NCBI GenBank assembly: GCA_902806205.1
Contig: CADCVR010000003.1
Span: forward strand, 1-38,540
Length of the DNA stretch: 38,540 nt
Direction of reading: 5' to 3'
Origin: an uncultured Solirubrobacteraceae bacterium
GTDB taxonomy: Bacteria; Actinomycetota; Thermoleophilia; Solirubrobacterales; Solirubrobacteraceae
Part shown: piece after piece, positions 1 to 38,540 of the stretch
Layout of the letters: each line of letters starts with the position of its first letter
How positions within the stretch are numbered: the first letter of the stretch is position 1
Translations under genes and position numbers: made by a program
The notes under the pieces: generated by a model
Database searches by the model: none
Told to the model about the DNA's origin: nothing
Seen by the model: only the letters and a program-made list of their open reading frames with translations

Positions 1-164
1 TGACCAGCACCACCACCGGCACGTTCAGGACCATCCGGTTCGCACCGAGGAGCACGCAGCTCTATCGGGCGCGCGTCGTCCAGACCGCGGCCTGCCAAGG
101 CGCTCAATCGCGGCGCGAGACGGTGACCGTCGTCAAGCCGAAGCGGAGCGGCCGAGCCGGCTAG
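1..164 (+). CDS. C-terminal fragment of a secreted beta-sandwich-type protein (partial)
   Basis: The reading frame is open from the left edge and stops with TAG at 162-164, so only about 53 C-terminal residues are visible. They are rich in Thr, Arg and Val, with alternating hydrophobic residues (TFRTIRF, LYRARVVQ), one Cys, and a basic tail ending KPKRSGRAG. This alternation is typical of the last strands of extracellular Ig-like or fibronectin-like domains. No catalytic motif is visible. The start and main domains lie outside the window, so no function is assigned. The gene is followed by about 95 bases before the start of the radical SAM gene. Confidence 0.55.
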   Translation, partial: TSTTTGTFRTIRFAPRSTQLYRARVVQTAACQGAQSRRETVTVVKPKRSGRAG

Positions 165-245
165 CTGTCTGCCTACACGACTGACCCTCCGAGGGAGACC
201 GGCAGCGAAGACCGTAGACATCGCCGCATCCGTCCGTCGTGTGTG

Positions 246-259
246 CGAACATCTGTTCG
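246..259. promoter_or_regulatory. LexA (SOS) box, exact CGAAC-N4-GTTCG palindrome
   Basis: The 14 bases CGAACATCTGTTCG match the Gram-positive/actinobacterial LexA operator consensus CGAAC-N4-GTTCG with no mismatch. The site overlaps the GTG at 259 chosen as the start of the radical SAM gene, and it lies inside the reading frame if the GTG at 241 is used instead. A hexamer TAGACA at 215-220 could be the -10 element, which would place the box just downstream of transcription start. LexA bound here would block that gene. The match is seen; control by LexA is inferred. Confidence 0.75.
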
Positions 260-2370
260 TGCGTTGGGACACACTGAGAATCGACACGTCGTCGGCGGGA
301 GACGCGGCCGCCACGCTGCCGGGCTACTCCGACGACGCCGTGGTGCGCCGCTTCGACACGCCGGAGGCGTTGGAGACACGCTTCTACGAGGTACGCGCGA
401 AGTCCGTGCTCAACCGCGTGCCGGCGAAGTCGCAGATGCCGTTCCGCTGGACGATCAATCCCTATCGGGGATGCAGTCATGCCTGCGCCTACTGCGCACA
501 CCCCGACACGCCGGTGCTCACGGCGGACGGACGGCACGAGCGGATCGCCGATCTCAAGGCCGGGGACCGCATCATCGGGACCCGCCAAGGCGCCGCGTAC
601 CGTCACTTCGTCGAGACGACCGTCAAGGCGAAGTGGAACACGACGAAGCCGGCATACCGAGTGACCCTCGCTGACGGCACGGAGCTGATCGCGAGTGGTG
701 ACCACCGCTTTCTGAGCGATCGAGGCTGGAAGCACGTCATCGGTGCCGCGCAGGGAGCGTTCCAGCGGCTGCACTTGACGCTGAACAGCAAGCTGGTGGG
801 CACGGGGCGGTTCGCGACCCCGCCCGCACACGACGACGACTACCAGCGCGGCTGGCTGTGTGGCGTGGTCCGCGGTGACGGAAGGATCGGCCATTACTCC
901 TGCGAACGACCGCACGGGCACGTCGACCACGCGCACGGCTTCCGTCTCGCCCTTGTCGACGAGGAGGCGCTGGTTCGGGCGCAGCAGTTCCTGCGCTGGG
1001 ACGTCGGGCACCTGGAGCCCCGGCGGTTCGCCTCCACCGGCCGGGCCGCGCAGATGGTCCGGACCGGTGCCCGTCGGCAGGGCGAGCGCAGCGAGGAGCT
1101 CATTCGCTGGCCGCTCTCACCCTCGGACTCCTGGCGGAAGGGCTTCCTCGCGGGGATCTTCGACGCGGAAGGGCGCCGGAACGTCGCGATCCTCCGCGTC
1201 GCCAACACCGACGAGGTGCTGATCGGCTGGACGATGGATTGCTTTCGGCACTTCAAGTTCGACGCCGTCCTCGAAGCGATCCAGGAGCCGAACGGCCTCC
1301 GGGAGGTCCGCCTCCGCGGCGGGCTCGTCGAGCACCTGCGCTTTATTCACACCGTCGATCCCGCGATCCGAAGCAAGTGCTCGATCGCCGGCCAGGCCAT
1401 AAAGACCGACGTGAACCTCGGCGTCGTCTCGATCGAGCCGCTCGGGCGCATGCAGCTGTGCGACATCACGACCGGCACGGGCGATTTCATCGCCAACGGT
1501 GTCGTCAGTCATAACTGCTTCGCGCGCCCGACGCACACATTTCTCGGCTGGGACGCGGGGCGGGACTTCGAGAGGGAGATCGTCGTCAAGGTCAACGCTC
1601 CGGAAGTCTTGCGGGCTGAGCTGCGCCGGCCGTCGTGGGCGCGCGAGCATGTCGCGCTCGGGACGAACACCGACCCGTATCAGTGGGTCGAGTCGAAGTA
1701 CCGGCTGATGCCGGGGATCTGGGAGGCGCTGCGTGACGCGCGGACGCCGAGCTCGGTCCTCACGAAGTCGCCGCTGCTGCTGCGCGACATGGCGGTCATG
1801 AAGCAGATCGGGGACGTCGCGTCGTTCACGGCGAACCTCTCGATCCCCACGCTCGAGAGGACGGCCTGGCGTGCGACGGAGCCGCATACCCCGAACCCGC
1901 GGGCGCGCCTGGAGGCGGTCGCCGAGCTCAACCGCAACGGCATCCCGACGGGTGTCCTGATCGCGCCGCTGATGCCCGGGATCAACGACGACCCCCGGCA
2001 GATCGAAGAGCTGCTGGCGGCCGCGGCCGACGCAGGGGCCACCGGCATCGGAGGCATCGCGCTGCACCTTCGCGGCGAGGTGCGCGGAGTGTTCATGGAC
2101 TGGCTGCGCTCCCAGCGGCCGGACCTCGTCCCGCTGTACGAAGAGCTCTACGCGAAAGGAGCCTACGCGCCGGCGGCGGAGCGGCGGCGGCTCTCCGCGC
2201 TGCTCAAGGCTTCAGGCGCATCGCCGGCGGCGCCGTTCATCCGTGGTCCTGACTTCCGATCCCGCCACATCGGACCGGCGGGGACGGCGCCGGGACTCGC
2301 CGCGGCTGGAGAACCCGGTCCGCCGCGTCGCCGGCAAGGCGAGATCGGGCTGCAGAAGTCGCTCTTCTGA
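259..2370 (+). CDS. Rv2578c-family radical SAM protein (SplB/COG1533 type) with an in-frame intein
   Basis: The precursor is about 703 residues. Removing the 341-residue intein leaves about 362 residues, close to mycobacterial Rv2578c. The host protein begins VRWDTL, like the family MRW start, which is why GTG 259 is preferred over GTG 241. It shows NPYRGCSHACAY before the intein and CFARPTHTF after it, so splicing rebuilds the CxxxCxxC motif that binds the 4Fe-4S cluster. Other family landmarks are ALGTNTDPYQ, the LMPGI segment, SILTKS-like VLTKSPLL, GIALHLRGEVRG and a C-terminal KSLF. The family belongs to COG1533, related to spore photoproduct lyase, but its substrate is not established. 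The exact LexA box over the start suggests induction by DNA damage, which would fit a repair role. The gene stands alone, with no partner in the same direction close by. Identification is firm; the biochemical role is open. Confidence 0.92.
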   Translation: MRWDTLRIDTSSAGDAAATLPGYSDDAVVRRFDTPEALETRFYEVRAKSVLNRVPAKSQMPFRWTINPYRGCSHACAYCAHPDTPVLTADGRHERIADLKAGDRIIGTRQGAAYRHFVETTVKAKWNTTKPAYRVTLADGTELIASGDHRFLSDRGWKHVIGAAQGAFQRLHLTLNSKLVGTGRFATPPAHDDDYQRGWLCGVVRGDGRIGHYSCERPHGHVDHAHGFRLALVDEEALVRAQQFLRWDVGHLEPRRFASTGRAAQMVRTGARRQGERSEELIRWPLSPSDSWRKGFLAGIFDAEGRRNVAILRVANTDEVLIGWTMDCFRHFKFDAVLEAIQEPNGLREVRLRGGLVEHLRFIHTVDPAIRSKCSIAGQAIKTDVNLGVVSIEPLGRMQLCDITTGTGDFIANGVVSHNCFARPTHTFLGWDAGRDFEREIVVKVNAPEVLRAELRRPSWAREHVALGTNTDPYQWVESKYRLMPGIWEALRDARTPSSVLTKSPLLLRDMAVMKQIGDVASFTANLSIPTLERTAWRATEPHTPNPRARLEAVAELNRNGIPTGVLIAPLMPGINDDPRQIEELLAAAADAGATGIGGIALHLRGEVRGVFMDWLRSQRPDLVPLYEELYAKGAYAPAAERRRLSALLKASGASPAAPFIRGPDFRSRHIGPAGTAPGLAAAGEPGPPRRRQGEIGLQKSLF
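493..1515 (+). other. Intein with LAGLIDADG homing endonuclease, inside the radical SAM gene
   Basis: The intein starts at Cys (codon 493-495; CAHPDTPVLTADG, splicing block A). It ends with His-Asn (1510-1515; block G ANGVVSHN) and is followed by a +1 Cys at 1516-1518. Block B reads ASGDHRFL, with the key His but Ser in place of the usual Thr. Two LAGLIDADG-type motifs are present, GWLCGVVRGDG near 850-882 and GFLAGIFDAEG near 1141-1173, each with an acidic residue, so the endonuclease may be active. It is 341 residues, a normal size for a bifunctional intein. All splicing residues (Cys1, penultimate His, terminal Asn, +1 Cys) are intact, so it should splice. A Cys in block F (LCDITTGTG) is a third thiol near the active site. 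Confidence 0.93.
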
Positions 2371-2510
2371 CCAAGTCGGGCCTGCGCTCCCCGCGCCGGG
2401 CTCCCCGTGACATGGCCTCCTCGGTGGGTTGCGGGCTGTCACCGCGACCACTGCGGGGCGCCCGAATACTCCCGGGGCTTCCCAAGAGTGGCGCCTTCCC
2501 ATTCTTCCAC

Positions 2511-2527
2511 GCGAGCGTGGCGCTCGC
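2511..2527. terminator. Short GC hairpin in the gap after the radical SAM gene
   Basis: The perfect inverted repeat GCGAGCG-TGG-CGCTCGC has a 7-bp stem and a 3-base loop. It lies about 140 bases after the radical SAM stop codon and has no T run, so it is only a weak terminator candidate. Nothing else is seen in 2371-2592. Confidence 0.3.
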
Positions 2528-2592
2528 CTGGTTCGCGGCAGCCGACGCGCGAAAAGCTCGTGCTCGGGGTCGAGCGAGCCGATACATAGGCC

Positions 2593-2778
2593 ATGCTCCG
2601 CACCATCGTCGCACTCCTCGCCGGCGCCGCGTGTCTTCGCATCCGCAATGCGGAGGCGTTCCGTGAGCTCGCCGCCACCGCACGCGCCCTCAACCTCGAG
2701 GCCCAAGCCCACCGCGAGAACCACGCCCTCCGCGGGTACGACGCGCTCCCTGCTGACCGCGTCGTCGCTGCTGCGTAG
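2593..2778 (+). CDS. Small hypothetical protein (61 aa)
   Basis: ATG at 2593 opens a 61-codon frame ending TAG. The N-terminus is hydrophobic (MLRTIVALLAGAACL) and could be a short membrane anchor. It is followed by a charged, Ala/Glu/Arg-rich stretch likely to be helical. Third codon positions are strongly C or G, as in the confirmed genes nearby, and the A/T-rich run GATACATAGG just upstream could hold a promoter. I recognise no family. It lies between the radical SAM gene and the convergent SDR gene with no obvious partner. It could also be a chance frame in GC-rich DNA. Confidence 0.4.
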   Translation: MLRTIVALLAGAACLRIRNAEAFRELAATARALNLEAQAHRENHALRGYDALPADRVVAAA

Positions 2779-2832
2779 CGCCCGGCGGCGCCTCGCGGGT
2801 GCACTGTCTGGTGTGACGCCGCCGGCCGACGC

Positions 2833-3624
2833 TCAGCGCTTCGAGTCTTGGGCGGCCGCCATCTCGCCGGCGATCTTGTCCGAACCCGCGCGGCGCGCCA
2901 CCGCAGCGCTGACTTCAGGGGCGAGGCCGGCGAACTTCGCTCCCAGGCGCATCGGGGCCGGGGCGACGTCCACCTCCCCGCGATTGCGTTCGATTGCGTC
3001 TGCCACCGCGCGGGCGACGTCCTCCGGCGTGCTGGTGCCGACCCCCCGCGGGAGCTCCACCTTTGAATCGGCGAACATGCCCGCGCCGGAGATGAAGCCG
3101 GGGAAGACCACGCTGACCCCCACGCCGAACGCCCGCAGGTCCGCACGAAGGCCCTGGCCGAAGCCGCGCAGGCCGAACTTCGTCGCCGAGTACATCGAGG
3201 TGCCCGGCGAGCCGGACTTGCCGCTGAGGCTCGAGATGAGGACCATGTGGCCGCTGCGACGCCCGGCCATTCGCTCCCCGAGGACGCGCGCGAGGATCAC
3301 GGGCGCGCGGAGGTTGACGTCGAGGGCGCGATCGATCTCCTCGTTGGTGAACGACGTCAACGGCCCGGAGGCGGGAAGGGCGGCGTTGGCGATGAGGACG
3401 TCGACGTCGGCGCACTCCTCCGCCAGCCGCAGGACGGCGTCGCGATCGGCGAGGTCGACCGCGAGGGACTGGGCGTCGAGCTCCCGCCCGAGCGGCTCGA
3501 GGACGTCCGCTCGACGGCCCGTGAGGACGAGTTGAACGCCGGCGCCGTGCAGGTGGCGGGCGATCGCGTGGCCGATGCCCCCCGTCGCGCCCGTGAGCAA
3601 TACCGTCTTGCCGGAGAGGAGCAT
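2833..3624 (-). CDS. Short-chain dehydrogenase/reductase (SDR) family oxidoreductase
   Basis: This is an NAD(P)-dependent Rossmann-fold oxidoreductase of about 263 residues, the usual classical SDR length. It has the nucleotide-binding TGATGGIG near residue 10, the structural IANAA motif, and the catalytic Ser in LISSLSG with Tyr and Lys in MYSATKFGL. The sequence resembles SDRs that act on lipids or small ketones, but the substrate cannot be read from the sequence. The ATG at 3624 is chosen because MLLSGKTVLLTG fits the family N-terminus and a TAGGAT hexamer lies 7 bases upstream. A longer frame begins at 3654. The FIST gene lies upstream on the same strand with 97 bases between, so co-transcription is possible but not needed. 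Confidence 0.88.
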   Translation of the reverse strand: MLLSGKTVLLTGATGGIGHAIARHLHGAGVQLVLTGRRADVLEPLGRELDAQSLAVDLADRDAVLRLAEECADVDVLIANAALPASGPLTSFTNEEIDRALDVNLRAPVILARVLGERMAGRRSGHMVLISSLSGKSGSPGTSMYSATKFGLRGFGQGLRADLRAFGVGVSVVFPGFISGAGMFADSKVELPRGVGTSTPEDVARAVADAIERNRGEVDVAPAPMRLGAKFAGLAPEVSAAVARRAGSDKIAGEMAAAQDSKR

Positions 3625-3631
3625 GACGCCG

Positions 3632-3637
3632 ATCCTA
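3632..3637 (-). promoter_or_regulatory. -10 hexamer TAGGAT for the SDR gene
   Basis: TAGGAT ends 7 bases before the ATG at 3624 (minus strand). Transcription would begin at or next to the start codon, giving a leaderless mRNA. Confidence 0.5.
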
Positions 3638-3721
3638 CGGCGCACGGCCACCACGTCGCCGGGCCGTGGGAGTGCTGGTCCGGGTGATCCGCCGGTTCGC
3701 GAGGCCGCGCCGGCACGCCCG

Positions 3722-4879
3722 TCAGGCGAAGACGGCGACCGTCGCGGTGAAGCCGTGCAGGAACGCCTCGCCGCCGACGGGGCCGATCTCCCCCGCGGCG
3801 AAGAACCCGCCGGTGGGAGCGTTGGCGAGAAGCTCGGCCACGGCGACCGCGTCGTGATCGCCGACGCCGAAGAGGTTGCGGCCCCGGCCGTTGCAGGTGA
3901 ACATCAGTGCCCCGGCGGGCTTCGCACCCCCGAGCGCGGTGCGCCGCAATTCGAGTGCCCGGCGCAGGTCGAGGTCCGCAGAGGCCGCGTCGCGCGCGTG
4001 CAGCCGAACGACCGAGCCGGGACTGACCGGGGCGCCCACGGCGATCGCGCCCTTCTCCGGATCGGCCCCGATCAGGCCCCGGACGAGGAAGTCGCCTTGA
4101 ACGTACTCGGGCTTGTTCGAGTCGATGACGATTCCGAGGAGGAGGCCGCCGGCGAGCATGTCGCGCTCGTGCGCCTGCAGGCCCTCGACCGCGTCGCGCA
4201 GGCGCTCGAGCGCCGGGCGCCCGGCAAGCTCGAGGATGAGGTTGCCTTCACCGGCGGTGACGGTGAGCTCGGGACCGATCGGCGTGGCGCCCTGCGAGAC
4301 GCACGGCAGCACCTCGAGCCCGTCGAGGCGAACGCCGACCGCGCCGCCGGCGTAGACCTCGTGGTCGTGGAAGAGTGCCGCGCCATCGCCGACGCGGCCG
4401 CTCGCCAGCCCGCCGAGCACCGGTACACCCGGAGCAGCACGCGGCAGCTCGGCGAGCACGCGGTCGGTCGGGAAGGTGTGCGGGTCCGGGAGCAGGACGA
4501 GCGCGCTGGCGCCCTCCAGCGTCGGAAAGCCCTGGACGGCGACCGCGTCGTCGAGCTGCTCGACCGACGCGTGAAACGCCTCGGCGCTGCCGCCGCCGAG
4601 GTGCGCGGCCCAGACGCTGACGGCGGTGCCCTCCTCGACCTCCCGCCCCGCGCCGAGCACGCCGCCGGCACCGCAACCGACCAGGGTGTCGGGTCCGAGC
4701 ACCTCGTGGACCGCATCGAGCGTGACGCTCGGCTCGGCGAGGTGCCCGCCCGAGCAGAAGACGAAGACGAGCTCCGCCGGCGACGACCCGAGCTGCTCGC
4801 GGGCGGCGAAAGCCGCCTCGGTCGCCGCCCGGGCGGGGTCCGGGAGGGGGGAGATGCCGCAGCCGGCACGCACGGTCAT
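3722..4879 (-). CDS. FIST domain signalling protein (FIST_N plus FIST_C)
   Basis: The protein is about 385 residues and starts MTVRAGCGIS. The first half (about 1-190) has the FIST_N pattern, with ELVFVFCSGGH, the glycine-rich TLVGCGAGGVLG and VPVLGGLASG. The second half has the FIST_C pattern, ending GALMFTCNGRGRNLFG and GFFAAGEIGPVGG. FIST domains are predicted small-ligand sensors, often found with histidine kinases or cyclic-di-GMP proteins. Here the protein has no output domain, no signal peptide and no membrane segment, so it should be a cytoplasmic stand-alone sensor or enzyme. It is divergent from miaA. A longer frame reaches 4963, but 4879 has family sequence right at the start and a TACCGT hexamer 6 bases upstream. 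Confidence 0.87.
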   Translation of the reverse strand: MTVRAGCGISPLPDPARAATEAAFAAREQLGSSPAELVFVFCSGGHLAEPSVTLDAVHEVLGPDTLVGCGAGGVLGAGREVEEGTAVSVWAAHLGGGSAEAFHASVEQLDDAVAVQGFPTLEGASALVLLPDPHTFPTDRVLAELPRAAPGVPVLGGLASGRVGDGAALFHDHEVYAGGAVGVRLDGLEVLPCVSQGATPIGPELTVTAGEGNLILELAGRPALERLRDAVEGLQAHERDMLAGGLLLGIVIDSNKPEYVQGDFLVRGLIGADPEKGAIAVGAPVSPGSVVRLHARDAASADLDLRRALELRRTALGGAKPAGALMFTCNGRGRNLFGVGDHDAVAVAELLANAPTGGFFAAGEIGPVGGEAFLHGFTATVAVFA

Positions 4880-4885
4880 CCGACC

Positions 4886-4891
4886 ACGGTA
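4886..4891 (-). promoter_or_regulatory. -10 hexamer TACCGT for the FIST gene
   Basis: TACCGT ends 6 bases before the ATG at 4879 on the minus strand, matching the leaderless promoter pattern seen at many genes in this window. Confidence 0.4.
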
Positions 4892-4961
4892 CCCGCCGAC
4901 GGACGCGACCATGGCCCTCGCGGAGCAACAGTCGCCGGAACGGCAGTCGGCGCCGCGGGCC

Positions 4962-5867
4962 ATGATGGTCGCCGTGGCGCCGACCGTCTTCGCCCTCTTC
5001 GGCCCGACCGGTGTCGGGAAGACCGCACTCGCGATCGCGGTGGCGGACCGCCTGCGCGCGCGCGGCGAGCGACCCGTGGCGGTGTCCGCCGACGCGCTCC
5101 AGGTCTACGCGGGGCTCGAGACGCTCACGGGCGTCGCCACCCCGGAGGAGCGAGCGCGCCTGGAACACCGCCTCGTCGCCTTCCTTCCCGTCACCGAGAC
5201 GTTCTCCGCAGGGCGCTACGCGCAGCTCGCCCACCGTGAGATCGACGGTCTGGTCGCCGACGGCGCGACGCCGATCGTCGTCGGCGGCACCGGCCTGTAC
5301 CTCCGCGCGGCGCTCACCGAACTGGCGCTGCGGCCGCAACCGCCGCCCGGCCTGCGCGAGCAGATCGTCGCGCGCCTGGAGGACGAGGGCGCCGCGGCGC
5401 TCCACGCCGGGCTGGTGCAGCGGGAGCCCTGGACGGCGGAGACCGTGCGTTCCACCGACACCCACCGGCTCATCCGCACCCTGGAGCTCGAGGCGCTCGG
5501 CGCCCTCACCCCGCCCCGACCGCAGAGCCAGCTGTGGACGACCGAGACGCGCCACCCGACCCGGCTGGTCGCCTGTGTCATGGAGCGCACGGCGCTGCAC
5601 GGCGCGATCGCTGCCCGGGTCGAGCGCATGGTCGCCGACGGCGCCGCCGACCAAGTGCGCCGCGCCGACGCCGCGGGGGCCTCGCCGACCGCCCGCAAGG
5701 CCCTGGGCTTCCAAGAGCTCCTGGACGACGACCCCGGCGGGATGCTCGGCCGCACGCGCCGCTACGCCCGCCGCCAGGTGACCTGGCTGCGCAAGCTCCC
5801 CGACGTCGAGACGGTCGACCTCACCGACCGCCGGCCCGAGGACGTCGCCGCCGAGCTGCTGCCCTGA
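4962..5867 (+). CDS. miaA: tRNA dimethylallyltransferase MiaA
   Basis: MiaA transfers a dimethylallyl group from DMAPP to N6 of adenosine 37 in tRNAs reading codons that begin with U. The P-loop GPTGVGKT is at about residues 14-21. The family motifs DALQVYAGLETLTG, RLEHRLV, VGGTGLYLRAAL, RLIRTLELEALG, KALGFQELL and YARRQVTWLRK follow in order. The usual DSMQ-type motif reads DALQ here. The length of about 300 residues is normal. The start is uncertain: ATG 4962 or 4965, GTG 4974 and ATG 4911 are all in frame. CATGAT lies 7 bases before GTG 4974, close to the leaderless pattern. It stands before dapF, and hflX follows further on, a gene order recalled from other actinobacteria. Confidence 0.93.
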   Translation: MMVAVAPTVFALFGPTGVGKTALAIAVADRLRARGERPVAVSADALQVYAGLETLTGVATPEERARLEHRLVAFLPVTETFSAGRYAQLAHREIDGLVADGATPIVVGGTGLYLRAALTELALRPQPPPGLREQIVARLEDEGAAALHAGLVQREPWTAETVRSTDTHRLIRTLELEALGALTPPRPQSQLWTTETRHPTRLVACVMERTALHGAIAARVERMVADGAADQVRRADAAGASPTARKALGFQELLDDDPGGMLGRTRRYARRQVTWLRKLPDVETVDLTDRRPEDVAAELLP

Positions 5868-5965
5868 CGGGATCTCCGAGAGACGGGTCGTGAACCAGGA
5901 GCCGCAGCGCGCCTGGCGCGCCACGAGCCGCCTGCCCTCGGCACGCGACGTTCTCAGGATCCTCC

Positions 5966-5971
5966 TAGCCT
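5966..5971 (+). promoter_or_regulatory. -10 hexamer TAGCCT for dapF
   Basis: TAGCCT ends 8 bases before the ATG at 5980. It supports that start over the upstream GTG at 5890 and suggests a leaderless dapF transcript separate from miaA. Confidence 0.5.
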
Positions 5972-5979
5972 GCGCCGGG

Positions 5980-6816
5980 ATGCGCTTCGAGAAGTGGCAG
6001 GCCCTGGGCAACGACTACGTGATCGTCGAGCGCCACGGGCTGCCGTTCGCACTCACGCCGGCGCGGATCCGACGCCTCTGCGACCGCCACGCGGGGATCG
6101 GCGCCGACGGCATCCTGCAGCTGGAGGCCCCGGACGAGCCCGGATACGTCGCGCGGCTGCGAATCTTCAACGCCGACGGCTCGGAGGCCGAGCTCTCGGG
6201 CAACGGAGCGCGTGAGGCGATCCTCTACCTCCGCGCTCGCGGCTGGACGGACTCCGATCACTTCTCGATCCAGACCGTGGCGGGGGAGATCCGCCCGTCG
6301 ATCACCTCGCCGACGACCTGCACGGTCAACATGGGCCGGGCGAAGACGCGCTCGGACGCGTTCCCCGGCGGCGGCGCCGACGGGACGGGCGCGGTCGCGG
6401 GATTCCGCTTTCAGCACGTCCACGTCGGCAACCCGCAGTGTGCGATCCGCGTCGCGGACGAGGCAACGCTCGACGCACTCGACCTTCCCGCGATCGGCCC
6501 GGCGATCGAGCGCGCGGAGCTCTTCCCGCAGCGCACGAACGTGTCGTGGTGGTGCGAGCTGGCCCCCGGCGTCATCCGCGCGCGGATCTACGAGCGGGGG
6601 GTGGGGGAGACCCGGTCCTCCGGCACGGGTGCGACGGGCGCTGCGGTCGCTCACGCCCTGCGCGGCGGCGACTCGCCCGTGACCGTCCGCCTGGACGGCG
6701 GCGAGCTGATCGTCGACGTCGACGAAGCACTGCACGTCGACCTCTCGGGCTGGGCCGTCGCGGTCTACGCGGGCGAGCTCGCGCCCGGGCTGCTCGACGA
6801 GCTCGCAGTCCTGTGA
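5980..6816 (+). CDS. dapF: Diaminopimelate epimerase family protein, both catalytic Cys replaced by Ser
   Basis: DapF interconverts LL- and meso-diaminopimelate, the last step before lysine and a key step for meso-DAP peptidoglycan. The 278-residue protein has the family landmarks KWQALGNDY (Asn11), NADGSEAE, HVGNPQC (His148) and ERGVGET (Glu210). The two catalytic thiols are missing. The first site reads ELSGNGAR (Ser73, where the family has CGNG) and the second reads SSGTGA (Ser214, where the family has CGTG). Both codons (TCG at 6196, TCC at 6619) were checked in frame. The family mechanism uses two cysteines as acid and base, so activity is in doubt or the chemistry is changed. The gene sits between miaA and dapD, so its pathway role still looks selected for. 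The ATG at 5980 gives the family N-terminus and has a -10 hexamer 8 bases upstream. Confidence 0.9.
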   Translation: MRFEKWQALGNDYVIVERHGLPFALTPARIRRLCDRHAGIGADGILQLEAPDEPGYVARLRIFNADGSEAELSGNGAREAILYLRARGWTDSDHFSIQTVAGEIRPSITSPTTCTVNMGRAKTRSDAFPGGGADGTGAVAGFRFQHVHVGNPQCAIRVADEATLDALDLPAIGPAIERAELFPQRTNVSWWCELAPGVIRARIYERGVGETRSSGTGATGAAVAHALRGGDSPVTVRLDGGELIVDVDEALHVDLSGWAVAVYAGELAPGLLDELAVL

Positions 6817-6830
6817 CCGGCCGGGGCTTG

Positions 6831-6836
6831 TAGCTT
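6831..6836 (+). promoter_or_regulatory. -10 hexamer TAGCTT for dapD
   Basis: TAGCTT ends 10 bases before the ATG at 6847, in the 30-base gap after dapF. It suggests dapD has its own near-leaderless transcript. Confidence 0.45.
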
Positions 6837-6846
6837 CCGGGGCCGC

Positions 6847-7803
6847 ATGTGCCCCGCCGCCGACACCCCCGCCGCTCCCGGCCGCCCGGCGCACGGCGTC
6901 GGCCTGGTCACCCTCACCGCCGAGGACCGCGCCCTGGAGGCCTGGTTTCCGCAGCCCGCTCTCGGGCCGGTCCCGGACGACATCGAGCCGCTGGGTCCGG
7001 ACCTCGATCGCACGGACGCGATCCGCGGCGTCCGCATCGAGGAGCAAGTCGTCCAGGTCGACCTCGACGCACCCCCGGTCTCCGTGCCGGACGCCTACCT
7101 GCGCCTGCACCTGCTCTCCCACCGCCTCGTCGCGCCGCACGGCCTCAACCTCGAGGGCGTCTTCGGCACCCTGGTCAACGTGGCGTGGACGTCGTTGGGC
7201 CCCGTAGACCCTGCGGCCCTCGCCGAGGTGCGCCTCCGCGCCCGGGCGTCCGGCGTCGCCCTCGCCGTCACGTCGGTCGACAAGTTCCCGCGGATGACCG
7301 ACTACGTCATCCCGGACGGGGTGCGGATCGCCGACGCGGACCGCGTGCGTCTCGGCGCCCACCTCGCCGCGGGCACGACCGTGATGCACGAGGGCTTCGT
7401 GAACTTCAACGCAGGAACCCTCGGCACCTCGATGGTCGAGGGGCGGGTCTCGGCGGGCGTCGTCGTCGGCGACGGCACGGACATCGGCGGCGGCGCCTCG
7501 ATCATGGGCACGCTCTCCGGGGGAGGCACGGCGGTCATCGCCCTGGGGGAGCGGTGCCTGCTCGGCGCGAACGCGGGGCTCGGGATCTCGCTCGGCGACG
7601 ACTGCGTCGTGGAGGCGGGGTTGTACGTCACGGCAGGCACGAAGGTCACCGACCCGGACGGGGAGGTCGTCAAGGCAGGCGAGCTGAGCGGTGCCTCGAA
7701 CCTGCTCTTCCGGCGCAATTCGCAGACCGGCGCCGTGGAGGTCTCGCCGCGCGACGGCGGCTCGTGGAGCGGCCTCAACGCGGTGCTGCACGACAACGAC
7801 TGA
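6847..7803 (+). CDS. dapD: Tetrahydrodipicolinate N-succinyltransferase DapD (actinobacterial type)
   Basis: DapD transfers succinyl from succinyl-CoA to tetrahydrodipicolinate, the committed step of the succinylase branch to LL-diaminopimelate. The 318 residues match the length of the mycobacterial enzyme. The N-terminal half is alpha/beta ([22 protein letters not shown]). The C-terminal part, about 165-285, is a left-handed beta-helix built from hexapeptide repeats ([52 protein letters not shown]). The segment [14 protein letters not shown] is typical of this family's active-site region. Such enzymes work as trimers in the cytoplasm. The neighbouring convergent dapE provides the later desuccinylase step, so the succinylase route is represented here. 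Confidence 0.94.
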
Positions 7804-7860
7804 GCCGGTCGCCGGCAGCACGGCACGCCTCCGGATCGATCGCGACGCCGAAGCGCCGGC

Positions 7861-8967
7861 TCAGCCCGCCCGCCACGGCTTCGCGCAGCTCGAGCACAGG
7901 AACGCTTCGAGCGTGCGCGCGCTCCGGACGAGCGCGTCGACGCGGACGTGCTCGTCGCGACGGTGGGCGTAGGCAGGATCGCCGGGCCCGAAGTTCACCG
8001 CCGGCACGCCGGCCAGGGCGAACTCCGCCACGGGCGTCCAGGCCTGCTTGGGCGCCACGGGCAGCCCGCCCGCGGCGATCAGCTCCCGGACGAGCGGGTG
8101 GCCGACGGCCACCGCGCCGCTCGGCGCGTTGGAGTCGATCTCCAGCGTCGCGTGCGGCTGGTCGCAGAGCGCGCGGATCCGCGCCTCGGCGTCGGCGGCC
8201 GACCGACCCGGCGCGTAGCGGTAATTGACGTGGCAGGTGACGCGATCCGGGATGACGTTCTCCGCGATGCCCCCGGCGATCATCGTCACCGACGCCACCT
8301 CGGCGAACTCGAGGCCGTCGAACTGCATGCGCTCGACCGGCACGGCGTGCAGCGCCTCGACGCCCGCGGCGGCGTGGGTTATCGCGTTGTCGGCCAGCCA
8401 CGGGCGGGCGGAGTGGCCCGAGCGGCCCGTGAACGTCCACGTCGCGTTGACGTTGCCGAGGCAGCCGCCCTGCAGCGCGTTGTCCGTCGGCTCCATCACG
8501 AGTGCGAGGTCGGCGCCCGAGAGCTGGGCGTCGCGGGCCAGCAGCGGGCTGAGCGCCGAGTCGGCGATTCCGAGCTCCTCGCGCCCGAAGAAGCACAGGC
8601 TCAGGCGCTTGCCGGCGTCTCTCAGCAGCAGCCCGGTCTCGATCATCACGGCGAGCGCCGCCTTCATGTCCGTGGCGCCGAGCCCGTGAACTGCATCCGC
8701 GTCGCGGCGGCCCGGGCGGTTGCCCTGTGCCGGGACCGTGTCGAAGTGGCCGGCCAGGACGACGAGCGGACCCTCCGCGGCACCGCACTCGGCCACCACG
8801 CACGTGTCGCCGGCGTCGCGCACCGCCACGCCGCCCGAGTCGAGGACCCGGAGCACGTGGGCGGCGAGCGCCGCTTCGTCGCGTGACTCGCTCGGGACGT
8901 CGACGAGCTCGAGCGTTCGCGCCGCGAGACGCTCCGCGAGCTCCGCGTCGTCGGCGACGTTCAGCAC
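7861..8967 (-). CDS. dapE: Succinyl-diaminopimelate desuccinylase DapE (M20 peptidase family)
   Basis: DapE hydrolyses N-succinyl-LL-diaminopimelate to LL-DAP and succinate with a two-zinc site. The metal ligands and catalytic residues of the M20 family are visible: GHFDTVP (His and Asp), GATDMKAAL (bridging Asp), GREELG (Glu base and ligand), MEPTD (Glu) and a final His in the YAHRRDEHV segment. The dimerisation-domain motif SGHSARPW is present. From GTG 8967 the protein is 368 residues, close to actinobacterial homologues. This start is favoured over GTG 8994 because TAGGGT lies 7 bases before it. It converges on dapD and is divergent from the DUF429 gene. It ends CAKPWRAG after a Cys-rich FLCSSCAK tail. 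Confidence 0.93.
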   Translation of the reverse strand: MLNVADDAELAERLAARTLELVDVPSESRDEAALAAHVLRVLDSGGVAVRDAGDTCVVAECGAAEGPLVVLAGHFDTVPAQGNRPGRRDADAVHGLGATDMKAALAVMIETGLLLRDAGKRLSLCFFGREELGIADSALSPLLARDAQLSGADLALVMEPTDNALQGGCLGNVNATWTFTGRSGHSARPWLADNAITHAAAGVEALHAVPVERMQFDGLEFAEVASVTMIAGGIAENVIPDRVTCHVNYRYAPGRSAADAEARIRALCDQPHATLEIDSNAPSGAVAVGHPLVRELIAAGGLPVAPKQAWTPVAEFALAGVPAVNFGPGDPAYAHRRDEHVRVDALVRSARTLEAFLCSSCAKPWRAG

Positions 8968-8974
8968 GTTGCCG

Positions 8975-8980
8975 ACCCTA
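8975..8980 (-). promoter_or_regulatory. -10 hexamer TAGGGT for dapE
   Basis: TAGGGT ends 7 bases before the GTG at 8967 on the minus strand and is the main reason for choosing that start. Confidence 0.5.
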
Positions 8981-9024
8981 GCGAGCCTGGTCACGCCCCC
9001 GGGCGGGCTAGCACAGCGATCGCC

Positions 9025-9030
9025 TAGCCT
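9025..9030 (+). promoter_or_regulatory. -10 hexamer TAGCCT for the DUF429 gene
   Basis: TAGCCT ends 9 bases before the GTG at 9040, consistent with a leaderless transcript divergent from dapE. Confidence 0.5.
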
Positions 9031-9039
9031 TCTGTCCGC

Positions 9040-9834
9040 GTGCGCTACTGCGGCATCGACGTGTCGGCCCGGCCGGGCCACCAGCAGCTCGTCACCCTTC
9101 ACGAGCGTCGCACGGCCGGCGAGCCGGAGCTCGTCGCCAGCTTCTACGCCGCGGGGGACGGCGAGGCGATCGCGCGCACCGTGCTCGGCTTCGGAGGAGA
9201 GGCCGTCGTCGCCGTCGACGCTCCCGCCGCCCGGCGGCTCGACCTGCTCGCCGCGGGCTCGGCGCTGCGGACCGCGCTCGCGCTTCCCGCCGGCCGCTAC
9301 GAGCAGCATCGCGTGTGCGACGCCCTGCTCTTCCGTCGCGGTCTGCCCCTCTACCCGATTCCCGCTTCCGGTGCCCGGGCGCGGAGGGCGTGGGAGCAGT
9401 GGATCGACGAAGGCTTCGCACTTCACGCCGCACTCGGCAGCTTGAACGCGTACCGGCCGCACGAGGCCGGCGCCGTCGAGGGTCCCGTGCGGGACGGTGC
9501 GCTGCGCTTCGGCCGGGTCGCCGAGAGCTACCCCGACGCGGTCTTCGGCGCTCTCCTCGGCCACCGGCCGCCGCCGAAGCGCACGCCCTCAGGGCTGCAG
9601 CAGCGGATCGCCGCCCTGCGCCTGCGGGGCGTCGTCGACGCCGACGGCGGCCTCTGGCACCGCACGCTCGACGAGCTGGACGCGTGCGCGGTGGCCTACG
9701 CCGCCTTCACACTGGCCAACGGTGGGGGGTGGTGGACCGGTGACGCGCGCGAGGGCGTCATCGTGCTGCCCGTGGCGCCGCTGCTCGCCCGCTACGAGAC
9801 GCTCCCGCCGCCGGCGCGGCTGCCGCTGGCCTGA
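9040..9834 (+). CDS. DUF429 family protein (predicted RNase H-like fold)
   Basis: The protein is 264 residues and begins RYCGIDVSARPGHQQL. This is the DUF429 pattern in which an early Asp (GIDVS) pairs with later acidic residues (VVAVDAP near residue 65, ESYPDAVFGALLG in the middle, ELDACAVAYAAF near the C-terminus). The family is predicted to be nuclease-like with an RNase H fold, but no substrate is established. There is no signal peptide or membrane segment. It lies between dapE (divergent) and hflX (103 bases downstream, with its own promoter). The GTG start is supported by the -10 hexamer 9 bases upstream and by the family sequence right at the N-terminus. Confidence 0.8.
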   Translation: MRYCGIDVSARPGHQQLVTLHERRTAGEPELVASFYAAGDGEAIARTVLGFGGEAVVAVDAPAARRLDLLAAGSALRTALALPAGRYEQHRVCDALLFRRGLPLYPIPASGARARRAWEQWIDEGFALHAALGSLNAYRPHEAGAVEGPVRDGALRFGRVAESYPDAVFGALLGHRPPPKRTPSGLQQRIAALRLRGVVDADGGLWHRTLDELDACAVAYAAFTLANGGGWWTGDAREGVIVLPVAPLLARYETLPPPARLPLA

Positions 9835-9921
9835 GCGCGGTGCCCGCCGGGGTCGGGCGGCCCGGAACCGCCGCGGCCTTCAGCGTTGAGCCGACGCGAC
9901 CACACGGCCCGCGCCGTCCCC

Positions 9922-9927
9922 TAGAAT
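9922..9927 (+). promoter_or_regulatory. -10 hexamer TAGAAT for hflX
   Basis: TAGAAT is the closest match to TATAAT in this block and ends 10 bases before the ATG at 9938. I see no clear -35 element. Confidence 0.55.
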
Positions 9928-9937
9928 CAGGCGACGG

Positions 9938-11374
9938 ATGCAGAAGAGCCGCGACGGACGTCAAGAACCCACGAGGGTCTCCGGGGGGCAGCAGCCGGGT
10001 CGCGCCAAGCAGCGCGCGTTCTGCATCGCGGCCCTGGACGACGGTGAGGACCTCTCCGAGCTGCGCGAGCTCCTGCGCACCGCAGGCGTCGCGGTCGTCG
10101 GCCAGGTCGTCCAGCACCGCGAGCTCCCGCACCCGAACACCTACCTGGGGGAGGGCAAGCTCGAGGAGGTCAAGGCGCTCGCCAGGGCCGCCGACGCCAA
10201 CGTGATCGCCTGCGACGACGAGCTCTCCCCGCGCCAGGAGCGCAACCTCGAGAAGGCCCTCGGGATGCCGGTCGTCGACCGCACGGTCACGATCCTCGAC
10301 ATCTTCGCCGGCCACGCCAACTCGGCCGAAGGCAAGCTGCAGGTCGAGCTCGCCCAGCTGCAGTACAACCTCGCCCGGATGCGCGGGCTGTGGACGCACC
10401 TCGAGCGCCTCGGCGGCGGCATCGGCACCCGCGGCCCCGGCGAGTCGCAGATCGAGACCGACCGCCGCCTCGCCCGCGACCGCATCTCCGCGCTGAAGCG
10501 CCGCCTCGAGGAGGTCAAGGGCCACCGCACGACGATGCGCAGCGAGCGCGACCGGGCGCATCTCCCGCAGGTCGCGCTCGCGGGATACACGAACGCGGGC
10601 AAGTCGACGCTGCTCAACGCGATCACGGGCGCCGACGTCGGCGTCCGTGACCGGCTCTTCCACACGCTCGACCCCACGACCCGCGCTGCCAAGCTCGACG
10701 GCCGGCCCTTCCTCTTCACCGACACCGTCGGCTTCATCCGCAAGCTCCCGCATCAACTCGTGCAGGCCTTCGGCGCGACGCTCGAGGAGACGCGGATCGC
10801 CGACCTCGTCGTGCACGTCGCCGACGCGTCGGCCGAGGAAGAGGAGCTGCTCGCGATGCTCGAGGCCGTCGACGACGTCCTCGAGGAGATCGGCGCGGGG
10901 GAGAACCCGCGGCTGCTCGTGCTCAACAAGGCCGACCAGCTCACTCCCGAACGCCGTACGGAGCTTGCGCACGTCCACCCTGAGGGGGTGCTCGTGTCGG
11001 CGGCCACCGGCGAGGGGATCTCGGCGCTGCAGGCGCGGATCCTCGAGGAGTTCGAGAAGGGACTGCGTGACATCGAGCTGCTCATCCCGTACAGCGAGGG
11101 CGCGAAGCTCGCCGAGCTGCACGAGATGACCCACGAGATCGAACGCGAGGAGACGCCGGAGGGCGTCCGGGTGCGCCTGCAGCTGCCCCACACGATCGCC
11201 GCGCGCTACGACCGCTTCTCGACCGTGCCGCCCGACCCTGTCGACGAGTTCGGTGATCCGATCGTGCCGGCGCCGTCCGTGCCGCCTTCGGGTGCGCCGG
11301 GGCCCGAACCCACGGCCGCGCCGGAGTCCGCGGGTGATGCGCCGGCGCCCGCCGCGCCCGCGCACGCCGCCTGA
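9938..11374 (+). CDS. hflX: GTPase HflX
   Basis: HflX is a ribosome-binding GTPase that splits stalled or stressed 70S ribosomes. The 478-residue protein has the HflX N-terminal domain (about 40-185), including NTYLGEGKLEEV, LSPRQERNLE, VVDRTVTILDIF, GERGPG-like GTRGPGESQIETDRR and a coiled segment. The GTPase domain follows with G1 GYTNAGKST near residue 216, G3 DTVGFIRKLPHQLV, G4 NKAD and G5 SAATGEG. The tail after about residue 430 is Pro/Ala-rich and poorly conserved. The ATG at 9938 is preceded by TAGAAT at a leaderless distance. It ends convergent with the MazG-like gene across a hairpin. Confidence 0.95.
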   Translation: MQKSRDGRQEPTRVSGGQQPGRAKQRAFCIAALDDGEDLSELRELLRTAGVAVVGQVVQHRELPHPNTYLGEGKLEEVKALARAADANVIACDDELSPRQERNLEKALGMPVVDRTVTILDIFAGHANSAEGKLQVELAQLQYNLARMRGLWTHLERLGGGIGTRGPGESQIETDRRLARDRISALKRRLEEVKGHRTTMRSERDRAHLPQVALAGYTNAGKSTLLNAITGADVGVRDRLFHTLDPTTRAAKLDGRPFLFTDTVGFIRKLPHQLVQAFGATLEETRIADLVVHVADASAEEEELLAMLEAVDDVLEEIGAGENPRLLVLNKADQLTPERRTELAHVHPEGVLVSAATGEGISALQARILEEFEKGLRDIELLIPYSEGAKLAELHEMTHEIEREETPEGVRVRLQLPHTIAARYDRFSTVPPDPVDEFGDPIVPAPSVPPSGAPGPEPTAAPESAGDAPAPAAPAHAA

Positions 11375-11392
11375 CGTCGACGTTCGCGGGTT

Positions 11393-11409
11393 GGCCCGCC
11401 CAGCGGGCC
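11393..11409. terminator. Hairpin between convergent hflX and MazG-like genes
   Basis: GGCCCGC-CCA-GCGGGCC forms a perfect 7-bp stem with a 3-base loop in the 66-base gap between two convergent genes. No T tract follows on either strand, so it is a terminator candidate from its position. Confidence 0.45.
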
Positions 11410-11440
11410 GGAGCTCGGACGCTGCGCCGCGGCGGGCGCG

Positions 11441-11770
11441 TCAGCGCTCGTCGCCGCTTCCGGGGAGGGCGCCGCGTTCCGCGCGTGAGCGGAGCTTTGC
11501 GAGGTTGTCCGCGGCGATCGCGTCGAGCTCGAGCCCGGCCTCGGTGGCGACCTGGGCGACGTACCACAGCACGTCGCCGAGCTCGGCTCCCAGCGCGGCG
11601 CGGCGCTCGGCGGTGAGCAGCCCGGCGTCGTCGCGGAGCATCTTCTTGACCTTCTCGGCGACCTCCCCCGCCTCACCGCAGAGCCCGAGGGTGGGGTAGA
11701 GGAGGTTCTTTCCGGCGCCGGGGTAGATCGCCGTCCTGCCCGCGTCCCGCTGGTAGTCCGCGAGGTCCAT
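11441..11770 (-). CDS. MazG-like nucleotide pyrophosphohydrolase
   Basis: This 109-residue protein is a single-domain MazG/NTP-PPase of the all-alpha type that cleaves nucleoside triphosphates to monophosphates and pyrophosphate. The metal-binding signature is clear: CGEAGEVAEKVKK in the first helix pair and ELGDVLWYVAQVA in the second (the ExxE and ExxD pattern). The substrate cannot be read from the sequence; house-cleaning of non-canonical nucleotides is the common role. Its ATG directly follows the stop codon of the VOC gene (TAG then ATG), so it is the last gene of the VanW-VOC-MazG operon and probably translated by reinitiation. Confidence 0.88.
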   Translation of the reverse strand: MDLADYQRDAGRTAIYPGAGKNLLYPTLGLCGEAGEVAEKVKKMLRDDAGLLTAERRAALGAELGDVLWYVAQVATEAGLELDAIAADNLAKLRSRAERGALPGSGDER

Positions 11771-12118
11771 CTAGTCGGGACGGGCGAACAGCTCGACCCG
11801 GTAGCCGTCGGGGTCGAACACCTGGACGCGGACCATGGAGTCGTCCTGCCACTCGGCCTCCTCGACTCCCGCCTGCTGCAACGCCACGCGGCGGTCGCGG
11901 ACCTCGCCGGGACCGGACAAGCTGAAGCCGAAGTGGTTCGTCCGCGGCAGGTCGGGCACCGGACCTTCGCTGAGCGTCAGCAGGGAGCCGCCCGTGTCGG
12001 CCAGGATGAGGAGGTGGTCGTCCTCGTGCACGCGCGCCGCGAACCCGAAGTGCTCGGCGTAGAAGGCGGCGGAGCGCTCGCGGTCGGCGACCGTCAGGGC
12101 TAGGTGGTCGAGGCGCAT
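11771..12118 (-). CDS. VOC family (glyoxalase/bleomycin-resistance-like) protein
   Basis: The protein is about 115 residues, one vicinal-oxygen-chelate domain. It starts MRLDHLALTVADRERSAAFY and ends VFDPDGYRVELFARPD, both classic VOC signatures. His5 and the Glu in VELFA are candidate metal ligands, and the mid-protein HFGFSL segment supplies another candidate His. Members include glyoxalases, dioxygenases and drug-binding proteins, and I cannot choose between them. The ATG overlaps the TGA stop of the VanW gene by one base (TGATG), so translation is coupled, and the MazG-like gene follows without a gap. Confidence 0.87.
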   Translation of the reverse strand: MRLDHLALTVADRERSAAFYAEHFGFAARVHEDDHLLILADTGGSLLTLSEGPVPDLPRTNHFGFSLSGPGEVRDRRVALQQAGVEEAEWQDDSMVRVQVFDPDGYRVELFARPD

Positions 12119-13797
12119 CACTCGGGGGCCGGTGTGCCGTACGTCGTCGTGAACGGCTCCCGCTTGACGTTCCCGTCGGAGTAGCGGGTGAACCGGGTGA
12201 CCACGACGGAGAAGTCGCCGCCGCCGACCGACCGGCGCGCGCCCGATACGGCGCGCACCCGGCGCCCGCCGTTGTCCCCGTAGAGCGAGACCGTGACGGA
12301 GGTCGCGTCGCTGGAGGTGCGGACGAAGACCGGGACCTTCGTGTCGTTGGTCCAGAGCAGGTCGATCGAGCCGAAGTTCAGGGTGCTCTCGCGGCCGGCG
12401 GGATAGCGCGAGATGTACAGCGAGTGCGGGGTGTGCGAGTCGATCCGCAGGCCGGCGAAGTAGGCCGCGTTGTACATCGTGGTGGAGAACTGGGAGACGC
12501 CGCCGCCCAGGGAGTCCTCCAGGCGGTTGCCCTCGGCGATGAACGGCGCCTCGACGTAGCCCTTGGCCGCACTGCGCTCCCCGGCCAGGCCGTTCAGGGA
12601 GAACTGCGCCCCGGGCGCGATGACGGTGCCGTCGACCGCCCGCGCGATCCGGCGGATGTTCGTCACGCGGGGTTGGCCGGGCTCGTAGCGCGTGGTGAAG
12701 GTCCCGATCAGCGAGTCGACGTCGAGGGCGGCGGTGCGTGAGACGGCGGGAGTGACGCGGCGGACCGGAAGGCGCGTCTCGTGGCTGCCGTCGCGGATCG
12801 CCGCCTCGATCGCCGCGGCGGCGTCTGCGCGACGCACCTCGCGGCCCGGACGACCGTTCCTGACGGTGATCGACGCCTTGCGCGGGCGCCACGACACATC
12901 ACCCTTGGCGTCGAAGACGGCGGCGGGGCCCGACGTGGAGATGCGAGCGTTGCGCGCGGGCCGGTCACGAGTGGCGGCCAGCTGGGCGACGAGCGCGTCC
13001 AGGCGCTTGTCGCCCGCGCCGAGGCGCACGCGGCGCCCACCGTCGACCGACTCGAGCGCGAGGATGCCCGCGAGCTGCGCCTGGCTGACCTCCAGGGGGT
13101 CGCCGGCGCCCGTCAGGCGCAGCGGCTCGAGCAGGTAGTCCTCCGCCTCGCGGGCGACCGCCTCCACGGCGTCGCGGCGCGCGACGGGGGCCAAGCTGAC
13201 CGGGACGGACACCGAGGCCCCACCGCGGCGGCGGATCGCCCGCTCGAGGAGCCGCGCGAGCTCGGCGCGATCGACCTTGCGGCCCGTACGCGGCGGGAGG
13301 GTGACGACCGCGAAAGGATTCGTGGTGACCTCCAGGGCGCCCGGGAAGGGCGCGCGGTCGATCTCGTCGGTCAGGTCGTCGACGATCTGCGCGAAGCGCG
13401 CCCGGTCGACGCGCGTGACGAGCTCCACGTCGCGCGTGCGCACGACGCCCCCCACGGTCGCCAGGGCGCCGCCGAGAAGGCCGTCGCGGCCCGCGTCGAG
13501 CGCCGCCCGGACGGTGGCGTCGAGATCCACGGCGTAGCCCGCGTCGGCCGGGCGGATGCGATAGGTCTTGTCGGCGGCGCGCAGGACGACCGCGACGTCG
13601 GCCCCGGCCACGGGTGCCAGGCGCCGGCGCGCCTCCTCCGCCGAAGCGCCGCCGAGCGCGACACCCGCGACACGGGTGCCCGGGAGGGCCTGGCCGTCGT
13701 AGGCGACGCGCAGGCCGAGGACCAGCGCGCTCAGGCCGAACAGGACGGTGATCAGCAGGCCGGCGACGACGAGCAGGAAGCGCGAGAGAGAGCTCAT
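12118..13797 (-). CDS. VanW family membrane-anchored envelope protein
   Basis: The 559-residue protein has an N-terminal membrane segment (about residues 6-30, LLVVAGLLITVLFG) and is predicted to face outwards. Residues about 60-340 look like two repeated regions of the kind called peptidoglycan-binding (PG_binding_4-like) in other VanW proteins. The VanW domain occupies about 355-510, with LIGTFTTRYEPGQPRV, APGAQFSLNGLAGERS, GGGVSQFSTTMYNAAYFAGL and HSLYISRYPAGRE. VanW was named from vancomycin-resistance clusters, but its reaction is not established, and no vanA/H/X genes are present, so resistance is not implied. It heads a three-gene operon. TACCTT at 13810-13815, 12 bases upstream, is a possible -10. 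Confidence 0.9.
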   Translation of the reverse strand: MSSLSRFLLVVAGLLITVLFGLSALVLGLRVAYDGQALPGTRVAGVALGGASAEEARRRLAPVAGADVAVVLRAADKTYRIRPADAGYAVDLDATVRAALDAGRDGLLGGALATVGGVVRTRDVELVTRVDRARFAQIVDDLTDEIDRAPFPGALEVTTNPFAVVTLPPRTGRKVDRAELARLLERAIRRRGGASVSVPVSLAPVARRDAVEAVAREAEDYLLEPLRLTGAGDPLEVSQAQLAGILALESVDGGRRVRLGAGDKRLDALVAQLAATRDRPARNARISTSGPAAVFDAKGDVSWRPRKASITVRNGRPGREVRRADAAAAIEAAIRDGSHETRLPVRRVTPAVSRTAALDVDSLIGTFTTRYEPGQPRVTNIRRIARAVDGTVIAPGAQFSLNGLAGERSAAKGYVEAPFIAEGNRLEDSLGGGVSQFSTTMYNAAYFAGLRIDSHTPHSLYISRYPAGRESTLNFGSIDLLWTNDTKVPVFVRTSSDATSVTVSLYGDNGGRRVRAVSGARRSVGGGDFSVVVTRFTRYSDGNVKREPFTTTYGTPAPE

Positions 13798-13809
13798 CCG
13801 TGGCGCCGA

Positions 13810-13815
13810 AAGGTA
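13810..13815 (-). promoter_or_regulatory. Possible -10 hexamer TACCTT for the VanW operon
   Basis: TACCTT ends 12 bases before the ATG at 13797 on the minus strand, the longest spacing among the near-leaderless candidates here. It lies in the 179-base divergent gap before the ABC importer. Confidence 0.35.
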
Positions 13816-13937
13816 GCCCTGCGTCCGGCGTCACCGCGCAAGACCGCTTGCCGACGGGAGTTGCGCCGCGGCGGCGGCAGCCCGGGTTCGGCCGACGCCG
13901 GCTCGAGGGGTGGGTGTGTCCGTCCTGTGACCGCCGC

Positions 13938-13945
13938 TATATGCT
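13938..13945 (+). promoter_or_regulatory. Possible -10 (TATATG/TATGCT) for the osmoprotectant importer operon
   Basis: TATATGCT is a rare A/T-rich run in the divergent gap, 31 bases before the ATG at 13977. Unlike most promoters in this window it would leave a short leader. That leader holds AGGACC and AGGAG, which could pair with 16S rRNA for ATG 13977 or 13986. Confidence 0.4.
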
Positions 13946-13976
13946 TCGGGCGTCCGCAGGCAGTAGGACCAGGAGC

Positions 13977-15179
13977 ATGTCCTCAATGACGACAAACACC
14001 GCCGACACCTCGGGGCCAAACGCGAACCCCACGCCGGCGGCGACGCTCGAGTTCCGCCACGTCCAGAAGGTCTACCCCGGCTCGGGCCAGCCGGCCATCC
14101 AGGATCTCTCGCTGGAGATCTGCGCCGGTGAGATCTGCGTCCTGGTCGGTCCGTCGGGCTGCGGCAAGACCACCGCCATGCGCATGGTCAACCGGATGAT
14201 CGACCTCTCAGACGGTGACATCCTGCTCGACGGGCGCAGCGTCCGCGACCGCGCACCGGCGGAGTTGCGGCGCGAGATCGGGTACGCGATCCAGCAGATC
14301 GGGCTCTTCCCCCATCAGACGATCGCGGAGAACATCACGACGGTGCCCAAGCTGCTCGGCTGGTCCAAGGACCGCCAGCGCGCCCGCGTCACGGAGCTCC
14401 TGGAGCTCATCGGGCTCGACGCCGAGATGGCCTCGCGGTACCCGGCCCAGCTCAGCGGCGGACAGCGCCAGCGCGTGGGCGTCGCGCGCGCGCTCGCCGC
14501 CGACCCGCCGCTGATGCTCATGGACGAGCCCTTCGGCGCGGTGGATCCGATCGCCCGCGCGCGGCTGCAGAACGAGTTCCTGCGTCTGCAGGCGCAGCTG
14601 CGCAAGACGATCGTCTTCGTCACCCACGACATCGACGAGGCGATCAAGATGGGCGACAAGATCGCCGTGCTGAAGACGGGCGGCGTCCTGGCGCAGTACG
14701 CGACGCCCGCCGAGCTCCTGATGTACCCGGCCGACAAGTTCGTCGAGGACTTCGTGGGCGCCGACCGTGCGCTCAAGCGCCTCGCGCTGCAGCGCGTCCG
14801 CGACATCGACCTGTGGAAGGCTGCGCTGGTCCGGGTCGGCGAGCCGGTGGCGCAGGCGCGCGCGAAGCTCGCCGACGCCGACCTGCCGATCGCGATGCTC
14901 GTCGACGCCGAGAATCGCCCGCAGGGATGGCTTTCGGACCGCGCCTTCACCGGGGAACGCGTCACCGCTGAGGTGCGTTCCCCGGCCGAGCCGGTCGCCG
15001 ACCTCGACGATGTCCTGCGTGACGCGCTCTCAGACCTCCTGTCCACCGAGACGCGGTACGGCGCCGTGCTCGACGCGCGCGGGGCGATGGCGGGCGTCCT
15101 GTCGCTCGAGGTCATCCAGCACTTCCTGCACGCCGCGCCCGCCGAAGCCCGCAGCGGCGCCGAGCTCGTGTCGGAATGA
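13977..15179 (+). CDS. Osmoprotectant ABC importer ATP-binding protein with CBS-type C-terminus
   Basis: The ATPase of an OpuC/ProU-type importer is about 400 residues. Walker A GPSGCGKTT, the Q-loop IQQIGLFPHQT, signature LSGGQRQRVGVARALA, Walker B LMLMDEPFGAVD and H-loop VFVTHDIDEA are all intact. Residues beyond about 260 form a regulatory tail resembling a CBS-domain pair (PIAMLVDAENRPQGWLS and TRYGAVLDARGAMAGVLSLE). In OpuA such domains sense ionic strength; here that role is inferred. ATG 13977 or 13986 may be the start. It is the first gene of the operon and overlaps the first permease by ATGA. Confidence 0.93.
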   Translation: MSSMTTNTADTSGPNANPTPAATLEFRHVQKVYPGSGQPAIQDLSLEICAGEICVLVGPSGCGKTTAMRMVNRMIDLSDGDILLDGRSVRDRAPAELRREIGYAIQQIGLFPHQTIAENITTVPKLLGWSKDRQRARVTELLELIGLDAEMASRYPAQLSGGQRQRVGVARALAADPPLMLMDEPFGAVDPIARARLQNEFLRLQAQLRKTIVFVTHDIDEAIKMGDKIAVLKTGGVLAQYATPAELLMYPADKFVEDFVGADRALKRLALQRVRDIDLWKAALVRVGEPVAQARAKLADADLPIAMLVDAENRPQGWLSDRAFTGERVTAEVRSPAEPVADLDDVLRDALSDLLSTETRYGAVLDARGAMAGVLSLEVIQHFLHAAPAEARSGAELVSE

Positions 15180-15880
15180 ACGCCGCGGTCCTCGCCCAGC
15201 TCAAGATCGAGACGCCGGGCGGCTCGGGCAGCTGCGTCGCCGACAACGGCTTCTGCCCCGAGTGGATCGCCGACAACCTCGACCGCTACTGGACGCCGCT
15301 GCTCGAGCACGTCTTCCTGACGATCGTCCCCGTGGCGATCGGCTTCGTGATCGCGCTGGGCCTGGCGGTGCTCGCCCACCGCCGGCGTTGGCTCACCGGG
15401 CCGATCGTGACGATCACCGGCATCTTCTTCGCCATCCCGAGCGTCGCGGCGTTCTTCCTCCTGCAGCCGTTGACCGGCCTGGGGTACACGACGGCGATGG
15501 TCGCCCTGGTCTCCTACACGCTGCTGATCATCTTCCGGAACATCACCAACGGGCTGCGCAACGTTCCCGCCGAGACGCGTGACGCCGCGCTCGGCCAGGG
15601 CCTGACCGACCGTCAGCTGCTGACGCGCGTCGAGTTCCCGATGGCCGTCCCGGAGATCATGGCGGGGTTGCGCATCGCCACCTCGACGACCGTCGGGCTC
15701 GCCGCACTGGCCGTCTTCGCCGGCGCCGGCGGCCTGGGCTCGGAGATCCTCACCGACCGCTACTTCAAGTCCAACGTCGTGGTGGCCGGCGGGCTGGCGG
15801 TGCTTCTCGCCGCGGTCCTCGATCTCGCCCTGCTCGGTCTCCAGCGCGTCCTGACCCCCTGGCAGCGGGCCCGCGCATGA
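15176..15880 (+). CDS. Osmoprotectant ABC importer permease 1
   Basis: The 234-residue membrane protein has several hydrophobic helices (HVFLTIVPVAIGFVIALGLAVLA, IVTITGIFFAIPSVAAFFLL, VALVSYTLLIIF, AGGLAVLLAAVLDLALLGL). The cytoplasmic EAA-type loop RDAALGQGLTDRQLLTRVEFPMAVPEIMAGL docks on the ATPase. This matches BPD-type transport permeases of the OpuCB class. The N-terminus has two Cys (GSCVADNGFC) predicted outside or at the membrane surface. The start ATG overlaps the ATPase stop (ATGA) and its own end overlaps the second permease in the same way. Confidence 0.93.
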   Translation: MNAAVLAQLKIETPGGSGSCVADNGFCPEWIADNLDRYWTPLLEHVFLTIVPVAIGFVIALGLAVLAHRRRWLTGPIVTITGIFFAIPSVAAFFLLQPLTGLGYTTAMVALVSYTLLIIFRNITNGLRNVPAETRDAALGQGLTDRQLLTRVEFPMAVPEIMAGLRIATSTTVGLAALAVFAGAGGLGSEILTDRYFKSNVVVAGGLAVLLAAVLDLALLGLQRVLTPWQRARA

Positions 15881-16644
15881 GCATGACGCCGGCCATCCTC
15901 GGCGACTTCGGCGAGGGCATCGAGTTCCTGTTCTCAGAGCGCGAGTCCGTGTCGGGGGGCGTGCAGATCGGCGGGCCCGCGGAGATGGCCGACTTCTGCG
16001 CCACCCACATGCTCGTGTCGGTCGCCGCGGTCCTCATCGCCTGCGCGCTGGCCATCCCGCTGTCGTTGTGGCTCGGGCACATCGGCCGGGGCGACTTCCT
16101 GGCGACCGCCACGTCCAACGTCGGCCGTGCGGTGCCGTCCCTCGCGCTGCTGGCCTTCTTCATCTCGTTCGTCGGGCTGGGGTACGTCAACGTCATCTCG
16201 GTGCTGGTCCTGCTCGCGATCCCGCCGCTCATCACGAGCACGTACGTCGGTATGCGCCAGGTGGACCGGGACACCGTCGATGCGGCCCGCGGGCAGGGTA
16301 TGACGGGGTTCGAGATCGTCCGCAAGGTCGAGCTGCCGCTCGCGCTGCCGACGATCTTCGGTGGTCTGCGCATCGCGGCGGTGACCGTCGTGGCGACTGC
16401 GACCATCGCCCCGCTGGCCAACGTCCAGACGCTCGGCGAGCCGATCCTCACCCCGCAGACCTACGGCATCGTCGGTCAGATCGGCGCGTCGATCCTCGTC
16501 GCGTCCATCACGCTGCTCATCGACTTCCTCTTCGCCCGCCTCCAGCGGGCGGTCACCCCCAAGGGCCTCAAGCTCGCGGGGGACGCGCCGGCCAAGGGCC
16601 CGCGCTTCTCACTCCCCACCCGAAGGAGACTCAGGTCCACATGA
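15877..16644 (+). CDS. Osmoprotectant ABC importer permease 2
   Basis: The second BPD permease has 255 residues, with hydrophobic segments (MLVSVAAVLIACALAIPLSLWL, LALLAFFISFVGLGYVNVISVLVLLAIPPLI, ASILVASITLLIDFLF) and the EAA loop VDAARGQGMTGFEIVRKVELPLALPTIFGGL. It should pair with permease 1 to form the membrane channel. The basic C-terminal tail after about residue 225 is probably cytoplasmic. Both ends share ATGA overlaps with their neighbours, so expression of the four subunits is likely coupled by translation. Confidence 0.93.
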   Translation: MSMTPAILGDFGEGIEFLFSERESVSGGVQIGGPAEMADFCATHMLVSVAAVLIACALAIPLSLWLGHIGRGDFLATATSNVGRAVPSLALLAFFISFVGLGYVNVISVLVLLAIPPLITSTYVGMRQVDRDTVDAARGQGMTGFEIVRKVELPLALPTIFGGLRIAAVTVVATATIAPLANVQTLGEPILTPQTYGIVGQIGASILVASITLLIDFLFARLQRAVTPKGLKLAGDAPAKGPRFSLPTRRRLRST

Positions 16645-17633
16645 CCTCCGTTCCGCGCTCCATCCTGGCGATCCTGGCCGCACTGTGCGTCGTTCTCGGC
16701 CTCGCCGCGTGTGGTTCCGACGACGAAGCGTCACCCGACAGTGCCCCGAGCACTCCCGCCGCATCCGCGCCCGAGGAGTCCAAGGTGATCAAGAGCGACC
16801 CGGCCAACGCCGGAAAGGGAACGATCACCGTCGGCTCGAAGAACTTCACCGAGCAGTACATCCTCGGGGAGGTCTACGCCCAGACGCTCGAGGCGCTGGG
16901 CTACAAGGTCCGCCGCCGGCTCAACCTCGGTTCCGAGCAGGTCGCCTACAAGGCGCTGCGCGGCGGCGACATCGACGCCTACCCCGAGTACACCGGCACC
17001 GCGCTGACGTCGTTCTTCGAGGTCAAGACCAAGGACGTGCCGCCGGAGGCCGACGCCGCGTACGAGCTGGCCAAGGAGAAGTACAAGGCGGCCGGCATCA
17101 CGGCGCTGGCGCGAACGCCGTTCGAGAACACGTTCATCATCGCTTCGACGAAGGAGACCGCGGAGGCCGCGGGGAACCCCAAGACGGTCTCAGAGCTCTT
17201 CGCGAAGAACCCGGACCTGTCGATCTCGGGCTTCCCGGAGTGCCGCCAGCGCCAGGACTGCCTGCTCGGCCTCCGGGACACCTACGGCTACAAGGGCAAG
17301 TTCGTCTCGTCGGAGGGCAAGTTCTCCGATCTCGACAGCGGCCAGTCCAAGCTGACCCTGGCCTTCTCGACCGATCCGCAGCTCGCGCTGAAGGACAAGT
17401 ATGCGGCCTACGAGGACGACAAGAAGTTCTTCCCGCCGTACAACATCAGCCTCGGCGTGAAGGACGAGATGGTGCAAAAGCTCGGCCCGGAGACGATCGA
17501 GACGATCGAGCGCATCCAGGCCGGCCTCACCGAGGAGGCCATGCGCGAGCTCAACCGTCGCGTCGAGCTCGACAAGCAGAAGCCCAAGGCCGTCGCCAAG
17601 GCGTACCTGTCCGAGTCGGGCTTCGTCGAGTAG
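16641..17633 (+). CDS. Osmoprotectant-binding lipoprotein of the ABC importer
   Basis: The 330-residue protein has a lipoprotein signal: basic start, hydrophobic core ILAILAALCVVLGL and lipobox LAAC with the lipid-modified Cys at residue 24. A Ser/Pro/Ala linker follows. The mature domain begins GTITVGSKNFTEQYILGE and has DAYPEYTGT, both typical of the choline/betaine/carnitine binding family (OpuAC/OpuCC type II), where Tyr residues form the aromatic cage for quaternary ammonium groups. The ligand itself is inferred. GAAGGAG lies 12 bases before the ATG, which also overlaps the permease stop (ATGA). A strong hairpin follows the gene. Confidence 0.94.
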   Translation: MTSVPRSILAILAALCVVLGLAACGSDDEASPDSAPSTPAASAPEESKVIKSDPANAGKGTITVGSKNFTEQYILGEVYAQTLEALGYKVRRRLNLGSEQVAYKALRGGDIDAYPEYTGTALTSFFEVKTKDVPPEADAAYELAKEKYKAAGITALARTPFENTFIIASTKETAEAAGNPKTVSELFAKNPDLSISGFPECRQRQDCLLGLRDTYGYKGKFVSSEGKFSDLDSGQSKLTLAFSTDPQLALKDKYAAYEDDKKFFPPYNISLGVKDEMVQKLGPETIETIERIQAGLTEEAMRELNRRVELDKQKPKAVAKAYLSESGFVE

Positions 17634-17663
17634 GACGTCACCCGGTCCGCAGACGCCGCCTGA

Positions 17664-17695
17664 TCCGAGACCGCCGCTGCGCGGGCGGTCTCGGA
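17664..17695. terminator. 12-bp GC hairpin between the importer operon and gatD
   Basis: TCCGAGACCGCC and GGCGGTCTCGGA form a perfect 12-bp stem around an 8-base loop, 30 bases after the binding-protein stop and between two convergent operons. It is the strongest hairpin I noticed in the window. No T run follows, so termination would rely on the stem or on Rho. Confidence 0.6.
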
Positions 17696-17746
17696 CGGCG
17701 CGTCGAGCACGACCCACCGGCGGTCTGCGCCGCCGCCGGCGCGGCG

Positions 17747-18493
17747 TCAGATCGGAAACCCGGCGGCGCGCCGGGCGCTGGCGTGCGCGGCGTCCTCGAG
17801 GCGGTCGTCCAGCGGGGCGAGCTCGTCGCGCCCGAGCGCGGTCTGCACGAGCCAGTCCGCGAACCACGCGTTCTTCGGCAGCAGCGGACCGTGGAGGTAG
17901 GTCCCCACGATGCCGCCGTCGAGGACACCCTCGAAGCCCGAGGCGCCCGTGTTCCCGTGGCCCTTGATCACGCGGCCGAGGGGGCTGGCGTCCGGTCCGA
18001 GATGCGTGCGGCCACCGTGGTTCTCGAAGCCGGCGAGCACCCGCGGACCGTCGAGCCCGGGGAGCGTGACCTCCATCGCGACGTTGCCGACCAGGCGGGT
18101 CTCGGTCCCGCCCGGGGCCCGAACGGTGTGCGCGTCGACGAGGCCGATGCCTGCGATCCGCTCCTGACCGAGCTCATAGTGGTGGCCGAGCAGCTGATAG
18201 CCGCCGCAGACCGCGAGGATCGCCGCGCCGCGCGCGGCCGCTGCGTGCAGGGCCGCGCGCTTGTGGGTCACGAGGTCATCGGCGACGAGCCGCTGGTCGC
18301 GGTCCTGTCCGCCGCCCATGTAGAAGAGGTCATGCGCGTCGGGGTCGAGCGTGTCTCCGTGGCCGACCCTCGAGAGCTCGAAGCCGATACCCCGCCAGGC
18401 ACAGCGGCGCTCGAGCAGCAGCAGGTTGCCGCGGTCGGCGTAGATCGACATGAGCTGGGGGTAGAGCGCGCAGACGCGCAACCGCTCAGCCAC
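17747..18493 (-). CDS. gatD: Lipid II isoglutaminyl synthase glutaminase subunit GatD
   Basis: GatD releases ammonia from glutamine and passes it to MurT, which amidates D-glutamate of the lipid II stem peptide. About 248 residues form a class I (CobB/CobQ-like) amidotransferase: early LYPQLMSIYADRGN, the DLFYMGGGQDRDQ segment, nucleophile Cys in LAVCGGYQLLGH and catalytic His in GTYLHGPLLPKN. The GTG at 18493 is chosen because VAERLRVCALYPQLMSIYADRGN fits the family start. It overlaps the end of the methyltransferase gene by 8 bases, so it is translated in the same operon as murT. Confidence 0.91.
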   Translation of the reverse strand: MAERLRVCALYPQLMSIYADRGNLLLLERRCAWRGIGFELSRVGHGDTLDPDAHDLFYMGGGQDRDQRLVADDLVTHKRAALHAAAARGAAILAVCGGYQLLGHHYELGQERIAGIGLVDAHTVRAPGGTETRLVGNVAMEVTLPGLDGPRVLAGFENHGGRTHLGPDASPLGRVIKGHGNTGASGFEGVLDGGIVGTYLHGPLLPKNAWFADWLVQTALGRDELAPLDDRLEDAAHASARRAAGFPI

Positions 18494-19229
18494 GGCAGAC
18501 CACCACCGTTGAGCCGACGTACTCCGGCGTGGCCGCCACCCGGCGCTCACGCTCGCGGGTGAGGCCGGCCGCGGCGCACTCGGCGTAGAGCGTGTTCGCG
18601 GTCAGCGCGTCGAGCACGATGCGATCCCCGGTGACCGTCCGCTCACCGGTGGGCGAGACGATCTCGCGCACGCGCTCGATCATCACGCCCCCGGCGACGG
18701 GAAGCATCGCGACCGGTCGCGAGGAGTAGATCGTGCCGCCGAACTCGGTGATGTCGGGCAGCGCGGACCACCCGCCTTCGGGGGTCGGTGCCCCGGAGAT
18801 CGAGTCGTGGCCGCCCAGGGCATCGACGATCGCCGCGGCGAAGAGGCCGCCCGGCCGCAGGTGCGCTCGCACGCGGGCGAGGAAGCGCCCGCGGCCTTCG
18901 GGGCCGCCGAGCAGCTGGATCGTCTGCATGGGAACGATGATCGCTGCGAAGCGGGCGCTCACCGCGAGCTCCCGCGCGTCGGCGAGGAGCGTCGCGACCG
19001 TGAGCCGTCCGGCCCTGGCGCGGCGCGCCAGCTCGGCCAGCAGCGACTCCTCGACGTCGAGTGCGGTGACTTCGGCGCCACGACGCGCGAGGTCCAGCGA
19101 GGTGCGGCCGGTACCCGCGCCGACGTCCAGGACCGGCCCTCCGGCTTGGGCTGCGAGCTCGCGCCAGAGCGGCAGGTCGACGTCGTAGCCACCGCACTCC
19201 AGGTCGTGCCAGCGGACGAGGTCGTCCAT
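18486..19229 (-). CDS. Class I SAM-dependent methyltransferase between murT and gatD
   Basis: The 247-residue protein has the Rossmann-type SAM site: motif I VLDVGAGTGRTSLDLARRG, the acidic ALDVEES after strand 2, and LLADARELA. The later part, AAIIVPMQTIQLL, HLRPGGLFAAAI and the C-terminal half, fits a small-molecule methyltransferase. The substrate is unknown. It begins WHDLECGGYDVDLPLWREL, a pattern seen in many actinobacterial methyltransferases. Its place inside the murT-gatD operon, overlapping gatD by 8 bases, suggests a lipid II-linked or co-regulated role, which is inference only. Confidence 0.88.
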   Translation of the reverse strand: MDDLVRWHDLECGGYDVDLPLWRELAAQAGGPVLDVGAGTGRTSLDLARRGAEVTALDVEESLLAELARRARAGRLTVATLLADARELAVSARFAAIIVPMQTIQLLGGPEGRGRFLARVRAHLRPGGLFAAAIVDALGGHDSISGAPTPEGGWSALPDITEFGGTIYSSRPVAMLPVAGGVMIERVREIVSPTGERTVTGDRIVLDALTANTLYAECAAAGLTRERERRVAATPEYVGSTVVVCRG

Positions 19230-19284
19230 CAGGCCCCGCTCGGGGTCATGGCAGGCGAGCGTGTCATCGCTTCGTGCTCCGCAC

Positions 19285-20634
19285 TCAGAACGAGCTTCCC
19301 GCGACCCCGCGCCGCACGAGCTCCTCGCGCAGGCCGAGCATCGCCGTGTAGGTCGGCAGCGCGAACAGGCGCCCGCCGGTGGGCGCGCCGCCGAGCGCCC
19401 GGTCCAGCGCCGCTCCGAGCTCGGGCTCGACCTCGATGGCGGCCTCGGGCACTCCGGCGTACTTCAGCCGCAGGGCCATCTCGGGCGCCCGGCTGCCTGA
19501 GCAGACCGCACGGCGGAGGCTCGGGGCGAGCGTCTCGAAGTCGGCGTCCCAGATCCACGAGACGTCGCGGCCGTCGGCGATCTGGTCGTTGAGGATCGCC
19601 AGCAGGTCGTGCCGGCCGGCTTCCAGGGCCAGCGTGCGCAGCACCTCGTTCGCCCCGGCGGGGTTCTTGACGAGCATGATCGAGACGTCGTGACCCTCCA
19701 CCGCGACGGTCTCCGCCCGGCCGAACGCGGGGGAGACGGCCCCCAGCCCGGCGACCACGTCGGCCACCGGCGCGCCGAGGGCGAGCGCGAGCGCCGCGGC
19801 GCCCAGCGCGTTGTAGACGTTGTAGAGGCCGGGCAGCGGCACGGCGACCGTGACGTCGCCCGCCACGGTCCGCAGGGTGAAGCGGGCACCGCGCACGCCG
19901 TCGAGGGTGACGTCGTGGGCGGTGACCGTCGGCCGCGGCCGTCGCGTGTCGCAGTTCGGGCAGTGGTAGTGGCCGAGATGACCCAGGAAGACGGCGTCGT
20001 AGACGAGGGGCGCGCCGCAGCGCCGGCAGTGCGTCGAGTCCGAGGCGTGCTGGAGGCCCGGGGTGGCGAGCGTGACGTCTTCCACACCGAAGAAGGTGGC
20101 GTCGGCGGGCCGCTCGCGGCCCAGATCGGCGACGAGCGGGTCGTCCGCGTTGAGCACGAGCGCCCGCGCGTGGCCCGCGGCGACGACCTGTGCCCAGCGA
20201 TCGGCGATCGCCTCGAGCTCGCCGTAGCGGTCGAGCTGGTCACGGAAGAGGTTCGCGAGCAGCAGGGCCGAAGGCTCGAGCTCCTGCACGATGGGTCCGA
20301 GCCAGAACTCGTCGACCTCGAAGAGGCCCGTGTCGCCCGCGTCGCGCAAGAGTGCGCCGGCTACGCCACCGGCCATGTTCGCCCCCGCGCGGTTGGAGAC
20401 CAGGCGCGCCCCACCGCGCTCGAGGATCGCCGCGACCATCGCCGCCGTCGTCGTCTTCCCGTTGGTCGCGGAGATCACCGCGGAGCGCTCAAGCCCGCGG
20501 GAGAGCGTCCCGATCGCGTGCGGGTCCAGGCGCAACAGGACTTTGCCGGGCAGGCTCGTGCCGCCGCGGCCGCTGCGCCGCGACGCCGCTCCGGCCAGTC
20601 GCGCGGCCGCGCCCTTCCACCCGGTGCCCCTCAT
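19285..20634 (-). CDS. murT: Lipid II isoglutaminyl synthase subunit MurT (Mur ligase family)
   Basis: MurT activates the D-glutamate carboxylate of lipid II with ATP and uses ammonia from GatD to make D-isoglutamine. The 449 residues include the ATP loop SATNGKTTTAAM, LFEVDEFWLG, the NLFRDQLDRYGE segment and a zinc ribbon of the form CxxC-x20-CxxC (CRRCGAPL to HCPNC). The C-terminal domain (DUF1727) holds LNDQIADGRDVSWIWDADFE; from memory, an Asp in this domain completes the GatD active site. The start ATG overlaps the stop of the lipid kinase gene (ATGA). GatD is two genes downstream, with a methyltransferase between them. Confidence 0.93.
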   Translation of the reverse strand: MRGTGWKGAAARLAGAASRRSGRGGTSLPGKVLLRLDPHAIGTLSRGLERSAVISATNGKTTTAAMVAAILERGGARLVSNRAGANMAGGVAGALLRDAGDTGLFEVDEFWLGPIVQELEPSALLLANLFRDQLDRYGELEAIADRWAQVVAAGHARALVLNADDPLVADLGRERPADATFFGVEDVTLATPGLQHASDSTHCRRCGAPLVYDAVFLGHLGHYHCPNCDTRRPRPTVTAHDVTLDGVRGARFTLRTVAGDVTVAVPLPGLYNVYNALGAAALALALGAPVADVVAGLGAVSPAFGRAETVAVEGHDVSIMLVKNPAGANEVLRTLALEAGRHDLLAILNDQIADGRDVSWIWDADFETLAPSLRRAVCSGSRAPEMALRLKYAGVPEAAIEVEPELGAALDRALGGAPTGGRLFALPTYTAMLGLREELVRRGVAGSSF

Positions 20635-21533
20635 GCGGGCAGGAGCACGCGCACGGCGCCCGGCAGCACGCCGATGGTCGTGGGCAGCTCGCCGATCGGA
20701 TCGCCGTCGGCGTAGACGACGAACGGGCGGTCGGCGCTCAAGTGCACCTCGCGGCTTCGCATGACGCTGAACGCGGGGTCGTCCACGTGGGTTCCCTTGA
20801 AGATCTTCGGCAGCGTGCGCAGGAAGTGACGTCGGCTCGTGCGCTCGCTCATGACGATCTCGAGCAGGCCGTCGTCGAGCCGCGCGGCGGGCGCCATGAC
20901 CATGCCCCCACCGTAGGTGCTCGCGTTCGCCGCGGCGACCGACCAGCCCGTGAAGGTCCGGTGCTCGCCGTCGGCCTCGACGGCGAACGTCGCGTGGCGG
21001 TAGGAGACGAGGGCGCGCAGCGCTCCGAAGGCGTAGACGAGGCTGCCCAGACGCGCCGGTGCGGCGTTGGCGATGGCGTTGGCTTCGGAGTCGAAGCCGA
21101 CGGAGGCGATGCCGATGAACGGTGAGCCGCCGACCACGCCGAGGTCGACCGGCGTCGCCACGCCGCGGGCGAGGATGGCACAGGCGGCGACGGCGTCGGA
21201 GGGGATGCCGGTCACCCGGACGAAGTCGTTCCCGCGCCCGCCGGGGAGCACGCCCATGAGCGGTGCCTCAGCGCCCCCGACGGCGCTCAGCGCGCCGGCG
21301 ACGCTTCCCACGAGCCCGTCACCGCTGAGCGTGACGGGCACCTCGCCGTCCCGGTGGGCTTCCACCGCGAGCTCCCGGGCGTGCCGCACCGAGGTCGTGC
21401 GCTCCGTCCGGAACGCCAGGTCGTACCCGCGCAGCGCCGCCTCCACGTCGGGGAGGAGCGCCGCCGCGCGCCCGCCTCCCGCGCTGGGGTTGACGAGCAG
21501 GCGGAGGCGTCGCGGGGCGGACAAGCGCGCCAT
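20631..21533 (-). CDS. Diacylglycerol kinase family lipid kinase (YegS/BmrU type)
   Basis: About 300 residues. The DAGK catalytic domain shows LLVNPSAGGGRA near the N-terminus, the glycine-rich VTLSGDGLVGSVAGAL and LPGGRGNDFVR, matching the GGDGT and PxGTxND motifs of the family in slightly changed form. The second domain (FIGIASVGFDSEANAIAN and onward) is the beta-sandwich of YegS-like kinases. Substrates are lipids such as diacylglycerol or sphingoid bases, not resolved here. Start ATG 21533 gives MARLSAPRRLRLLVNPSAGGG, while a longer frame reaches 21626. It leads the murT-methyltransferase-gatD operon by an ATGA overlap. Confidence 0.9.
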   Translation of the reverse strand: MARLSAPRRLRLLVNPSAGGGRAAALLPDVEAALRGYDLAFRTERTTSVRHARELAVEAHRDGEVPVTLSGDGLVGSVAGALSAVGGAEAPLMGVLPGGRGNDFVRVTGIPSDAVAACAILARGVATPVDLGVVGGSPFIGIASVGFDSEANAIANAAPARLGSLVYAFGALRALVSYRHATFAVEADGEHRTFTGWSVAAANASTYGGGMVMAPAARLDDGLLEIVMSERTSRRHFLRTLPKIFKGTHVDDPAFSVMRSREVHLSADRPFVVYADGDPIGELPTTIGVLPGAVRVLLPA

Positions 21534-21674
21534 TCTGGCCCATGGGCGGGCCGGACGGCGCCACGGCGCACCTTGCGCTCCGGCGCCCGGCCGCGGGCCC
21601 CGAGCGTTCGCCCGCGGGATGCGCACGCACCCGACGGCCAGTCGGAACCCGCCCGAGCGCTTCCGAGCGACCGC

Positions 21675-22490
21675 TCAGGCCGCGCCGAGCACGAGCACGC
21701 CGAGGGAAGCGGCGACCGCGACGATCCGGGAGCCGTCCTGCGCGGCGGCAACCTCGGCGGCCGCAAGGGGCGTGACGCCCGTGAGCACCACCGCGGCGTC
21801 CAGGCCGGCCGCTCGGGCGCCGGCGACATCGGCGTCCAGGCGGTCGCCGACCATGAGCGCGCGCCCGCCGCCGAGGCGGTCGAGCGCGGTCAAGAAGAGC
21901 TGCGGCTCGGGCTTGCCGACGGAGATCGCCGTGGCACCCGTGGCCACCTCGACGGCGGCGAGCACCGCCCCCGTGCCGGGCCAGAGCCCGTCGGGGGCGG
22001 GAAACGTCGCGTCCCGACCGGCCGCGAGCAGCTCGGCGCCGTGAAGGACCGCCTGGGTGGCGGTGCGCAGCTCGCTGTAGTCGAAGGCCACGTGGGCGGC
22101 GACGACCACGACGTCGACGCGGGTGTCCAGGTCGGTGTGGTTGAGGATGCGGATGCCGGCGGCCTCGACGTGGCGGTGCAGCGCGGCGCCGCCGATGACG
22201 AACGCCGTGCGCCAGTGCTGCGTCTGCGCCAGAACGTGCTGGATCGCGCCGCCCACGGTGACGACCTCGTCCAGGGAGACGCGAACGCCGAGGCTCCAGA
22301 GCTGGCGGACGACCTCCTCGGGCGCCAGGGCCGGGTCGTTGGTGAGGAAGGCGACGCCCTTGCCGGCCGCCCGCAGCGCCGCGACGGCTTCGTCGGCGCG
22401 GGGAGTCGCCGTCTCTCCGACCCGGACGCAGCCGTCGAGGTCGAGCAGCACGTGGTCGTAGCGGCCGAGCGGGGCGGGGAGGTCGGGCAC
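21675..22490 (-). CDS. HAD-IIA family hydrolase (NagD/phosphoglycolate phosphatase-like)
   Basis: This HAD phosphatase of 271 residues has all four motifs: motif I LLDLDGCV (nucleophile Asp and acid Asp), motif II FLTNDP, motif III Lys in SVGKPEPQLF, and motif IV MVGDRLDADV. The C2 cap between motifs II and III fits the NagD/AraL/PGP class, which act on small phosphates such as nucleotides, sugars or phosphoglycolate. The start is GTG 22490. GATAAT lies 8 bases upstream and overlaps the opposing promoter of the cyclophilin gene. A 141-base gap downstream separates it from the lipid kinase operon on the same strand. Confidence 0.92.
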   Translation of the reverse strand: MPDLPAPLGRYDHVLLDLDGCVRVGETATPRADEAVAALRAAGKGVAFLTNDPALAPEEVVRQLWSLGVRVSLDEVVTVGGAIQHVLAQTQHWRTAFVIGGAALHRHVEAAGIRILNHTDLDTRVDVVVVAAHVAFDYSELRTATQAVLHGAELLAAGRDATFPAPDGLWPGTGAVLAAVEVATGATAISVGKPEPQLFLTALDRLGGGRALMVGDRLDADVAGARAAGLDAAVVLTGVTPLAAAEVAAAQDGSRIVAVAASLGVLVLGAA

Positions 22491-22498
22491 GGCCGCGC

Positions 22499-22506
22499 AT
22501 TATCGT
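22499..22506. promoter_or_regulatory. Overlapping divergent -10 boxes (GATAAT minus, TATCGT plus)
   Basis: The 24-base gap between two divergent start codons holds ATTATCGT. On the plus strand TATCGT (22501-22506) ends 8 bases before the cyclophilin ATG at 22515. On the minus strand GATAAT (22504-22499) ends 8 bases before the HAD GTG at 22490. The two -10 elements share four bases, so RNA polymerase could occupy only one direction at a time. Confidence 0.55.
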
Positions 22507-22514
22507 CTGCGGGC

Positions 22515-23207
22515 ATGCTCCGCCGGCTCGCGCTCTCGCTGACCACCGTCGCCTTGGCCCTTTCGGCCTGCGGCGACGACGCGACGCAGGACGTCGAGGC
22601 ACCTCCGGCCGGCGAGGCGGCCACGCCGTCGACTCCGGCCGCCACTCCCGGGGCCGGCGGCGACTGCGTCAAGAAGGAGGAGCCGGGCGGCGGTGGCAAG
22701 ACGCTTGCCTGCCCGACCCCGACCCTCGTCGAGGGCAAGGAGAACGTCGTGACGTTCAAGACCTCCGAGGGCTCCTTCGAGATCACCCTGGACGCCGAAC
22801 GCGCGCCCGCCACGGCCAACTCCGTGGCGTACCTGGCCGAGCAGGGCTTCTACGACGGCCTCGACTTCCACCGGGTGGTCCCCGACTTCGTCATCCAGGG
22901 TGGTGACCCGCGCGGCGACGGCACCGGGGGCCCGGGCTACTCCGTCACCGAGGCCCCGCCGAGTGATCTCACCTACACGCGCGGGGTCGTGGCGATGGCC
23001 AAGGGCGGTGCCGACGCCCCCGGCGCCTCGGGCTCGCAGTTCTTCGTGGTCTCTGCCGCCGACGTCGGCCTTCCGCCCGAATACGCGCTCGTCGGCCGGG
23101 TCACCAAGGGCCTGGCGACCGTCGACAAGATCACCGCGCTCGGCGAGGGCGACGGGCCGCCCCGCAAGGAGGTCAAGATCATCTCCGCGACGCTCAGCGC
23201 CCGCTGA
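22515..23207 (+). CDS. Cyclophilin-type peptidyl-prolyl isomerase lipoprotein
   Basis: The 230-residue protein has a lipoprotein signal (MLRRLALSLTTVALALSAC, lipid-modified Cys19) and an Ala/Thr/Pro linker. A cyclophilin domain from about residue 75 shows FHRVVPDFVIQGGDP with the catalytic Arg and Phe, plus GSQFFV. It should sit on the outer face of the membrane and catalyse proline isomerisation in secreted proteins. Two extra Cys (CVKKEE and LACPTP) near the linker may form a disulphide. The start has TATCGT 8 bases upstream. Two small genes follow closely on the same strand. Confidence 0.94.
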   Translation: MLRRLALSLTTVALALSACGDDATQDVEAPPAGEAATPSTPAATPGAGGDCVKKEEPGGGGKTLACPTPTLVEGKENVVTFKTSEGSFEITLDAERAPATANSVAYLAEQGFYDGLDFHRVVPDFVIQGGDPRGDGTGGPGYSVTEAPPSDLTYTRGVVAMAKGGADAPGASGSQFFVVSAADVGLPPEYALVGRVTKGLATVDKITALGEGDGPPRKEVKIISATLSAR

Positions 23208-23213
23208 GGCGAG

Positions 23214-23663
23214 ATGACCGGCGTGAGCGCGGGACGGCACGACCTCGACGATCTGGTGGACGCCTGGAGCGAGTACGACTACTACTCGGCGCACCCCACG
23301 TCGCTGCATGACCTCGCCGTCCGCCGGGTCACGGCGATGGAAGCGGCGTTCGGGCTCGAGGAGCGCGCGGGGCGCTCGGAGTGGCGGGCGATGCTCGAGG
23401 CGACCATCCGGGCGGCCGCTCGGTTGACGACGCCGTTCGACGGGTGGTCGACCACGTCCCCCGAGCTCGTCGAGCTGACGCGCGTCTCGGTACCCGGAAT
23501 CGACAGCGCGGCCGCTCGCTACGACGAGGAACTGCGGAGCTTCGCACGGCTGCTGGTGGTCGAGCTCTACGGCGTGGATCCTCGAGCCACGGTCGGCCCC
23601 GGTGAGCTCATCGCCGCAGGCTGGGATCCCGCCGAGGCCGATCCCTCGCTCAACTCGTACTGA
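23214..23663 (+). CDS. Hypothetical protein (149 aa)
   Basis: The ATG at 23214 is 6 bases after the cyclophilin stop, and GAGGCGAG just before it could serve as ribosome-binding site, so it is probably co-transcribed. The protein is acidic and mostly helical, with many Tyr and Trp near the N-terminus (DAWSEYDYYSAHP) and no Cys. There is no signal peptide or membrane segment. The segment DPRATVGPGELIAAGWDP near the end has no motif I recognise. I assign no function. Codon use is like the neighbours. It is followed by the TfoX-like gene 12 bases later. Confidence 0.72.
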   Translation: MTGVSAGRHDLDDLVDAWSEYDYYSAHPTSLHDLAVRRVTAMEAAFGLEERAGRSEWRAMLEATIRAAARLTTPFDGWSTTSPELVELTRVSVPGIDSAAARYDEELRSFARLLVVELYGVDPRATVGPGELIAAGWDPAEADPSLNSY

Positions 23664-23675
23664 GCGCTCCTGAGC

Positions 23676-24011
23676 ATGACGTACGACGAAGATCTCGCAC
23701 AGCGCATACGTGAGCTGGTCGCCGGCGATCCCGATGTGACCGAGAAGCGGATGTTCGGGGGGCTCGCCTTCCTCGTCCGGGGCAACATGTCGGTCGCCGC
23801 CAGCGGGCAGGGCGGCCTCATGGTGCGCGTCGATCCCGCGCAGACCGACGCGCTCCTCAGCGAGCAGCACGCTGGACCATTCGAGATGCGCGGCCGTGCG
23901 ATGCAGGGCTGGTTGCGCGTCGATGCCGAAGGGCTGCGTACGCAGAGCGAGCTCGAGCCCTGGGTCAGGCGCGGCGTCGCGTACGCGCGCTCACTTCCGC
24001 AGAAGCCGTGA
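23676..24011 (+). CDS. TfoX N-terminal domain protein
   Basis: The 111-residue protein carries the TfoX_N (Sxy) signature KRMFGGLAFLVRGNMSVAAS at about residues 25-45. It is followed by a small alpha/beta domain ending with a helix (LEPWVRRGVAYARSL). In gammaproteobacteria TfoX activates competence genes, but stand-alone actinobacterial TfoX_N proteins have no established role, so competence should not be inferred. It is the last gene of the cyclophilin group and converges on the SRAP gene after a 19-base gap. Confidence 0.86.
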   Translation: MTYDEDLAQRIRELVAGDPDVTEKRMFGGLAFLVRGNMSVAASGQGGLMVRVDPAQTDALLSEQHAGPFEMRGRAMQGWLRVDAEGLRTQSELEPWVRRGVAYARSLPQKP

Positions 24012-24030
24012 GAGTCTCGCCGCGCCCAGA

Positions 24031-24747
24031 TCAGAAGAGCGTCGCAGCGGCCGTATCGCCTTCGGGCGGATCGAGGCAGTCCGGTGCGTCGTGGCGTACG
24101 TCGTTGACCGCGCGAGAGACCTCGCGCAGGGCCGTCTGCTCGCTCGGCAGTGACGCCAGGAGCTCGTGCAGCAGGGGCTCGGGAGTGGCCGGATCCAGCC
24201 AGGCCGCCTCGGCGGTGGGGTCGAGGATCACCGGCATGCGGTCGTGGAGCTCGCGGACGGCGTCGTTCGCGGCGGTGGTGACGATCGAGCAGGTGCGCCG
24301 GAGCTGGTCGCCGGGGCCGTGCCAGGTCGCCCACAGGCCGGCGAAGGCGAACGGCGCGCGGTCGGCGCGGGTGATGTGGAACGGGTGACGGGCCTTGGGG
24401 CCCCGGCGCTCCCACTCGTAGAAGCCGTCGGCGATGATCAGGCAGCGCCGCCGGGAGAACGCGTCGCGGAAGGCCGGCTTCTCCGCGACGGTCTCCGCGC
24501 GAGCGTTGATCAGCTTCGCCCCGAGGCCCGGATCCTTGGCCCAGTGCGGGACCAGGCCCCAGCGCAGGAGCTCGCCGCGGGGTGCGCCCTCGCGGCTGGT
24601 CGTCACGCAGGCGACCTCGTCGGTCGGGGCGACGTTGAAGCGCGGGCGCAGCTCGACGGACTCGCCGAGGCCGGGAAACCGGGTGCGCAGGCGCGTCGCG
24701 CTCCACTCACCCGGTTGCGGGCCGGCCAGTGTGTAGCGCCCGCACAC
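24031..24747 (-). CDS. SRAP/HMCES family abasic-site DNA-crosslinking protein (YedK-like)
   Basis: SRAP proteins form a stable link between an N-terminal Cys and abasic sites in single-stranded DNA. After removal of Met the protein starts with Cys (MCGRYTL), the hallmark of the family. RPRFNVAPT supplies the active-site Asn. LLRWGLVPHWAKD, INARAETV, DGFYEW and HDRMPVIL (catalytic His) follow in order. The 238-residue length is usual. The start is GTG 24747, 2 bases after the stop of the upstream membrane protein gene, so they may share a transcript. I see no LexA box next to it. Confidence 0.95.
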   Translation of the reverse strand: MCGRYTLAGPQPGEWSATRLRTRFPGLGESVELRPRFNVAPTDEVACVTTSREGAPRGELLRWGLVPHWAKDPGLGAKLINARAETVAEKPAFRDAFSRRRCLIIADGFYEWERRGPKARHPFHITRADRAPFAFAGLWATWHGPGDQLRRTCSIVTTAANDAVRELHDRMPVILDPTAEAAWLDPATPEPLLHELLASLPSEQTALREVSRAVNDVRHDAPDCLDPPEGDTAAATLF

Positions 24748-24749
24748 GG

Positions 24750-25373
24750 CTACTTGGGGCGCGGGGGAGGGCCGCCGGGTTTCCGCGCCGCCAGTGCCTT
24801 GGCCTGGCGCCGGCGGCCGAAGAGGGCCAGGATCGCGAGCAGCGCGATGATCAGGACGAAGCCGAAGATGAGCGACGTGCCGGTGCCCGTGCCCCCGAAG
24901 GGGAGCGCGATGAGCTTCACGAGCCCGAAGCCGACGAGCAGGAGCACGACGACGATCGCGAGGATGATCGCGAAGGAGCGGACCTTCGCGGAGCGCGGGG
25001 CGCCCTGGGCGGGGGCCAGGAGGCCCATGAGGCGCAGCAGGAAGAGCTGACGGTTCGACGGCGCCTCCTGCCCGAGGCGCTCGACTGCCGCCTTGAGGTC
25101 GTCGGGCCGGCGCTCGGCGAGCGCGAGCGACGCGTCGGCCATGCGGCGCAGCTGCATGCGCTCCTGCGGGCGCGCGGCGGCGACGGCCCGCCGGAAGTAC
25201 TCACGCGAGGCGGCGGCGTCGTAGCGCTCGGCCGCCCGGGCCCCGAGGATCGCGAGGGCGGCGGCCTTGAGCTTGGTCTCGCGCTGGAGCTCCTCGTCGG
25301 TGCGCGTCTCCAGCGCCTGCATCTGCGCGATGGGGCTCTTCTGCTCGATCCGGACCTGCCGCTGCTTGGCCAT
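24750..25373 (-). CDS. Hypothetical protein with two membrane helices
   Basis: The 207-residue protein has a charged, helical N-terminal half (about 1-125) rich in Ala, Arg and Glu. It contains helix-turn-helix repeats that resemble a tetratricopeptide-like arrangement (AAERYDAAASREYFRRAVAAARPQ), but I cannot confirm TPRs. Two strong membrane helices follow (SFAIILAIVVVLLLVGFGLVKLIALPF and FGFVLIIALLAILALF). The basic tail GRRRQAKALAARKPGGPPPRPK should be cytoplasmic, placing the N-terminal half in the cytoplasm too. No function is recognised. It precedes the SRAP gene by 2 bases. Confidence 0.78.
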   Translation of the reverse strand: MAKQRQVRIEQKSPIAQMQALETRTDEELQRETKLKAAALAILGARAAERYDAAASREYFRRAVAAARPQERMQLRRMADASLALAERRPDDLKAAVERLGQEAPSNRQLFLLRLMGLLAPAQGAPRSAKVRSFAIILAIVVVLLLVGFGLVKLIALPFGGTGTGTSLIFGFVLIIALLAILALFGRRRQAKALAARKPGGPPPRPK

Positions 25374-25382
25374 GTGCGGGGC

Positions 25383-25388
25383 AATCTA
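25383..25388 (-). promoter_or_regulatory. -10 hexamer TAGATT for the two-helix membrane protein gene
   Basis: TAGATT ends 9 bases before the ATG at 25373 on the minus strand, so the transcript, probably including the SRAP gene, would be leaderless. Confidence 0.5.
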
Positions 25389-25461
25389 GCGCCCGCCGGG
25401 GCCCGGACAGCGCCTCGACGCGCCGTCGTCCGAGGGCGCGGAGTGGCATCCTGCCCGGGCC

Positions 25462-25857
25462 ATGCGTTCCGCCCTGATCACCCTGCTCGTCGCCGCGCTG
25501 CTCGCCCCGGCGGTGGCGGCCGCACAGTTCCAGCCGTTGCCTCCGGCACCGCCGCCGGAGCCGCCACCCCTCCCCGCCGTTCCCGGCTCGGAGGAGTCCG
25601 GGATCTCGGGGCTCCAGGAGGCGTTGCTCATCCTGGCGGGCGTGGTGGTCGTCGTCGGGATCGGCGTCGCGATCACCCGCGACGCGCGCAGGAACGCACC
25701 GGCCGAGACGCGTCCGGGGGCCGGCGGCCCGTCCAGCTCGGGCGCCGGCAGCGTGGGGGAGCGCAAGAAGCCCGATCCACGGATCGCGCGCAAGCAGAAG
25801 GCCGCCGCCAAGCGCGCGCGCCAGGCGCGCAAGAAGAACCGGCCCGCGCGCAAGTAG
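25462..25857 (+). CDS. Small secreted/membrane hypothetical protein (Pro-rich, basic tail)
   Basis: The 131-residue protein starts with a signal-like segment (MRSALITLLVAALLAPAVAAA, likely cleaved near AAA-QF). It continues with a proline-rich stretch (LPPAPPPEPPPLPAVPG) and has a membrane helix (EALLILAGVVVVVGIGVAI). It ends in a Lys/Arg-rich tail (AAAKRARQARKKNRPARK) that would face the cytoplasm. This layout puts a short proline-rich segment outside the cell. No family is recognised. CATCCT 9 bases upstream is a poor -10. A pair of hairpins follows the stop. Confidence 0.75.
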   Translation: MRSALITLLVAALLAPAVAAAQFQPLPPAPPPEPPPLPAVPGSEESGISGLQEALLILAGVVVVVGIGVAITRDARRNAPAETRPGAGGPSSSGAGSVGERKKPDPRIARKQKAAAKRARQARKKNRPARK

Positions 25858-25888
25858 GCCGCACACGCTGGTTCGACAGGAGCGGAGC

Positions 25889-25910
25889 GCCGCGGAATCC
25901 GTTCCGCGGC
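25889..25910. terminator. Hairpin after the small membrane protein gene (first of two)
   Basis: GCCGCGGAA-TCCG-TTCCGCGGC is a perfect 9-bp stem with a 4-base loop starting 31 bases after the stop codon at 25857. It lacks a T run but is well placed as a terminator. Confidence 0.5.
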
Positions 25911-25925
25911 ACCGTTCGCCAGCCA

Positions 25926-25949
25926 CGGTCCGGCGCCCTCGCCGGACCG
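25926..25949. terminator. Second hairpin in tandem
   Basis: CGGTCCGGC-GCCCTC-GCCGGACCG is a perfect 9-bp stem with a 6-base loop, 15 bases after the first hairpin. Tandem stems suggest a double terminator or RNA structure ahead of the next gene. Confidence 0.45.
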
Positions 25950-25980
25950 CTGTGACCTGAAAACAGCGTCTCGGTCACAG
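25950..25980. promoter_or_regulatory. Inverted repeat CTGTGACC-N15-GGTCACAG, candidate operator
   Basis: Eight-base arms form an exact inverted repeat, and the core CTGTGAC occurs again at 26015-26021, just before the phosphodiester glycosidase gene. The TGTGA core resembles half-sites of CRP/FNR-type regulators, but the arm spacing is wider than theirs. A binding role is inferred from symmetry and position only. Confidence 0.35.
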
Positions 25981-26028
25981 GATCGTGACTCCCGGGCGCG
26001 GGCGTCGGCGCAGTCTGTGACGCGCACG

Positions 26029-26799
26029 ATGCCCGCCCTCCTGACGCCCGTCGCGGCGCCCCTCGCGGCGCCGGTCCATCTGCGGCGCCTGCGTGTGGAG
26101 CTCGCCGACGGCGCGCGCACGACCGTACACGTCGCACGCCATCCGCTCGTCACGACCGACGTGCGCGTCGTCCGCCTACGGCGCCCGCAGCCGCTCGCCG
26201 CCTGGTGCGCCCGCAACGACGTGCCCGAGGCGCTCGTCGGCGGCTTCTACGTGCGCCCGTACGGGACACCGCTCGGGGAGCTGCGCACCCACGGCGTCGA
26301 GCGCCGCCACATCCCCTTCGACGCGCCGTGGGACGGGGTGCGCGCCTGCGTCCACGTGGCGGGCGGCGAGGTGACGATCGCGCGCCGCGACGCGATCGCC
26401 GCCCGGCCCCGCGGCGACCTGTTGCAGGCAGGCCCCCTGCTCGTCTGCGAGGGACAGGCCGTCCGCGGTGACCCCGAGGGCTTTTCGGCCGGGGCACGGC
26501 AGTTCGACTCGGACATCACGCAGGGCCGCCATCCGCGGACCGCGCTCGGCATCTCCGTCGATCACCTGCTCGCGCTGGCCTGCGACGGGCGTGCCGCCGA
26601 CGAAGCGGGACTGACCCTGGACGAGCTGGCCGAGGTGCTCGTGGCGCTCGGTTCGCGCCACGCGCTCAACCTCGACGGCGGCGGCTCCTCCTCGCTGGTC
26701 TGCGAAGGGAGGCTGCGCAACGTCTCCCGCGAGAAGCACGGCACCGAGCTCCCGGGTGGACGCGCGATCTCCACCGCGCTGCTGTTCGGTTCCCGGTAA
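26029..26799 (+). CDS. Phosphodiester glycosidase family (NAGPA-domain) protein
   Basis: The 256-residue protein has the NAGPA/phosphodiester glycosidase signatures VGGFYVRPYGTPLGEL, LLQAGPLLVCEG, HPRTALGIS and ALNLDGGGSSSLVCEG. The last holds the conserved Asp-Gly-Gly-Gly of the active site. The domain removes N-acetylglucosamine or similar sugars from phosphodiesters. The N-terminus (MPALLTPVAAPLAAPVHL) is only mildly hydrophobic and not a convincing signal peptide, unlike many exported relatives. An in-frame GTG at 26017 is an alternative start. It lies 58 bases before the glycosyltransferase gene in the same direction, suggesting a shared carbohydrate role. Confidence 0.88.
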   Translation: MPALLTPVAAPLAAPVHLRRLRVELADGARTTVHVARHPLVTTDVRVVRLRRPQPLAAWCARNDVPEALVGGFYVRPYGTPLGELRTHGVERRHIPFDAPWDGVRACVHVAGGEVTIARRDAIAARPRGDLLQAGPLLVCEGQAVRGDPEGFSAGARQFDSDITQGRHPRTALGISVDHLLALACDGRAADEAGLTLDELAEVLVALGSRHALNLDGGGSSSLVCEGRLRNVSREKHGTELPGGRAISTALLFGSR

Positions 26800-26807
26800 C
26801 GCCCCGG

Positions 26808-26813
26808 TAACAT
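26808..26813 (+). promoter_or_regulatory. Possible -10 TAACAT for the glycosyltransferase gene
   Basis: TAACAT lies 44 bases before the GTG at 26858, within a direct repeat CCCGGTAAC (26792-26800 and 26803-26811). This gene would have a leader, which fits the GGGGAGG ribosome-binding site. Confidence 0.3.
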
Positions 26814-26857
26814 GCCTCTCGGCGCCAGCGGTGTCCGGCGACGGGGAGGGGGTGGCG

Positions 26858-28216
26858 GTGAAGGTTCTCAGCGGCGTGATGTTCTTCCCCCGGGGCGGTT
26901 CGGCGCACGTCGTTCGCGCCCTCGGCGGCGAGCTCGAGGCGCTCGGGCACGAGGTGACGCTCGTGACGGGCTCGTTGCGCGGCGGTCACGGCGACGCGCG
27001 CGCCTTCTACGACGAGCTCGACGTGCACGCCGTCGAGTTCGGCCGCGCCGCGCCGATGCACCCGTCCTACGAGGACCGGCCGGGCGCGGTCGACCCGTGC
27101 TTCGCGCTCGTGGGCCCCTCCGCCTACGAGGCGCACGTCCGCGTCTGGGCGGAGGCGCTGCAGGGAGCCGGCGCCGCCGACGCCGACGTGCTGCACCTGC
27201 ACCACCTCACGCCGCTGCACGAGGCAGCGCGGCGCGTGGCGCCGGCCGTGCCGGTGGTCGGGCATCTGCACGGGACCGAGCTGCTGATGCTCGAGCAGAT
27301 CGCGGGGGGCGCCCCTGACCACTGGGTCCATGCGGAGGCCTGGGCGGCGCGGATGCGCGGCTGGGCCCAGGGCTGCGCGCGGTTGCTGCTGCTCGCCGAG
27401 GGGCAGATGGAGCGGGCGGTGCGGCTGCTCGGGGTCGACCCGCACCGCTGCAGCGTGATCCCCAACGGCTTCGACCCCGAGACGTTCAGCCCGCGCCCGA
27501 TCGATCGCGCGGCGTTCTGGCAGCGGCAGCTCGTGTCCGCGCCGCGGGGCTGGCGGCCCGGTGGCCGGGAGGGGAGCGTCGCCTACAGGGCTGAGGAGCT
27601 CGCGCCTCTGGCCGAGGGACCGGTACTCGTCTGCTGCGGGCGCTTCACGGCGGTCAAGCGCGTCGGGCTGCTGATCGAGGCGTGGGCGGACGCGCAGGAG
27701 CGCATGCGCCGGCGCGGCGCGCTCGTCCTGCTCGGCGGCCATCCGGGGGAGTGGGAGGGAGAGCATCCCTGCGACGCCGTCTCGCGGACGGGCGCCCGGG
27801 ACGTCTTCCTCGCGGGGTGGCACGACCACGACGAGCTGCCGAACTTCCTCCGCGCCAGCGACGTGCTCGTGCTCGCCTCCGTGCGCGAGCAGTTCGGCCT
27901 CGTGCTCGTCGAGGCGATGGCCTGCGGACTTCCGTGCGTCGCGGTCGACGCGTTCGGGCCGGCGGGGATCATCGAGGACGGGCGAACAGGATGGCTCGTG
28001 CCCCCCGACGACCGCGCGGCGCTCGCGGACGCGCTCGTCGACGCCGGCGACGGTCGGGCCGAGCGGGAGCGGCGGGGTGCCGCGGCGCGGCGGGTCGCCG
28101 TCGAGCACTACGGGTGGCCGGCGATCGCCGAGCGCGTCGCCGGCGTGCTCGCGGACGGTGCCGCGCAGCCCCAACGACCGCTGCCGTCACTGGCGCTCGA
28201 GCCCACGGACCTCTGA
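26858..28216 (+). CDS. Glycosyltransferase family 4 (GT-B fold) protein
   Basis: From GTG 26858 the protein has about 452 residues. The N-terminal half is the acceptor domain (VMFFPRGGSAHVVRALGGELEALGHEVTLVTGS, LHLHHLTPLHEAA, GHLHGTELLMLEQ). The C-terminal half has the GT4 nucleotide-sugar site (VIPNGFDPETFSP, VCCGRFTAVKRVGLLIEAW) and the EX7E motif in EQFGLVLVEAMACGLPCVAVDAFG. The donor and acceptor are not readable. The start was chosen because GGGGAGG lies 8 bases before it and VKVLSGVMFF is a normal GT4 N-terminus; in-frame GTGs at 26852 and 26831 and a start at 26756 are possible. It may act with the preceding phosphodiester glycosidase. Confidence 0.92.
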   Translation: MKVLSGVMFFPRGGSAHVVRALGGELEALGHEVTLVTGSLRGGHGDARAFYDELDVHAVEFGRAAPMHPSYEDRPGAVDPCFALVGPSAYEAHVRVWAEALQGAGAADADVLHLHHLTPLHEAARRVAPAVPVVGHLHGTELLMLEQIAGGAPDHWVHAEAWAARMRGWAQGCARLLLLAEGQMERAVRLLGVDPHRCSVIPNGFDPETFSPRPIDRAAFWQRQLVSAPRGWRPGGREGSVAYRAEELAPLAEGPVLVCCGRFTAVKRVGLLIEAWADAQERMRRRGALVLLGGHPGEWEGEHPCDAVSRTGARDVFLAGWHDHDELPNFLRASDVLVLASVREQFGLVLVEAMACGLPCVAVDAFGPAGIIEDGRTGWLVPPDDRAALADALVDAGDGRAERERRGAAARRVAVEHYGWPAIAERVAGVLADGAAQPQRPLPSLALEPTDL

Positions 28217-28281
28217 TCTCCGGGTCCTCTGGAGCGCGGGCCGGATGAGCGGACCGCTGGACAGCGTCGAGGGCGAGAGCC

Positions 28282-29211
28282 TCAGAGCCCCGGGGGATGG
28301 CGGACGGTGTAGCCCGCCGTGCTGCGCATGATCGACGTCCAGCGCGACCCCCGGGCGCTCAGGCGCGCCGAGGTGTCGTAGCGGCGGCCGCGGATGACCA
28401 TGAAGGCGTGGCCCGGACTCGTGTAGACGGTGATGTACCGGCCCCGGCCGGGCGCGCCGTAGGAGGCCAGGGCCCGCGAGTCCAGCGGGCGGCGCAGGCG
28501 ACCGGCGTGGTGCAGGACGTAGGAGATCGAGCCCGAGCAGTCGTAGGCCTTGTCGTTGAATGTCGCGTGGCCGCCACCGTAGAGGTACGGGGTGCGCGCG
28601 ATGCGGTTCGCGGCGGCGATGGCACGCCCGACCGCGACGGGCACCCCCCGGCCACCACGGCCGCGGGCGGAGCGCCCACGCGTGCGCTTCAGCACGGGGT
28701 GGCGGCCGCGGACCCCGAGGGCCACCCAGGTGGCCGGGCCCACCACGCCGTCGGCGGTCATGTTGCGGCGGCGCTGGAAGCGCCTGACGGCGCGGGCCGT
28801 ACCGGGGCCGAAGACGCCGTCGGCGTCGATGCCCAGCCGGCGCTGCAGGAGGCGGACGGAAGGCCCGCGGCTCATGACGCGGACGCCGCCACCGGAGCGC
28901 GCGGTCGCCCGGGGCGCGGGGGAGCGGCGGCGCGAGCGCTGTGCACCGCGGGCACGGCGGATCATGCGCCAGGTCCCGGCGCCGACGACGCCGTCGGCGG
29001 TCAGGTCGTGACGGCGCTGGAAGCGCTTCACCGCCCGGCGGGTGCCCGGGCCGAACACGCCGTCGGCGGGGCGCAGGTGCAGCGCGCGCTGGAGCTTGAC
29101 GACGCGTTGACCGCGGTCGCCCTTCTCCAGCGGCTTGGCCTCGGCGGAGGCGACGGGTGACGCGGCGGCAACGAGGGCGGCGGCGAGGAGGCAGAGGAGG
29201 CGCTTGGTCAT
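28282..29211 (-). CDS. Secreted cell-wall hydrolase: two peptidoglycan-binding domains plus NlpC/P60-like domain
   Basis: The 309-residue protein has a signal peptide (MTKRLLCLLAAALVAAASPVASAEA). Two PG_binding_1 domains follow at about 30-85 and 110-165, each with ADGVFGPGT and TADGVVG repeats, joined by Arg/Ser-rich linkers. The C-terminal domain (about 190-309) resembles NlpC/P60 endopeptidases: YLYGGGH, the nucleophile candidate Cys225 in YDCSGSISYVL, and His268 in SPGHAFMVI. It probably cleaves stem peptides of peptidoglycan outside the cell. It converges on the glycosyltransferase gene and is divergent from the GroES-like gene. TAGGCG, 9 bases upstream, is a weak -10. Confidence 0.9.
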   Translation of the reverse strand: MTKRLLCLLAAALVAAASPVASAEAKPLEKGDRGQRVVKLQRALHLRPADGVFGPGTRRAVKRFQRRHDLTADGVVGAGTWRMIRRARGAQRSRRRSPAPRATARSGGGVRVMSRGPSVRLLQRRLGIDADGVFGPGTARAVRRFQRRRNMTADGVVGPATWVALGVRGRHPVLKRTRGRSARGRGGRGVPVAVGRAIAAANRIARTPYLYGGGHATFNDKAYDCSGSISYVLHHAGRLRRPLDSRALASYGAPGRGRYITVYTSPGHAFMVIRGRRYDTSARLSARGSRWTSIMRSTAGYTVRHPPGL

Positions 29212-29484
29212 GGGTGAGGGCGCCTACGAGGTCAGCTGGAGGGTTGGCGAGGGGAGACCCCGCTCCACGACGCTTTGGTCGTGATTCACCCCGGCGACCG
29301 GCCTGGTCGCGATGGGTCCCCCGTCCGTCACCCCGGGGGACGACGGTTCGGCGCGGCCGCCAAGCTACCAACGACGATTCGCCGCGTGTGCAGGATCTCT
29401 TGCAGATGCAGGAGTTGAGCGACTCCGTGCGAGCCCGCGATCCTCAGTGCTCACGGCGGGCGCGCGAACATCTCAACAGGCTCC
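29212..29484. other. Divergent gap between the cell-wall hydrolase and GroES-like gene
   Basis: No gene is supported here. A short stem (GCGACC-GGCCT-GGTCGC, near 29294-29310) is the only structure noticed. The GroES frame is open upstream to 29312, but that stretch has no family similarity. A few A/T-rich patches (GATTC, TCTTGCAGATG) may belong to promoters. Confidence 0.4.
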
Positions 29485-29490
29485 TAGGCT
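29485..29490 (+). promoter_or_regulatory. -10 hexamer TAGGCT for the GroES-like gene
   Basis: TAGGCT ends 10 bases before the ATG at 29501, supporting this start over longer in-frame ones. Confidence 0.5.
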
Positions 29491-29500
29491 TCGGGGACGG

Positions 29501-29842
29501 ATGCGACAGCAGCTTCGACCCCTCTTCGACCGGATCGTCGTCAAGGAGCTCGACCCGGCGCGGATGCGCCGGTCGGGCCTCGTGGTGCCACCCGGGACCA
29601 ACGAGCCGCCGCCGCAGCACGGCATCGTGCTCGCCGTGGGGCCGGGCCTGGACTGGTGGGCGCAGGCGGGCGTCAGCATGCCCGTCCACCCGGGAGACCA
29701 TGTCGTGTTCCCCGCCTCGGCGGGCGCCTGGGTCGAGATCGAGGAGGAGCGCCTGCTCGTCTGCCGCGTCGTCGAGATCCTCGGGGTGCTGCGCTACCTC
29801 GACTCCGACGTCGACGCCGACGCCGGCGACGACGAGAAGTAG
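29501..29842 (+). CDS. GroES-like co-chaperonin (orphan)
   Basis: The 113-residue protein follows the GroES pattern: RPLFDRIVVKELD at the N-terminus, the mobile-loop region RSGLVVPPGTNEPPPQHGIVLAVGPG, PVHPGDHVVFPASAGAWVEIEEERLLVCRVVEILGVL, and an acidic tail (DSDVDADAGDDEK). Standard GroES is about 95-100 residues, so this one has a longer acidic C-terminus. No groEL lies in the window, and the housekeeping groES usually sits with groEL, so this may be a second copy. The mobile loop is unusually proline-rich, which may alter binding to GroEL. The DUF2237 gene follows 43 bases later. Confidence 0.83.
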   Translation: MRQQLRPLFDRIVVKELDPARMRRSGLVVPPGTNEPPPQHGIVLAVGPGLDWWAQAGVSMPVHPGDHVVFPASAGAWVEIEEERLLVCRVVEILGVLRYLDSDVDADAGDDEK

Positions 29843-29873
29843 CGGGCGGGGCCGCAAGCCGGCGCGGTACGGG

Positions 29874-29879
29874 TAGGGT
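29874..29879 (+). promoter_or_regulatory. -10 hexamer TAGGGT for the DUF2237 gene
   Basis: TAGGGT ends 6 bases before the ATG at 29886, the leaderless arrangement. Confidence 0.5.
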
Positions 29880-29885
29880 CGCGCC

Positions 29886-30242
29886 ATGCCCGAGGCGAGA
29901 AACGTGCTGGGCGGGCCGCTCGACCTCTGCGGCGTCGACCCCCTGACGGGCTGGACGCGCAGCGGCTGCTGCGAGACGGGGCCTGAGGACTTGGGCTCGC
30001 ACACGGTCTGCGCCGTCGTGACGGACTCGTTCCTGCGCTACTCGGCGGCCTTCGGGAACGATCTCTCGACGCCCGGCCCCGGCTTCCCTGGGCTGCAGCC
30101 CGGTGATCGCTGGTGCCTGTGCGCGCCGCGCTGGCAACAGGCCTTCGAGGACGGCGTCGCTCCGCCCGTGGTGCTCGAGGCCTGCCACGAGCGTGCGCTG
30201 CAGGACGTCCGCCTGGAGGACCTGCGCGCGCATTCGGCCTGA
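29886..30242 (+). CDS. DUF2237 family protein
   Basis: This 118-residue protein matches the DUF2237 pattern nearly end to end: NVLGGPLDLCGVDPLTGWTRSGCCETGPEDLGSHTVCA, FLRYSAAFGNDLSTP, GLQPGDRWCLCAPRWQQAF, and APPVVLEACHERAL. It has seven or more Cys, many at conserved positions, suggesting metal binding or redox activity, but the family has no established function. No signal peptide is seen, so the Cys are likely reduced in the cytoplasm. It has its own leaderless promoter. It converges on the FG-GAP gene after 25 bases. Confidence 0.9.
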   Translation: MPEARNVLGGPLDLCGVDPLTGWTRSGCCETGPEDLGSHTVCAVVTDSFLRYSAAFGNDLSTPGPGFPGLQPGDRWCLCAPRWQQAFEDGVAPPVVLEACHERALQDVRLEDLRAHSA

Positions 30243-30267
30243 GCGGGCCGGCTGGGAGGCCAGGCTC

Positions 30268-32454
30268 TCAGGGCGTGACCCGCTTGGCGGTCTGGGCGCC
30301 GGCGATCCGTCCGCGCAGCGAGCCGGTGTACTGGATCGACAGCTGGCCGCCCGCCTTCGCCGCGGCGGCGGGAAGCGCCTCGGCCAGTCGCCAGCGGCCG
30401 TCGACGATCCGCGCGCTGTAGGTCAGGAACGTCACGTCGCCGCCACCGGCGTCGTAGCCCAAGCGCACCCGCACCACGCCGGGCGCTGCACGCGCGATCG
30501 TTCCCGAGACCTGGAGCTGGCCCGCGACGATCCGCGCCGTCTTCCTGACCAGGCCCGCTGGACGAGTCGCTGCCCGCAGGCGCACCGCGTCTCGCCGCAC
30601 CCGGGTGCTGCCGGCGTACGAGACGCTGAGGATCCCCGTTCCGAGCTCCGACTGCTCTGGTGATACCGGTCGGCTGACGCGCACCGTCCCGCGAGAGATC
30701 GGCTGGGAGAACGAGAGCGTCCGGCCGGCCGCCCGGAAGCGGAAGCGCAGGCTGCCCGTCGCCAGTGCCGTCGTCCGCACCAGCACCAGCAACCGTCCGT
30801 CGCTCACGCGCGCCCGCTCCACGCGCAGCTTCGCCGGCGCCGCCGGCACCGACGTCACCGGCGGCTTGGTCGGACCGGGACCCGGCGGCAGGATGCGCAC
30901 CGGAGGGGCGGTGGACGGCGGCCTCCCCGTGTCCGGCGGTGTCGGCACTCCCGGGGGCGTCGCCGCCGGAACCTGGGAGAGGAAGGCGTACGCCGTACCC
31001 ACGTCGGTGGCACCGCCCACGTCCTGCGACCGTGCCGAGATGAAGAAGTCGGGGCTCTTGTCGCCGTTGACGTCACCGGGAGAGGCGAGCCCGGTGCCGA
31101 ACAGCGCCCCGCCCTGCCGCGACGGATCCTCGAACGTCGTCAGCACCGTCGCGAGGCCCAGTCCGCCGAAGACCGTTGCGCGCCCGACGCTGGGCAGGCC
31201 TCCGCCGCCGCGGCTGCTGACGATGGAGTCGGGCCGCCCGTCGGCGTCGAGGTCGCCGGCACTCGCGTTGGAGGCCGCGAAGCCGCGGCCGCGCTCGGGG
31301 TCCGGATCGCGCAGCGCGCGGATGAGCCGGCCGGTGGCGCCGCTGAAGAGGAAGGCCTTGCCCGCGTTGTCGAGCGCCGGACCCGCCGCCGGCTGCTCGT
31401 TCGCGAGGAAGGAATCGACGAAGACGTCGGGCCGGCCGTCGCCGTCGATGTCGTTCAGCGAGATCCCGTCGGCGTCGGCCTGGCCGAAGCGGTCGTTGGC
31501 CTCCGGTTCGGGGTTCGTGAGCGTGTACAGCACGGCGCCGGTCCTGCCGTTGATCACGTAGGAGCGCCCGACGTCCACGACGGCGCCCTCGTCGAACCGC
31601 GGAGCACCGATCTGGAAGTCGCCGACGCCGTCCCCGTTGACGTCGCCGAGCTCGGCAGCACCGAAGCCGAACGAGCTGGCCTGCGTGCCGTCGGGGTTGG
31701 CCACCTTGTAGAGGAAGGCCCCCGTCTTGCCATTGAAGGCGTACGCCGCGCCGGCGCCACCGGAGGCTCCCGAGGCGGTGGCGACGAAGTCCCCCGCGCC
31801 GTCACCGGTGAGATCGCCCGGAGCGACGAGGTTCCCGCCGAAGTCTCCGCCGAAGGCGCCCGTGGCCGCGAGCGCCTCGGGCGCGTTGACCGTGCGCAGG
31901 CGCGTCGCGGTCCGCCCGCTGTAGACGTACACCTGGCCCACCGTCGCTCCCCCCACCACCTGACCGGGAGCCGAGGTGACGAAATCGGCGGCTCCGTCGC
32001 CGTCGACGTCACCGAGGTTCGCGTCCCAGAAGCCGAACCTCGCGTTGACCTGGGGCAACGGGGGCTCCAGGGTGCGCAGCAGGGCTCGCGTCCTGCCGCT
32101 GAAGACGTAGAGCCGGCCCGAGTTGGCGAGCACCCCGCCGTTGCCGTCGTCGCCGTCGTGGTTGCTGGAGGAGATGAGCACGTCGCGGATGCCGTCGTCG
32201 TCGACGTCCCCGAGCGCGCGCAGGCGCTCGCCGAAGGCGGCGCCGGCCTGAGGCTCCGGCGCGGGCACTTCGAAGGACTTGTAGGCCGGGACCGCGGCCT
32301 GCGCGTGGGCGGCCGCCGGCCAGGCACTCAGCGCCGCGGCGGCGCCGAACACGGCGAGGAGCGCGGTGGTGTCTGATACCAGCGCGCAGAGGTTGCACCG
32401 GACTGACTCATACTTTCCTCTCACCGACGACCGAGCACCGCATGCGAGTCGCAT
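30268..32454 (-). CDS. Secreted FG-GAP repeat (integrin-like seven-bladed propeller) protein
   Basis: The protein is about 728 residues from ATG 32454. A hydrophobic segment ([22 protein letters not shown]) acts as a late signal peptide. Seven FG-GAP repeats follow with calcium-loop motifs: [60 protein letters not shown] and [11 protein letters not shown] Pro/Thr-rich linker and two or so beta-sandwich domains complete the C-terminus. This is a calcium-stabilised seven-bladed propeller for binding outside the cell; the ligand is unknown. The start is uncertain: ATG 32454 and GTG 32424 are in frame, while an ATG at 32411 with a good ribosome-binding site (GAGAGG) is in another frame. A 17-base palindrome overlaps the 32454 start. 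Confidence 0.85.
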
Positions 32455-32456
32455 GC
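32440..32456. promoter_or_regulatory. 17-bp palindrome GCATGCGA-G-TCGCATGC, candidate operator
   Basis: Two perfect 8-base arms flank a single central base. The site lies in the divergent gap between the FG-GAP gene and the WS/DGAT gene and overlaps the likely FG-GAP start codon. A TATTGA hexamer sits 8 bases before that ATG on the minus strand. The symmetry fits a dimeric repressor, but no regulator gene is adjacent. The gap as a whole is richer in A/T than its flanks. Confidence 0.5.
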
Positions 32457-32571
32457 ACCAGATCAATACACCAGTTCGATCCGTGGGTGCAATAGGTGTA
32501 AAGCGCAGTGACCGCGCCCGGATTCCGCATGGCCTGCGATTCCCACTTGACGGAGCGGGTAAGACCGGCGA

Positions 32572-33936
32572 ATGACTCCGTCGCGCCTCTCCGCGCTCGA
32601 CGCGGCGTTCCTCTCCCTGGAGCGCAATCACGCCCCGATGCACGTCGGCTGGGCAGCGCTCTTCTCCCCGCGTGCCGACGCTTCGCGCCCGTCCTTCGAG
32701 GAGGTCCGAGCGCACATCGAGAGCCGGCTGCACCTCGCGCCGCGCTATCGCCAGCGGCTCGCCGGGGTGCCCTTCGGGCTCGGCGACCCCGTCTGGGTCG
32801 ACGAGACCGAGTTCGACATCAGCCACCACGTGCGGCGATCGGAGCACGGGAACTTCGGACGGCTCGTCGACGACGTGCTGTCGACGCCCCTCGAGCACGG
32901 GCGCCCGCTGTGGGAGCTGTGGATCGCCGAGGAGACCGACGACGGATCCATCGGCGTGGTCGGCAAGGCGCACCACTGCCTCGTCGACGGGCTCGCCGCC
33001 GTCGAGCTGATGGCGCTCCTGCTCGACGCGTCGCCCGAGCCGGAGCCCGTCGCCGACCCGGGCTGGAAGCCCCGCACGCGGCCGAGCGCGGTGCAGCTCG
33101 TGGGCGAGGCGGTGAAGGACGACGTCGGCCAGGCGCTCAGCCTGGCGGCGCTGCCGCTGCGCTGGGCGCGCGAGCCGCGGGAGCTCCGCGGGGTGGCAGA
33201 CCAGGCCTGGCGGGCGGCGCGCCACCTCGCTCGTACCGTCACTTCGCCCGCGCCGCCGAGCCGCCTCAACGGCGCGATGCCGGCGACGCGTCACCTCGCC
33301 TGGCACTCGCGCCCGATGGAGGACCTCAAGACGATCAAGCGCCGCTTCGACACGACGGTCAACGACATCCTGCTGACGGCCAGCGCCGGTGCGCTGCGGG
33401 GCTTGGCGGTCGAGCGCGACGAGCCGCCGCGCGACGTCAAGGCGATGGTCCCGGTCAGCGTGGAGGCGCCCGACGAGAAGTGGGGCAACCGGATCGCCTT
33501 CTTGTTCGTCGAGTTGCCGTGCGGCGAGGAGGATCCGGTCTGGCGCCTTCGCGACGTCCACGTCAAGATGCGCGACCGCAAGCGGGACGGCGAGCCGGAG
33601 GGCGCCGACGCCGTGCTGAACGCCGTCGCCTACGCGCCCCCCGCGATGCGGCGCCTGGCGTCGAGGATCATCGCCAGCCCCCTGCTGTCCAACCTGACGA
33701 TCTCGAACATCCCGGGGCCGCAGATGCCCGTGTACCTCATGGGCTGCGAGGTCAAGCACGCATACCCCGTGGTGCCGCTGACCGATGGTCACGGGATGTC
33801 GATCGGCATGACCACGATCCACGGGCGCGCGTGCTTCGGCGTGTACGCGCAGGCGGAGTTCGCGTCGGACGCCGACCGGATCGCGCGCGGAATCGGAGAC
33901 GAGATCGAGGCGCTGCTGGAGCGGGCCGCCGCGTGA
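32572..33936 (+). CDS. Wax ester synthase/diacylglycerol acyltransferase (WS/DGAT)
   Basis: WS/DGAT enzymes join acyl-CoA to fatty alcohols or diacylglycerol to make storage wax esters or triacylglycerol. The 454-residue protein has the catalytic HHxxxDG motif at residues 134-140 (HHCLVDG). It also has the N-terminal [18 protein letters not shown] before the active site, the [13 protein letters not shown] segment (ND-type motif), and LTISNIPGP with the C-terminal GVYAQAEF. It has no signal peptide and would act at the inner membrane face or on lipid inclusions. The start ATG 32572 fits the family. TTGACG at 32547-32552 looks like a -35 but no matching -10 is seen. It is divergent from the FG-GAP gene. 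Confidence 0.93.
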
Positions 33937-33992
33937 ACTCAGACGCACGCCAGAGGCGGCAGCCCGGTGCCTCCGGGTCCTGAGGAACGCCT

Positions 33993-33998
33993 TATGGT
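33993..33998 (+). promoter_or_regulatory. -10 hexamer TATGGT for the RCC1-repeat gene
   Basis: TATGGT ends 6 bases before the ATG at 34005, in the 68-base gap after the WS/DGAT gene, so the propeller gene has its own leaderless promoter. Confidence 0.5.
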
Positions 33999-34004
33999 TG
34001 CGTC

Positions 34005-36065
34005 ATGCTCGTCGCCGACCTGACCAGCGGCACCGGTCGTGCTCGCCGCCGCATCACCCTGGCGGCCCGCGCGTTTCTCGTCGCGTGCGTCTGGATCAGC
34101 GTGAATGGCGCTACCGCGGCGGCCGATCAGGCCACCGATCCGCCATCGCCGGCGGCGGGTCTGCTGGACGCGGGATGGTTTCACACCTGCGCGGTGCTCA
34201 GCGCCGGCAGTGTCCGTTGCTGGGGTTCGGGGGCCGAGGGCCAGTTGGGCTACGGCAGCACGGACAGTGTCGGCGACAACGAGATCCCGGGCTCGGCCGG
34301 GCCGGTGAACCTCGGCGTCGGGCGCACCGCCCAGGCGCTCGCCGCCGGCGACTTCCACAGCTGTGCGCTGCTCGACGACGCCAGCGTGCGCTGCTGGGGC
34401 TTCGGCGGCGACGGCCGGCTCGGCTACGCCAGCACCGCCAACGTCCGCGATCCTGGCGCCGCGGGACCCGTCGACCTGGGGGGGCCGGCGAAGGCGATCA
34501 CCGCCGACGCCGCCCACACCTGCGCGCTCCTGCTCGACGGCAGCGTGCGCTGCTGGGGCTACGGCGGGGAAGGGTTTCCCAGGGACGGGCGACTGGGCTA
34601 CGGCAACACCAAGAACGTCGGCGACAACGAGACCCCCGGCTCGGCCGGGCCGGTGAAGCTCGGCGAGGGGCGTACTGCCACCGCGATCAGCGCGGGCCGG
34701 GAGCACAGCTGCGCGCTGCTCGACGACGGCACGGTCAAGTGCTGGGGTCGCAACTTCGACGGCCAGCTGGGCTACGGCAGCGTGACGAGCCTCGGTGACG
34801 ATCCGGCCACGACGCCGGACATGCTCGGTCGGGTGGACCTTGGTCCGGGGCGCACGGCCACGGCCATCAGCGCCGGGGGCACGCATACCTGCGCCCTGCT
34901 CGACGAGGGCAACGTACGCTGCTGGGGGGCCGCCGGCTTCGGCCAGCTCGGCTACGCCAACACCGACCGGATCGGTGACGACGAGACTCCCGCCAGGGCC
35001 GGTCCGGTGGACGTCGGCGCCGGGCGATTCGTCACGGCGATCAGCGCCGGTGACATGCACACCTGCGCGCGACTGGACGACGGCACCGTGCGCTGCTGGG
35101 GCGCAGGCAGCGTCGGTCGGCTGGGATATCCGGCTGCGAACCGAGGAGATGAGCATGACAACGTCGGCGACGACGAGACTCCCGCTGCCGTCGGCCCCGT
35201 GGATGTCGGCTCGGGGCGCACCGCCACGGCGATCAGCGCCGGCAGGAACCACACCTGCGTGCGGCTCGACGACGCCGGCGTGCGCTGCTGGGGCAGAGGC
35301 GCGTTCGGCCGGCTCGGCTACTGCAGCGAGAACACCGTCGGCGACGACGAGTCCCCTGCCGCGGCGGGCCCCGTCGATCTCGGAGAGCCCGGCGCGCGCG
35401 TGGCCGGCTGCCCTCGCCCGGCCGACGCCACCGGCACCCCGGGTGCCGGCAACGCCCAAAGCGCTACACCCGCCAAGCCAGCCACGCCGGCCGCGTCAGA
35501 CGGTTCCCCGGCCGTCGTTGCCGGAGCGACCCCGCTTGCGGCGTCAGAAGCGGCCCGGGCACGCGACTTCCGCCGCTGCGTCGCTGCGGTGGCGAGCCAC
35601 TCCGAGGGCGAGAGGCGCCTCGCACGCCGCGGTTCGGCGCGTGAACGCGCGCGGGCCAAGGCTCATCGAAGCCGTCATGCAGCCGCCGGGCGCCGACGCT
35701 GTCTCCGCCTGTTCGCACGCACCCCCGGACGCGTCACCGGACTGCGCGCGCGCGCAGTCGCTCCCACCAGGATCCGACTCGACTTCAAGACGCCGGGGAC
35801 CAGCGGACCTCAGCCGCCTCCCGTGCGCAGCTACCTGATCAAGCAGTCCCTCCGTCCCATCCGCGACTCCAAGGACTTCGCGCGCGCGCAGACGCTCTGC
35901 AAGGGAAGCTGTCGGTTCAGCGTCCCGGAGGTCGGTGATCGCGTGTCGCTCACCGTCAGCGACCTGCGGCCCCGCACCACCTACTTCTACGCCGTCGCCG
36001 CCCGCGACCACATCTCGGGTCACCGCGGCCCGCGCTCACGGTGGGTCAAGGTCACGACCGGCTGA
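34005..36065 (+). CDS. Secreted RCC1-type seven-bladed propeller protein with C-terminal FnIII domain
   Basis: The 686-residue protein has an N-terminal signal region ([27 protein letters not shown]). Seven RCC1-like repeats of about 55-65 residues run from about residue 55 to 470. Each carries a pattern like AGxxHTCALLDDGxVRCWGxGxxGxLGY and the NVGDxETP segment. Each repeat has one Cys before and one after the DDG turn, which could form a disulphide in every blade. An Ala/Arg-rich linker (about 480-590) leads to a fibronectin type III domain ([15 protein letters not shown] to [15 protein letters not shown]). It is an exported binding protein of unknown ligand. The FnIII end resembles the partial gene at the right edge of the window. 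Confidence 0.9.
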
Positions 36066-36165
36066 CAGACCCAGGCGATCGAACGTCGTCCGCGCCTGCG
36101 GCTCGAGGCACGCGAAGTGAGGGGTCTCGCCCTCGCCGGCCACGAAGCGTGGGATGATTCCGGGC

Positions 36166-36531
36166 ATGGATACTGTCGGTCACGTCCCGCGGACCGGGCT
36201 TCCCGTCGCCTGCACCCTCGGTCCGGACGACGGGTCGGCGCGCCTGAGGCGGTGGCAGGCACTGGCCGAGAAGGGCGGTCCGAGCGCTCGGCGCAGCGGT
36301 CATCGGCTCGAGGTCTCCTACCAGGCAGAGCCAGGCGTTCGCGACGAGCTCGAAGCGCTCGCCGCCGCCGAGCGGGAGTGCTGCTCGTTCGTCGCGTGGG
36401 AGGTCAGCCAGGACGGAGATCTCCCCGTCCTCCGCGTCACGGCTGACCCGAGCGACCCTGACGCAGTCGCTCCCATCGCTGCTCTCTTCCAGAACTGGAT
36501 GATCGGGACTCCCGTCGCCCCAGCCAGTTGA
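36166..36531 (+). CDS. Small hypothetical protein with an ERECC motif
   Basis: From ATG 36166 the protein has about 121 residues (an in-frame ATG at 36154 is possible). The middle has ELEALAAAERECCSFVAWEVSQDG, a helix ending in a Cys-Cys pair followed by beta strands and LRVTADPSDPDAVAPIAALF. The E-x-x-C-C segment recalls small actinobacterial proteins often written ERxCCPF, which may bind a metal, but no function is established. GATGAT lies 7 bases before 36166, with G instead of T at the first position of the promoter pattern. The BKACE gene follows 13 bases after the stop and is probably co-transcribed. Confidence 0.75.
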   Translation: MDTVGHVPRTGLPVACTLGPDDGSARLRRWQALAEKGGPSARRSGHRLEVSYQAEPGVRDELEALAAAERECCSFVAWEVSQDGDLPVLRVTADPSDPDAVAPIAALFQNWMIGTPVAPAS

Positions 36532-36544
36532 AATCGCCGGCGGC

Positions 36545-37261
36545 ATGATCCAGTGCGCGCTGAACGGCGCCTACAGCCGGGACGATCACCCAGCCGTCCC
36601 CGTGACGCTCGAGCAGCTTGTCGCCGACGCAGTCGACTGCCGCGCGGCGGGAGCTCGGTCGGTGCACCTGCATCCGCGTCGGCCGGTCGATGGGCTCGAG
36701 TCGCTTGCCGCCGAAGTTCACGACCCGGTCGTGTCGGCGATCCGCGCCGCCGTCCCGGACCTGGAGATCTCCTGCTCGACCCAGGAGGACATCGACCTCG
36801 GCGGCGCGCCTGACCGGATCGCGGCTGTCCGGGCCTGGACCCAGCCGCCCGACGTCGTATCGCTGAACCTCGCGGAGCCCGGCGCGGTCGAGCTCGGTGC
36901 CGCCCTCCTCGAGCACGGCATCGGGATCGAGGCCGGCGTCTTCAGCCTCGCCGACGCCGACGCGCTGCTGGCCGCCCCCTGGGCCTCCGCGGTCCACCGT
37001 GTTCTCGTCGAGACGATCTTCGAGCACGACCCCGCCTCGGCGGTCACTCTGGCGCGGGCAATCGACGCGCGCGTCGCCGTCCTCGGGCGTCCTCGGCTCT
37101 GGCACGGCGACGCCGGTGCCACCTGGGCGGTCGTCGAAGCCGGGCTGGGCGCGGGCCTCGACGTGCGCGTCGGACTCGAGGACTCGCTCGTCGGCCGCGA
37201 CGGCGGGCCGGCGCCGGCCAACGCCGCCCAAGTGGCCGAGACGGGTGTCCGGACAACCTGA
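36545..37261 (+). CDS. BKACE family (DUF849) beta-keto acid cleavage enzyme
   Basis: BKACE enzymes condense a beta-keto acid with acetyl-CoA and split it; the best-known member cleaves 3-keto-5-aminohexanoate in lysine fermentation. The 238-residue TIM-barrel protein shows the zinc-binding HxH in SVHLHPR (His41, His43). It also has EISCSTQEDI, VSLNLAEPGAVELG, GIGIEAGVFSLADADAL and the C-terminal Glu in DVRVGLEDSLVGRDG. It is shorter than the typical family length of about 270-310 residues, as in a compact actinobacterial subgroup, and the actual keto acid is unknown. It follows the small Cys-Cys protein by 13 bases. Confidence 0.87.
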   Translation: MIQCALNGAYSRDDHPAVPVTLEQLVADAVDCRAAGARSVHLHPRRPVDGLESLAAEVHDPVVSAIRAAVPDLEISCSTQEDIDLGGAPDRIAAVRAWTQPPDVVSLNLAEPGAVELGAALLEHGIGIEAGVFSLADADALLAAPWASAVHRVLVETIFEHDPASAVTLARAIDARVAVLGRPRLWHGDAGATWAVVEAGLGAGLDVRVGLEDSLVGRDGGPAPANAAQVAETGVRTT

Positions 37262-37279
37262 CGCCCGGGTTTCCGAGAT

Positions 37280-37294
37280 CCCTCGAAGCGAGGG
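37280..37294. terminator. Hairpin after the BKACE gene
   Basis: CCCTCG-AAG-CGAGGG is a perfect 6-bp stem with a 3-base loop, 18 bases after the stop codon and before the promoter of the next gene. A few T residues follow (CTTTGCT). Confidence 0.45.
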
Positions 37295-37327
37295 TCCGCT
37301 TTGCTGGCGATCCCCGTCGTGCCCCGT

Positions 37328-37333
37328 TAGCTT
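37328..37333 (+). promoter_or_regulatory. -10 hexamer TAGCTT for the gene at 37345
   Basis: TAGCTT ends 11 bases before the ATG at 37345, giving a nearly leaderless transcript. Confidence 0.45.
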
Positions 37334-37344
37334 GTCCCGGCACG

Positions 37345-38166
37345 ATGGACGGCGACGACTGGGAGACCTCGCAGGACATGTCGCTCGACCCCTCGGCGCC
37401 CATCCGGCTTGCGCTGCAGAGCGGCCGGCTCGACGATCACCGGCGCGACATCACGCAGGTCGACGAGATCTGGGAGCGCGCGTATCGCCGGTACCGCGAT
37501 CGCGACCGCATCGACGACCACGAGGCCCACGACGGTGACGCACGCACCCTGTGCGAACTCTGGCCGGCGGGGGAGCGCCGGACGGCACACGCCGAGGCCC
37601 TGGCCGTGACCGTGGCGCTGGCGGCGCCCTTCGCTTCCCGGGACAGGATCCTCGGCGCGTTGGCCCCACCGACCGTGCCGGCGGGCACACTCGAACGAGA
37701 GCTCGCACACGCGCCGCCGGTGCTCAGCGGCCCGGATGCTTCGCCGCGACCGCGATTTCCGTACGTCTATGACCCGGATACGGAAGCGCGTGCGCCGATC
37801 GTCGCCATCGTCGACGGCCCCCGCAGCCCGAAGGTCGGCGAGTTCTTGGACACCGTCAAAGAGCAGGACCAGAGCCTCGCCGACGCGATCGTGCTCGGCG
37901 CGGAGCTCGAAATGCTCGAGCTGCTGGACCGCCTCTGCCTCGATGCCCAACGGGCGGCCCGCGTGGAGCTCGCCGAGCACTTCGAGCAGGACAGGAGGCG
38001 ATGGAGAGAACGCGCGGACAGCGTGCGGAGCCGTCAGCGACTCGAGGGCTCGCACTACGGCTGGCACAGCGACAACCTCCCGCCGGGGTGTCTGGAGGCC
38101 GCCGAAGCGGAGGTTCCGAGCGACGTTCGGGCCCTCTTGGATCGCCTTCCGCCGACGACGGGCTGA
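37345..38166 (+). CDS. Hypothetical cytoplasmic protein (273 aa)
   Basis: The protein is highly charged, with many Asp, Arg and Glu (WERAYRRYRDRDRIDDHEAHDGDARTL). It has a central part with PYVYDPDTEARAPIVAIVDGPRSPKVGEFLDTVKEQDQSL and a likely helical C-terminal part (ELEMLELLDRLCLDAQRAARVELAEHFEQDRRRW). No signal peptide, membrane segment or known catalytic motif is seen. It has a single Cys in each half. The start is supported by the -10 hexamer 11 bases upstream. It stands alone after a hairpin. I do not recognise the family. Codon use matches the surrounding genes, so it looks like a real, resident gene. Confidence 0.72.
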   Translation: MDGDDWETSQDMSLDPSAPIRLALQSGRLDDHRRDITQVDEIWERAYRRYRDRDRIDDHEAHDGDARTLCELWPAGERRTAHAEALAVTVALAAPFASRDRILGALAPPTVPAGTLERELAHAPPVLSGPDASPRPRFPYVYDPDTEARAPIVAIVDGPRSPKVGEFLDTVKEQDQSLADAIVLGAELEMLELLDRLCLDAQRAARVELAEHFEQDRRRWRERADSVRSRQRLEGSHYGWHSDNLPPGCLEAAEAEVPSDVRALLDRLPPTTG

Positions 38167-38396
38167 GGGGGTTCACGTACGCCTGTGGCACCCGGAACGC
38201 CGGGCGGCGCTGCGTCGCCCACGCGACGCTGCGCCACGGACGCAAGGCCCTGGCTCGTCGTAGCGTCGTCACCGGCGGCCAGGCGGCGGTCAAGCTGCGG
38301 CCGGGGACGTTCTCGCGCCGGGCCACGGCCGTCCGCGTCGCTGTCCGCTTCGACGACCACGCGGCGACTGCCAGCGGCTCGGTCAAGCTGCGCTGA
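38167..38396 (+). pseudogene. Remnant of a secreted beta-sandwich protein C-terminus
   Basis: Directly after the preceding stop, a frame reads GFTYACGTRNAGRRCVAHATL, then RHGRKALARRSVVTGGQAAVKLRPGTF, and ends SGSVKLR before TGA at 38394-38396. The alternating pattern and the two Cys resemble the last Ig-like domain of exported proteins in this window. I see no start codon or signal peptide of its own: the frame only continues upstream as a meaningless overlap of the previous gene. It is probably the surviving 3' end of a deleted gene. A short real protein is less likely. Confidence 0.5.
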
Positions 38397-38413
38397 CAAT
38401 CGCCGTCTCTTGA

Positions 38414-38540
38414 TCAGCGGGTGCGTTGCTTGATGGTTTTGGAGCGTGGTCCGGTGCGTCGGGAGACGTTGTCGCGTGCGGTGATGGCGTAGTAGTAGGT
38501 GGTGCGGGGGCGCAGGTCGGTGACGTTGAGGGTGGCTTTT
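38414..38540 (-). CDS. C-terminal end of a fibronectin type III domain protein (partial)
   Basis: The minus-strand frame enters from the right edge and stops with TGA at 38416-38414. The 41 visible residues include [20 protein letters not shown] and GPRSKTIKQRTR. They match the end of the FnIII domain of the RCC1-repeat protein ([20 protein letters not shown] and [12 protein letters not shown]), so the two are related at least in this domain. About 7 of the 41 codons end in A (AAA, CGA, GGA, CCA, GCA, CAA), more than in neighbouring genes. The rest lies beyond the window. Confidence 0.75.
   Translation of the reverse strand, partial: KATLNVTDLRPRTTYYYAITARDNVSRRTGPRSKTIKQRTR

What the first reader, a model, noticed from the sequence alone, without database searches (positions are those of the whole stretch)
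6196..6621. DapF with both catalytic cysteines replaced by serine, beside intact dapD and dapE
Seen: ELSGNGAR and SSGTGA in place of CGNG and CGTG, with all other DapF landmarks kept. Known: DapF uses two Cys as acid/base pair, and Cys replacements in model enzymes severely impair epimerisation (from memory). The double, symmetric change in an otherwise conserved gene between miaA and dapD argues against random decay. Inferred: a serine-based epimerase, a changed reaction or substrate, or a strain using LL-DAP with another source of meso-DAP.
Basis: partly seen in the sequence, partly recalled or inferred. Interest (0 to 1): 0.8.

Follow-up and report, generated by a model that had tools for sequence, protein, structure and literature searches.

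The report
Cell-wall epimerase lacking both catalytic cysteines
In a whole order of soil bacteria, and in at least three other bacterial families, the only copy of the enzyme (DapF) that makes the cell-wall and lysine building block meso-diaminopimelate carries serine in place of both cysteines thought to be indispensable, so it probably works by an untested serine-based chemistry.

Summary
The window encodes one full-length DapF (5980-6816, +) with Ser73 and Ser214 exactly where the two catalytic cysteines belong. It is not a lone oddity: all 100 distinct DapF sequences compared from the same order (Solirubrobacterales by named relatives) are Ser/Ser. Ser/Ser also occurs in two other Thermoleophilia families and two families outside the class; several further actinobacterial families are Ser/Cys, and six related families are Cys/Cys. 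On the DapF tree the class's Ser/Ser sequences are not one clade, so the change recurred or reverted. Ser is held by selection: it switches between TCN and AGY codons at least 3 and 8 times without becoming another residue; dN/dS is 0.08-0.34. Every known DAP-binding residue is kept. Genomes carry this single DapF, LysA and a DAP-type MurE, but no meso-DAP dehydrogenase and no consistent extra known racemase, while chemotaxonomy reports meso-DAP in this order. Best reading: a working DAP epimerase using a Ser/Ser acid-base pair, a natural variant not found in the literature searched. A Ser/Cys pair is proven in related hydroxyproline epimerases; Ser/Ser is not. Activity is untested, and an unknown non-homologous epimerase remains possible.

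The parts
5980..6816 (+). dapF, Ser/Ser-type diaminopimelate epimerase (278 aa)
   Evidence: TIGR00652 196.8 bits; PF01678 136 bits, two halves; AlphaFold model pLDDT 95.6 with DapF structures as best matches together with O-ureidoserine racemase
6196..6198 (+). codon TCG, Ser73, first catalytic position (Cys73 in H. influenzae DapF)
   Evidence: sequence; alignment to solved DapFs; Ser in all order homologues
6619..6621 (+). codon TCC, Ser214, second catalytic position (Cys217 in H. influenzae DapF)
   Evidence: sequence; alignment to solved DapFs; Ser in all order homologues
6436..6438 (+). codon CAG, Gln153, replacing the otherwise invariant His of GNPH; order-specific
   Evidence: (Q 100% in the order; H 100% in Cys-type and f11)
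6544..6546 (+). codon TCG, Ser189, replacing Glu of RTNVE; order-specific
   Evidence: (S 99%)
4965..5867 (+). miaA, tRNA dimethylallyltransferase, upstream neighbour (start approximate)
   Evidence: TIGR00174 139.2 bits, just under cut-off 148.65; next to dapF in nearly all named relatives
6847..7803 (+). dapD, tetrahydrodipicolinate N-succinyltransferase
   Evidence: TIGR03535 453.7 bits, over cut-off
7861..8970 (-). dapE, succinyl-diaminopimelate desuccinylase (start approximate)
   Evidence: TIGR01900 349.8 bits, over cut-off

Best explanation
This is the cell's own, working diaminopimelate epimerase. LL-DAP made by DapD/DapE binds in the cleft between the two DapF domains, held by the conserved Asn, Glu, Arg and Gly-Asn/Gly-Thr contacts. 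Ser73 and Ser214, each at the N-terminus of a central helix on opposite faces of the substrate's alpha carbon, serve as the acid-base pair in place of the two cysteines: one serine, as alkoxide or relayed through the helix-dipole/amide network, removes the alpha proton, and the other returns a proton from the opposite side, giving meso-DAP for MurE and LysA. Shown: the Ser/Ser pair, its conservation, selection on it, its recurrence, retention of substrate-binding residues, single copy, pathway context. Inferred: that it is catalytically active and that the serines themselves carry the protons. A plausible benefit, also inferred, is insensitivity to the disulfide that forms between the catalytic cysteines of C. 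glutamicum DapF.
For: (1) All 100 distinct DapFs of the order are Ser/Ser. (2) Ser/Ser also in families f7 and f11 of the class and f46/f49 outside it, and Ser/Cys in f75, f56, f26, f63, f19; the Ser/Ser sequences of the class are not one clade (3 changes in the bootstrap trees, 0% with one). (3) Columns 73 and 214 are the only catalytic-motif positions shared by all four Ser/Ser groups and absent from Cys types, apart from a variable Leu-rich position 212. (4) Ser encoded by TCN and AGY with at least 3 (site 1) and 8 (site 2) switches, Ser never lost; dN/dS 0.08-0.34 in close pairs. (5) DAP-binding Asn11, Asn64, Asn75, Asn151, Asn187, Glu205, Arg206, Thr/Ser216, equivalents of residues whose Ala mutants are dead in C. 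glutamicum DapF (PMC5296763), are essentially invariant. (6) One DapF in the own genome and in nearly all genomes of the class; no genome of 396 has both a Ser and a Cys first motif. (7) LysA over cut-off in 59 of 61 order genomes, MurE with DNPR motif, no DAP dehydrogenase over cut-off. (8) meso-DAP stated as diagnostic for all Solirubrobacterales (PMC3035278) and found in Solirubrobacter (PMC10722151). (9) In the same fold superfamily a natural Ser/Cys pair performs two-base epimerisation (4-hydroxyproline epimerase, PMC4113996). (10) High-confidence DapF model with both Ser at helix N-termini (helices 74-86 and 215-227).
Against: Engineered Cys-to-Ser changes in cysteine-type relatives nearly abolish activity (HisR; PddB and, cited there, M. 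tuberculosis DapF; HyPRE). [quoted passage not shown] No Ser/Ser epimerase has been assayed, as far as the held literature shows. In the order the His of GNPH, invariant elsewhere, is also lost.
Confidence: 0.65

Rival explanations
1. An unrelated, still unidentified enzyme epimerises LL-DAP in these bacteria, and the Ser/Ser DapF has kept the substrate site for another role on DAP (binding, regulation, a different reaction).
For: Cys-to-Ser mutants of known relatives are nearly dead.
Against: No DAP dehydrogenase. Ser/Ser genomes hold as few as one Ala_racemase_N protein (G124, G151, G003, G009) and often one or no Asp/Glu racemase, no more than Cys/Cys genomes. The replacement enzyme would have to be present in every Ser-type lineage while each keeps all DAP-binding residues and exactly serine at both sites. 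The Ser/Cys types make a graded series.
Confidence: 0.18
2. The protein is a DAP epimerase, but the serines only position substrate or water, and another residue or an activated water does the proton transfer.
For: Serine is a poor acid-base pair on pKa grounds. Order-specific changes near the site (His153 to Gln, Glu189 to Ser, Gly8 to Ala, Trp204 to Phe) could mark a reorganised site.
Against: The accessory changes differ between the Ser/Ser groups (f7, f11, f46, f49 keep the His); only the two serines are common to all. No new candidate base is shared by the groups.
Confidence: 0.12
3. A degenerate gene or a sequencing/assembly error in one genome.
For: None found.
Against: Full-length open frame, same state in 100 distinct homologues including cultured strains and complete chromosomes (e.g. 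Patulibacter minatonensis, Conexibacter sp. DBS9H8, Paraconexibacter antarcticus), dN/dS well below 1.
Confidence: 0.01

Closest known systems
Canonical diaminopimelate epimerase DapF (H. influenzae 1bwz/1gqz/2gke, C. glutamicum 5m47, E. coli 4ijz)
   Same: Same family by curated models (TIGR00652 over cut-off), same fold (VIA Z about 33, rmsd 2.0-2.6), DAP-binding residues, single copy
   Different: Both acid-base cysteines are serine; in the order the GNPH His is Gln and the RTNVE Glu is Ser; no catalytic disulfide can form
Ser/Cys 4-hydroxyproline 2-epimerase and Ser/Thr trans-3-hydroxyproline dehydratase of the proline racemase superfamily (PMC4113996)
   Same: Same overall fold class; natural replacement of catalytic Cys by Ser (proven two-base epimerisation with Ser/Cys)
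   Different: Different family, substrate and motifs; at least one Cys is kept in the known epimerases, and the Ser/Thr form is a dehydratase
EcL-DER, Asp/Glu racemase with Thr/Cys (described in PMC8142540)
   Same: Natural cofactor-independent racemase with a hydroxyl residue in place of one Cys
   Different: Unrelated Asp/Glu racemase family; one Cys kept; reported to work in one direction only
Laboratory Cys-to-Ser mutants: H. influenzae DapF C73S (2q9h) and C217S (2q9j), HisR C67S/C209S, PddB C101S/C233S
   Same: The same substitution, one site at a time
   Different: Made in enzymes tuned for Cys; activity nearly abolished in HisR and PddB; here both sites are Ser naturally and under selection
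O-ureidoserine racemase (7vdy)
   Same: Top fold match by VIA (Z 36.0, tied with a DapF at 35.0), DapF-like racemase
   Different: Acts on O-ureidoserine; the window gene lies beside dapD and dapE and keeps the DAP-binding set

Membership tests
DapF sequence family (TIGR00652 / PF01678) | Curated profile score over cut-off | tested here: met
   196.8 bits vs 114.65; PF01678 136.1 vs 34.7, both halves
DapF sequence family (TIGR00652 / PF01678) | Two-domain DapF fold | tested here: met
   AlphaFold pLDDT 95.6; best PDB matches are DapFs and O-ureidoserine racemase, Z 28-36
DapF sequence family (TIGR00652 / PF01678) | DAP-binding residues (Asn x5, Glu, Arg, Thr) | tested here: met
   N11, N64, N75, N151, N187, E205, R206, T216 (function in PMC5296763)
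Two-cysteine (thiolate/thiol) DAP epimerase | Cys at both acid-base positions | tested here: not met
   Ser73 and Ser214; Ser/Ser in 100 of 100 order homologues
Two-cysteine (thiolate/thiol) DAP epimerase | His of the GNPH motif | tested here: not met
   Gln in the order, His in all other groups
DAP epimerase (EC 5.1.1.7) by function | LL-DAP to meso-DAP epimerisation measured | not testable with these tools
   Only pathway context: sole DapF, LysA, DNPR MurE, no DAP dehydrogenase, meso-DAP reported
Decayed (pseudogene) dapF | Broken frame or relaxed selection | tested here: not met
   Intact frame; dN/dS 0.08-0.34; Ser kept across TCN/AGY switches
Proline racemase superfamily with catalytic Ser | Membership of the proline racemase sequence family | tested here: not met
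   Pfam scan gives only PF01678; identity to solved 4-hydroxyproline epimerases is 14-18%

The most novel reading that the evidence does not exclude
A natural amino-acid epimerase that performs full two-base alpha-proton inversion with two serines and no cysteine, used as the sole DAP epimerase by several bacterial families and reached repeatedly in evolution, perhaps through Ser/Cys forms.
Probability: 0.6. Interest if true: 0.85.

Novelty: new variant of a known kind. Interest (0 to 1): 0.75.

Why it matters
DapF is the textbook case of the two-cysteine racemase mechanism and an antibacterial target; the cysteines are treated as indispensable, and inhibitors such as aziridino-DAP attack them. 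Here whole bacterial families live with a DapF lacking both. Either serine can do this chemistry in an evolved site, which changes the view of how an unactivated alpha proton is removed, or these organisms hide an unknown DAP epimerase. One enzyme assay decides. It also gives a natural Cys/Cys, Ser/Cys, Ser/Ser series for dissecting each base, and warns against judging racemases dead because Cys is missing.

Tried and rejected
Lone degenerate copy or assembly error: rejected by the order-wide state. Second Cys-type DapF elsewhere: none in the own genome; no genome of 396 shows both motifs. DAP dehydrogenase by-pass: only short sub-threshold fragments. Extra PLP-type (PF01168) or Asp/Glu-type (PF01177) racemase as substitute: no copy pattern that separates Ser/Ser from Cys/Cys genomes. 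A replacement catalytic residue shared by all Ser/Ser groups: none found. Single origin of Ser/Ser within the class: not supported, the f10 Cys/Cys family groups with f11 Ser/Ser (96/89) and both with the order (98/95); the deep root is unresolved, so gains and reversals cannot be told apart. Literature searches for a described natural serine DapF found none, within an open-access library only.

Full report
WHAT IS THERE. The ORF at 5980-6816 (+) encodes a 278-residue DapF from ATG. It scores 196.8 bits against NCBI's DapF equivalog model (cut-off 114.65) and matches both PF01678 halves. Codon 73 (TCG, 6196-6198) and codon 214 (TCC, 6619-6621) are serine, aligned with the catalytic cysteines of solved DapFs. 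miaA lies upstream, dapD downstream on the same strand, dapE after it on the other strand; dapD and dapE both exceed their curated cut-offs. In 46 named relatives miaA precedes dapF in nearly every case, whereas dapD and dapE are often elsewhere or inverted, so the fixed linkage is miaA-dapF rather than a dap operon.

IT IS CLADE-WIDE. A search of 299 genomes of the class found DapF in 280, nearly always one copy. Named matches are Solirubrobacterales: Patulibacter, Conexibacter, Paraconexibacter, Solirubrobacter and many MAGs. All 100 distinct order sequences with both sites readable are Ser/Ser. In the same class, families f7 and f11 are also Ser/Ser (with the His kept), while f5, f6, f8, f9, f10 and f12 are Cys/Cys. 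A motif scan over 396 Actinomycetota genomes gave Ser at the first site in 29 and Cys in 203, none with both. The Ser hits outside the class resolve into Ser/Cys (f75, f56, f26, f63, f19) and Ser/Ser (f46, f49), one DapF per genome except G447. The scan uses TCN only and a fixed flanking motif, so both counts are lower bounds.

IT IS SELECTED. On a tree built without the two catalytic columns, Ser/Ser is not one clade within the class: f10 (Cys/Cys) pairs with f11 (Ser/Ser) at 96/89 and both join the order at 98/95; the label needs three changes in the bootstrap trees (5-95% range 3-3), and one change in none (a wider quick tree needs six changes over all states). Whether these are separate gains or reversals cannot be told, because the deep branches are weak. 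Within the order, serine is written with TCN and AGY codons and switches class at least 3 times at site 1 and 8 times at site 2 without any other residue appearing; close pairs have dN/dS 0.08-0.34. Across the four Ser/Ser groups the only catalytic departures from the Cys type common to all are these two positions; the accessory changes differ from group to group.

WHAT IT MOST LIKELY DOES. Residues whose alanine mutants are dead in C. glutamicum DapF (N15, N74, N85, N159, N194, E212, R213, T223; PMC5296763) correspond to N11, N64, N75, N151, N187, E205, R206 and T216 here and are essentially invariant. The AlphaFold model (pLDDT 95.6) has the DapF fold (Z 28-36 to DapFs and O-ureidoserine racemase) and places each serine at the N-terminus of a central helix (74-86, 215-227), the position described for the catalytic cysteines (PMC11602996). 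The pathway needs an epimerase: LysA is over cut-off in 59 of 61 order genomes, MurE in the window's genome carries the DNPR motif, taken from established knowledge as DAP-specific, no DAP dehydrogenase reaches cut-off in 61 order genomes or 34 genomes of Ser-type lineages, and meso-DAP is reported as diagnostic for the order (PMC3035278) and found in Solirubrobacter (PMC10722151). Known racemase families offer no substitute: several Ser/Ser genomes hold a single Ala_racemase_N protein and one or no Asp/Glu racemase. The simplest reading is that this is the working DAP epimerase with a Ser/Ser acid-base pair.

PRECEDENT AND TENSION. In the related proline racemase superfamily a natural Ser/Cys pair carries out 4-hydroxyproline epimerisation and a Ser/Thr form is a dehydratase (PMC4113996); EcL-DER uses Thr/Cys (PMC8142540). 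Against this, single Cys-to-Ser mutants of HisR, PddB and HyPRE lose nearly all activity, and serine is a worse base on pKa grounds. A Ser/Ser epimerase is therefore unproven. The two rivals left are a hidden non-homologous epimerase, and a DapF in which other groups move the proton. A possible selective reason, inferred only: C. glutamicum DapF is switched off by a disulfide between its two catalytic cysteines (PMC5296763); a Ser/Ser enzyme cannot be.

STATUS. Shown by computation: the residues, their distribution, selection, recurrence, retained binding site, single copy, pathway context. Reported by others: meso-DAP in the order. Inferred: activity, the role of each serine, the redox benefit. 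Family codes f1-f80 are anonymous group codes; only the order of the window is tied to names. No described natural serine-type DapF was found in the open-access library searched, which is not the whole literature.

Noticed in passing
Loci L167-L173 (family f7): A sub-group of f7 has shortened Ser/Ser DapFs (about 225-235 aa) with SGTS instead of SGTG at the second motif.
   Followed up: partly
L203 and L224 (genome G447): This genome has two DapF-like proteins: a Ser/Cys one with normal motifs and a second with SSAAG at the second site and GTPH instead of GNPH, possibly a degenerate or re-purposed paralogue, or contamination of the assembly.
   Followed up: partly
L203-L207, L212, L216-L223: Several actinobacterial families outside the class have a Ser/Cys DapF as their only DapF (G447 excepted), another natural variant not found described.
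   Followed up: partly
genomes G098, G124, G007: No Asp/Glu racemase (PF01177, MurI-type) match at all although MurE is present; the source of D-glutamate is unclear (a D-amino acid transaminase is one possibility).
   Followed up: no
window 19285-20634 (-): MurT-like ligase (MurT_C, Mur_ligase_M), suggesting amidation of lipid II glutamate by MurT/GatD.
   Followed up: no
window 12118-13797 (-): VanW-like protein with a putative peptidoglycan-binding domain.
   Followed up: no
window 9040-9834 (+): DUF429 protein of unknown function between dapE and hflX; a similar gene follows dapE in two named relatives (L095, L098).
   Followed up: no
window 34005-36065 (+): A protein with many RCC1 repeats (RCC1_2, seven stretches).
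   Followed up: no
L123: Record titled 'Chlamydiae bacterium' carries a typical Solirubrobacterales miaA-dapF-hflX region (60% DapF identity), so the title is probably wrong or the bin mixed.
   Followed up: no
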